Source: a bacterium
GTDB taxonomy: Bacteria; Pseudomonadota; Alphaproteobacteria; Rhizobiales; Aestuariivirgaceae
Reading direction: 5' to 3'
DNA: 40,517 bases
Assembly: GCA_022842165.1 (NCBI GenBank)
Contig: JALHQC010000039.1
Coordinates: 1-40,517 of the forward strand
The notes below the pieces were generated by a model. It was not told the origin of the DNA. It searched no databases and saw nothing but the letters and a program-made list of their open reading frames with translations. Below are positions 1-40,517 of this stretch, one piece after another. The translations under genes were made by a program, and so were the position numbers. How positions within the stretch are numbered: position 1 is the stretch's first letter; each line of letters opens with the position of its first letter.

Positions 1-1
1 A

Positions 2-229
2 AAGTCTTCTGTCGATGTTTTCGATAAGAATAGTAAACAGCGTAGAAAATGGATTAACGCTCATTGCGATGTTCAAAGTGCATGGGCATCTATCAACTAT
101 AATCAAGATATTCTTGTTACCTCAAACACCAAAGATTTCCAACGCAACTCTACCAAATTAGCATCATTGGGTATGAAGCAGATATTAACGCCGATGGAGA
201 CACAGATGCTACTAATCGGCACACTATAG
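2..229 (+). pseudogene. C-terminal fragment of a PIN-domain-like protein (5' end outside window)
   Basis: An open frame of 75 codons enters from the left edge and stops at TAG 227-229. The peptide contains an aspartate followed by AWASI, then DILVTSNTKDF, then ILTPMETQ. This pattern resembles the last part of PIN-domain proteins (Asp, AWASI, hydrophobic strand with VTSD, then ILTP-E). The usual VTSD aspartate is Asn here (VTSN). The segment is clearly more AT-rich than the rest of the window, which suggests foreign origin. The start and upstream residues cannot be seen, so it may be intact outside the window. The family call is inference from a short match. Confidence 0.45.
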
Positions 230-252
230 ATGGCCACTGCATGTACAAGTAT

Positions 253-1479
253 GGTTATCACCTGACACTCGCCGCTCTTTGAGGGCTTAGGCTGCGAGTT
301 GTTTGTCGGGTTTCTGTGGCGGTGATTTCTCCTTCTTTTGCGGTGTTGGTTTTGGCAGTCCGGCCTTGAAGGCAGTGATGGGTGTCCTGCCGTTCATGCC
401 GCGTCCCTGATGCGGGCGCTTGGTGTTGTAGGTGACGAGATATTCGTCCAGCACCTTCTGCATCTCGTCAATGGTTTCGAACCAAGTGCGCCTTCCCTCG
501 ACACGGAAGTGCTCGTCGAGAAGGGTGCGGTGGAAGCGCTCGACGATGCCATTGGACTGGGGCCGCTTGACCCTGGTGGTGCGGTGCTCGATGTCCTCAA
601 GTTGCAGGAACAGTTCGTAAGGGTGCTGGTCGTGACGGCCGCAGAACTCGCGGCCATTGTCGGAGAGAACCACCTCGATCCTGGCGTTGTGGTCCTCGAA
701 GGTGGGGATCACGTCGTGGTTCATGGTGTGAACGGCGGTGAGCGGCAGCTTCGAGGGGTAGAGCCTCGCCCAGGCATAGCGCGAGTGGCAGTCGATGGCG
801 GTCTGCAGATAGACCTTGCCGACGCCTTTGAGGGCCCCGACGAAGAAGGTGTCGACGGCCACCAGAGCGCCGGTATGCGGGGCTTCGATGTGACGTTCCC
901 TGAACTCAGGGCTGAAGCGTTCAAGCAGCCTGATCTGGTCTTCCTTCAGTTCGATCTGGCGTTCTGCCGTGGCCTTCTCCAGCCTGAGCAGGCGCTCGTG
1001 CTTGGTCAGCAGGTTATGCCTCTGCCAGACGCCCCTGACACCGCCTGAGGACACCGCAATGCCCTTCAACCGCAGCTCCTGTTCCACCCGTGTCGAGCCA
1101 TGGCAGGGATGCTGAAGGGCATGGTCGAGAATGGCGGTCTCGATCTCAGGCGCCACCCGGTTGGGATGCGGTCCCTTGGCGCCCGGCACGCGGTCAAGCA
1201 GGCCGTCCGCCCCATAGGTCTGGAAGTTGCGCCTGATCTCGTAGAACTGTTGCCTTGAATAGCCTATCACCTTGCAGGCCCGGGATACGTTGGAAAGTTC
1301 GGATGCAAGGTCGAGCAACGACAGCTTGCGCCGTGCTATCTTGTCCATCGTGGTCATGTTGGTTCTCCGTTGAGGATTAGGGTTGAAGTTCGCAACTCCA
1401 TCCTAAACCCCTTCCGGAGCGGCATGGCCACACCCCGCCACCAATCGGCGGGCGTGGCCTCAACTGTCAGGCGAATACC
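253..1479 (-). mobile_element. IS481-type insertion sequence
   Basis: The element holds a single transposase gene on the minus strand. Its candidate ends are imperfect inverted repeats: GGTTATCACCTGACA at 253-267 and TGTCAGGCGAATACC at 1465-1479, identical at 12 of 15 positions when one is reverse-complemented. The implied length is about 1.23 kb, which is normal for a one-gene IS of this type. No target duplication is obvious in the flanks (left flank ends ...caagtat, right flank begins gtctcatc). The element lies between a PIN-like gene remnant and an IS3-type fragment, so it is nested in older mobile debris. The exact ends are inferred from the repeat match only. Confidence 0.7.
287..1357 (-). 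CDS. IS481-family transposase (DDE)
   Basis: This 356-residue transposase catalyses cut-and-join of its own element. It starts with a helix-turn-helix region (about residues 15-60, with SRACKVIGYSRQQFYEIRR), followed by a second HTH-like and winged segment. The DDE core begins near residue 165. The three acidic residues are visible: Asp169 in VAVDTFF, Asp233 in LSDNGREF, and Glu273 in SNGIVERFHRT. The C-terminal motif TYNTKRPHQGRGMNGRTP is typical of the family, and the tail is basic. Length and motif order are those of an intact IS481-type enzyme, and no frameshift is seen. The gene fills almost the whole element. Confidence 0.92.
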   Translation of the reverse strand: MTTMDKIARRKLSLLDLASELSNVSRACKVIGYSRQQFYEIRRNFQTYGADGLLDRVPGAKGPHPNRVAPEIETAILDHALQHPCHGSTRVEQELRLKGIAVSSGGVRGVWQRHNLLTKHERLLRLEKATAERQIELKEDQIRLLERFSPEFRERHIEAPHTGALVAVDTFFVGALKGVGKVYLQTAIDCHSRYAWARLYPSKLPLTAVHTMNHDVIPTFEDHNARIEVVLSDNGREFCGRHDQHPYELFLQLEDIEHRTTRVKRPQSNGIVERFHRTLLDEHFRVEGRRTWFETIDEMQKVLDEYLVTYNTKRPHQGRGMNGRTPITAFKAGLPKPTPQKKEKSPPQKPDKQLAA

Positions 1480-1489
1480 GTCTCATCTC

Positions 1490-1672
1490 ATGAAGGCGAA
1501 GCTCAGGGAGGGCCGTTGTCCAGCCTCGCAGCCGAACCAGACCTGGGCGATGGGCAAGAAGATCGGGGTTTTGGCCGTCGTCGACATCTTCTCGAAGTTC
1601 TCGCCGGTCGTCGATCCCCGCTTCAGCTACCGTGCGGCGGGAAAGATGCGCGCTGATGGGAATCCGCGCTGA
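1490..1672 (+). pseudogene. IS3-family orfB transposase remnant
   Basis: The frame encodes a short stretch reading QTWAMGKKIGVLAVVDIF followed by SKFSPVVDPRFSYRA. This corresponds to the start of the rve/DDE core of IS3-family OrfB proteins (W-x-M-D-F ... VLTVVD-F-S). Both the flanking N-terminal part and everything after the first catalytic strand are missing, and the aspartate that normally follows WxM is absent. It is therefore a dead fragment of about 60 residues. It begins about 10 bp beyond the IS481 right end. The open frame extends upstream into the IS by chance only. Confidence 0.6.
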
Positions 1673-1766
1673 GATCCTCATAGTCTTTGCTTTTGTGTGA
1701 GTCTGCGAACTTGACCATGGAACCGGCAGCACCCGGGAAACACTCCCGCGAGGAGGTCTTGACTGG

Positions 1767-1794
1767 TTAGAATCTGGTATTAATCTGGTATGCA
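1767..1794 (+). promoter_or_regulatory. Putative promoter/operator of the gntR-led operon
   Basis: The 10-bp unit AATCTGGTAT occurs twice in direct repeat at 1771-1780 and 1782-1791 (11-bp period). It overlaps a plausible sigma70-like promoter: TTAGAA at 1767-1772 and TATGCA at 1789-1794, 16 bp apart. A one-turn direct repeat over the promoter, just ahead of a GntR regulator gene, is a reasonable autoregulatory operator. It is not a clean palindrome of the usual GntR/HutC type, so the assignment is inference. Confidence 0.4.
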
Positions 1795-1802
1795 AATTCT
1801 GG

Positions 1803-2549
1803 GTGAATATCCGGGCGGCCAACGACGTGATTATCCAGCAGCAGCACCGATACAACGTGGTAGCGCAGCGCATTGAGCAGCAGGTCCGCAGCGGCGAGAT
1901 CTCTGCCGGCAGCCGAATTCTCGGTGAACGTGAACTTGCCAAAATGCTCGGCGTCAGCAGAGTGACGTTGCGGCGGGCATTGAGCGAATTGCGCGACCGT
2001 GGAATTCTGGTGTCGGACGAAGCCAAGGGCTGGTTCGTGGCGCCGCCGAACGTCAGTGAACAGAATGTTCTGCGCAGCTTTTCAGAAATGGCGGCGGCAC
2101 GTGGACTGTCAAGCAGCTCGCGCGTCATCCGGAGCACAACCCGCGTCGCCAGCTTCGAAGAAGCTGAAATCTTGCGGCTGAAAGCCGGCTCGCAGGTCTT
2201 CGAACTCGCGCGTGTCCGCATCCTCGCGGACGAGGCAGTAGGTATCGAGGAGAGCCTTGTGCCGCTGCAGCGGGCTCCAGACCTGCCGAAAATGGATTTC
2301 GCCAACCAGTCGCTCTATGTCGCCATGCGCGAAGCAGGAGCGGGCCCCGCCATCGCCGACTACGTCCTCTCGGCCACGTCCGCCACGGCACATCAGGCGA
2401 AGCTCTTGCATGTATCTGAGGGAACGGCACTGCTGGCCACCAATGCCATTGCCCGCGACATCAATGGCGTGCCCGTCGAACTCAGCAAAACATTCTTCAG
2501 AGGGGACCGTTATCGCTTCCTCACCACGCTGAAGGCGGAACTGCGATGA
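1803..2549 (+). CDS. GntR-family transcriptional regulator (HutC/UTRA type)
   Basis: This 248-residue regulator probably senses a pathway intermediate and represses the downstream catabolic operon. Residues about 15-80 form the GntR winged helix (YNVVAQRIEQQVRSGEI, then GERELAKMLGVSRVTLRRAL, then GILVSDEAKGWFV). Residues about 90-245 match a UTRA effector domain (long hydrophobic strands, ARVRILADEAVGIEESLVP, VPVELSKTFFRGDRYRF). The call uses a GTG start at 1803; a second in-frame GTG at 1827 is possible because neither has a strong Shine-Dalgarno sequence. Its stop overlaps the kinase start (ATGA, 2546-2549), so the two are translationally coupled. UTRA domains usually bind small organic ligands such as sugar phosphates. 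Confidence 0.88.
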   Translation: MNIRAANDVIIQQQHRYNVVAQRIEQQVRSGEISAGSRILGERELAKMLGVSRVTLRRALSELRDRGILVSDEAKGWFVAPPNVSEQNVLRSFSEMAAARGLSSSSRVIRSTTRVASFEEAEILRLKAGSQVFELARVRILADEAVGIEESLVPLQRAPDLPKMDFANQSLYVAMREAGAGPAIADYVLSATSATAHQAKLLHVSEGTALLATNAIARDINGVPVELSKTFFRGDRYRFLTTLKAELR

Positions 2550-3874
2550 CGGCCGGCTTTCTCGGCATTGATGTCGGATTGTCGGGCGCGCGTGCCGTTG
2601 TCATCTCGGCACATGGCAAGGTGCTGACGCAGGCAAAACTCGCGAGTGCGACCGCTACCATGCCGCTAACCCGTCTGGCCGGACTCGTTGACCGAACCGT
2701 GCGGCTTGCACTGAAGGGGCGGCCGCGAATCTCGATCTCTGCAATTGCGGTCGGAGCGTTCGGGCCGGCTCCCATATTGCTTGATAGACGCGGCCATGTG
2801 TTGGCTCAGATCCAGCTCTTTGAGGAGAGTGGAGAACAATCTGCCGAAAAATCCGCCGATGATGATCTGGAGTTTCGTCTGCGCCGCTTTCGGCGCCAAT
2901 CGCCGCTGCTCTACCGCAAGGCTTGCTGCATCTGTGATGTGACAGGATATCTCGTAGCGGGGCTGACGGGGCAGTTGACGATGGATCGCGCCACGGCTGC
3001 GGACTTCAAGCGGTTGTCGCTGCCGGCTCGGATCGCATTGCCGAAAATCGTCTCAGGAGACGATCATGCCGGTTTCCTGACGGCAGTGGCCGCGCGCCGT
3101 CTGGGCTTGCCAGCCGGCATTCCGGTTGCGGCCGGAACCTACGACAGCACGGCCGATCTCGTCGCGGCCGGCTTTGGCAAGGGCCGTGAAGCTGTCATCA
3201 TTGTGGGCTCCACCATGGTTCTTGGAGCCTTGACCGCGGCGCCGCTTCGTGATCGCCATCTGCGGTCCACGCCGCACTTGGGCCCGGGCTGGTTCTCTGG
3301 CGGCTGGACAAATTGCGCGGGTGCAAGCCTGGCACTTGCCGACACCGTGCTGGCACAATCCATTCGCAGCGACTCGGCAGCTGTACCGCTCGTCTGGCCC
3401 TATTTCGCAGGCGAGCGTGCCCCTGTGTGGGCGCCGCATGCCACAGGCATGATCGCCGGATTGCGATCCGATACGACGGCGGCCGCACTGCGCCATGGTT
3501 TCGTCCAGGGCGTGGCGCTGTCTGCTGCGGACATTGCCGACCGGTTAGCGGAAAAGACGGGCAGGATCGCACGCTGGACCGTAACCGGTGGCGGGAGCCG
3601 CGACGATGCATTGATGCGCGAACTCGCCGATGCTCTTGGCGCAAGATTGAACGTGGTCACTGGCGCTGCAGATCATCTTGGACCGGCCATACTGGCCGCT
3701 CGCAGTGCAGGTGTGAATTTGCGCTTGCCGATCTGCCGCCGCTATCGCCCCCGCAGGGGTGCCCATCGAGCCTATGGCGAGAGATTGAAGGTTTACCGGC
3801 AGGTGTTTGAGGCAATCCGGCCGCTCCTTGCCGGCATCGGGAAGGTTACGAAATCACGGAGTCCATCCTCATGA
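2546..3874 (+). CDS. FGGY-family carbohydrate kinase
   Basis: This 442-residue kinase should phosphorylate a sugar or polyol with ATP in the cytosol. The N-terminal actin-like domain opens with GIDVGLSGARAVV (phosphate-1 loop). The hinge region has AAGTYDSTADLVAAG, and the C-terminal domain carries VTGGGSRDDALMRELADALG, the FGGY adenosine-binding motif. It is slightly shorter than typical xylulokinases (about 480-500 residues). It overlaps gntR by 4 bp and the dehydrogenase by 4 bp (3871-3874), so it belongs to the operon. The substrate cannot be read from sequence; relatives act on xylulose, erythritol, rhamnulose or AI-2. Confidence 0.88.
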   Translation: MTAGFLGIDVGLSGARAVVISAHGKVLTQAKLASATATMPLTRLAGLVDRTVRLALKGRPRISISAIAVGAFGPAPILLDRRGHVLAQIQLFEESGEQSAEKSADDDLEFRLRRFRRQSPLLYRKACCICDVTGYLVAGLTGQLTMDRATAADFKRLSLPARIALPKIVSGDDHAGFLTAVAARRLGLPAGIPVAAGTYDSTADLVAAGFGKGREAVIIVGSTMVLGALTAAPLRDRHLRSTPHLGPGWFSGGWTNCAGASLALADTVLAQSIRSDSAAVPLVWPYFAGERAPVWAPHATGMIAGLRSDTTAAALRHGFVQGVALSAADIADRLAEKTGRIARWTVTGGGSRDDALMRELADALGARLNVVTGAADHLGPAILAARSAGVNLRLPICRRYRPRRGAHRAYGERLKVYRQVFEAIRPLLAGIGKVTKSRSPSS

Positions 3875-4860
3875 ATCCATCGATGAGATCGGCGCGGCTT
3901 GTCGGTATACGGCAGATGCAGGTCGACCGGTTGCCGGTCGTGCCACCCCGGGAGGGCGAAATCCAGGTCCGCATCGAGGCCTGTGGAGTCTGTGCCACGG
4001 ACTCGCGAAAATACGAAATTGGAGTGAACGACGGACACTATCCCTTCAATCCCGGCCATGAGTGGCTGGGAGAGGTTTCGGCCGTCGGGCGCGGCGTCGA
4101 GACATTCCGCGTCGGCGACCGGGTATATGGCGACACTTACGGTGGTTATGCCGATTTCGCCACCATCCCTGTCGACCCGATCGACTGGTCGCGCGGACCC
4201 CTGCGGCTGCCCAAGGATCTCGACCGGCAGCGGGCCATTTTCATCGAGCCCCTTGCCGACTGTATCCATGCGGTGCGGGATCAGGCGCAATTGCAGCCGG
4301 GCCAGAAGCTTGCCGTGATTGCCGCTGGCGTCATGGGACTGAAGATCATCGCTGACGCAGTCAGGCTCGGCTGTGAAGTGATGGCCGTGGAACCGTTGAT
4401 GCCGCGTCAGGCCGCCGCCCGAACCTTCGGTGCGAGCCTCGTGACCGGACCGGAAAACTGGTCCGAGGCGGCAGCAGAATGGACCGGCGGCTTGGGCGTG
4501 GACGCCGTAATCCTGACCATCGGCAATCCCGATCTGGTCATGCCTTGCGTGCGTGCCGCGCGGCCAGGCGGGCGTGTTGTGCTGTTTGCGGGTTTCGGCA
4601 ACCGCAAGGAAGCGATGATTGACTTGAATGACATTCACTATCGGGAGATCTCGCTGATCGGCAGCGAGTGGATCGGGACACCGCCAAACCAGCGCCGCCA
4701 CCGTTATGACGAGGCGCTGGAATTCCTGCTTGACCGCCGCGTGCCATTCGAAACGCTTGTAACCTCGACGTGCGGTTTCGGAACGCTTGAACAGGCGCTT
4801 GTCGCCCGCCAGGACTTCTCCGGGTTCAAGATCATGTTCGAGCCGGAAAGGGATTCGTGA
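3871..4860 (+). CDS. Zinc-type medium-chain alcohol/polyol dehydrogenase lacking the structural-zinc loop
   Basis: This 329-residue enzyme is an NAD(P)-linked dehydrogenase of the MDR family. Catalytic zinc residues are visible: Cys41 in CGVCATD, the His-Glu pair in PGHEWLGEV, and Glu in EPLADCIHA. The nucleotide-binding turn is IAAGVMGLKIIADA, an AxGxxG variant of the usual GxGxxG. The cysteine-rich lobe that normally follows GDRV is missing: the sequence goes straight from GDRVYGDTYGG to YADF, which accounts for the short length. It likely oxidises a hydroxyl of the imported substrate. It overlaps the kinase upstream by 4 bp and the aldolase downstream by 4 bp. Confidence 0.85.
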   Translation: MNPSMRSARLVGIRQMQVDRLPVVPPREGEIQVRIEACGVCATDSRKYEIGVNDGHYPFNPGHEWLGEVSAVGRGVETFRVGDRVYGDTYGGYADFATIPVDPIDWSRGPLRLPKDLDRQRAIFIEPLADCIHAVRDQAQLQPGQKLAVIAAGVMGLKIIADAVRLGCEVMAVEPLMPRQAAARTFGASLVTGPENWSEAAAEWTGGLGVDAVILTIGNPDLVMPCVRAARPGGRVVLFAGFGNRKEAMIDLNDIHYREISLIGSEWIGTPPNQRRHRYDEALEFLLDRRVPFETLVTSTCGFGTLEQALVARQDFSGFKIMFEPERDS

Positions 4861-5621
4861 CAATGCCAAACTGCATGGGTGCCGACGGCCGGACGGTCAT
4901 CATCGCCATTGATCACGCGCTTTACTCGTGGCCTTGCACAGGCCTCGAAAACCGCAAGTCAATCATCGCCGCTGCAGATGCAGCTGGTGTAGACGCGATG
5001 ATTGCAAGCTACGGCACGATCCGGGACTTCCGGAGTGCCTTTGGAGCGGTGAAGCCAATCCTCAAGCTCGATCTCACATCATTGACCGTTGGCGGGCATT
5101 ATCCGCTCACGGAATATGTCATGGCCTACAGCCTGGACGACGCCGAGCGGCTAGGCGTCGACACCGTCCTCAATTTCATCCAGCTGGGCGCTCCCTTCGA
5201 ACTGGAGGCGCTGCGGCAGTCCGGCAAGCTTGCCGCCGAGTGCGACAAGCGCGGCTTCACCTATCTCTGCGAGATCATGCCGGTGGAAAGCGCCATGTTT
5301 CCGGACCCGGAAGCACCGGGTGCGATAGTGGCGGCCTGCCGCACCGGACAGGAGTTGGGCGCCCACGTCATCAAGACCACCATGCCGGTTCCCTCATCGG
5401 AGATTGGCGCGGCCGTCATGGCTTGCAACATTCCTGTCGTTCTGGCCGGCGGGGCTCCGGCGAAAGACACTGCGGCCTATGATGCTGCCATTACCGCGGC
5501 CCTGGAAGCGGGCGTGGCGGGCGTTGCCATTGGACGCAATGCCTGGGGTGCGCCCGATCCCGCCGCGGCGATGCAACGCTTCTGCAGGCTGGTTCATGGA
5601 GAGGACGCAAGACGGCAATGA
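4857..5621 (+). CDS. Class I aldolase, DhnA/DeoC/LacD type
   Basis: This 254-residue (beta/alpha)8 protein resembles the DhnA-type class I fructose-bisphosphate aldolases and LsrF. The strand-1 motif is VIIAIDHALYSWPCTGLEN (compare I-x-MDHG in the family). The probable Schiff-base lysine is Lys173 in HVIKTTMP. The phosphate-binding end is VVLAGGAPAKD and GVAGVAIGRNAWG. It would cleave or form a carbon-carbon bond in a phosphorylated intermediate made by the FGGY kinase, giving a triose phosphate plus a second fragment. A thiolase role, as in LsrF, is an alternative. The gene overlaps both neighbours by 4 bp. Confidence 0.85.
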   Translation: MTMPNCMGADGRTVIIAIDHALYSWPCTGLENRKSIIAAADAAGVDAMIASYGTIRDFRSAFGAVKPILKLDLTSLTVGGHYPLTEYVMAYSLDDAERLGVDTVLNFIQLGAPFELEALRQSGKLAAECDKRGFTYLCEIMPVESAMFPDPEAPGAIVAACRTGQELGAHVIKTTMPVPSSEIGAAVMACNIPVVLAGGAPAKDTAAYDAAITAALEAGVAGVAIGRNAWGAPDPAAAMQRFCRLVHGEDARRQ

Positions 5622-6403
5622 CGGTCCGGCAGGCCACACACGATCTCGAGGGCCGCTTGGCGATCGTCACCGGCGCCAGCAGCGGCATCGGCCATGCTGC
5701 AGCCGTCCTCCTGGCCCGGCGCGGCGCGCGTGTCATCGCTGTCGGCCGCAACCGTGACAGGCTTGAAAAATCCGCCGCCATGGAAAGCGGCATCGTGCCT
5801 GTCGTGGCCGATCTCTCCGAACAAGGTTCGACAGCCCGGGTATTCGAGGCGGCGGCCAGCCACGGCGCGGCGACCATTCTTGTCTGCGCGGCCGGCTTGC
5901 CTGGCTTCATCGACAAGCCGATCGCGGAACAGAGCTTTGAAGCCTGGCGCGCCACCATGGCTGTCAACCTGGACTCGCCCTTCCTTATGACAAAGGCCAT
6001 CGCGCCAGCAATTGCGCGCGCGAAATGGGGACGTATTGTCTATGTCAGTTCGACAGCCGGTCAAGTCGGTGCGCCCTCCATGTCCGCCTATTGCGCTTCC
6101 AAACATGGGCTCATCGGGCTGATGCGCTCGGTCGCCTGTGACATCGGGGTTTATGGCGCGACAGCCAATGCTGTTTGTCCCGGATGGGTGCGAACAGGCA
6201 TGGCCGAGGACGATGCCCGCTGGGAGGCCAGCCAGAAAAACATCAGCACCGACGAGGTCTGGCGCCAGCGCGACGCGAGCTATCCACGTGGACGTGTGCT
6301 ATCCGCCGACGAGGTGGCACAGACTGTTTCCTTTCTTGTCAGCGATGCTGCCGCGGGCATCAACGGCGAAGCCGTCACTATCGCTCTCGGGGGCTTGTGG
6401 TGA
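5618..6403 (+). CDS. SDR-family oxidoreductase
   Basis: This 261-residue short-chain dehydrogenase has the cofactor motif VTGASSGIG near residues 18-25 and the catalytic triad Ser144/145, Tyr158 and Lys162 (SAYCASK). The tail GINGEAVTIALGGLW is typical of FabG-like SDRs. It should interconvert a hydroxyl and a carbonyl on the pathway substrate using NAD(P)H. Its start overlaps the aldolase stop by 4 bp, and its TGA at 6401-6403 overlaps the next ATG (6403). Substrate unknown. Confidence 0.88.
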   Translation: MTVRQATHDLEGRLAIVTGASSGIGHAAAVLLARRGARVIAVGRNRDRLEKSAAMESGIVPVVADLSEQGSTARVFEAAASHGAATILVCAAGLPGFIDKPIAEQSFEAWRATMAVNLDSPFLMTKAIAPAIARAKWGRIVYVSSTAGQVGAPSMSAYCASKHGLIGLMRSVACDIGVYGATANAVCPGWVRTGMAEDDARWEASQKNISTDEVWRQRDASYPRGRVLSADEVAQTVSFLVSDAAAGINGEAVTIALGGLW

Positions 6404-7455
6404 TGACTGAAGCCGCCATCGAATGCCGCAATGTGTGGAAGATTTTCGGCTCCATCGCCGACGCCGACTTCCAGCGCCTGCAGCGTGAGGGCGGCAGCAA
6501 GGATGACATCCAGAAACGACTCAACTGTGTTGTGGCGGTCGCTGGCGCCAGCTTCAGTATCGCTCCCGGCGAGATTTTCTGCATCATGGGCCTGTCTGGC
6601 AGCGGAAAGTCCACGCTCCTTCGCCACTTGAATGGACTGATCAGGCCGACCGCGGGAGATGTGATGATCGGCGGTGTCCGGATTGCCGGACTCACGCCCG
6701 CCGGGCTGCGTGACCTGCGTGCCCGCAAGATCGGCATGGTGTTTCAGAACTTCGCCCTTCTTCCTCATCGAAACGTCATCGAGAACGTTGCCTTCGGCCT
6801 GGAACTGCGTGATGTGCCGCAACCGCAACGAATGGAACGCGCGCAGAACATGCTGAAAGCAGTCCAGCTTGAAGCCTGGGGCAATTCCAGCATCGCGGAA
6901 CTGTCGGGCGGCATGCAGCAGCGCGTCGGCCTGGCGCGCGCGCTTGCCGGAGATCCGGATATCCTGCTGATGGACGAGCCCTTTGGAGCGCTCGATCCGC
7001 TCATCCGCCGCCAGCTGCAGAATCAGTTCGTCGGCCTGTGCCGCACCATGAAGAAAACGGCCGTCTTCATCACTCACGATCTCGATGAGGCCATGCGCAT
7101 CGGCAGCCGCATCGCCATCATGCGCGACGGGCGAATCCTGCAGATCGGCGCACCGCATGAAATCATCCTGGCGCCGGCAGATAATCATATTGCGGCCTTC
7201 GTCCAGGACGTCTCGTCACGCGATACGCTGAGCGCAAAGCACGTGATGACGGAGGCCAGTCCGGACGAAAAGGCGGACTCCGCGAAGACCGCTGGAGTGG
7301 AGGCCGACACCTTGCTGTCGGAGGCGGCGCGGCTGGCATCGCGCGAGAACCGGGATATTCCGGTTCGCGATCCTTCGGGCGCGGTCATCGGCATGTTGCG
7401 CATTCGGGATATGCTGGCGGCACTGGCGGGGCGAGGTCAGCATGCGCAAGACTGA
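6403..7455 (+). CDS. ProV/OpuAA-type ABC transporter ATP-binding protein
   Basis: This 350-residue ATPase powers a quaternary-amine-type importer. It has the ProV-like N-terminal insertion between WKIFG and the Walker A loop (residues about 17-45). Walker A is GLSGSGKST (63-71), the Q-loop FQNFALLPHR, the signature LSGGMQQR (167-174), Walker B ILLMDEP (187-193) and the switch FITHDLDEA. The C-terminal 75 residues look like a CBS-type regulatory segment (IPVRDPSGAVIGMLRIRDM). Start ATG 6403 was chosen because it overlaps the SDR stop and begins at the conserved N-terminus; a longer open frame upstream only reads through the SDR gene. It overlaps the permease by 14 bp. Confidence 0.92.
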   Translation: MTEAAIECRNVWKIFGSIADADFQRLQREGGSKDDIQKRLNCVVAVAGASFSIAPGEIFCIMGLSGSGKSTLLRHLNGLIRPTAGDVMIGGVRIAGLTPAGLRDLRARKIGMVFQNFALLPHRNVIENVAFGLELRDVPQPQRMERAQNMLKAVQLEAWGNSSIAELSGGMQQRVGLARALAGDPDILLMDEPFGALDPLIRRQLQNQFVGLCRTMKKTAVFITHDLDEAMRIGSRIAIMRDGRILQIGAPHEIILAPADNHIAAFVQDVSSRDTLSAKHVMTEASPDEKADSAKTAGVEADTLLSEAARLASRENRDIPVRDPSGAVIGMLRIRDMLAALAGRGQHAQD

Positions 7456-8395
7456 CCTTGGTCGACTGTCTTCTCACTTTTCCTGGCTCATGGCTCTGGT
7501 GTTCGTGCTGGCCGCGGCGTGGTGGCTGCTGGCGCCGGCACTGCCCGACTGGCTGACCAGTTTTCCGGCCCCCAAGGGGTTGGACAATGCGGCGGCGCTG
7601 ATCATCGACAATGCCGTCACCTGGATGAAGCAGAAGTGGGTTGGCTTTTTCGATGTGTTCACACTGGTCTTGCGGACCATCCTCAACATCATCGAGAAGG
7701 CCATGGTCGCAACGCCCTGGCCCCTCACTGCCGCCGTTGCAGTGCTTGCCGCCTGGCGGTTTTCTGGTCCGCGCGCCGCTATTTTCACCTCTGCCTGCCT
7801 GGCCTACCTGGGCCTTTTTGGCTTCTGGGAGAAAAGCATGTCGACACTGGCGCTCGTTGCAGCCTCGGTGCTGATCTGCGTTACGCTCGGCTTGCCGCTC
7901 GGCATTCTCTGCGCCAAAAGCCCGCGCACCAAAAAGCTTCTCGAGCCGGTGCTCGATGTCATGCAGACCCTGCCGACTTTCGTCTACCTGATTCCTGCCG
8001 TTGCCTTCTTTTCGATTGGCAAGCCGCCCGGCGTTATCGCAACGGTCATCTTCGCATTGCCCTCGATGGTGCGTCTTACGGCGCTGGGTATCGAACAGGT
8101 GCCTGCCGCGGTGCGTGAGGCCGCCGATGCCTTTGGCGCACGGCCAATGCAGAAACTCATGAAGGTCGAGCTTCCGTTGGCCCTGCCGTCGATCCGCCTC
8201 GGCATCAACCAGACGATCATGATGTCGTTGTCGATGGTTGTCGTCGCCGCCATGATCGGCGCCGGCGGCCTTGGGCTCGACGTTATCCGCTCGCTTCAGC
8301 ATCTCAAGACCGGACAGGGGTTTCTTGCCGGCCTTGCCATCGTTTTGTGTGCCATGGCGCTCGACCGCATGGTGCGCGGAAAGCCGCCGGCTTGA
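7442..8395 (+). CDS. ProW/OpuAB-type ABC permease
   Basis: This 317-residue inner-membrane permease partners the ATPase encoded just upstream. It has several hydrophobic segments: an N-terminal anchor near residues 15-35, and a core of five or more helices from about residue 100 to 300. The EAA coupling motif is visible as EAADAFGARPMQKLMKVELPLALPSI split around residue 225. GAGGLGLDVI and the preceding MMSLSMVVVAAMIG are characteristic of ProW/OpuAB proteins. The ATG lies inside the end of the ATPase gene, so the two are coupled. A binding-protein gene follows after 46 bp. Confidence 0.92.
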   Translation: MRKTDLGRLSSHFSWLMALVFVLAAAWWLLAPALPDWLTSFPAPKGLDNAAALIIDNAVTWMKQKWVGFFDVFTLVLRTILNIIEKAMVATPWPLTAAVAVLAAWRFSGPRAAIFTSACLAYLGLFGFWEKSMSTLALVAASVLICVTLGLPLGILCAKSPRTKKLLEPVLDVMQTLPTFVYLIPAVAFFSIGKPPGVIATVIFALPSMVRLTALGIEQVPAAVREAADAFGARPMQKLMKVELPLALPSIRLGINQTIMMSLSMVVVAAMIGAGGLGLDVIRSLQHLKTGQGFLAGLAIVLCAMALDRMVRGKPPA

Positions 8396-8441
8396 AACAC
8401 TGGCGGAACGATAAGAACGACAACCAAACAAGGAGGAAGAC

Positions 8442-9470
8442 ATGTTGAAGTATCTCAGGAATACAGGACTGGCCGCCCTCTCACTGGCGGCGATGATGAC
8501 CGCCGCAGAAGCCAAGACCGCGGTGACCATCGGCGAGCTCGACTGGCCCGGTGCGCGAGCCATCGAACAGGTGCTGAAGCAGGTGATGGAAACCTACCTC
8601 GATGCAGATGTCGGCACCATCGCCGCCGCGCAAGAAGCGCTCTATGAAGCGCTCGACAAGGGCGACAATTCGGTGGACATCGTTGCCGACATGTGGACCG
8701 ATCACTTGCCCCAGCAGATGAAGAACTATGTGATGCCGGGCGGACGCGAAACGATCATCCTCAACACCACGCCATATCTCGGGACCGAGGGTGTTTTCGT
8801 ACCCGCTTACGTCGTCGAAGAACAGGGCGTGAAGAAGCTGGAGGATCTGGCTAAGCCCGAAGTGGCCAAGCTGTTCGACAGCGACGGCAACGGCAAGGGC
8901 GAGATGTGGGCTGGCGCGGTGGGTTGGGAATCGACCAATCACACGGAAGTGCGTGGCAAGACATATGGCTTCGACAAGACGATGGAGTACACCACGGTGG
9001 AGCAGGCCGTCTTCCTGTCCCAGCTCAAGGATGCCATCGACAACAAGAAGCCCATCGCCTTCTACTACTGGACTCCCGAGTGGATCCATGCCGCCTACAA
9101 GCTCACCAAGCTCGAGGAGCCGGAGTTCAACGGCTATGCAGCGGAAAGTGCCAAGGGAAGCGAGCGCTACAATGCCGAGGGCTGCTACAAGTTCTATCAA
9201 CCTTCCGAACGCAACGACTGGCTGGAAGCATCGTCGATTTCTTGCGGACAGCCGCCGACCCGGGTGAACATTGCGCACTCCAAGGCCCTGGCCGAGCGCG
9301 CTCCTCAGGTTTCCCAGTTCCTGAAGCAGGTGACGCTCGACGGTGAAGTGGTCAATCAGTGGATCCTGGCCATGGAAGTCGACAAGAAGCCGGTAGAGCA
9401 GGTGGCCAGCGATTGGATCGCCGCCAACAAGGACACTGTGGAAGGTGTCTGGCTCAAGGGCGTGAAGTAA
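8442..9470 (+). CDS. Periplasmic OpuAC/ProX-type substrate-binding protein
   Basis: This 342-residue periplasmic protein captures ligand for the ABC importer. Residues 1-24 form a Sec signal peptide ending at AEA. The mature part matches the OpuAC fold: GELDWPGARAIEQVLKQV, then DIVADMWTDHLP, and PIAFYYWTPEWIHAAY. The many Trp and Tyr residues in the expected cage positions fit binding of a cationic ammonium group, as in glycine-betaine receptors. A strong Shine-Dalgarno AAGGAGG lies 8 bp ahead of ATG 8442, consistent with high expression. In this operon the ligand may be a sugar- or polyol-linked amine rather than betaine itself (inference). Confidence 0.9.
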   Translation: MLKYLRNTGLAALSLAAMMTAAEAKTAVTIGELDWPGARAIEQVLKQVMETYLDADVGTIAAAQEALYEALDKGDNSVDIVADMWTDHLPQQMKNYVMPGGRETIILNTTPYLGTEGVFVPAYVVEEQGVKKLEDLAKPEVAKLFDSDGNGKGEMWAGAVGWESTNHTEVRGKTYGFDKTMEYTTVEQAVFLSQLKDAIDNKKPIAFYYWTPEWIHAAYKLTKLEEPEFNGYAAESAKGSERYNAEGCYKFYQPSERNDWLEASSISCGQPPTRVNIAHSKALAERAPQVSQFLKQVTLDGEVVNQWILAMEVDKKPVEQVASDWIAANKDTVEGVWLKGVK

Positions 9471-9478
9471 CGGATCAC

Positions 9479-9506
9479 GGGCCGCGGGGATTCCTTCCCG
9501 CGGCCC
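9479..9506 (+). terminator. Intercistronic GC hairpin after the binding-protein gene
   Basis: GGGCCGCGGG (9479-9488) and CCCGCGGCCC (9497-9506) form a perfect 10-bp stem with an 8-nt loop, starting 8 bp after the binding-protein stop. No T-run follows. It is better read as a partial terminator or 3' mRNA-stability element that raises binding-protein transcript relative to the downstream genes, a common arrangement in ABC operons (inference). Confidence 0.55.
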
Positions 9507-9525
9507 GGCAGCGGAACCGCTCGCA

Positions 9526-10602
9526 ATGCCATCGCTCAGAATTGCCATCATCGGCGCGGGAAACGTCGCCGAAAGCTATGTCCGGCAGATCCGCCGCCTG
9601 CGCGAGGCTGGGCTGGCTGTCGATCTCGTTGCGATCTGCGGCCGCTCGTCGGATTCCGCAAGCCGGCTTGCCGCGAAGTTCGGGATCGCCGAGAGCGGAA
9701 CCGACGTCAAGGTCATCATGGACCGCAAGGACATCGATGCCGTTATCGTGCTGACGCCAATGCAGAGCCATGCAGAGCTTGTGAGTCTGTCGCTGAATTC
9801 CGGCAAGCACGTCCTGTGCGAAAAAACCCTTGCGGCAACGGCTGAAGAAGGGCGTGGTCTCGCAACTCTCGCGGCGAACCGGGGGCTGAGCCTGGTAGCG
9901 GCGCCCTTCACCACCCTCAGCCCTGTCTTTCATCGGGCATTGCACCTGCTGGAGCAGCACGAGATCGGGCGGCCGTTGAGCTGCCGCGCAATCTATGGCT
10001 GGGATGGTCCGGACTGGGCGGACTGGTTCTATCAGCCCGGCGCCGGTGCCCTGCGCGATCTCGGCATCTATCCCCTTACGACACTGACTGGCCTGTTAGG
10101 TCCGGTCAGCTCGGTTTTCGCCATGGCGAGTAACGCCGAGCCCAAGAATCCGGGCCGCGCCGGCCTTCAACTGTCCCTTCGTTTTGCATCCGGGTGCATC
10201 GGCACGATCACCACCGGCTTTGGCATGCAGAAGTACCGCGCCAGTGGCATCGAGATCCACGGCAGTGCGGGGACGCTGCAGTTCATGGGCCATGACTGGG
10301 ATCCGAAGGGCCTCGAGGTGTGGACCAGGGCCAATGGATTCTGGCAGCAATTCGAAGCGGACATCGCATGGCCATGGACGGAAGGCGTGCTCGATTTCTG
10401 CCAGACCATCATCGAGGGCCGGGAATCCGAATTTGGCATCGCGCAGACCTTGCATGTGCTGGAGATCATCGACCAGACACTTCACTCACTAGAGAGCGGC
10501 CAGCCCAGGACGGTCGCCAGCCGCTTCGAGCCCCTGAGACCGCGTCCGCTGGCGGACAGCGCCGCATCGCATCTTGCTCACAATCCACTGACGCTCACCT
10601 GA
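9526..10602 (+). CDS. Gfo/Idh/MocA-family oxidoreductase
   Basis: This 358-residue protein has an N-terminal Rossmann fold (LRIAIIGAGNVAESYV, residues 4-19) and the family signature CEKTLAAT near residue 99, where the lysine of EK(P/T) takes part in catalysis. The C-terminal alpha/beta domain includes GALRDLGIYPL and GTITTGFG, typical of the GFO_IDH_MocA_C fold. These enzymes oxidise or reduce sugar, inositol or related ring hydroxyls with NAD(P). It follows the transporter genes after a hairpin and precedes a cupin gene by 20 bp, so it probably acts on the imported compound. Confidence 0.88.
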   Translation: MPSLRIAIIGAGNVAESYVRQIRRLREAGLAVDLVAICGRSSDSASRLAAKFGIAESGTDVKVIMDRKDIDAVIVLTPMQSHAELVSLSLNSGKHVLCEKTLAATAEEGRGLATLAANRGLSLVAAPFTTLSPVFHRALHLLEQHEIGRPLSCRAIYGWDGPDWADWFYQPGAGALRDLGIYPLTTLTGLLGPVSSVFAMASNAEPKNPGRAGLQLSLRFASGCIGTITTGFGMQKYRASGIEIHGSAGTLQFMGHDWDPKGLEVWTRANGFWQQFEADIAWPWTEGVLDFCQTIIEGRESEFGIAQTLHVLEIIDQTLHSLESGQPRTVASRFEPLRPRPLADSAASHLAHNPLTLT

Positions 10603-10622
10603 ACGAGGACACATCCAGCATC

Positions 10623-11489
10623 ATGGCCTACAAATCTTCGCCTCGCCCTACCTTCACCGAGCCTACCCACATCCCCTACGACAAGGTCACGCGCTATCTG
10701 TGGGGCGATGATGAGGCGGGTCTCGTCAATGACTGGATTTATCTGTCGAGCAGCAAAATCCACCAGCTGATCTTCGGCTTTCCGGCTGGCGACGGCTTCC
10801 GCCATTCCGAATCCTTCCGGACCGTCTTCGGCGCCGACGAGGTGCTGTATGTCCTGCAGGGCAACATGATCATTGCCAACCCTGAGACCGGAGAGGTTCA
10901 GGTGGTGCGCAAGGGGGAGTCATTGTTCTTCCGGAAGGATACATGGCACAATGCCTGGGCCATGCCTGGCGAGGAATTACGGGTGCTGGAGTATTTCGCT
11001 CCACCGCCCTCGACTGGCACATCGGGCAAATACGCGCAGGCCAAGCCCTACGTCAGCAAGCCTCGTTTCGAGCGCCAGGAGCTGATTGGCCAATGGCCTG
11101 CTGGCCGCGCCAAGGCCGAGTCGCAAGGCCATTTCACGGTACTGCGCGAGAGCGATCGCCTGTGGTCCATCAGCGGCGGCGATCCTCGCGTCCTTGTCGG
11201 CATCATCGCCTCGACCGACCAGTTGACGGCTGGGAAAGCGACGATCGCACCGGGCGGGCGCAGCGCCGTGATCGGGCACGGCGGCGATTGCTGCATTTAT
11301 CTGGAGGCCGGCCGGCTCAACATCCAGCTCATCGAGAGCGAACTGGCTCAGACGTGGTTCGAACTTGCACCAGGCGACGGCTTCTATCTTCCCGAAGGTG
11401 CCCGCTACCGGCTCTTCAACATGGGAACTGAGAGTTGCGAAGCCCTGTTCGGCGTGGCGCCCGGCTATTTGCCACGAAATCCAGCGTAG
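10623..11489 (+). CDS. Bicupin-like protein
   Basis: This 288-residue protein contains two cupin-like barrels. The first is at about residues 60-125 (DEVLYVLQGNMIIANPETGE, then KGESLFFRKDTWHNAW). The second is at about 200-280 (GHGGDCCIYLEAGRLNIQL, then LAPGDGFYLPEGARYRLF). The first barrel has a possible metal His in DTWHNAW; the second lacks an obvious histidine set. Start ATG 10623 was chosen because GAGGAC lies about 14 bp upstream and it follows the oxidoreductase stop; the open frame upstream overlaps that gene. Cupins of sugar operons are often isomerases or epimerases, but no activity can be assigned here. Confidence 0.75.
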   Translation: MAYKSSPRPTFTEPTHIPYDKVTRYLWGDDEAGLVNDWIYLSSSKIHQLIFGFPAGDGFRHSESFRTVFGADEVLYVLQGNMIIANPETGEVQVVRKGESLFFRKDTWHNAWAMPGEELRVLEYFAPPPSTGTSGKYAQAKPYVSKPRFERQELIGQWPAGRAKAESQGHFTVLRESDRLWSISGGDPRVLVGIIASTDQLTAGKATIAPGGRSAVIGHGGDCCIYLEAGRLNIQLIESELAQTWFELAPGDGFYLPEGARYRLFNMGTESCEALFGVAPGYLPRNPA

Positions 11490-11497
11490 GAGCGGAG

Positions 11498-12385
11498 ATG
11501 CGTTACGCCATCGGCATCGATGTCGGCGGGACCAAGATTGCCGCCGGCATCGTCGCATTGGGTACCGGTCAGTTGCTTCATCGCCGTGAAGCCCCAACAG
11601 GCCGGGACCGTGGTGGCGAGGCCGTCCTGAATTCGGTCCGCCGCCTGTTGAGCGACCTTGCCCGTGTAGCAGGAGAGGCAGGCCACCACATCGATGCCGT
11701 AGGACTGGGCATTTGCGAAATTGTCGGCCTTGATGGACAGCTTCGCAGTGCCTCACTCATCGACTGGCGCCAGCTTGATGTCATTGCCACTCCTGATGGC
11801 CTTCCGCCGGTTCATCTTGTTTCGGACGTGCGTGCTGCCGCTCTCGCTGAATCCCAATTGGGGGCGGCTCGCGGTATCCGCGAGGCGATCTACGTGTCGG
11901 TCGGAACCGGTATCGCATCGGTGTTGCTGATCGACGGACGGCCCTATGCAGGCGCTCATGGCGCGGCACTGGTATTGGCATCGGCTGCCCGCGTGCCGAT
12001 GGGTGACGGCTCGGTCGCGTATCTTGAGGACATTGCTTCTGGCCCGGCCCTTGCGCGTCAGTACGGAAGCACAAACGGAGACTCAAGAATGGTGATAGCG
12101 GCGGCACAAGACGGCGACCACGAGGCGCTGTGTATCGTAAGAAACGCCACGTCTCTGCTTGGTGCGGCCATTGCCCAACTGGCCAATTGTCTTGATCCTG
12201 CTGCCATTGTCATCGGTGGTGGACTTGGCAGCGCGCCAGGCATTTTTTTCGAGACCTTGAGATCGCGTATCGAGGAGGGACTCTGGCCCGGCGCCGCTCG
12301 GCAGATTCAAATTTGTCCGGCAGGCTTGGGAGGCGATGCTGGAGTTGTTGGCGCAGCAATTTCAGCCGTCCTTCGCCAGCGATAA
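11498..12385 (+). CDS. ROK-family protein (sugar kinase) without the zinc motif
   Basis: This 295-residue protein opens with IGIDVGGTKIAAGIV, the ROK ATP phosphate loop. It carries SDVRAAALAESQLGAARG, which includes the catalytic Asp region, and VSVGTGIASVLLIDG. The C-terminal part has AIVIGGGLGSAPG. The ROK zinc signature (Gly-His followed by CxCGxxGCxE) is absent: the matching segment reads AALVLASAARVPMGDGSVAYLEDIASG. It is therefore a zinc-free ROK variant, either a kinase for a sugar such as glucose, fructose or ManNAc, or a divergent protein. ATG 11498 is preceded by GGAGCGGAG. It is the last gene of the operon. Confidence 0.82.
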   Translation: MRYAIGIDVGGTKIAAGIVALGTGQLLHRREAPTGRDRGGEAVLNSVRRLLSDLARVAGEAGHHIDAVGLGICEIVGLDGQLRSASLIDWRQLDVIATPDGLPPVHLVSDVRAAALAESQLGAARGIREAIYVSVGTGIASVLLIDGRPYAGAHGAALVLASAARVPMGDGSVAYLEDIASGPALARQYGSTNGDSRMVIAAAQDGDHEALCIVRNATSLLGAAIAQLANCLDPAAIVIGGGLGSAPGIFFETLRSRIEEGLWPGAARQIQICPAGLGGDAGVVGAAISAVLRQR

Positions 12386-12569
12386 CGAGTCCTGAAGACA
12401 GCGCTGCTTCGAATTGAGCAACTGGATTGGCGCGTCAACGAGTTCAAAGTCAGATTTATACTTTGTTGCCTCTGATGAGCTCACGGCCTGTTGCAAAAGA
12501 ACAGAGATCGCCTGACATCTGCCGCGCGCGGATAGGGTTCGGACTGCGGTCTGGCCGCCGCGCCTCTGT
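12386..12569. other. Non-coding stretch between ROK gene and tRNA-like remnant
   Basis: About 180 bp without a convincing gene, promoter or terminator. A small plus-strand open frame (12427-12627) has arginine-rich shadow composition and no Shine-Dalgarno sequence. The segment could be eroded DNA at the edge of an inserted block. Confidence 0.4.
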
Positions 12570-12598
12570 GGCGGTTCGAATCCGCCTTTGTCTCGCCA
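12570..12598 (+). other. tRNA 3'-end-like remnant (candidate attachment-site scar)
   Basis: GGCGG-TTCGAAT-CCGCC (12570-12586) forms a perfect T-arm with the canonical 7-nt loop, followed by TTTGTCTC and GCCA ending at 12598. The tail resembles the 3' end of tRNA-Ser genes (GTCTC-GCCA type) but is one base too long between T-stem and CCA. No matching acceptor strand, D-arm or anticodon arm lies upstream, so this is not a full gene. It sits 2 bp from the stop codon of the Rrf2 gene. Integrases often use tRNA 3' ends, so it may be an att copy bounding the mobile block (inference). Confidence 0.5.
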
Positions 12599-12599
12599 G

Positions 12600-13019
12600 C
12601 TACGCCGCGGCGCGCCGCAGGGGGTAGGCGCATTCCGCGAGTGTTGTCTTGTCGAGTTCGCTTAGGAACGCTTCCTCGGCGGCTTTCAGCTTCGATTTCA
12701 GCCGGCATTTGGGCGTCAGGGAGCAGCCGCCACCATCGCTTCCGAAACACTCCACCAGGGCGTGGCGGTCCTCGAGCGCGCGGACCACGGCGCCGAGGGT
12801 GATCGCCGCGGCAGGCCGCGCCAGACGGAAACCGCCTCCGGCGCCGCGCTGGGTCACCACGAAACCGGTGCGCGCCAGTCCGCTGACGATCTTGGTCAGA
12901 TGATTTCGGGAGACGTTCAGTTCGGTCGCCAATCCATCCGTGGTGAACAGGCGGTCCGGCTCGCCGGCAAGGCGCATCAGGGCACGCAATCCGAAATCCG
13001 TGAAGTCAGTGAGACGCAT
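12600..13019 (-). CDS. nsrR: Rrf2-family NO-sensing repressor, NsrR-like
   Basis: This 139-residue regulator has a winged helix at residues 1-60 (MRLTDFTDFGLRALMRLAG, then LNVSRNHLTKIVSGLARTG). The recognition wing is GAGGGFRLARPA. Cluster ligands match NsrR: Asp8 in TDFTD and Cys91, Cys99 and Cys105 in the C-terminal loop, giving the Asp/Cys3 [4Fe-4S] coordination known from Streptomyces NsrR. NO destroys the cluster and derepresses target genes. It is divergent from the haemoglobin/di-iron genes, and two NsrR-like sites lie in the shared promoter, so it probably represses them and itself. RirA or IscR are less likely given cysteine spacing and context. Confidence 0.85.
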   Translation of the reverse strand: MRLTDFTDFGLRALMRLAGEPDRLFTTDGLATELNVSRNHLTKIVSGLARTGFVVTQRGAGGGFRLARPAAAITLGAVVRALEDRHALVECFGSDGGGCSLTPKCRLKSKLKAAEEAFLSELDKTTLAECAYPLRRAAA

Positions 13020-13053
13020 GCTTGCTCCGCCCGAAAATGCAACGAGTGAAAAA

Positions 13054-13067
13054 GTATTTGCGATACC
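13054..13067. promoter_or_regulatory. Degenerate NsrR-type half-palindrome
   Basis: GTATTTGCGATACC at 13054-13067 resembles the TATTT-n-AAATA core of NsrR operators but has GCGATA on the right arm. It lies closer to the nsrR-like start (13019), suggesting autoregulation with lower affinity than the neighbouring perfect site. Both sites are followed by CGATT. Confidence 0.5.
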
Positions 13068-13086
13068 GATTAGCCGGATGTAAAGC

Positions 13087-13101
13087 GGTATTTCAAATAC
13101 C
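13087..13101. promoter_or_regulatory. NsrR operator (perfect palindrome)
   Basis: GGTATTTCAAATACC at 13087-13101 is a perfect 7-1-7 palindrome. Its centre TATTTCAAATA fits the published NsrR core (YATTT-N-AAATR). It lies 12 bp before the haemoglobin ATG (13114), where bound repressor would block transcription or initiation. Together with the degenerate copy at 13054 it forms the control region of the divergent NO-response genes. Confidence 0.75.
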
Positions 13102-13113
13102 GATTGGAGTCAC

Positions 13114-13602
13114 ATGATGGAAGCTGCGGCCCGCCGCGCGCAGATCACCGCCGCGATCGCCGCGGAGACGGGGATAACCGAGGACATGATCGATGCCCTC
13201 GTGCGGCGCTTTTACGGCCGCGTGCGCGGCGATGCGGTTCTTGGCCCGGTCTTCCAGGCCCGCATTGCGGACTGGGAACCCCATATCGAGCGGATGAAGG
13301 AATTCTGGTCGTCGGTGGCGCTGATGAGCGGGCGCTATCACGGCAAGCCGATGGACGCGCATGTGCAGCTGCCTATCGATGCCGCTCATTTCGACATCTG
13401 GCTCCGGATCTTTGAGGCAACAGCCAACGAGCTGTGCCCGCCGGAAGCCGCCGCGCACTTTATCGAACGCGCCCGCCGCATTGCCGAGAGCCTCGAACTC
13501 GGGATCGCCATGCGCCACGGCGTGCTGCTGGGCCGCGACGAGCGCTTCCACCTTTCCCCGACGCTTTCAGAAGCACAGAAGGACCATGCCCATGCCGGAT
13601 GA
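13114..13602 (+). CDS. Group III truncated haemoglobin
   Basis: This 162-residue globin probably detoxifies NO or senses it in the cytosol. Group III features are visible: FYGRVRGDAVLGPVF (B helix, Tyr34 at the B10 position), HIERMKEFWSSVALMSGRYHGKPM, and the proximal histidine His92 in AAHFDIWLRIF. The C-terminal region after residue 145 is an extra tail. Two in-frame ATG codons (13114, 13117) follow GGAG at 13105-13108; the second has slightly better spacing. The gene lies directly behind an NsrR palindrome, overlaps the next gene by 17 bp, and is co-transcribed with it. Confidence 0.92.
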   Translation: MMEAAARRAQITAAIAAETGITEDMIDALVRRFYGRVRGDAVLGPVFQARIADWEPHIERMKEFWSSVALMSGRYHGKPMDAHVQLPIDAAHFDIWLRIFEATANELCPPEAAAHFIERARRIAESLELGIAMRHGVLLGRDERFHLSPTLSEAQKDHAHAG

Positions 13603-14143
13603 CAGGCAGCCGATCAGCCACGCACTACCCACGCCTGCCGATCCCGCCGCGGATCTCTCCGCCGTGAGCACGCGGGATACCGCAACCCTCATCGCAGAAA
13701 TCCTGAGCCGCTATCACGAGGTTCATCGCCGCGAACTGCCCGAACTCGTGGCTCTGGCCCGCAAGGTCGAGGCGGTCCACGCCGGCCACGGCGCCGAACC
13801 CGTCGGACTGGCCGACGCGCTGCAGGACATGGTCGGGGACCTCGAGGTTCACATGAAGAAGGAGGAACTGATTCTCTTTCCCGCGATGCTGCGCCAGGAA
13901 GGCCGCCCGCTGTCGGCGCCCATCACCCAGATGCGCCACGATCACGACGAGCACGGCACGCATCTGCGCCGCCTCGCGGAAATCACCAACGGTTTCACGC
14001 CGCCGGATGGTGCCTGCCGCTCGTGGCAGGCGCTTTATGCCGGCACACGCAAGCTGGCCGCCGACCTGACCGACCACATCCATCTCGAGAACGATATCCT
14101 CTTCCCGCGGTTCGAAGCCGGCCGGACATCCGGCCCGAATTGA
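13586..14143 (+). CDS. Hemerythrin-like di-iron protein related to RIC/YtfE (no ScdA_N domain)
   Basis: This 185-residue protein matches the hemerythrin part of the iron-centre repair proteins YtfE/ScdA/DnrN. Likely iron ligands are His44 (RYHEVHR), His89 and Glu93 (EVHMKKEE), a His in MRHDHDEHG (118-123), and His164 and Glu168 (DHIHLENDILFPR). The N-terminal ScdA_N domain with its cysteine pair is absent: only about 30 low-complexity residues precede the four-helix bundle. It may repair NO-damaged Fe-S or di-iron sites, or bind NO or O2. Start ATG 13586 lies inside the haemoglobin gene, giving translational coupling; MPMPDD has an alternative ATG 6 bp later. Confidence 0.85.
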   Translation: MPMPDDRQPISHALPTPADPAADLSAVSTRDTATLIAEILSRYHEVHRRELPELVALARKVEAVHAGHGAEPVGLADALQDMVGDLEVHMKKEELILFPAMLRQEGRPLSAPITQMRHDHDEHGTHLRRLAEITNGFTPPDGACRSWQALYAGTRKLAADLTDHIHLENDILFPRFEAGRTSGPN

Positions 14144-14244
14144 ATCTCGCGATGCATTCCCCGCGCCGCACCTCGCCCGTTGCCGGCGGCAGGGACGCAT
14201 CCTGACCACACGCATCTGCTGCATGAAATCGAAAGGTGAATGAC

Positions 14245-14385
14245 ATGACCGACAAACCCGATAGCAAGAAGCCTGCCGCCGAACACGCCGTGGTGATGGA
14301 TCAGGGAAGTTCGCTGCTGCCGATGCTGATCGCCGGTCTGGCAATGATTACCATCGGAATGGCGATCGCCTTCGCGGTGATCTGA
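14245..14385 (+). CDS. 46-residue single-span membrane peptide
   Basis: A short gene with Shine-Dalgarno AGGTGA 5 bp ahead of ATG 14245. The first 20 residues are hydrophilic and Lys/Asp-rich (TDKPDSKKPAAEH). Residues 24-46 form one hydrophobic helix (LLPMLIAGLAMITIGMAIAF) that runs to the stop. It follows the di-iron protein by about 100 bp on the same strand, so it may belong to the NO-induced unit. Small single-span proteins occur among denitrification and NO-response genes, but the function is unknown and I do not recognise a family. Confidence 0.65.
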   Translation: MTDKPDSKKPAAEHAVVMDQGSSLLPMLIAGLAMITIGMAIAFAVI

Positions 14386-14603
14386 AGCCCACCGCGCGCC
14401 TGTTCCGGTTGAATGAACGCCGATGGGGCCTGACGGCGATGCCCAGTGTGCCGTGCTGAATGTCTGGTACTGCCGCGATATGCGGAGGTTCGGCATGTGC
14501 CGCCGCTTTTCGCGCGCTCGCCATGCAGGCCGCCATGCCCGTCGAGCTGATGATGCCGCCTCCGGCTGGAGCCCTTTTCGAACTGCACTGAGTGTAATTT
14601 CCT

Positions 14604-15587
14604 ATGACCCGCCGGACGGCATTTCTTCTGAACGACACGAGTATTTCCGGCCATCCGGGATGTGTGACCGTCATGTCTGTGATCCGCGAAAACCTTGAGA
14701 AGCGCGGCATATCGATTGCCGGAGCCTGGCCAGTGGGCCTGGACAAGACACTGGGCTTCACCCTTCACGCAAAGGCCGCCGCGGCTTCAGCCGTGATCGT
14801 GAACGGCGAGGGAACGATCCATAACACCGCGACGCGGCCTGGCGCGCGGCGGCTGCTGCAGTCGGCCCGTCATCTGCGGCAGCTGACGCCCGCTCCCATG
14901 TTCCTGATCAATGCCACCATCGAGAACCTGAGGGCGCAGGATTTCGGCGATCTCGCGATGTTCAGCCGCATTTTCGTGCGCGACAGCCGCAGCCGGAACT
15001 ACCTGCGCAGCCATGGCCTCGAAGCGGAGGTGGTTCCCGATCTCTGCCTTTCGGCACGCTTTGGCGCCGCACCCCGGACCGACCGGGTGATCATGACGGA
15101 CAGCGTACTCCCGGCTGCCAGCGCCCTTCTCAGGAAATGCAGCGCGGCTGCCGGCGCGACATTCCTGCCGATGCGGCGTCCGGTCGTCCGGTCGGTCGTG
15201 CAGTGGGCGCTCGACCCTGCCAGCCACAAGAGCAGTGCCAACCGTTACTTCAATGCGATCTCGAGCGCCAAATCCGTGGTGACCGGGCGCTTTCATGCCG
15301 CCGTCTTCTCGCTGCTGGCCGAGACGCCGTTTCTGGCGGTTGGATCGAACACGCCCAAGATCCAGTCGTTTCTTTTCGACGCGCTGGGCGACGAGAAGCG
15401 GATGGTGACCGCGGATTTCCTGAGGCAGGGGGCGATCACGGTGCCGGATCTCACGGCGATGGAGCTGCAACGGATCCGCTCTTATGTGGCGTCCGCACAC
15501 GAGCGGGCACAGGACATGTTCGATGTCATTGGCGACCGCGTCTTCAACGTCCCGGCGCGGAAGGCGGGAGCGCTGCATGCGGCATAG
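14604..15587 (+). CDS. Polysaccharide pyruvyltransferase-family protein
   Basis: This 327-residue protein has the features of the CsaB/WcaK pyruvyltransferase family. NDTSISGHPGCVTVM is the N-terminal nucleotide-sugar-type loop, VIVNGEGTIHN the GxG-H motif, and VTGRFHAAVFSLLAETPFLAV the conserved C-terminal GRxH motif. These GT-B-like enzymes transfer pyruvate from PEP onto sugars of surface polymers. It begins a three-gene unit on the plus strand, overlapping the GT29-type gene by 11 bp. No clear Shine-Dalgarno precedes ATG 14604. The acceptor sugar is unknown. Confidence 0.8.
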   Translation: MTRRTAFLLNDTSISGHPGCVTVMSVIRENLEKRGISIAGAWPVGLDKTLGFTLHAKAAAASAVIVNGEGTIHNTATRPGARRLLQSARHLRQLTPAPMFLINATIENLRAQDFGDLAMFSRIFVRDSRSRNYLRSHGLEAEVVPDLCLSARFGAAPRTDRVIMTDSVLPAASALLRKCSAAAGATFLPMRRPVVRSVVQWALDPASHKSSANRYFNAISSAKSVVTGRFHAAVFSLLAETPFLAVGSNTPKIQSFLFDALGDEKRMVTADFLRQGAITVPDLTAMELQRIRSYVASAHERAQDMFDVIGDRVFNVPARKAGALHAA

Positions 15588-16242
15588 ACCGGCAGACAGG
15601 GCGAGTGCGGGCGGCACAGGGCCTTTCGGCTATCTTCCCGCCGCCGAACCTTCGGCGGTTGCGAAGATCATGCAGGGCAAGTCCGTCGCCATCGTCGGCA
15701 ATGCGCGAAGCCTCTCGGCCTCCACAAGCGGAGAGGAGATCGAGGCTTGCGACATCATCGTCCGGCTGAATGCCGCTCCGGGCCTGTCGGCCCGGAGCCA
15801 TGGCGCCAGAACCACCTTGCTGGCCGTGAGCAAGGCCGTCTCGAAGGCCCGCCTCCGGCAGTTGCAGCCGGATATGCTGTTGTGGATGACGCCGAGGCAC
15901 TGGTATCAGGCGGTGCGCATGCATTTCTCCGGCGTGCCGGTGTGTTATTTCCAGAAAGCGTGGTGGACCGGCCTGAGCGCCAGGCTGAACGGCGCCCGCC
16001 CTAGTACCGGGATGATGACGGTCGACATGATGACCTGTCTCGGGACCTTCAGGGAGCTGAAACTGTTCGGATTCGATTTCTTTCAATCCGGCTCGCTGAG
16101 CGTCAGGCGCAGTTCCGCCCCGATCCCCCACGACTTCGCCCAGGAGCGCGAAATGATACTGAAGCTGATGCGGGACGACAGCCGGATCCGCCTCATGGGT
16201 TGCGGTGAAACCGGTGCGGACTTGAGGGAGCCGGCGCATTGA
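15577..16242 (+). CDS. GT29-type (sialyltransferase-fold) glycosyltransferase
   Basis: This 221-residue protein matches glycosyltransferase family 29. Sialylmotif L is recognisable at residues 36-80: SVAIVGNARSL, then GEEIEACDIIVRLNAAPG, then GARTT (compare VVGNSG, G-EID---F--R-N-AP, G--TT in animal enzymes). Sialylmotif S is at 141-167: RPSTGMMTVDMM, then ELKLFGFDFF. The motif VS His-x4-Glu is His185 to Glu190 in PHDFAQE. It may transfer a nine-carbon or related acid sugar from a CMP donor, but no donor-synthesis genes lie nearby. ATG 15577 is inside the upstream gene and the stop overlaps the exporter start (TTG 16239), so the three genes are coupled. No membrane anchor is seen. Confidence 0.78.
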   Translation: MRHRPADRASAGGTGPFGYLPAAEPSAVAKIMQGKSVAIVGNARSLSASTSGEEIEACDIIVRLNAAPGLSARSHGARTTLLAVSKAVSKARLRQLQPDMLLWMTPRHWYQAVRMHFSGVPVCYFQKAWWTGLSARLNGARPSTGMMTVDMMTCLGTFRELKLFGFDFFQSGSLSVRRSSAPIPHDFAQEREMILKLMRDDSRIRLMGCGETGADLREPAH

Positions 16243-17972
16243 AACTGGCGCGCACACCGCGAATCTTTTTCGGCTCGCGCGAGACCACGCCGCTTGTGGT
16301 GCTGTTGTGCCTGCTGCTGGCGAGCGTCGCCGAGGTGGCGAGCATCGGCTCTCTTCTGCCCGCCCTGACGGCGATTGCCGGGGGCGACGCGGCCGGTTCC
16401 TCGCCGGTCAACGGCTATGTCAGGTCGTTCCTTGCGCTCATGGGGGTGGAGCCGCTGCTCGGCTACATCATCGTGCTGGCGATCGGGCTTATGGCGCTGA
16501 AGTCGTTGCTGTCGTTCGCGGCGCTGTCCTATGCGGGCATCCTGGCGACGCGCGTCTCCATCTCGCTGAGGCAGCGCCTCATCAGCGCGATCTTCGATGC
16601 CCGGTGGTCGTTCTTCGCCGAGCAGAGCGGCGGCCGCATCGCGAATTCGATCGGCAACGATGCCGGCCGTGCCGGCGACGCCTATCTCGTCGCGGCCCAG
16701 GTCGTTACATATGCGATTCAGGTGATGGCCTATGCGGCGATCAACTTCATCATCGACTGGCGGCTGGCGCTTTTCGGACTGGCCGGCGGCGCCGTCGTGG
16801 CGGTGGCGCTGAATGGCGTGATCGGCGTGTCGCGACGCGCGGGCTACAGGCTGACGGATGGAACCGCGCGGCTGACCATGCTGATGACCGACACCCTCGC
16901 CAATGTGAAGCCCCTGAAGTCGATGGGGCGCCATCACGCGACGCGCGCGAAGATGAGCGAGACGCTGAAGCGCCTGCGCCGCACGCTCGTCACGCGCGAG
17001 ATCGCCAAGGCCGGATTGAGCCAGGGCAGCGATGTCGTCGTCGCCGTTCTGATCGGGGCCGGTCTCTATCTCGGCCACGCCGTCGGAAACACGCCCTTGC
17101 CCGAACTCGTGATCAGCGGCATCGGCTTCTTCCAGATCATCTCGATCACCACGCGCATGCAGCGCTTCCTGCAGCAGGCCGTGCAGCTCGAAAGCGCATA
17201 TGTGCGGACCGAGGAACTGGTGACGCGGGCCGAAGGGGAACGCGAGGTCAATCCGGGGGACCAGGAACCCGGGGCGGACGCGGGCTGCAGGTTCGAGCAC
17301 GTCGCGTTCTCGCACGGCGACAGGGAGCTACTGGGCGAGGTGACGCTGGAGATCCCCGCGCGCGGCATCACCGTTCTGCAGGGGCCTTCGGGCGCTGGAA
17401 AGACCACCATCATCGACCTGCTGATCGGCCTGCACCGGCCGGACCGCGGCGACATCTTCATCGGCGGCACGCCCATGCGGCAGGTGAACCTCTGGGCCTG
17501 GCGGAAGAAGATCGGCTATGTGCCGCAGGAACTCAATCTGTTCCACGCCAGCGTGCGCGACAACATCACCCTGAATGACGCATCGATCTCCGATGACGAC
17601 ATTCATGCGGCTGTGGAACAGGCGGGGGCGGGCGCCTTCATCGCGCGTCTGCCGCAGGGCCTCGACACCGACGTGGGCGAGATGGGGGTGAGGCTGTCGG
17701 GCGGCGAGCGCCAGCGCATCTCGCTCGCCCGGGCGCTGGTGACCAAACCCGCAATTCTCATCCTCGACGAAGTGACGAGCGCGCTCGATCCGGAAACCGA
17801 ATCGCAGATCGTCGCCAACATCGCGGGCCTCCGCGGCGCCTACACCATCCTTGCGATCACGCACAGGCCGGCCTGGACGCTGATCGCCGACCGTCTCTAC
17901 GACGTCTCGAACGGCCGCGTGACCCTGTTGCCTCAGCTCGCCTTCGACAAGGCACGGTTGCCGGCCGCCTAG
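16239..17972 (+). CDS. ABC exporter with fused membrane and ATPase domains (glycan/lipid flippase type)
   Basis: This 577-residue half-transporter has an N-terminal membrane domain of about six helices (first span near residues 18-45, others to about 305). The ATPase domain has Walker A GPSGAGKTT (382-390), Q-loop GYVPQELNLFH, signature LSGGERQR (486-493), Walker B ILILDEVTSALD, and the switch ITHRPAW. All catalytic elements look intact. It resembles MsbA/PglK-type exporters that flip lipid-linked glycans. The start is TTG 16239, overlapping the GT29 stop by 4 bp. Context suggests it exports the glycan modified by the two upstream transferases. Confidence 0.87.
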   Translation: MKLARTPRIFFGSRETTPLVVLLCLLLASVAEVASIGSLLPALTAIAGGDAAGSSPVNGYVRSFLALMGVEPLLGYIIVLAIGLMALKSLLSFAALSYAGILATRVSISLRQRLISAIFDARWSFFAEQSGGRIANSIGNDAGRAGDAYLVAAQVVTYAIQVMAYAAINFIIDWRLALFGLAGGAVVAVALNGVIGVSRRAGYRLTDGTARLTMLMTDTLANVKPLKSMGRHHATRAKMSETLKRLRRTLVTREIAKAGLSQGSDVVVAVLIGAGLYLGHAVGNTPLPELVISGIGFFQIISITTRMQRFLQQAVQLESAYVRTEELVTRAEGEREVNPGDQEPGADAGCRFEHVAFSHGDRELLGEVTLEIPARGITVLQGPSGAGKTTIIDLLIGLHRPDRGDIFIGGTPMRQVNLWAWRKKIGYVPQELNLFHASVRDNITLNDASISDDDIHAAVEQAGAGAFIARLPQGLDTDVGEMGVRLSGGERQRISLARALVTKPAILILDEVTSALDPETESQIVANIAGLRGAYTILAITHRPAWTLIADRLYDVSNGRVTLLPQLAFDKARLPAA

Positions 17973-18046
17973 TGCACTGGGCGTGCAAGTAAATTCAATT
18001 GCGAAGCAAAAAAATCGCCAGCGTCATAGCGTCCGGGCAACTTGTT

Positions 18047-18064
18047 GACGGTCAATTGACCGTC
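18047..18064. terminator. Perfect 18-bp palindrome between convergent genes
   Basis: GACGGTCAATTGACCGTC at 18047-18064 is perfectly self-complementary and can fold as a 7-bp stem with an AATT loop. It lies between the ends of the exporter (17972) and the SDR (18212), so a bidirectional terminator is possible. No real T-run flanks it, and a dimeric repressor operator is an alternative. Confidence 0.4.
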
Positions 18065-18211
18065 GGTTGCTTGTCTTATGACTTTTGCGTCTGATCGAGC
18101 CAGAATGGTTGCGTTGCGGGGAGGCAGCCACCTCCGCGCAACGGCGAGGGATGGATCGTCCGGTTGCTGGCCAGCGCTTTCCGCCGCGATTCGGGTTCAC
18201 GGCAGAAAAGT

Positions 18212-18961
18212 TCAGATCATGTAGTCGCCGCCGTTCATGTTCATGCTGGCCCCGATGAAGTAGGAGCCTTCGTCGGAAGCGAGCAGCAGCGCGGCGGGGG
18301 CAACTTCGCCCACCTCGCCGAACCGCCCGATCGGCAGTTCCTTCTTCTTGTTTTCCAGCCACTCCTGGGGCAGGCCGAGCAGAAGCGGCGTGTTGATGGG
18401 GCCGGGATTGAGGCAGTTGACCGTGATCCCGTCGCGCGCCACCTCGTAGGCGAGCGACCGTGTGAAACCCATGATGCCGGCTTTCGCCGCCACATAATGC
18501 ACCATGAAGGATGTGCCCTTGTGGGCAAGCTGCGACGACAGATTGATGATGCGGCCCCAGCGCTTGGCCTTCATGCCCGGCAATGCTTCGCGCGTGCAGA
18601 GAAAGGTGCCCTTGAGGTGAATTTCGATCATCCGGTCCCACATCTCGGTCGGCATGTTGACGAGTTCGCAGGTGGTGTCGATACCCGCGTTGTTGACGAG
18701 AATGTCGACCTCGCCCAGTTCCTTCCGCACCGTGGCGAAGGCAGCCTTGACCATCGCCTCGTCGGAGACATCGGCCTTCACCGCAATCGCCTTGCCCGGC
18801 GCGGCGATCTTCGCGGCAAACGCGGTGGCGCCGTCGAGGTTGATATCGAGCACCGCCACCCTTGCGCCCTCCCGCGCGAAGAGCTCCGAAATCGCAGCTC
18901 CAATCCCGCTAGCGCCGCCCGTCACCACGGCGATCTTTCCATCCAGTTTGCCCACGGCCAT
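18212..18961 (-). CDS. SDR-family oxidoreductase (FabG-like)
   Basis: This 249-residue short-chain dehydrogenase has VTGGASGIGAAIS at residues 13-25, Asp39 after the second strand (favouring NAD over NADP), NNAGID, catalytic Ser142/143, and Tyr156 and Lys160 (HYVAAK). The tail is MNMNGGDYMI. It is the last gene behind the Dpp-type transporter on the same strand. The AAGGAG sequence directly abuts ATG 18961, whereas the in-frame GTG at 18955 has the ideal 6-bp spacing, so translation may begin at GTG. It probably oxidises or reduces the compound brought in by the transporter. Confidence 0.86.
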   Translation of the reverse strand: MAVGKLDGKIAVVTGGASGIGAAISELFAREGARVAVLDINLDGATAFAAKIAAPGKAIAVKADVSDEAMVKAAFATVRKELGEVDILVNNAGIDTTCELVNMPTEMWDRMIEIHLKGTFLCTREALPGMKAKRWGRIINLSSQLAHKGTSFMVHYVAAKAGIMGFTRSLAYEVARDGITVNCLNPGPINTPLLLGLPQEWLENKKKELPIGRFGEVGEVAPAALLLASDEGSYFIGASMNMNGGDYMI

Positions 18962-18999
18962 CTCCTTTTCAATGTTGCCTTGTAATTCTGCGTGGCGGT

Positions 19000-20043
19000 C
19001 TAGCGCACACCTTCCGGTATGCCGGCGCCAAGAATGCGGTCTGCTTCCGCCTGAAACTGTCCGAAGTAGTCGATCGCCTGTTCCATCCGCGCCACCTCAT
19101 CGGTACGGTAACAGCAAACGGTATGGCCCGGGGCGATGGTTTCAACGGGCGGCATGATGCTTCGGCAGCGCTCCTCAGCCAGCGGGCATCGCCCCGCGAG
19201 AAAACATGCCTTGGGCAAATCGATGGGACTCGGGATTTCGCCCGCGAGTTTGATGTGCGTCAGCCGCTTGATCTTTGGGTTCGGGAGCAGCACTGACGAC
19301 AGCAGGCCCACCGTATAGGGGTGCCGCGGCCTGGCGAACAGGGAAGCTGACTCGCCCTGTTCGACGATCATGCCGAGATAGAGAACGGCGAGCCGGTGGC
19401 TCAATTGCCGGACAGCCGAGAGGTCGTGGCTGATGAACAGATAGGCCGTGCCCAGCTCGCGCTGCAGCCCGATCAGCAGGTCGATGATCTCGGCGCGCGC
19501 CGTCGGGTCCAGCGCCGACGTCGGCTCGTCGAGCACGATGATCTCGGGTTTCGAAACGATGGCGCGGGCGATGCCGACACGTTGCTGCAGGCCCATGCTG
19601 ATCTCGGCGGGGTAACGCGTCAGCAGCCATTCCGGCAGGCCCACGCGGCGCGCGGCCTCGCGCACGAGGCGTTCCCTGTCCTCTCGCGGGCGGCCCAGCG
19701 CGCTCAGCGGTTCTTCGATGATCCCATGCAGCCTGAGCCGTGGATCGAGAGACTCCGCCGGTTCCTGAAACACCAGTTGCAGCTTGCCGTGGATCTCAGG
19801 CGACCGCACCGAGCGCTTGCCACCCATCTCGAGGCTGTCGAACACGATGCGGCCGGCGGTCGGCGTGATGAGCCCCAGCAGGCAGCGGCCGATCGTCGTC
19901 TTGCCAGATCCGGATTCGCCGACTAGCGCCAAAGTCTCCCCCCGGTCCAGCGTGAAGGAGACATCGTTTACCGCGCGCACCAGCGACTTGCTTCCCGCGA
20001 CCGGGAATGTCTGGACGAGATTTTCCACGCTCAGCAGCGGCAC
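19000..20043 (-). CDS. Dpp/Opp-type ABC ATPase, DppF-like, with a degenerate signature motif
   Basis: This 347-residue ATPase is one of two for a peptide-type importer. Walker A is GESGSGKTT (42-50), the Q-loop is VFQEPAESLDP with Gln93 present, Walker B is IIVLDEPTSALD with Glu173, and the switch His206 is in FISHDLS. The signature is unusual: EISMGLQQRVG instead of LSGGQQQR. The C-terminal oligopeptide/dipeptide-transporter tail has the usual cysteine cluster (CFLAGRCPLAEERC, then CCYR). It pairs with the DppD-like protein encoded 6 bp upstream, whose defects fall in the opposite elements. Confidence 0.9.
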   Translation of the reverse strand: MPLLSVENLVQTFPVAGSKSLVRAVNDVSFTLDRGETLALVGESGSGKTTIGRCLLGLITPTAGRIVFDSLEMGGKRSVRSPEIHGKLQLVFQEPAESLDPRLRLHGIIEEPLSALGRPREDRERLVREAARRVGLPEWLLTRYPAEISMGLQQRVGIARAIVSKPEIIVLDEPTSALDPTARAEIIDLLIGLQRELGTAYLFISHDLSAVRQLSHRLAVLYLGMIVEQGESASLFARPRHPYTVGLLSSVLLPNPKIKRLTHIKLAGEIPSPIDLPKACFLAGRCPLAEERCRSIMPPVETIAPGHTVCCYRTDEVARMEQAIDYFGQFQAEADRILGAGIPEGVR

Positions 20044-20049
20044 GTCGGT

Positions 20050-21051
20050 TCAGCGCTCCACAGGAAAATGGCACATGACGAAATGACCCTTGTCCATCTC
20101 GCGCCGGAGAGGCGCTTCAGTGCGGCAGCGCTCCGCGGCGCGCACGCAGCGGTTGGCGAAGGGGCAGCCTGTCTCCGGTGTCTTTGCCGCGGTACCGGCC
20201 GTGACGTCGCCCAGCCAGTAGCGCCGCAGCCTTTCGTTTTGCGCAAAGGCCGAGAGCAGCAGGATCGAATAGGGATGGTGAGGATTGACGAAAAACTCGT
20301 CGCGGGGGGCTTCCTCGACGATTTCTCCTGCATAGATCACGGCCACCCTGTCGCAATAGTGCGCGGTGATGCCGATGTCGCGCGTTACGAACAGCATCGA
20401 CGTGCCGAAGCCCGTCACCAGATCGCGCATGAGCTCGAGAACCTGCGCCTGTACCGTGACGTCGAGGCCGCTTGTCGCATCGTCGGAAACAACGAGCTTG
20501 GGCGAACAGGCGAGTGCCACGGCCATGACCACGCGTTGTGCCATGCCGCCCGAAAGCTCGTGGGGATAGGCATTGACCCGCCGCTCCGGCGCGGGAATGC
20601 TGACCTGTTTCAGCAGTTCGAGCACGCGCAGGCGGATGCCCGCTTCAGCGAGTCCGGTGTGGGCGCGCAACACATTGCCGATCTGCTGGCCCACCGTCTG
20701 CAACGGATCGAGTTCGCCGCGGGGGTTCGAGATGATCATCGCGATCTCCCGCCCACGAAGCTGGCGCAGTGTCTGGGGATCGAGGGCCGCGAGGCTTCTG
20801 CCTTCGAAGACAATTGTACCGGCGCTGATGTAACCGGGCTCCGGCACGAGTTGCATGATGCTGCGGGCGAGCGTCGTCTTCCCAGAACCTGATTCCCCCA
20901 CCAGGCCCACCACCTCGCCGCGGGCGATCGAGAAATTGATATTGTTGAGCGCCGGTCTGCTGCGCGCCCCATACTGCGGAAATTCAACCGTGAGGCCGGC
21001 AATCTCCAGCAACGGCGCGCCGGGCGTCTGGGCCGTGGTTGCCGTGGCCAT
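20050..21051 (-). CDS. Dpp/Opp-type ABC ATPase, DppD-like, with degenerate catalytic residues
   Basis: This 333-residue ATPase has Walker A GESGSGKTT (52-60) and a canonical signature ELSGGMAQR (166-173). Three catalytic positions deviate: the Q-loop reads IISNPRGELDP (Ser108 in place of Gln), the Walker B glutamate is Asp191 (VVSDDATSGLD), and the switch histidine is Arg224 (FVTRDIG). The nucleotide sequence supports each change and there is no frameshift. The C-terminal cysteine cluster (CPFANRC, then RC, then MCHF) is present. It overlaps the DppB-like gene at position 21051. Its own Walker site is probably weak or inactive while its signature serves the partner. Confidence 0.9.
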   Translation of the reverse strand: MATATTAQTPGAPLLEIAGLTVEFPQYGARSRPALNNINFSIARGEVVGLVGESGSGKTTLARSIMQLVPEPGYISAGTIVFEGRSLAALDPQTLRQLRGREIAMIISNPRGELDPLQTVGQQIGNVLRAHTGLAEAGIRLRVLELLKQVSIPAPERRVNAYPHELSGGMAQRVVMAVALACSPKLVVSDDATSGLDVTVQAQVLELMRDLVTGFGTSMLFVTRDIGITAHYCDRVAVIYAGEIVEEAPRDEFFVNPHHPYSILLLSAFAQNERLRRYWLGDVTAGTAAKTPETGCPFANRCVRAAERCRTEAPLRREMDKGHFVMCHFPVER

Positions 21052-22058
21052 CAGCGCGTCCTCGGATCGATGACGAAGTAGAGGAGGTCGACGATCAGAT
21101 AGATGATCAGCGACAGGATGGCGGAATAGAGCACGAAGCCGAGCACGGGGTTGAGATCCGAGTTGAGAACACCCTGCACCGCGTATTGGCCAGCCCCGCC
21201 CCAGCTGAACACGATCTCCACCAGCACCGCCCCGCCGATCAGAAATCCATAAAGTACGCTGACGATGGTGACGATCGACGGCAAGGCGTTGCGCAGGGCG
21301 TTCCGCACCACCACGTTACGCGGCAAGCCGCACATTTCAGCATATCGGCTGAAATCGGCTTGCAACATGCGCTCCGTCGTCGATTGCGTCATCTTGAGTA
21401 TGGGACCTGCGTTAATGATGCCGAGCGTCAGCACCGGCAGCACGAGATGGCCCGCCGCATTGCGCAGGGCCGCCCAGTTGCCGGCGATGACGCTATCGAT
21501 CAGCAGCGAACCGGTTACGGCGGGCGGCGGGATGATGACGAAATCGATACGGCCCAAGGGCGCGGGTGCGATGCCGAGCAGCGTATAGAACAGGAAGATC
21601 AGCACCAGTGCAAACCAGAAATCCGGAAGGGCTCCGGCCATCAGGCCGTAGTAGTCGGCGATCTTGCGCAGGATGCCATGGCTGTTCTTGGCGCCCGCCA
21701 CTCCCAGCGGAATTCCGATCAGCAGCGCCACGGCCAGCGCCAGGGTGACCAGTTCGAGCGTCGCTGGAAAACGCTGCGCCAAATCGCTTGTCACCGACAT
21801 GGTCGTCTGCCAGGAGGTGCCGAGATCGCCTTCGAGGACACGCATCACATAGATACCGAACTGTTCGAGAACCGACCGGTCGAGCCCCAGTTCGGCGCGC
21901 AGTTTCAGGAGCCCGTCCTCGGTGGCGAAGGGGCCGAGCATCATCACCGCAGGATCGCCCGGAATAAGCTTTACCAGCATGAAGCTCACGAAAAGGATGC
22001 CGAGCAACTGCGGTATGACGAAGAGAAGGCGGCGGCCGATATATGCGAGCAGCTGCAT
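21051..22058 (-). CDS. Dpp/Opp-type ABC permease, DppB-like
   Basis: This 335-residue inner-membrane permease starts with the typical DppB N-terminus (YIGRRLLFVIPQLLGILFVSF, with LIPGDPAV after the first helix). About six hydrophobic spans follow. The coupling loop near residue 225 includes TERMLQADFSRYAEMCGLP, and the final helices include GFLIGGAVLVEIVFSWGG. The order binding protein, C, B, D, F is intact, with the gene starting 3 bp from the DppC-like stop. It forms the channel with the DppC-like protein. Confidence 0.92.
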   Translation of the reverse strand: MQLLAYIGRRLLFVIPQLLGILFVSFMLVKLIPGDPAVMMLGPFATEDGLLKLRAELGLDRSVLEQFGIYVMRVLEGDLGTSWQTTMSVTSDLAQRFPATLELVTLALAVALLIGIPLGVAGAKNSHGILRKIADYYGLMAGALPDFWFALVLIFLFYTLLGIAPAPLGRIDFVIIPPPAVTGSLLIDSVIAGNWAALRNAAGHLVLPVLTLGIINAGPILKMTQSTTERMLQADFSRYAEMCGLPRNVVVRNALRNALPSIVTIVSVLYGFLIGGAVLVEIVFSWGGAGQYAVQGVLNSDLNPVLGFVLYSAILSLIIYLIVDLLYFVIDPRTR

Positions 22059-22061
22059 GGC

Positions 22062-23030
22062 TCAGCCCGGTTTTGCAGCGTCTTGGCGGCCCTGTATCTG
22101 GCCCCCGAGCGTTCTGCGGCGCGATGGATCGGCGAGCACTTCGACACTCGATCCGATGAGCGCAAAACCGAACACGGTGATGGCCAGCGCGAGGCCTGGA
22201 AAGATTGAAGGCCACCAATGCCCGGTGATCACGTTCTGGTAGCCCATGGCGATCATGCTGCCCCACTCTGGTGTCGGCGCTTCAACGCCGGCGCCGATGA
22301 AGCTGAGACCGGCGGTGAGCAGAATGGCCCACCCGATGTTGACCGAGAGCTGGGCCAGCACCGGAGCCAGCGAATTGGGAATGACGTGGCGCATGAGAAT
22401 CGCCCGATCTGAAACTCCGGCTACATAGGCTGCTTCGACGTAGCGCATCCGGCGCACCGACAGCACCTGGCTGCGCATGAGGCGAAGGTAGATCGGCGTA
22501 TTGACGAAGGCCACAGCGATCACCACGCTGTAGAGGCTCTGCCCCAGTACCGCGACGACGGCGATGGCGAAGACGAACACGGGAAAGGCCTGCAGCACGT
22601 CGGACGCGCGCATGATGAAGCCCGCGGCGAAGGACCAGATGCCCCGCCGCGTCTGATAGTAGCCGGCGGCGGCGCCTAGCAGCGAACCGAGCACGGCCGA
22701 GATCAGCGTTCCCGCCAGGGCTATCGCAAGGTCGATGCGGGGCGCATAGATGATGCGCGAGAAGATATCCATGCCCGTCGCATCCGTCCCCATGATGTGG
22801 GACCAGCTCGGGGGCTTCAGGAAGTTGGCAGGATCCGCCTTTACTGGATCGTAAGGTGCGATCAGCGGCGCAAAGATGGCGCACAGGCAGATGACCGCCA
22901 CGATCGCATAACCGAGCGCGAAGGAGGGCCTGGCGCGAAGTACGGAAAGAAAGAAGTGCAAGCGCCCCCGGGCGGCCGTATCGGCCGCCCGGATGCTCAT
23001 TTCCGATCCGGGATGATTCACCCCAGCCAT
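22062..23030 (-). CDS. Dpp/Opp-type ABC permease, DppC-like
   Basis: This 322-residue permease has a cytoplasmic N-terminus of about 40 residues, a first helix (GYAIVAVICLCAIFAPLIAP), and the DppC motif PSWSHIMGTDATGMDIFSRI. The transmembrane core follows, with MRYVEAAYVAGVSDRAILMRHVIPN as the coupling loop (split here: positions about 195-220). It ends with GLALAITVFGFALIGSSVEVLADP. An internal ATG (MSIRAAD, 11 codons in) is an alternative start. It is encoded 6 bp after the binding-protein stop. Confidence 0.92.
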   Translation of the reverse strand: MAGVNHPGSEMSIRAADTAARGRLHFFLSVLRARPSFALGYAIVAVICLCAIFAPLIAPYDPVKADPANFLKPPSWSHIMGTDATGMDIFSRIIYAPRIDLAIALAGTLISAVLGSLLGAAAGYYQTRRGIWSFAAGFIMRASDVLQAFPVFVFAIAVVAVLGQSLYSVVIAVAFVNTPIYLRLMRSQVLSVRRMRYVEAAYVAGVSDRAILMRHVIPNSLAPVLAQLSVNIGWAILLTAGLSFIGAGVEAPTPEWGSMIAMGYQNVITGHWWPSIFPGLALAITVFGFALIGSSVEVLADPSRRRTLGGQIQGRQDAAKPG

Positions 23031-23036
23031 TCAGGC

Positions 23037-24686
23037 TTATCCGCGCGAGAAGTCTTGGAAGCGGACATTGTTCGAGGTGTAGTAGGTCCACCCCTTGATG
23101 TCCGCCTTCCGCGCCATCGTGTAGTTCGGATAGGCAACGAAGGTCCACGGCGCCTCGTCCATGATGATGGCCTGCGCCTTGCCGGTCACGTCGAGGCGCA
23201 CCTTTTCGTCCGCCGTCGCCGCCGCCGCCGCCAGCAGCTTGTCCACTTCCGCATTGGCATAGTTGCTGTAGTTCACATAGCTCTTGCTGTCGAAGTAGAG
23301 GGTGAGCGAGTAGCCGGGATCCGGGCACCACGGGCTGTCGACGTAGAAGATCATCGGTTGCTTGCGTTCGGTCACGAAATTGTAGAACGAGCCTGCAGGC
23401 ACCTTGTTGAGTTCCACTTCGATGCCGAGTTCCTTGAGCGCCGACTGGTAGATGATGGCGATCGGCTCCTGCACGGGGTCGCCCGCATTGTAGGAAAGCG
23501 AGGTCTTGAAGCCGCTGTCGGCACCCGCCTTCTTGAGCAGTTCCTTCGCCTTGGCGAGATCGTACTTGTAGGGGTAGTGATCTCCGGTGAAGCCGGGATA
23601 GATGTTGGGCATGCAGCCGTTGAGCGGCGAGGCGAGGCCCTGATACACCGCATTGAGAACTTGTTCCTGCGGGAAAGCATAGTTCATGGCGCGGCGCACA
23701 TCCGGATTGTCGAACGGCGCGATCTTGGCGTTCAGCTCGATCCAGATCATGAAGGAGGCCGGAACCGTTTCCACCGCCACATTCGGAGCGTTCTTCAGGC
23801 TGATGACCTCGAGCGGCTGGAGATACTGCGCGATGTCCACCGCGCCGCCCTGCAGAAGCTGCACGCGGCTTGCCGACGTCGGCACTTCCTTGAACACCAC
23901 GGTGTCGATGGCGGGTTTGCCGCCATAGTAATCTTCGCGCGCCTGGAATATCGCCTGCTGGCCGCGCGTCAGCTGCTGCAGCTTGTAGGGGCCGAAGCCC
24001 GCGCTTTCGTTCTCGATGAACTTGCGCGCCCATGGGTCGTCCGTGCCGCCAACTTCCTTGCACTTCGTGCTGTCGTAAACGGGTGTATAGAGGTTCGTGT
24101 GGATTTTGAGCAGTAGCGGATTGGGATCGTCGGTGTTGAACGAGACGGTGTATTTGTCTTCGACCTTCACATCCTCCGGGCGTTTCAGGCCTGACACGGC
24201 AGTGTAGAACGCGCCCAGCGCACCCAGTTCGAAGGCGCGGTTCCACGTCCAGCGCACGTCTTCGGCGGTGAGTTCGTTACCCCAGTTGCTCTTCACGCCC
24301 TGGCGAAGCTTGAACACGACGCGCTTTCCCGACGGGTCGAGTTCCCAGCTTTCCGCCAGCTTGCCCACCATGTTCACATTGCCGGGCTTGTCGGCATAGA
24401 AGGCGGTGTCTTCCCGAAGCGCCGTCGGCACACCCGGATCCGGAATCTTGGCGAAGCCCAGGAGTCCGTCATAGAGTGCTGCGATCGCTTCGAACGTGCC
24501 GAGGCTGACGTCGAAATTGCAGTCGAGGCTCTGCGGCGTTGCGGGCGCTGCGATGACCAGCGTCGAGCCGGCCTGGGCATAGGCCCGCGGCATCGACAGC
24601 ACGCGCGGCATCACGGCCGTTCCGGCCATCAGGCCCGTGAACTTCAGAAAATCACGGCGGTTGGACAGGAAGTTGGGTAACGTCAT
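23037..24686 (-). CDS. Family 5 extracellular solute-binding protein (Dpp/Opp type)
   Basis: This 549-residue periplasmic protein carries an N-terminal signal with a twin-arginine-like motif (SNRRDFLKFTG, residues 8-18) followed by a hydrophobic stretch and a cleavage region near AYAQA. The mature protein has the SBP_bac_5 pattern: LAESWELDPSGKRVVFKLRQGVK split near residues 130-155, DVRRAMNYAFPQEQVL, and ALKELGIEVEL. GGAGG lies about 8 bp before ATG 24686. It supplies ligand to the permeases and ATPases downstream. Family 5 proteins bind peptides but also opines, nickel or glycosides; the neighbouring SDR and cyclase suggest a non-peptide metabolite. Confidence 0.92.
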   Translation of the reverse strand: MTLPNFLSNRRDFLKFTGLMAGTAVMPRVLSMPRAYAQAGSTLVIAAPATPQSLDCNFDVSLGTFEAIAALYDGLLGFAKIPDPGVPTALREDTAFYADKPGNVNMVGKLAESWELDPSGKRVVFKLRQGVKSNWGNELTAEDVRWTWNRAFELGALGAFYTAVSGLKRPEDVKVEDKYTVSFNTDDPNPLLLKIHTNLYTPVYDSTKCKEVGGTDDPWARKFIENESAGFGPYKLQQLTRGQQAIFQAREDYYGGKPAIDTVVFKEVPTSASRVQLLQGGAVDIAQYLQPLEVISLKNAPNVAVETVPASFMIWIELNAKIAPFDNPDVRRAMNYAFPQEQVLNAVYQGLASPLNGCMPNIYPGFTGDHYPYKYDLAKAKELLKKAGADSGFKTSLSYNAGDPVQEPIAIIYQSALKELGIEVELNKVPAGSFYNFVTERKQPMIFYVDSPWCPDPGYSLTLYFDSKSYVNYSNYANAEVDKLLAAAAATADEKVRLDVTGKAQAIIMDEAPWTFVAYPNYTMARKADIKGWTYYTSNNVRFQDFSRG

Positions 24687-25082
24687 GTAATCCCTCCACT
24701 GGATGAGCGCTGGGTTATGAAACTCGCCGCGGCTTGGCGCACAGTCCGCGGCGATAGGTTGCTAAGAGTGTTTGTCGAATGGCGTCATTCCAGTTGCCCT
24801 GCCGCCTGCGCTTGCACGACGATCGATGTAGCGTACGGCTTTTCGCAAGGCAGAGTGGGATGAGCGCCGGTTGAAGTCAACTGCCGTTCCGCGATGCTGG
24901 GCTTGAGGAGATCACATGTCATGCGGATAAGTCCGTCGCAGACCTGCAGACGTTGCGGTGTGCGCGATGGCTTGCACGCACGAACCGTACTGGAACTCGT
25001 CCTGAGGCGTGGCATGATCGCATTCGCTCTCCACTCCGGGTGCTGCAAAGCGGCTTTGACGCAAACGTTAATTGTTGCCGTT
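24687..25082. other. 396-bp intergenic region upstream of the dpp-type operon
   Basis: The stretch separates the cyclase stop from the binding-protein start, both on the minus strand, and must hold the transporter promoter unless the cyclase is co-transcribed. Apart from the Shine-Dalgarno sequence next to 24686, I see no confident promoter, riboswitch or RNA gene. Small frames on both strands lack Shine-Dalgarno sequences and look like noise. Confidence 0.5.
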
Positions 25083-25787
25083 TCATGAGTTGCCCAGAAT
25101 GGCGAAGGCCCGGACGGGCGATCCGGAGCCGCCCTTGAATTTCAGCGGTACTCCGAAGAACTGCACTTCACCGGCGCCAATGAGTTCCTCAAGATTGACC
25201 AGCCATTCCCAGTGACTGATGCCAAGTTCCCGGCACAGGCGATGCTGGGCGAATATGTTGTCGGTGGGCCTGTCGGTCGACGGTCCTTCAACGCCATGCA
25301 TGCGCGAGCCGCGCTCATGAAGCCAGCGCGTCGCCTCGACCGTGAGCAGTGGATTCTTCCAGACCGAGTCGAGGGATGGATAGTTGCGCTTGTGGAAGCC
25401 CGTGCATAACAGTACGATATGGCCATCAACCTTGACGCCCGACTTGGCTTCCGCGGCCTCCATGTCGTCAACCGCTATCTCGCCGAGGTCTGGAATGTGG
25501 CGGAGATCGAAGCACACGGCCGGCCCCATGAACATCTCCAGAGGCATCTCGTTCACCGGAGCTCCGGCCGGGCTCACGTGCCGGAAGGCGTCGACATGGG
25601 TTCCAACATGATCGAGCATGGCAATGAAGTTGGTCTGGAAGGTCATTGCGTCGCTCGCGACACCGAGGCCCAGGGCCTTCGAACTCTCATGCGACATATG
25701 AGTGGTGATTACCGGCCGCTGGAACAGCTTGTGGGCCGGCATGTTGTCCTCAATGGTGAGGCTGAGGTCGACAACTCTCGGGGCCAT
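25083..25787 (-). CDS. Cyclase-family metal-dependent hydrolase (kynurenine formamidase-like)
   Basis: This 234-residue protein belongs to the cyclase/KynB family. The metal-binding signature is DHVGTHVDAFRH (HxGTHxDxxxH), near residues 58-69. VVDLSLTIEDNMP near the N-terminus and GVEGPSTDRP near the C-terminus are further family motifs. Members hydrolyse N-formylkynurenine, open lactones or lactams such as isatin, or hydrolyse amides. It is divergent from the LysR gene and upstream of the Dpp-type importer, which points to a catabolic pathway for an imported amide- or lactone-containing compound. The substrate cannot be determined. Confidence 0.85.
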   Translation of the reverse strand: MAPRVVDLSLTIEDNMPAHKLFQRPVITTHMSHESSKALGLGVASDAMTFQTNFIAMLDHVGTHVDAFRHVSPAGAPVNEMPLEMFMGPAVCFDLRHIPDLGEIAVDDMEAAEAKSGVKVDGHIVLLCTGFHKRNYPSLDSVWKNPLLTVEATRWLHERGSRMHGVEGPSTDRPTDNIFAQHRLCRELGISHWEWLVNLEELIGAGEVQFFGVPLKFKGGSGSPVRAFAILGNS

Positions 25788-26098
25788 TTCGCCGTTCCTT
25801 TCATGGAGAGTACAGACATCGGCTGTTCAAGGCTGCGGCAAATCTCTTCCCCGCCTTCTACAATGGTGAGGCGCGATGGGCTGCGCCGGGCCAAAGGAAT
25901 GGGGTTCTCTTGCAGGATAGTGATTGACTTTGAAAAGCGATCAAAGACTTTCTGGCAATATCGGCTATAACAAAAATGTTATGGCTACCAGCGCGTGACA
26001 GGCTCTATAGTCTAACAGCAACTGCGCATGGTTCCCGATCCGGATCGGCGGGCCAATTCGGTATGACGCAATCTCTCCGGCTATCATTCGTGTGAGCT
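25788..26098. promoter_or_regulatory. Divergent cyclase/LysR control region with two inverted repeats
   Basis: This 311-bp region carries CTTTGA-N7-TCAAAG at 25928-25946 and ATAACA-AAAA-TGTTAT at 25967-25982. Both are perfect dyads, about 40 bp apart centre to centre. The second has the AT-rich, T-to-A dyad form of LysR binding sites. The layout (regulator divergent from its target, two sites in between) fits the recognition-plus-activation site model for LysR proteins. A TTGACT at 25924-25929 overlaps the first dyad. Confidence 0.5.
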
Positions 26099-27079
26099 AT
26101 GGCGCGAACCTCGTTTGGCAGAAGCGGCAGCAAGATCAGTTTGAGGTCGTCAGCTCTCGACCTGAAGCAGTTGCGCTACGTGGTGCAGATTGCGGAATCT
26201 GGCAATGTTTCGAAAGCCGCTGAGATACTGCGCGTCGCACAGCCCTCGCTCAGTCTGCAGCTGAAATGGGTCGAGGAGGAGCTCGGCGTACAGCTTCTTC
26301 TGCGCCATGCACGCGGCGTAACCCTGACGGATGAAGGCAAGACTTTTGTCGAGTATGCGCGGCGCATTATTCACGAGATGGACCAGATCCCCCAGGTCTT
26401 GCGATCCGCCGAAGACAGTCCGAAGGGGCTGATTACGATCGGACTCCCGATGTCGGCCTGCCGCGGTCTGTCGCGGCCGCTCATCGAAGCGGTGGAGAAG
26501 CGCTACCCGGGGATAAGGCTTCATATCGTCGAGGCGATGTCCGGATATCTCGACGAATGGATGCAGTCCGGAAAGCTCGATGTCGCTCTGCTATACGACC
26601 ACAAGGCCTACGAGAACGTTGCCTGGACCGAGATGATGACCGAGGATCTCTCGGTGATAGCTGGCAGCAAGTCGAAGTTTGCCGGGTTCGACAAGATCCG
26701 GTTCAACGCGCTGCCGGAAATGCCGCTGGTGCTTCCGGGCCGCCCCAATACGTTGCGCAACGTGCTTGAACGGCTCGCCAGCAAGAACGACATCGACATC
26801 AGGGTCGCTTTCGATTGCGACAGCCTGTCGGCGCTCCTGCAACTCGTCAGGGCGGGCTATGTGACCATCTTGCCGAGCTTTGCCGTCAGCGAGGAAATCG
26901 AACGCAAAGAGGTGAGGGCGATCCCGTTGGTCAATCCGACGCCGTCCTGGACGCTCTCCGTGGTGCTCTCGAAGCTATCAGCAAACCCGCATTGCGGACG
27001 CGCGATGACGAAACTGCTGGCGGAAACCATCCGTACGCTGGTGGAGAATGGCAGATGGAATGCACGTCTCGGAAACTGA
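26099..27079 (+). CDS. LysR-family transcriptional regulator
   Basis: This 326-residue regulator has a LysR winged HTH after an unusual 20-residue leader (LDLKQLRYVVQIAESGNVSKAA, residues about 20-42, split for length; then LRVAQPSLSLQLKWVEEELG). Residues about 110-315 form the periplasmic-binding-like effector domain (LITIGLPMSACRGLSRPLIE and following). The leader is basic and serine-rich, and no strong Shine-Dalgarno precedes ATG 26099, so a start closer to the HTH is possible although no ATG is seen there. It is divergent from the cyclase gene, which is its likely target together with the transporter operon. A terminator follows its stop. Confidence 0.9.
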   Translation: MARTSFGRSGSKISLRSSALDLKQLRYVVQIAESGNVSKAAEILRVAQPSLSLQLKWVEEELGVQLLLRHARGVTLTDEGKTFVEYARRIIHEMDQIPQVLRSAEDSPKGLITIGLPMSACRGLSRPLIEAVEKRYPGIRLHIVEAMSGYLDEWMQSGKLDVALLYDHKAYENVAWTEMMTEDLSVIAGSKSKFAGFDKIRFNALPEMPLVLPGRPNTLRNVLERLASKNDIDIRVAFDCDSLSALLQLVRAGYVTILPSFAVSEEIERKEVRAIPLVNPTPSWTLSVVLSKLSANPHCGRAMTKLLAETIRTLVENGRWNARLGN

Positions 27080-27110
27080 TGGTTTGACCCCGGGGCATTT
27101 ACCCCAAGAG

Positions 27111-27149
27111 CCGGGATGGCCCGTTGCTCAGCGCTACGGGCCATTCCGG
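27111..27149. terminator. Bidirectional terminator between lysR and the cytochrome c gene
   Basis: CCGGGATGGCCCGT (27111-27124) and ACGGGCCATTCCGG (27136-27149) form a 14-bp stem with one G-T wobble and an 11-nt loop. It lies between two convergent stop codons (27079 and 27160). Short T-containing tracts flank it (TCTTGG on the right; CTTGGGG on the opposite strand). Confidence 0.75.
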
Positions 27150-27159
27150 TCTTGGCAAT

Positions 27160-27537
27160 TTACGGATTGGCTTTCAGGTAGGCAATGATGTCGGCGATCT
27201 CCTCGGGCTTCTTCAGCCCGGCAAAGACCATCTTGGTCTTGGGCGCAAAGGCTTTGGGGTCGGGCAGATAGGTTGCAAGCGTGGCCTCGTCCCAGACGGC
27301 GCCCTCGGCACCTTTGGCCAGCATCGCTTCCGAGTACTTGTAGTCGGCCACGGACGCCACCTTGCGGCCAACAACGCCCTTGAGCGTTGGCCCGACCTTG
27401 TTGACGCCTTTCTCGATATCATGGCAGGTCTTGCATTTCATGTAGACCTTCTCGCCCTTTGCGGCATCGCCATCGGCAAGTGCCGGGGTGGCGAGGGCCA
27501 TCAGGACGGCGAAAGCCGCAAGCATGGTTCTGGTCAT
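27160..27537 (-). CDS. Class I c-type cytochrome
   Basis: This 125-residue periplasmic haem protein has a Sec signal (residues 1-21, ending ALA), haem site CKTCH (35-39), and a probable axial Met103 in KTKMVFAG. It resembles soluble cytochromes c of the c2/c550 type, with DYKYSEAM and the C-terminal helix PEEIADIIAYLKANP. It is the last gene behind the haem d1 genes, so it may donate electrons to NirS or serve NirN. GGAGAG lies about 8 bp ahead of ATG 27537. The frame extends upstream but without a better start. Confidence 0.9.
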   Translation of the reverse strand: MTRTMLAAFAVLMALATPALADGDAAKGEKVYMKCKTCHDIEKGVNKVGPTLKGVVGRKVASVADYKYSEAMLAKGAEGAVWDEATLATYLPDPKAFAPKTKMVFAGLKKPEEIADIIAYLKANP

Positions 27538-27581
27538 GTGTATTTCTCTCCAAGGTGATTGATTGACGTCTTTGGGCCGGT

Positions 27582-27818
27582 TCACCGTTCTGCCGCCGCG
27601 ATGAGGCGCCGGACCCAGAGGGCCGATGCCCACGTCGCTGGAACTCCCAGAGGCAGGGAGAGCAGCAGCGCCGTGACCGGGGGCAGGGCGGGAATACCGA
27701 TGGCCGGGCCGAGAAGCCCGAGCATGAAAAGGTTGATCGCCACGGCGCCGGTGGCAAAGGGATAGAGAACGAGGCCAAGCTTCCACATCGGCCAGCCCAT
27801 GGCACTGGCCTGCCTCAT
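27582..27818 (-). CDS. Small membrane protein of the nir cluster
   Basis: This 78-residue protein has two hydrophobic segments (about residues 12-40 and 46-68) with a basic C-terminus (WVRRLIAAAER). Its ATG overlaps the stop of the CbiX-like gene by 4 bp (27815-27818), indicating co-translation. I do not recognise a characterised family. Position suggests a role linked to nitrite reductase maturation or electron transfer, but nothing in the sequence shows it. Confidence 0.7.
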   Translation of the reverse strand: MRQASAMGWPMWKLGLVLYPFATGAVAINLFMLGLLGPAIGIPALPPVTALLLSLPLGVPATWASALWVRRLIAAAER

Positions 27819-28567
27819 GCCGCTGCCCTTTCGGTCGCATGTGCCATTGCATCCGCGATGATTTGCGGAACCTGCGCGTGCTCGCCGAGGGGGGCAAGCA
27901 ATGGTCCGTCGAACCCGGCCTCTGTCAGCGCGCGTGGCACGTCGTCTTCCACATGCCCCGCGCGCAATGCGAAGAACGGCAGGCACAGCGCGGGGCCGAG
28001 CCCGCGCGCCGCGATGGCGAGAAAGGGTTCTTCCTCGATCAATCCGACTTTCACTTTGCGAAATGCCGCGGTCTCGCGCATCATTCGCGCCAGCGCCATC
28101 ACCGTGTCCTTCGACGAGGACGAGAGTTTCGAGCCATGCGCGGCGATCAGCAGCGTCGTATCCCCCGGTGAAAGCCCGAACGAACCGGCACCTTCCAGTG
28201 CGCAGCGCGTGGCGAGTTCGGCAACGGCAGGTGCGGCGCCGAAAGGCTGCAGCAGGCGGGCGCCCGGCGCATATTGCGCCAGCCTTCGAGGCAGGATGTG
28301 GCGGGTGAAATAGCCCTCCGCCATGAAGAAGGGATAGACCAACGGTGCATGCAGCCCCGCCAATGCAACCTCCAGGCTTCCCGGCATCGCCAGCGTTGCG
28401 CCGCGTATCCTCCAACCCTTGCGGAGCCGCGCGACCGCTGCGGCGAGCGACTTCATCCGCTGGTCCTGCGGCTCAGGGTCCGACGGAAACCCGTGCGCGA
28501 CGATGACGGCCTCGCCGCGCTGTTCAGTGACTGGTGCCATCGGAGAATGTGATCTTGTTCCAGACAT
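27815..28567 (-). CDS. CbiX/SirB-type chelatase
   Basis: This 250-residue protein contains two half-domains of the CbiX/SirB chelatase family. Each opens with a His motif: VAHGFPSDPEPQ near residue 24 and IAAHGSKLSSSSKDTVMAL near residue 142. PLVYPFFMAEGYFTRHILP and LCLPFFALRAGHVEDDVP are the paired metal/porphyrin motifs with His. Haem d1 is made via sirohaem, so this enzyme may insert iron into sirohydrochlorin for the pathway. The furthest start (28567) overlaps nirN by 44 bp; the ATG at 28543 overlaps by 20 bp and is also plausible. It is coupled to the small membrane protein downstream. Confidence 0.82.
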   Translation of the reverse strand: MSGTRSHSPMAPVTEQRGEAVIVAHGFPSDPEPQDQRMKSLAAAVARLRKGWRIRGATLAMPGSLEVALAGLHAPLVYPFFMAEGYFTRHILPRRLAQYAPGARLLQPFGAAPAVAELATRCALEGAGSFGLSPGDTTLLIAAHGSKLSSSSKDTVMALARMMRETAAFRKVKVGLIEEEPFLAIAARGLGPALCLPFFALRAGHVEDDVPRALTEAGFDGPLLAPLGEHAQVPQIIADAMAHATERAAA

Positions 28568-30077
28568 TGTATTTCCCTGATGGCTTGCGCATCGGCAGGC
28601 GTCTTACCTCTTCAAGCGTTGCAGCGTCATAGACGATGACCGCGCCATCATCCTCCCACACCGAGACCAGCGCATACCGCCCGTCACGCGTGAATTCGGT
28701 GTGCGCGACGGTTTTTCCCGGCGCAGGATTGAGCGTCTTCACGATCTCGAGCGACTGTTTGTCGATGATGTGCATTTCATCCTTGTGGGGGCCGAAGAAC
28801 ACATCCGCCCACACATAGGGGCTTGCCTCATGGCTGCGCAGGAAGAAGCCCGGCCCATTCATCTTGATGGTCTTCACCAGCTTCCAGGTGTCGATGTCGA
28901 TGATCGAAAGAACGCCTTCCTCGAGATGCGGCGTCGCCATCACGTGGCGCCCTTGCGATGTCCAGGTGATTCCCGAACCCAGATGCGGCATGCCGGGCAG
29001 TGGAAGCTCGGCGATCTCGCGGCCGACATCGAGGTTGACGACTACGCCCTTGTTGCCTTCGCGGTTCGTGCCGATGAGATTGTCATAGCGCGGTGTGAAG
29101 AAGAAATCATCGAGCGGTGCGGTGATCATGATCCGCCGCCGCGCGAACAGGCCTTTCTCGGCGGCAAGCGATTCTTCCATGCCCGCCTCGTGGCTGTGCA
29201 CGAAGCCATCGTGATAGGGGTCTGCATCCGGCCGGGTGGCCACTTCCCAGATCTCCGGCGCATCCTTCAGCGCCAGGATGAAGCTCTTGCGCTTCGGCGC
29301 CTGGTAGACCGCCGACACGCGCGACGTGCTGCCATCCTTCGCCTTGACGTCGATGATCTTGACGACGCTGAGATCCGCCGTCGACAGGATTGTCAGCGTA
29401 TGGGGAAGATAATTGGCGACGGCCAGCCATTGTCCGTCATGGCTCATGGCGATGTTGCGGCTGTTCAGACCGGCACGCACCCGGCCCACTTCGGCGAGCG
29501 ACCAGATATCGTATTTCTGCACCCAGCCATCGCGCGACATGATGAACACGTAGCGCCCGTCGGGGCTGAACTTCGGCCCGCCGTGAACGGCGAAGGGCGT
29601 AGAGAAACGGTCGAGCACCGCGAAGCTTCCGCCGTCCAGCACCGAGACGTGATGGTCGCCGGTTTCGACCACCAGCGTGATGTTCAGGGGGTCGGCGGTA
29701 AACACCGGCGCCGCGGCGGGCCTGTAATCGGCCGACATCATGCGCGTCGCCGCGATGTCGTCTGCGGTCCAGCTCGGCTCTTCGGCAAGCGGCGTCACGA
29801 CATGCGCAGCCAGCGCGGCAATCTCGTCCTTGCTCAGGATATCGCCGAAGCCCTGCATCTGCGTCGCGGGCCGGCCTTTCGCAATAACAGCTTCAAGCTT
29901 CTCGCCCTTGAGCCGCCCCAGGCTTTCGGGGATCAGGGCGGGGCCGGTGCCGCCCAGCCGCGTCTCGGCATGGCAGGATGCGCAATGCTCCTTGTAGAGT
30001 GCATCGGCATCGGGGCCTGCCGCAGCGGGGCCCGCCATCAGGGCGAGAAGGCTAAAGGAAACGATGTGCCGGATCAT
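28524..30077 (-). CDS. nirN: NirN, cytochrome c/d1-type dehydrogenase of haem d1 biosynthesis
   Basis: This 517-residue periplasmic protein has a signal peptide (1-20), an N-terminal cytochrome c domain with CASCH at 32-36, and an eight-bladed beta-propeller similar to the d1 domain of NirS. In known systems NirN oxidises dihydro-haem d1 in the last step of cofactor synthesis. Propeller features include [26 protein letters not shown] and a C-terminal [15 protein letters not shown]. Its start overlaps the nirJ stop by 26 bp. It is shorter and more divergent than NirS, and lies far downstream in the operon, which fits NirN rather than a second nitrite reductase. Confidence 0.9.
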
Positions 30078-31284
30078 GGCTCTTTCCCCGGAAGGGCGTG
30101 ACGGTCAGGCGCGGGTTCATCTCCTCGATCCCGATCTCGCGGTTCGAAAGATAGCAGGCCGGATCCTCCTCCCACGGGTCGCCGGTGAGCTGCAGCGCGC
30201 GGATGCGGGTATTGCCGCCGCACACCGCCTTGAAGGCGCAGGCCCCGCAACGCCCTTTCAGGGGCCGTGGCCGCTGGCGCAGCGTTGCCAGCATCGGATC
30301 GTCCCCGGTCCAGAGTTCGGAGAACGGCTTTTCCTTCACGCTGCCGACCGTGTAGTCGGACCAGTACGTATCGGGATGCACCTTGCCCTGCGGATCGATG
30401 TTGGCAACGCCAAGGCCCGATGAATTGCCGCCCCATGCCTCGAGATGCGAACGCACATGGGCGGCCTTGTCCTCGCCGAAATTCTGCTCGACCCAGCGCA
30501 GGAAATAGACCGCATCGGCATCGTTGTTGCCGGTGACGATTTCGAGCGGCTGGTTCTCGGCCACGGCGATCCATGCCCGGTCGATCAACTGGTCCATGGC
30601 GCGGCGCGTGTGAGCGTGCTGCGTGTCTTCGCCCCGGTGCTTGTCGCCCCGTCCGGCATAGACGAGATGCGAGAGATAGAACTTGTCGACGCCCTCGGCA
30701 TCGCAAAGCTCCAGCATCTGCGGAAGCTGGCCGGCATTGTCCTCCGTGATGGTGTAGCGGAGCCCCACCTTCACGCCCAGTGCCTTGCAGACTCTCACTC
30801 CGGCCAATGCCGCGGCGAAGGCGCCATCGACGCCACGGAACCAGTCGTTCGTCGTGCCGATGCCGTCGAGCGAGATGCCGACATAGTCGAAGCCGAGGTC
30901 AGCCACGCGCCGCGCCGTATCGCCCGTCAGCCGCGTGCCGTTGGTCGAGAGCGAAAGATGCCGGAAGTTGAGCTTCCGCGCATGTTCCGCCAGTTCGAAG
31001 AAATCGAATCGCGACAGGGGCTCGCCGCCCGACAGGATGAGTGCCGGAATGCCGAAACCTGCCAGATCGTCGAGGACGCCTATGGCCTGCTGATGGCTCA
31101 ACTCGCCGGGAAAGGGAATGTCGGCGGATGTCGTATAACAGTGACGGCAGCGCAGGTTGCAGCGGCGCGTCAGGTTCCAGATCACCACGGGCTTGACGCT
31201 TTCGCCATCCTGGGCGAAGCCGCGCCTCAACCGCACGGGCGTCGGCGCCACGATCTGATGCATGTAGTTGGTGAGGCGGAACAT
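30052..31284 (-). CDS. nirJ: NirJ, radical SAM enzyme of haem d1 biosynthesis
   Basis: This 410-residue radical SAM protein carries the cluster motif with Cys42, Cys46 and Cys49 ([16 protein letters not shown]) and the downstream [16 protein letters not shown]. The C-terminal SPASM-like region has a cysteine set ([16 protein letters not shown], then ACYL). NirJ removes two propionate side chains from didecarboxysirohaem to form the keto groups of haem d1. It follows nirH by 3 bp and overlaps nirN. Length and motifs match the family. Confidence 0.93.
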
Positions 31285-31287
31285 CGT

Positions 31288-31776
31288 TCAGGCTCCAGGA
31301 TCGTTGAGGCGCAGTCCCGTCTTCTTCAGGATGCGCGTTGAATAGAGAATGTCGCTGCCCTGGCAGGCCGGTCCCAGGATCGCCGCGACGTCGGCCCTCT
31401 TGGCCTCGACCTCTTCGCGCGTCGCGCCATGCAGCATCGCAAAAAGGTTGTAGGGCCAGTCGGGCAGCGCCCGGGGGCGAAGGTAGCAGTGCGACACGAA
31501 GCTGAGGCGCCCGACTTCGGCTCCCAGCCTTTCGGCGGCCTCGTCGTCAACGTCCCATACGCTCATGCCATTTGCGGTCATGCCCAGCGCATAATGGTTC
31601 GGCGCCAGGGCGATGCGGCGGATGACGCCCTTTTCAATCATGGCGTTCAAGCGGCTGACGACCTCGTCCTCGGTGAGCGACAGCCACTTTGCTACTTCCC
31701 CGTAGGGTTCGGGCGTCAGCGGCAACCCGCCCTGCGTGGCGGCGATCAGCCTGCGGTCTGTGGCGTCAATGTTCAT
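31288..31776 (-). CDS. nirH: NirH, AsnC/Lrp-like sirohaem decarboxylase subunit
   Basis: This 162-residue protein has an AsnC-like winged helix at the N-terminus (IDATDRRLIAATQGGLPL, then LSLTEDEVVSRLNAMIEKGV), and an effector-like domain (HYALGMTANGMSVWDV, then FVSHCYLRPRALPDWPYNLF). Such proteins form the NirD/L/G/H complex that decarboxylates sirohaem to didecarboxysirohaem. ATG 31776 overlaps the nirG stop by 4 bp and starts at the conserved N-terminus; the longer open frame upstream overlaps nirG. Assignment as H rather than L rests on gene order. Confidence 0.85.
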   Translation of the reverse strand: MNIDATDRRLIAATQGGLPLTPEPYGEVAKWLSLTEDEVVSRLNAMIEKGVIRRIALAPNHYALGMTANGMSVWDVDDEAAERLGAEVGRLSFVSHCYLRPRALPDWPYNLFAMLHGATREEVEAKRADVAAILGPACQGSDILYSTRILKKTGLRLNDPGA

Positions 31777-32246
31777 GCGGCGACCCGGAACCCGATGAAG
31801 AATTCTTTCAGTTTCGGAAAGCGCAGGACCCTGATCCCGGTTTCCCGTTCGATGCTGTCCGCCACCTTCTCGATTGCGCTCGCCTTCTCGCAGGCCAGCA
31901 CGAACCACATGTTCAGGCGGTGACTGCGCTCATAATTGTGCGCCACCTCCGGGTGCGCATTGACCAAAGTCATAACGTCTTCGAATTGCGCCTGCGGCAC
32001 GGCCATCGCGCACAGGCAGAAGGCGCCGCCCATCGCCTCGGCATCGAAGAACGGTCCGAAGCGCGTGATGGCGCCCATCTCGCGCAGCCGTCCGATGCGT
32101 TCGATCAGTTCGGCCTCGCTCAGGCTCAATGCGGCACCTGCCTCCGCAAATGGGCGATGCGACACCGGGAAGCCATCCTGCAAGGCATTGATGATGGCGC
32201 GGTCGACGGAATCGAGCGTGCCGGGCGACAAGGGCGTGCGTCTCAT
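31773..32246 (-). CDS. nirG: NirG, AsnC/Lrp-like sirohaem decarboxylase subunit
   Basis: This 157-residue protein has an N-terminal winged helix (LDSVDRAIINALQDGFPVS, then LSLSEAELIERIGRLREMG) and the C-terminal AsnC-type ligand domain (NYERSHRLNMWFVLACE). It is a paralogue of nirD, nirL and nirH in the same operon. It overlaps nirDL by 4 bp and nirH by 4 bp. In the decarboxylase complex it acts in the cytosol on sirohaem. The symbol follows the typical order D-L-G-H. Confidence 0.85.
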   Translation of the reverse strand: MRRTPLSPGTLDSVDRAIINALQDGFPVSHRPFAEAGAALSLSEAELIERIGRLREMGAITRFGPFFDAEAMGGAFCLCAMAVPQAQFEDVMTLVNAHPEVAHNYERSHRLNMWFVLACEKASAIEKVADSIERETGIRVLRFPKLKEFFIGFRVAA

Positions 32247-33229
32247 GCGGCGGCCTCCGCCCGGTGCAGCAGAGCGCCCGTCTGCTTGAAACAGCGCGTC
32301 GAGAACAGGATCCGGTGGCCAGCACCCTCAAGTTCGGGCAGGGCCACGGCCTTGCCGAGAACGTCGAGGGCTTCAGCGCGTGAGCGGCCGTGAATCATGC
32401 TGAACAGGCCATAAGGCCACAGCTCAGGCACCGTCCGCCGCTGGTAGCTGAGGGTCACCCCGGGGAGGGCGGCAAGGGCCAGTCCAGCCGGCGCGACCCG
32501 TTCCTCGGGCAGGTTCCACACCACCATGGCGTTGGAGCGCCAGCCGATCGCCCGGTGCCGCACGATGACGCCGATGCGGGTCACGATCCCCGCAGCCAAC
32601 AGTGTTTTCAGACGGCCGATGACATGCGCCTCGCTGCTGCCGGTGAGCACGCCAAGCCGTGCAAAGGGGCGCGGCGTGAGGGCAAGTCCCTGCGCCATCG
32701 CCTGGAGTATCGGTCGGTCGCCGGGCATGATCGCGCCCAAATCCGGCGCCTCGCGGCCGCGCGGCACCTGCCGCTCGCCCGACAGGCGGAAACCCAGGTC
32801 GATGTTGAAGGCCCGGACCAGCGGAAGATCGAGAACGCGAAGCCCGGTGCGCTGCGAAATCCGCTCGAGGCTGGCGGCCAGTTCGCTGGCGCCAGGCGCC
32901 GTGGCTACGAACCACAGGTTCCAGTCGTCCTCGCGCAGATAGGAGTGATTGACACCCGGCTCCTCGCCGATGATCGCCGCCACCTCTTCGATCCGGCATT
33001 CGGGCACGGAAATCGCCGCGAGCGTCGAAGCCCCAGCCGTGTTGGGCCGCACCGTGGCGCCGACCCTCGTCACCATGCCGCCCGCCTGCAGCGCCGCGAG
33101 CCGCGCGATTACAGCCGATTCCTCGATGCCGAGGCTTTCGGACATCGCCGCGAAGGGCCGCTCGACCAGCGGCAGATCGCGCTGGAACTCGTCGAGCAGC
33201 CGCTGGTCGAGAACATCGAGCCGCTGCAT
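32243..33229 (-). CDS. nirDL: NirD-NirL fusion, sirohaem decarboxylase
   Basis: This 328-residue protein contains two AsnC/Lrp-like units joined head to tail. The first starts at residue 1 (LDVLDQRLLDEFQRDLPLVE, then NHSYLREDDWNLWFVATAP). The second starts near residue 168 (MPGDRPILQAMAQGLALTP, then LSYQRRTVPELWPYGLFSM). Each unit is about 160 residues, equal to a single NirD- or NirL-type protein. Fused NirDL proteins are known from some proteobacteria and convert sirohaem to didecarboxysirohaem. The gene begins 3 bp after the nirF stop. Confidence 0.9.
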   Translation of the reverse strand: MQRLDVLDQRLLDEFQRDLPLVERPFAAMSESLGIEESAVIARLAALQAGGMVTRVGATVRPNTAGASTLAAISVPECRIEEVAAIIGEEPGVNHSYLREDDWNLWFVATAPGASELAASLERISQRTGLRVLDLPLVRAFNIDLGFRLSGERQVPRGREAPDLGAIMPGDRPILQAMAQGLALTPRPFARLGVLTGSSEAHVIGRLKTLLAAGIVTRIGVIVRHRAIGWRSNAMVVWNLPEERVAPAGLALAALPGVTLSYQRRTVPELWPYGLFSMIHGRSRAEALDVLGKAVALPELEGAGHRILFSTRCFKQTGALLHRAEAAA

Positions 33230-33232
33230 CGC

Positions 33233-34399
33233 CTACAGTCCCGTGCGGTGGGCGCGAGCCGTGAAGAAGATGCCAGAGGGGCTTTCCGCCGCGATTTCGC
33301 CGATCTTCGCGAAGCTGCGTGTATCGTAGATCGCCACCTTGTTCTCATCGCGCACCGAGATCCAGACTTCGGCGCCACGCGGAGCGAATTCCATGTGCAG
33401 CACGGCAGGCCCCGGCGCCAGAGTCTTCACGACCCCATGGGTGCGGCTGTCGACGATCTGAACGGTATCGTTCAGCGGCGTTGCGAAATTCACCCACACA
33501 TAGGGGCTGGCGGGCTGCGCGATGATGAACACCGGCTGGCCATGCATCGCCGTTCGGCCGGTGGGTTCCAGCGTGGCGCGGTCCACCCACAGCAGTTCGT
33601 GCTGGCCCACGGCGGGCAGGACGAACTGGCCATCGGTGAAGGCCCAGCCCTGCAGATGCGGCATCTTGTAGACCGGCAGGTCATCGGCGGTCTTGCCATA
33701 GTCCTTCAGGAAGCGGACAGGCTTCGGTTCAACTTCCCACAAGTCGATCGCGGTGACGCCCTTCTCGCCGAAGAGGCCGACGAGATAGGTGCGGCCATCA
33801 TCCGTCAGCACGCCGTCAAAGGGGTTCTTGCCCACATCCGCCAATTTGGTGAGAACCATCTTTTCGCCCGAGAAGTCGGCGATCCAGGTTTCGCCCGTGT
33901 CCCACAGGCTCCAGATGAAGCGCCGCCCCGGCACGTCGGCGAGGCCGATGGTCTTGGCGCCAGCCGGAATATCGGCGATCATCTCGAGGCTCTCGGCATC
34001 GAACACGCGCACGCCGCCCGGCTCGTAGTTCGAAACGGCGATCAGCCTCCCGTCATCCGAGATGGCGCCGCCGATCGAATTCCCCGCCTGCACCACGCGC
34101 TTCGCAATGGAGCGCGTCAGCATGTCGACTTTGGTCAGCCCGCCATCGCGCCCGAAAACATAGGCGAAGCGCTCGTCGGGCGAATAGGTGAGGCTCGCAT
34201 GCGAGAGATCGCCGAGGCCCTCGATCCGCCCCAGCGCGGCGCGCGCCGAACGGTCGATGACGACGAGCGAACCCGAGGCCCGCTCGACCACGAGGCCCAG
34301 GTCGCCCGTGGCGCAGCACGGCTCTTCGGCCGCGGCGAGGGCAGGCGTGGCCAGCGCCGCCAGCAACCCGCCCGCGAAACTCCTCCGTGTCAGGATCAT
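33233..34399 (-). CDS. nirF: NirF, haem d1 biosynthesis beta-propeller protein
   Basis: This 388-residue protein resembles the d1 propeller of NirS without the cytochrome c domain. The N-terminus LTRRSFAGGLLAALATPALA is a twin-arginine-type signal or anchor. Propeller repeats include YSPDERFAYVFGRDGGLTK, ISDDGRLIAVSNYEPGG and LHMEFAPRGAEVWISVRD. NirF is required for haem d1 formation, probably handling an intermediate in the periplasm. ATG 34399 overlaps the nirC stop by 4 bp; the longer upstream frame reads through nirC and was rejected. Confidence 0.92.
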   Translation of the reverse strand: MILTRRSFAGGLLAALATPALAAAEEPCCATGDLGLVVERASGSLVVIDRSARAALGRIEGLGDLSHASLTYSPDERFAYVFGRDGGLTKVDMLTRSIAKRVVQAGNSIGGAISDDGRLIAVSNYEPGGVRVFDAESLEMIADIPAGAKTIGLADVPGRRFIWSLWDTGETWIADFSGEKMVLTKLADVGKNPFDGVLTDDGRTYLVGLFGEKGVTAIDLWEVEPKPVRFLKDYGKTADDLPVYKMPHLQGWAFTDGQFVLPAVGQHELLWVDRATLEPTGRTAMHGQPVFIIAQPASPYVWVNFATPLNDTVQIVDSRTHGVVKTLAPGPAVLHMEFAPRGAEVWISVRDENKVAIYDTRSFAKIGEIAAESPSGIFFTARAHRTGL

Positions 34400-34704
34400 T
34401 TCTGCTTTTCCTTCTTCAGGTAGTTCGCCATCCACAAGGCTTCGTCTTCGGTGAGAAGGGGCCGCCACGGCGGCATCGCGGTTCCGGGCACGCCGTCGAG
34501 GATGATGGCGGCGATCGACTGCGGGTCGCTGTGGGCCAGCGCCTGCGGCGTGATGGGCCGGCCAAGCCCGCCCTTCCGCGTCAGCCCGTGGCATGAGCCG
34601 CAATCCTGGATGATGATGTGCTCGAGCCGCTTCGCATCCTGCGCCTGTGCCGGCGCCGCGCACAGCGCCGCAGCGATCGCGGTGATGACGGCGACCCTAG
34701 GCAT
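34396..34704 (-). CDS. nirC: NirC, small c-type cytochrome
   Basis: This 102-residue periplasmic cytochrome has a signal peptide (1-21, ending AQA), the haem site CGSCH at 35-39, and Met in GTAMPPW as probable sixth ligand. The C-terminal helix DEALWMANYLKK is typical of this family. NirC is thought to pass electrons to NirS or to a maturation partner such as NirF. It overlaps nirE by 8 bp and nirF by 4 bp. Confidence 0.9.
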   Translation of the reverse strand: MPRVAVITAIAAALCAAPAQAQDAKRLEHIIIQDCGSCHGLTRKGGLGRPITPQALAHSDPQSIAAIILDGVPGTAMPPWRPLLTEDEALWMANYLKKEKQK

Positions 34705-35482
34705 TGGCCTCCGCCATCGCCTGCTGCAGCACTCCGGCGGCATCCGTTCCGGCATGGACGGCGGCCACATGCCCGATGATGAACAGTACCGGCGCCTCGA
34801 AGCCTGCCAGCGCCGTATCGGCGGCGATGACGCCGAGAATGGATGAGATCTTTCTCTCGCGCGGCGTCGTTGCATGGGCGATTGCCAGCACGGGAAGAGT
34901 GGCGGGCAGGCCATGCGCCATCAGCTGGCGCGAGATTTCGCCGATGCTGGCAGCCCCCATATAGACGACGAGTGTCGTGTCTTCGCAGGCGAGGCTCGCC
35001 CAGTCGAGATCGAGCGGCTTGTCCTTGGCGCGGTGGCCCGTCACATAGCGCACGCCCGTCGCCAGGCCGCGCTGGGTAAGCGGCACCCCGGCCGAGGCTG
35101 CAGCACCCTGTGCAGCGGTGATGCCGGGCACATAGCTTACCGAAATCCCCGCCTCGCGCAGTGCCGCGGCTTCTTCGCTGCCACGCCCGAAGATCAGCGG
35201 GTCGCCGCCCTTGAGGCGGGCGACGTTGAGGCCCTGCAACGCAAGACTGACCAGAAGCTCGTTGATCGCCTCCTGCGACAGCTTGTGGAACTTCGCCATC
35301 TTGCCCACATCGATGCGCCGCGTGCGGGGCGGCACCATCGCCATGATCTCGGGCGACACCAGCCGGTCATAGACGACGACATCCGCCTGCTCGATGGCCC
35401 TGGCGGCGCGAAGCGTCAACAGGTCCGGGTTGCCCGGCCCGGCCCCGATCAGCGACACCTTGCCGGTCAGCGGATTCTTCAT
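34697..35482 (-). CDS. nirE: NirE, uroporphyrinogen-III C-methyltransferase
   Basis: This 261-residue SAM-dependent enzyme methylates uroporphyrinogen III to precorrin-2, the first dedicated step to sirohaem and haem d1. SUMT motifs are KVSLIGAGPGNPDLLTLRA at the N-terminus, RLKGGDPLIFGRGSEE near residue 90, and YVPGITAAQGAAA. The CysG dehydrogenase/chelatase domains are absent, as expected for NirE or CobA. ATG 35482 was preferred over the ATG at 35500 because GAGGG lies 7 bp ahead of it and it removes a nonconserved leader. It is separated from nirS by a hairpin. Confidence 0.92.
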   Translation of the reverse strand: MKNPLTGKVSLIGAGPGNPDLLTLRAARAIEQADVVVYDRLVSPEIMAMVPPRTRRIDVGKMAKFHKLSQEAINELLVSLALQGLNVARLKGGDPLIFGRGSEEAAALREAGISVSYVPGITAAQGAAASAGVPLTQRGLATGVRYVTGHRAKDKPLDLDWASLACEDTTLVVYMGAASIGEISRQLMAHGLPATLPVLAIAHATTPRERKISSILGVIAADTALAGFEAPVLFIIGHVAAVHAGTDAAGVLQQAMAEANA

Positions 35483-35515
35483 GAGCGTTCCCTCTTTCAC
35501 GCTGTCGAAAATGGC

Positions 35516-35543
35516 AGGGCGGGGAGATCGCTCTCCCCGCCCT
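35516..35543 (-). terminator. nirS 3' hairpin (attenuator or stabiliser)
   Basis: On the minus strand AGGGCGGGGAGA and TCTCCCCGCCCT form a perfect 12-bp stem closed by a GCGA loop, a GNRA-type tetraloop. It starts 9 bp after the nirS stop. A weak T-run (CATTTTC) follows in the direction of transcription. Such an element can give abundant short nirS mRNA with partial read-through to nirE and the biosynthetic genes (inference). Confidence 0.75.
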
Positions 35544-35552
35544 CCGTATGCG

Positions 35553-37364
<1,812 letters not shown>

Positions 37365-37369
37365 TCACA

Positions 37370-37383
37370 TTGACTTTGGTCAA
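37370..37383. promoter_or_regulatory. FNR/NNR-type box between nirS and nirI
   Basis: TTGACTTTGGTCAA at 37370-37383 is a perfect TTGAC-N4-GTCAA palindrome, the recognition pattern of NNR/Dnr/FNR proteins. Its centre is about 66 bp from the nirS ATG and 60 bp from the nirI ATG. A TTATGG -10-like element at 37339-37344 on the minus strand is roughly at class II spacing for nirS. It may drive one or both divergent operons in response to NO and low oxygen. Confidence 0.8.
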
Positions 37384-37435
37384 GGCACCGCCGGGCGCCG
37401 GCGGGCACCGTCGTCACTCATCCCCAGGTTTGTTG

Positions 37436-39481
37436 ATGCCGCTCGCCATCCGACTCATTCTGCTCGTCTGCTTGTGCATGTTGCCGCTTTCGGCCCGGGC
37501 CGAAGGCGTGCAGGCCGCTGAGGCGATCGCCCCGGCCGATCCGGCATTGTCTGTGGCGCGGCAGCTCTTCGGACAGGAAGGCAATCTCGTCATCGCGCGC
37601 GAAGCGGGGGGCGTGCCGGGCTGGCGCGTCAGCAAGGATGGAGCGCTTCTCGGTTTTATCGGCTCGACCTGGGAGATCGCCGGTTCGACCGGCTATTCCG
37701 GGCGCCCGCTCGACGTGCTGGTCGCCGTGACGCCTCAAGCGAAAATCGCCGGCGCAATGCTAATCCGCCATGACGAACCGGTGCTGACGCTTGGCATTTC
37801 GGATGATGACATCAGGCGCTACGTCGATGGCTTTGCGGGTGTCGATCTCGCAGCACCGCGTCCCGACATTCTGAAACCACAGGACGACCTGCCCGATGTG
37901 ATCGCCAGGGCCACTGTCTCGACGGGAGTCATCCGCGACGGCATCCTGCGCACCGCGCGCACGCTGGCAATTGCGCGGGGCCTGATCGCTGAAGGCGGCG
38001 GCATCGACCGCACCGGTTACACGCCCGCGGACTGGAACGGGCTTCTCGCCTCAGGCGCGCTCGTCCACACCCGCATGAGCATGACGGAAGCTGCGCAGGC
38101 GCTCGCCGGTGCGGTGGTGCCGGTCACCCCTGGCGACGGCGCCTTCCTCGACCTTTATGTGGGTCTCGTCGATCCGCCCACGGTGGGGCGGAACCTGCTG
38201 GGCCAGCAGGTTTTCACCCAAGCCATGGGCGCCCTGGGCACGGGAGAGTCGGCACTCGCCGTGATCTCATCGGGGCTGCATTCGCATCGCGGCACGGAAT
38301 GGAAACAGTCGGGCCGCTTCGAGCGCCTGGCCGTCGTCCAGGGCAGCACGCGCCATGTTCCGCTGGCGGGAGACTACATCCTCGTCAAGAAACTCGCCGC
38401 GCAGGGCGCGCCCGAGATGAAGGAGGCGAGCCTGTTCCGCCTCCCGAAGACGATCGATCCCGCTAAACCGTTCCGCGTTGAGGTTCTCGCTGCACGCCCG
38501 AAGTCGGATGGCGGCGAGGTGAGCACCGTCATCGCCGCTGAATATGCATTGCCCGATGCCTTCCGCCTCGATCCGCCACCTGCGCCGGAGCCATTATGGC
38601 GCAGCATCTGGATGGCGAAGAAGGTTGAGACGGCAATCGTCGCCGCCATGCTTGTCGTTCTGACGCTCATCCTCTTCGCGCAGGAGGCCATCACCTGCCG
38701 CGCCAAGCTGTGGCGGTGGCTCCGCATCTCCTTCCTCACTGTCACGCTCGTCGTGCTGGGCTGGGGGCTGAACGGCCAACTTTCGGTGGTGCAGGTCGTC
38801 GCCTTCGTGCACTCGCTGCTTACCCAGTTCCGCTGGGAAACCTTCCTGATCGAGCCGGTCATCTTCCTGCTCTGGGGCTTCGTGGCATTGGGGTTGCTGT
38901 TCTGGGGGCGCGGCGTTTATTGCGGCTGGCTCTGCCCCTTCGGCGCCTTGCAGGAACTTCTCAACAATCTGGCGCAGAAGCTCGGCGTCAAACAGATCGC
39001 GGTTCCGCAGGCACTCCACGAGCGGCTCTGGGTGATCAAGTACACGCTCTTCGTCGGCATACTCGCGCTGTCCTTCTATTCGATGCACGATGCGCTGGTG
39101 CTGGCGGAAGTCGAACCCTTCAAGACCGCGATCTCGATGCGCATGATGCGGGCCTGGCCCTTCGTCGCCTTCGTTCTCGCCCTGTTGCTTGCGGGCCTGT
39201 TCATCGAGCGCTTCTTCTGCCGCTATCTTTGCCCGCTGGGCGCGGGGCTGGCGATCCCCGCCAAACTCAAGATTTTCGACTGGCTGAAGCGCCGCCCGCA
39301 ATGCGGCCGCGAATGCCGGCTCTGCGAAACCAAGTGCACGGTGGGAGCGATCGATCCCCTGGGCCGTATCAATGTCAATGAATGCGTGCTGTGCCTGCGT
39401 TGCCAAGTCATCATGAACGATGCCGCGCTATGCCCCGTGCTGAAGCGCCGGGCCCGCGCGCCGGAAGGAGTGGCCACATGA
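37436..39481 (+). CDS. nirI: NirI, NosR/NirI-type membrane flavo-iron-sulfur protein
   Basis: This 681-residue protein supports nirS expression or electron supply. It has a signal-like N-terminus (1-22), a periplasmic FMN-binding domain (about 85-180), five to six membrane spans between about 397 and 592, two CxxxCP motifs (CGWLCP 496-501, CRYLCP 595-600) and two ferredoxin-type clusters (Cys623, 627, 630, 634 and Cys650, 653, 656, 666). The flavin segment reads DVIARATVSTG rather than SGAT, so covalent FMN attachment at the Thr is plausible but not certain. ATG 37436 follows the FNR-type box by 52 bp; the upstream frame crosses the promoter. It overlaps nnrS by 4 bp. Confidence 0.92.
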   Translation: MPLAIRLILLVCLCMLPLSARAEGVQAAEAIAPADPALSVARQLFGQEGNLVIAREAGGVPGWRVSKDGALLGFIGSTWEIAGSTGYSGRPLDVLVAVTPQAKIAGAMLIRHDEPVLTLGISDDDIRRYVDGFAGVDLAAPRPDILKPQDDLPDVIARATVSTGVIRDGILRTARTLAIARGLIAEGGGIDRTGYTPADWNGLLASGALVHTRMSMTEAAQALAGAVVPVTPGDGAFLDLYVGLVDPPTVGRNLLGQQVFTQAMGALGTGESALAVISSGLHSHRGTEWKQSGRFERLAVVQGSTRHVPLAGDYILVKKLAAQGAPEMKEASLFRLPKTIDPAKPFRVEVLAARPKSDGGEVSTVIAAEYALPDAFRLDPPPAPEPLWRSIWMAKKVETAIVAAMLVVLTLILFAQEAITCRAKLWRWLRISFLTVTLVVLGWGLNGQLSVVQVVAFVHSLLTQFRWETFLIEPVIFLLWGFVALGLLFWGRGVYCGWLCPFGALQELLNNLAQKLGVKQIAVPQALHERLWVIKYTLFVGILALSFYSMHDALVLAEVEPFKTAISMRMMRAWPFVAFVLALLLAGLFIERFFCRYLCPLGAGLAIPAKLKIFDWLKRRPQCGRECRLCETKCTVGAIDPLGRINVNECVLCLRCQVIMNDAALCPVLKRRARAPEGVAT

Positions 39482-40517
39482 TGGCAGTCTTGAAACGTTT
39501 CTTCGGCGATGGCTTCCGCGTCTTCTTCTTCGCGGCCGGGCTCTATGCCATCTTTACGCTCGGCTTCTGGACGCTGTGGCTCGGCGTTCACTGGGCGGGC
39601 GGCATGTTCACGTCGCTGCCCTTTGCCGTGGCGCCGCACCTCTGGCACGGGCACGAACTGATCTTCGGCTATGGCGGCGCGGCACTCGGCGGCTTCCTGC
39701 TCACCGCCGTGCCGAACTGGACGGGTGCCAAGGCGGCGCGCCATCTGTTCATCCTCGCTGCTTCCGCACTCTGGCTCGCAGGGCGAATCGCCGTCTGGTA
39801 TTCCGGCGCCCTTCCGGCACCTGTCGTGATGCTGGCGGACCTCGCCTTCCTGCCGCTCCTGGCCGCCAAGATTGCAACCCAGCTCGTCAAGCGGCCGAAA
39901 CCGCAGAACGTGATGTTCTTAGGGCTCATCTCGATCATCTGGGCAGCCAATCTGATGGTGCACCTCGAGTGGATGGGAGTGACGGACGATACCGCGGCCG
40001 AGGGCCTGCGCGGCGGGCTCTATGGCCTCTGCGCGATGATCGCGGTGCTGGGCGGGCGGGTGACGCCGGCCTTCACCCGCAATGCCATGCAGCGCGAAGG
40101 CCGGGAGGAGGGGTTGCCCGCCTCCCACAGGTTTCTGGAACTGCCGGGCGTGGCCCTTGCCATCGCGCTGCCGGTTGCGGTGATGCTGCCGCTCCCCGAT
40201 CTGTGGCTGGCGGTTCTTGCGATCGCGTGCGGCGGCCTGCAGATCGCCCGCGTTGCCGGCTGGGGGGTGAGGTTTGCCGCACGCCAGCCGATTCTCTGGT
40301 CGCTGCACTTGAGCTTCGCGCTGATCGGCCTCGGCCTCATCCTCACCGGCGCGGCGCTGCTCGGATCGGGAAGCGAGGTGGCGGCCCTGCATGTCACGGC
40401 GATCGGCGGCGTTGCCGGGATGACGCTCGCCGTCATGAGCCGCGCGACGCTCGGCCACAGCGGCAGGCCGCTCGTGGCGCCGCGCCTGCTGGCCGTGGCC
40501 TATGCGCTGTTGCCGCT
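39478..40517 (+). CDS. nnrS: NnrS-family haem-copper membrane protein (3' end outside window)
   Basis: At least 346 residues are visible before the window ends, with no stop. The protein is a multi-span membrane protein: an N-terminal helix (VFFFAAGLYAIFTLGFWTLW), then PHLWHGHELIFGYGGAALGG, which carries the conserved NnrS histidines, then GGRVTPAFTRNAMQREG, GGLQIARVAGWGVRFAARQP and LHVTAIGGVAGMTLAVMSRA. NnrS proteins bind haem and copper and protect against NO-derived stress in denitrifiers. ATG 39478 overlaps the nirI stop by 4 bp (ATGA), with GGAAGG nearby as Shine-Dalgarno. Expected full length is about 390-410 residues. Confidence 0.92.
   Translation, partial: MMAVLKRFFGDGFRVFFFAAGLYAIFTLGFWTLWLGVHWAGGMFTSLPFAVAPHLWHGHELIFGYGGAALGGFLLTAVPNWTGAKAARHLFILAASALWLAGRIAVWYSGALPAPVVMLADLAFLPLLAAKIATQLVKRPKPQNVMFLGLISIIWAANLMVHLEWMGVTDDTAAEGLRGGLYGLCAMIAVLGGRVTPAFTRNAMQREGREEGLPASHRFLELPGVALAIALPVAVMLPLPDLWLAVLAIACGGLQIARVAGWGVRFAARQPILWSLHLSFALIGLGLILTGAALLGSGSEVAALHVTAIGGVAGMTLAVMSRATLGHSGRPLVAPRLLAVAYALLP

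Follow-up and report, generated by a model that had tools for sequence, protein, structure and literature searches.

What does a GT29-family protein do in a bacterial operon, and which sugar would it transfer? We addressed this question at a three-gene cassette in a 40,517-nucleotide stretch of DNA (hereafter the window; GenBank assembly GCA_022842165.1, contig JALHQC010000039.1) from an alphaproteobacterium of the family Aestuariivirgaceae. The initial annotation read the cassette as a set that could make and export a pyruvylated acid-sugar glycan or lipid, an interpretation that our analysis partly supports. Its remark that animals are the main known source of GT29 leaves out plant GT29 enzymes as well as the bacterial sialyltransferase-like sequences of the same family, mostly from Alphaproteobacteria, reported by Petit et al. 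in 2018 (PMC5811610, excerpt). With that report bacterial GT29 proteins were already known and had been proposed as the source of eukaryotic sialyltransferases, and their function had been unassigned; according to the excerpt, the authors' trees did not permit its prediction. Unlike the present work, the excerpted report contains no gene-neighbourhood analysis, and it is the neighbourhoods that offer bacterial GT29 a donor, CMP-Kdo or a CMP-nonulosonate, and a partner enzyme, both of which can be put to the test.

Layout and distribution of the cassette

The coordinates bore out the three ORFs of the initial annotation and their overlaps:

14604..15587, + strand: PS_pyruv_trans (PF04230) gene, 327 aa; HxG(C/S) subfamily; Pfam 56 bits
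15577..15587, + strand: overlap of the PS_pyruv_trans and GT29 genes, 11 bp, from ORF coordinates
15577..16242, + strand: GT29-family gene, 221 aa; PF00777 40 bits; A2 profile against 2wml 2e-12; fold search
16239..16242, + strand: overlap of the GT29 and ABC exporter genes, 4 bp, from ORF coordinates
16239..17972, + strand: single-chain ABC exporter gene, 577 aa, TTG start; ABC_membrane and ABC_tran (Pfam)

All three products scored above the Pfam cut-off. An alternative in-frame ATG upstream of the GT29 gene, at 15484, would give a product of 252 aa instead of 221, and the overlap between the PS_pyruv_trans (PST) and GT29 genes is 4 bp in loci L003 and L004, compared to 11 bp in the window.

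The cassette GT29 was present in three of 37 genomes of the genus, and the conservation of gene order expected among relatives was found in both of the others, in different surroundings. Apart from one hemerythrin gene in G018, the flanks were unshared among the three genomes, and we propose that the cassette is an accessory three-gene unit. A recent foreign island was disfavoured by GC content (65.4% for the cassette and 62.9% for the window), by third-position GC (0.79-0.87, overlapping the 0.66-0.84 measured for seven other genes of the window) and by a search of 12000-19000 that found no long framing repeat, yet the flanks do differ between genomes.

The exporter has the single-chain architecture of HepA-, MsbA- and PglK-type exporters and matches them significantly, but it lies far under their equivalog cut-offs. 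Among 25 of the 197 matching NCBIfam models, it stayed below the cut-off of each equivalog checked, scoring 241.8 bits against HepA (cut-off 725), 214.2 against MsbA (602) and 160.4 against PglK (1000). Because the exporter family occurs in 35 of the 37 genus genomes (1e-100) and adjoins GNAT/NUDIX-like genes in several of 14 loci, judged by eye rather than by profile search, its presence is no specific sign of acid sugars, and its value as an indicator of acid-sugar export is reduced.

The 15577-16242 product belongs to GT29

Sequence and fold confirmed the GT29 assignment made in the initial annotation. The protein matched PF00777 at 40.3 bits (cut-off 23) over residues 35-86 only, the sialylmotif-L part, while the family profile from alignment A2 matched porcine ST3Gal1 (2wml) at E 2e-12. 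PF00777 was matched by 50 of 50 A2 rows at E <= 0.001 and, in whole-genome searches, in none of 14 control genomes. These 50 rows are the set on which members from the GT29 search were checked against Pfam, with L050 and L068 rechecked; that search used an iterated profile, and the weakest members it gathered (L092, L094 and L100 among them) may be distant relatives. The predicted structure was GT29-like, as anticipated: the AlphaFold model had a pLDDT of 84.9, and its top 22 PDB matches, with TM-scores to the query of 0.52-0.59, were all GT29 chains, the best being sialyltransferases such as ST3Gal1 (2wml/2wnb). GT42 and archaeal HPPK folds, first seen at ranks 23 and 29 under these chains, were rejected.

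The three sialylmotifs recognised from the initial reading, which are shared with ST3Gal1, were conserved in the alignments:

15682..15774, + strand: sialylmotif L region (VAIVGN...RLN, N42 and N65); Pfam, alignment, profile
15991..16080, + strand: sialylmotif S region (GARPSTG...LFGFDFF); alignment, profile, conservation
16129..16146, + strand: sialylmotif VS (H185xxxxE190), candidate catalytic base; conservation in A2

Motif residues were invariant or nearly so across the 50 A2 rows, and H185 and E190 were invariant in all of them, the window counted in. Motif L is placed by the Pfam match, and motifs S and VS, beyond the Pfam-matched part, by conservation. Profile, fold and conservation together ruled out a chance motif match. 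Compared to animal GT29 sialyltransferases, the window protein sits in a bacterial operon, is shorter (221 aa; the GT29 chains among the matches listed have 265-323 residues), and by eye shows neither a membrane anchor nor, in the aligned stretch from motif S to H185, a sialylmotif III. The bacterial sequences of Petit et al. resemble it in being described as free of a transmembrane domain and of the motif-L/S disulphide cysteines; the same excerpt reports motif III as present in bacterial GT29 (PMC5811610).

Pairing with PST and the sugar donor

GT29 repeatedly adjoins, or is fused to, PST proteins. This observation is new; narrow-phrase searches of the open-access literature found no paper linking the two kinds of gene. 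The 107 loci from the GT29 search contained 29 PST ORFs, 24 of them on the same strand within 830 bp of GT29 or fused to it (fusions in L026, L027 and L084), or 18 of 23 once places apparently fetched twice were merged; 80 loci had no PST. Among 397 genomes of the order, 12 carried both families against 3.0 expected (p 4e-6, uncorrected for kinship), and of the 23 genomes in which PST matched strongly, 13 lacked a GT29 match when the best few candidates per genome were scored. In a quick GT29 tree, which left 36 of 86 inner branches open and has numerous long ones, the window grouped with L003 and L032, and the PST label changed 12 times compared to a shuffled mean of 19.9.

A search with tblastn found no donor-synthesis gene in the window. 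The reported lack of CMP-sialate genes nearby thus holds for the window, but the genome (G000) does encode CMP-acid-sugar genes on other contigs, namely KdsB and, on contig C2, a NeuB-HAD-NeuA-like locus, which fits the suggestion that a CMP donor is made elsewhere. Across bacteria, such genes lay near GT29 in 10 of the 107 loci, a count that leaves out L095 as weak (NeuA-like, 8e-5) and includes L040 solely on account of a NeuB-like match some 6 kb distant; the remaining 97 had no NeuA, NeuB or KdsB match at 1e-9 in the stretch examined. Acid-sugar synthesis genes in some related gene sets hint at the function of bacterial GT29.

For the cassette, we infer the following donor, acceptor, partner chemistry, order of steps and product. 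In the reading that we favour and consider reasonably probable, a GT29 enzyme dependent on CMP-Kdo or a CMP-nonulosonate acts with a PEP-fold partner and an exporter to produce an acidic surface glycan. The GT29 protein would be a soluble or peripheral, putative inverting transferase that takes a CMP-activated ulosonic acid, either CMP-Kdo or a CMP-nonulosonate from the NeuB/NeuA-like locus, and puts the acid sugar on a lipid-linked or otherwise membrane-associated acceptor at the cytoplasmic side. The HxG(C/S)-type PST would work on the same glycan, where it may attach pyruvate, either to the acid sugar or to the sugar next to it, or else a different group, after which the ABC exporter would flip or export the finished product.

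That the donor is CMP-Kdo, with GT29 as a Kdo transferase capping or building a Kdo-containing surface glycan, has in our judgement a little under an even chance. The most telling donor-gene linkage is that in two Cellulomonadaceae MAGs (L074 and L078), where kdsB-kdsD-kdsA-kdsC lies directly upstream of GT29-GT29-PST; being from MAGs, these loci could be misbinned. A kpsF/KdsD-family gene directly follows GT29 in L035, L036 and L039, but since these form one clade in the GT29 tree, the neighbour may reflect one inherited event, and likewise for L074 and L078. KdsB in the window's genome, alongside similarly strong top CTP_transf_3 matches in G018 and G019 (126 bits each), is consistent with this donor but proves little, because KdsB is, to our knowledge, near-universal in Gram-negatives. 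A precedent is plant RCKT1/MGP2, a putative GT29 CMP-Kdo transferase required for Kdo in RG-II (PMC11288761, excerpt), which shares the GT29 fold and the proposed donor but differs in being a pectin synthesis enzyme with no PST partner mentioned in the excerpt. The same PST subfamily also lies near ELM1-family genes in six of 15 loci without an adjacent GT29, and KdoT is an ELM1-like CMP-Kdo transferase, although of GT-B fold and unrelated to GT29 (PMC12856342, excerpt). Arguing against CMP-Kdo, it is NeuB/NeuA-like genes, not Kds, that stand beside GT29 in L066 (in the order NeuB-NeuA-GT29), L089, L091 and L093.

These last neighbourhoods favour instead a CMP-nonulosonate, which in the window's genome would come from the C2 locus, so that cassette and C2 locus would form one split pathway; we consider this less likely than not. 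No paralog is closer to the cassette exporter than the one that follows the C2 locus (53% identical, compared to 28% for the next), and all three cassette genomes are among the 13 of 37 in the genus with a NeuB match at 1e-10. However, the match in cassette-bearing G018 is distant (26%), five genomes with closely related NeuB (G001, G002, G005, G010 and G026) have no GT29 match, and candidate transferases, surf_polysacc and ELM1, are already present within the C2 locus.

Chemistry of the PST partner

The PST model (pLDDT 87.6) had Pvg1p (5ax7) as its best PDB match and WbbZ as its third, and also matched many other GT-B proteins, including WaaA and UDP-GlcNAc 2-epimerases. With the ketal pyruvyltransferases Pvg1p, WbbZ and CsaB it shares PF04230, a GT-B-like fold and Arg and His motifs, but it has HxG(C/S) where those have NxGD. 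The positions concerned are:

14652..14663, + strand: HPGC motif (H17, G19, C20), where known pyruvyltransferases have NxGD
14979..14981, + strand: R126, aligned with Pvg1p R217 (RDxxS motif)
15288..15296, + strand: R229-F-H231, aligned with Pvg1p R337 and a conserved His

With L182 as a bridging protein, the alignment places C20 opposite Pvg1p D106. R126, S130, R229 and H231 were invariant in alignment A4, which thus retains the Arg of RxxxS/T and the Arg and His of RxH. HxG(C/S) was found in 15 of 15 further loci and in 13 of 13 A4 rows, a figure that excludes four rows because A4 is A3 (17 PST rows) minus L058, L065, L091 and L099; at this position L091 has NFGC, L058 and L065 have YDGP, and L099 is unaligned. 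L022, a GT29-adjacent relative, has NxGD, and L021 has a cut N-terminus that makes the motif unreadable.

The initial annotation took this protein to be an ordinary PEP-dependent ketal pyruvyltransferase yielding a pyruvylated product. Part of that claim stands, since the window PST scores above the PF04230 cut-off, finds Pvg1p and WbbZ among its closest structures, and keeps the His and both Arg positions modelled as PEP contacts in Pvg1p; NxGD in L022 and the pyruvylated Kdn of an actinobacterium (PMC6801904, excerpt) point the same way. What does not fit is the Cys in place of an essential Asp: NxGD is conserved in characterised pyruvyltransferases (PMC10629545, excerpt), and Pvg1p D106A was almost inactive (PMC4872226, excerpt). 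With HxG(C/S) in place of NxGD throughout the rows and loci above, and an acceptor site predicted to be unlike that of known pyruvyltransferases, pyruvylation by the window PST is doubtful on sequence grounds, and we lean away from the ordinary assignment while giving it appreciable weight. The HxG(C/S) subfamily is a warning that some annotated pyruvyltransferase genes may act otherwise.

A GT29 protein that is no longer a transferase and serves a regulatory or scaffold role, as its short chain and unrecognised motif III might suggest, is very improbable given the near-invariant motif residues and the confident GT29-like model.

Taking the GT29 protein as a CMP-ulosonate transferase, we raise more speculatively the possibility of a hitherto undescribed two-enzyme module in several phyla, in which such a transferase (GT29 here, KdoT-class elsewhere) acts together with an HxG(C/S) PST whose chemistry has changed. 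The targets would be surface glycans that contain Kdo or a nonulosonate, one of them, in actinobacteria, built on Kdo. If so, bacterial GT29 would ancestrally be an ulosonate (Kdo-type) transferase, not a sialyltransferase. No actinobacterium is known to make lipopolysaccharide; if the Kdo gene set that accompanies GT29 in actinobacterial MAGs is real, Kdo chemistry would reach past Gram-negative envelopes.

Identity and conservation of the three-gene cassette

The cassette comprises three genes, and ORF coordinates agreed with the initial annotation in both their positions and their overlaps of 11 and 4 bp.

Cassette genes in the window
14604-15587: PS_pyruv_trans protein (PST, PF04230), 327 aa
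15577-16242: GT29 protein (PF00777), 221 aa
16239-17972: ABC exporter, 577 aa

Pfam matches to PS_pyruv_trans (56 bits), Glyco_transf_29 (40 bits), and ABC_membrane with ABC_tran were all above cut-off. Because the match in the GT29 protein spanned residues 35-86 only, the remainder was checked independently. A profile from a 50-row GT29 alignment with the window protein as its first row (A2) matched porcine ST3Gal1 at 2e-12 across motifs L and S. PF00777 was matched separately by all 50 rows, in which the motif VS residues H185 and E190 were invariant; no motif III was recognisable by eye in the GT29 protein. The AlphaFold model (pLDDT 84.9) retrieved GT29 chains (ST3Gal1, ST6GalNAc2, ST8SiaIII) at PDB ranks 1-22, with TM-scores to the query of 0.52-0.59; GT42 CstII appears from rank 23 and an archaeal HPPK from rank 29. 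Since Pfam, profile, motif VS conservation, and fold matches agree, the 15577-16242 product is, by sequence and modelled fold, a GT29 member with predicted transferase activity, as its sialylmotifs had initially indicated. Petit et al. 2018 (PMC5811610) report ST-like GT29 sequences of Proteobacteria, with Alphaproteobacteria contributing 19 of the 23, describe the bacterial proteins as lacking a transmembrane domain and the motif cysteines, and state that function in bacteria is not predictable from their trees.

Among 61 related genomes, the GT29 protein was matched (E <= 0.001) in three of the same genus (3/37): the window's own (G000), G018, and G019. The expectation that relatives would keep the three-gene order held in G018 and G019, with identities of 51-53% for the PST, 45-48% for GT29, and 57-58% for the exporter, and a PST/GT29 overlap of 4 bp in both. 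At 1e-15, their flanks had in common with the window's only ABC-type ATPase cross-matches, ORFs antisense to the cassette, and a hemerythrin gene (G018). Gene order kept while flanks are nearly unshared suggests that the cassette moves as one unit. Upstream of the cassette, window positions 12600-14143 carry genes for an Rrf2-type regulator, a bacterial globin, and a hemerythrin; the hemerythrin gene of G018 also lies near its cassette (locus L005, 6031-6555).

Pairing of GT29 and PST genes beyond the genus

Scanning the genome collection with A1, a GT29 alignment of ten rows, gave 92 confirmed candidates. The best 80 of these 92 were taken and, together with loci from the search of related genomes, made up 107 loci in which PSTs were found by iterated profile. 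There were 29 PST ORFs in 27 loci, and 24 of the 29 were on the same strand as the GT29 ORF and within 830 bp of it, or fused to it; the count was 18/23 once apparently doubly fetched places (same ORF lengths and scores) were merged. The other five were divergent and close (L058, L063, L065) or farther off (L066, L087). Fusions occurred in two order-level relatives (L026, L027) and a Verrucomicrobiaceae MAG (L084). Going by record titles, pairing extended across Alphaproteobacteria, Cellulomonadaceae, Opitutales, Verrucomicrobiaceae, Spirochaetaceae, and Gastranaerophilales, with MAGs in several cases and the last resting on a weak PST match (L099, 71 bits). All 17 rows of the PST alignment A3 matched PF04230 in Pfam. 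In L050 and L068, the GT29 domain is fused behind a methyltransferase domain (Pfam); L070-L072, of similar length, are perhaps likewise fusions.

Across 397 genomes of the window's order, with the five to seven top candidates of each genome scored, a 13-row PST profile (A4; E <= 1e-6) matched 41 and A2 (E <= 0.001) matched 29. Both were present in 12 genomes, compared to 3.0 expected (hypergeometric p 4e-6, kinship ignored), and in 10 of the 23 with a strong PST match (2e-30 or better), compared to 1.7 expected (p 5e-7, kinship ignored). The two genes were neighbours or fused in eight of the 12 (G000, G018, G105, G130, G140, G376, G378, G412), apart in three (G116, G260, G275), and on separate contigs in G383. 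Against a link, no GT29 match was among the best candidates scored in 13 of the 23 genomes with a strong PST match, and the fetched stretches of a large, mainly Rhodobacteraceae tree clade contained no PST (0/26 rows).

PST motif and pyruvyl transfer

The PST model (pLDDT 87.6) best matched Pvg1p (E 2e-8, TM 0.51), with the pyruvyltransferase WbbZ third; many other GT-B proteins, including UDP-GlcNAc 2-epimerases and the Kdo transferase WaaA, were nearly equal in fold score. A Pvg1p-like protein of G018 (L182) aligned to the Pvg1p chain at 4e-28. Two alignments, this one included, place D106 (the GD-motif Asp), R217, and R337 at chain positions 53, 164, and 284, a constant offset of 53. Compared with other PF04230 proteins, the window PST keeps R126 and R229 and has C20 in place of the Asp. 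NxGD was found in five of seven comparison proteins; L185 was unaligned there, and L188 has HHGS and falls in the window's PST subfamily by A4 score (205 bits at the same place, L207). In A4, H17 and G19 do not vary and C20 hardly does, and HxG(C/S) occurred in 13/13 rows and 15/15 further loci. Exceptions among GT29-near PSTs were L022 (NxGD), L091 (NFGC), L058 and L065 (YDGP), and L099 (unaligned); the last four are A3 rows omitted from A4 and so outside the 13/13 count.

NxGD, RxxxS/T, and H are given as motifs of characterised pyruvyltransferases (PMC10629545), and Pvg1p D106A is reported as almost inactive (PMC4872226). The window PST thus has Arg positions in common with Pvg1p-type enzymes, but an HPGC-type motif where theirs is NxGD and, judged by these residues, is not a standard pyruvyltransferase. 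With the Arg kept, the Asp replaced, and D106A almost inactive, binding of PEP may be retained, but it should not be assumed that the protein transfers pyruvyl groups. The pyruvylation initially proposed retains the PF04230 family and R126/R229 in its favour and has C20 against it, and we consider true pyruvylation by this protein possible but doubtful.

Candidate donors and export

Three lines of genetic evidence favor a CMP-activated ulosonic acid as the donor. Ten of the 107 loci contained NeuA-, NeuB-, or KdsB-like genes (tblastn, 1e-9 or better): L040, L066, L074, L078, L083, L089, L091, L093, L102, and L105. The same queries gave no hit to the window, nor to 15 PST loci in which GT29 is not adjacent; two of these loci (L264, L265) come from genomes that carry GT29 at another place, and the other 13 from genomes that lack a GT29 match. 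Donor-type genes adjoin or lie near GT29 in L066, L089, L093, and L105, and lie within the GT29-PST run in L091; the distance is about 5 kb in L083 and 6 kb in L040. In L035, L036, and L039, the gene after GT29 is of the kpsF/KdsD family.

Donor-gene loci outside the window
L074 3940-9243 and L078 3363-8666 (Cellulomonadaceae, Actinobacteria MAGs): Kdo/CMP-Kdo gene set immediately upstream of two GT29 genes and a PST, in the order kdsB-kdsD-kdsA-kdsC-GT29-GT29-PST
L091 10857-14539 (Spirochaetaceae MAG): GT29-GT29-PST, then NeuB-like, NeuA-like, and ABC-2-type exporter genes (exporter by eye)
L115 8600-19319 and L116 (contig C2 of the window's genome): surface-glycan locus with two surf_polysacc genes (TIGR04396), NeuB-cupin, HAD phosphatase, PseF/NeuA-like cytidylyltransferase, ABC exporter, and a nearby ELM1-family gene

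The kds proteins of L074 and L078 are 78-93% alike, and each L074 kds gene reaches its curated cut-off (TIGR00466, TIGR00393, TIGR01362, TIGR01670). The L078 contig, which may be misbinned, also carries apparent dnaB and pyruvate dehydrogenase genes (by eye), as on a chromosome.

In 6 of the 15 PST loci, representing four genera (g74 twice, g39 twice, g94, g1), the 13.5-14 kb fetched include an ELM1-family gene, compared to one, weakly matched, among 82 GT29 loci; four of these neighbours were confirmed as PF06258. In L259, L260, L263, L269, and L270, from genomes without a GT29 match, an HxG(C/S) PST directly adjoins an ELM1-family (KdoT-class) gene. The ELM1-like KdoT of Acinetobacter is described as a CMP-Kdo transferase (PMC12856342), and the plant GT29 RCKT1 as required for Kdo in RG-II (PMC11288761), a precedent for GT29 with a Kdo donor.

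The window's genome has one GT29, one PF04230, and one NeuB match, and a KdsB above the equivalog cut-off. On C2, the NeuB-cupin, HAD, and NeuA-like genes are directly followed by an exporter 53% identical to that of the cassette (next paralog, 28%). The C2 cytidylyltransferase best matches PseF, below cut-off. NeuB, HAD, and NeuA genes with an exporter are found again, in the 18-19.5 kb fetched, in G001, G002, G019, and G026. Seven of the 37 genus genomes, counting the window's, have C2-type NeuB (>= 71% identity), and five of the seven have no cassette GT29 match (G001, G002, G005, G010, G026). Any NeuB match at 1e-10 occurs in 13/37, including all three cassette genomes. The suggestion that a CMP donor is made elsewhere fits the KdsB and the C2 genes, and fits G018 less well, where the NeuB match is only 26%. 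Since the exporter family is present in 35/37 genus genomes and lies beside GNAT/NUDIX-like genes in several of 14 loci (by eye), its link of the cassette to C2 is suggestive only.

We favor, with moderate confidence, a pathway read from these gene arrangements in which the GT29 protein would take Kdo or a nonulosonic acid from a CMP donor and add it to a membrane-associated glycan; this glycan would be modified by the PST and exported by the ABC protein. By analogy to GT29, H185 would act as the base, as the equivalent residue does in ST3Gal1. Kdo and nonulosonic acid carry about equal weight as donor, with a lean to Kdo. GT29 in bacteria, PF04230, and the exporter are already known kinds; searches of open-access full texts gave no prior report of recurrent GT29-PST pairing, of an HxG(C/S) subfamily, or of donor genes linked to GT29. 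Pyruvylated Kdn has been described in Promicromonospora (PMC6801904).
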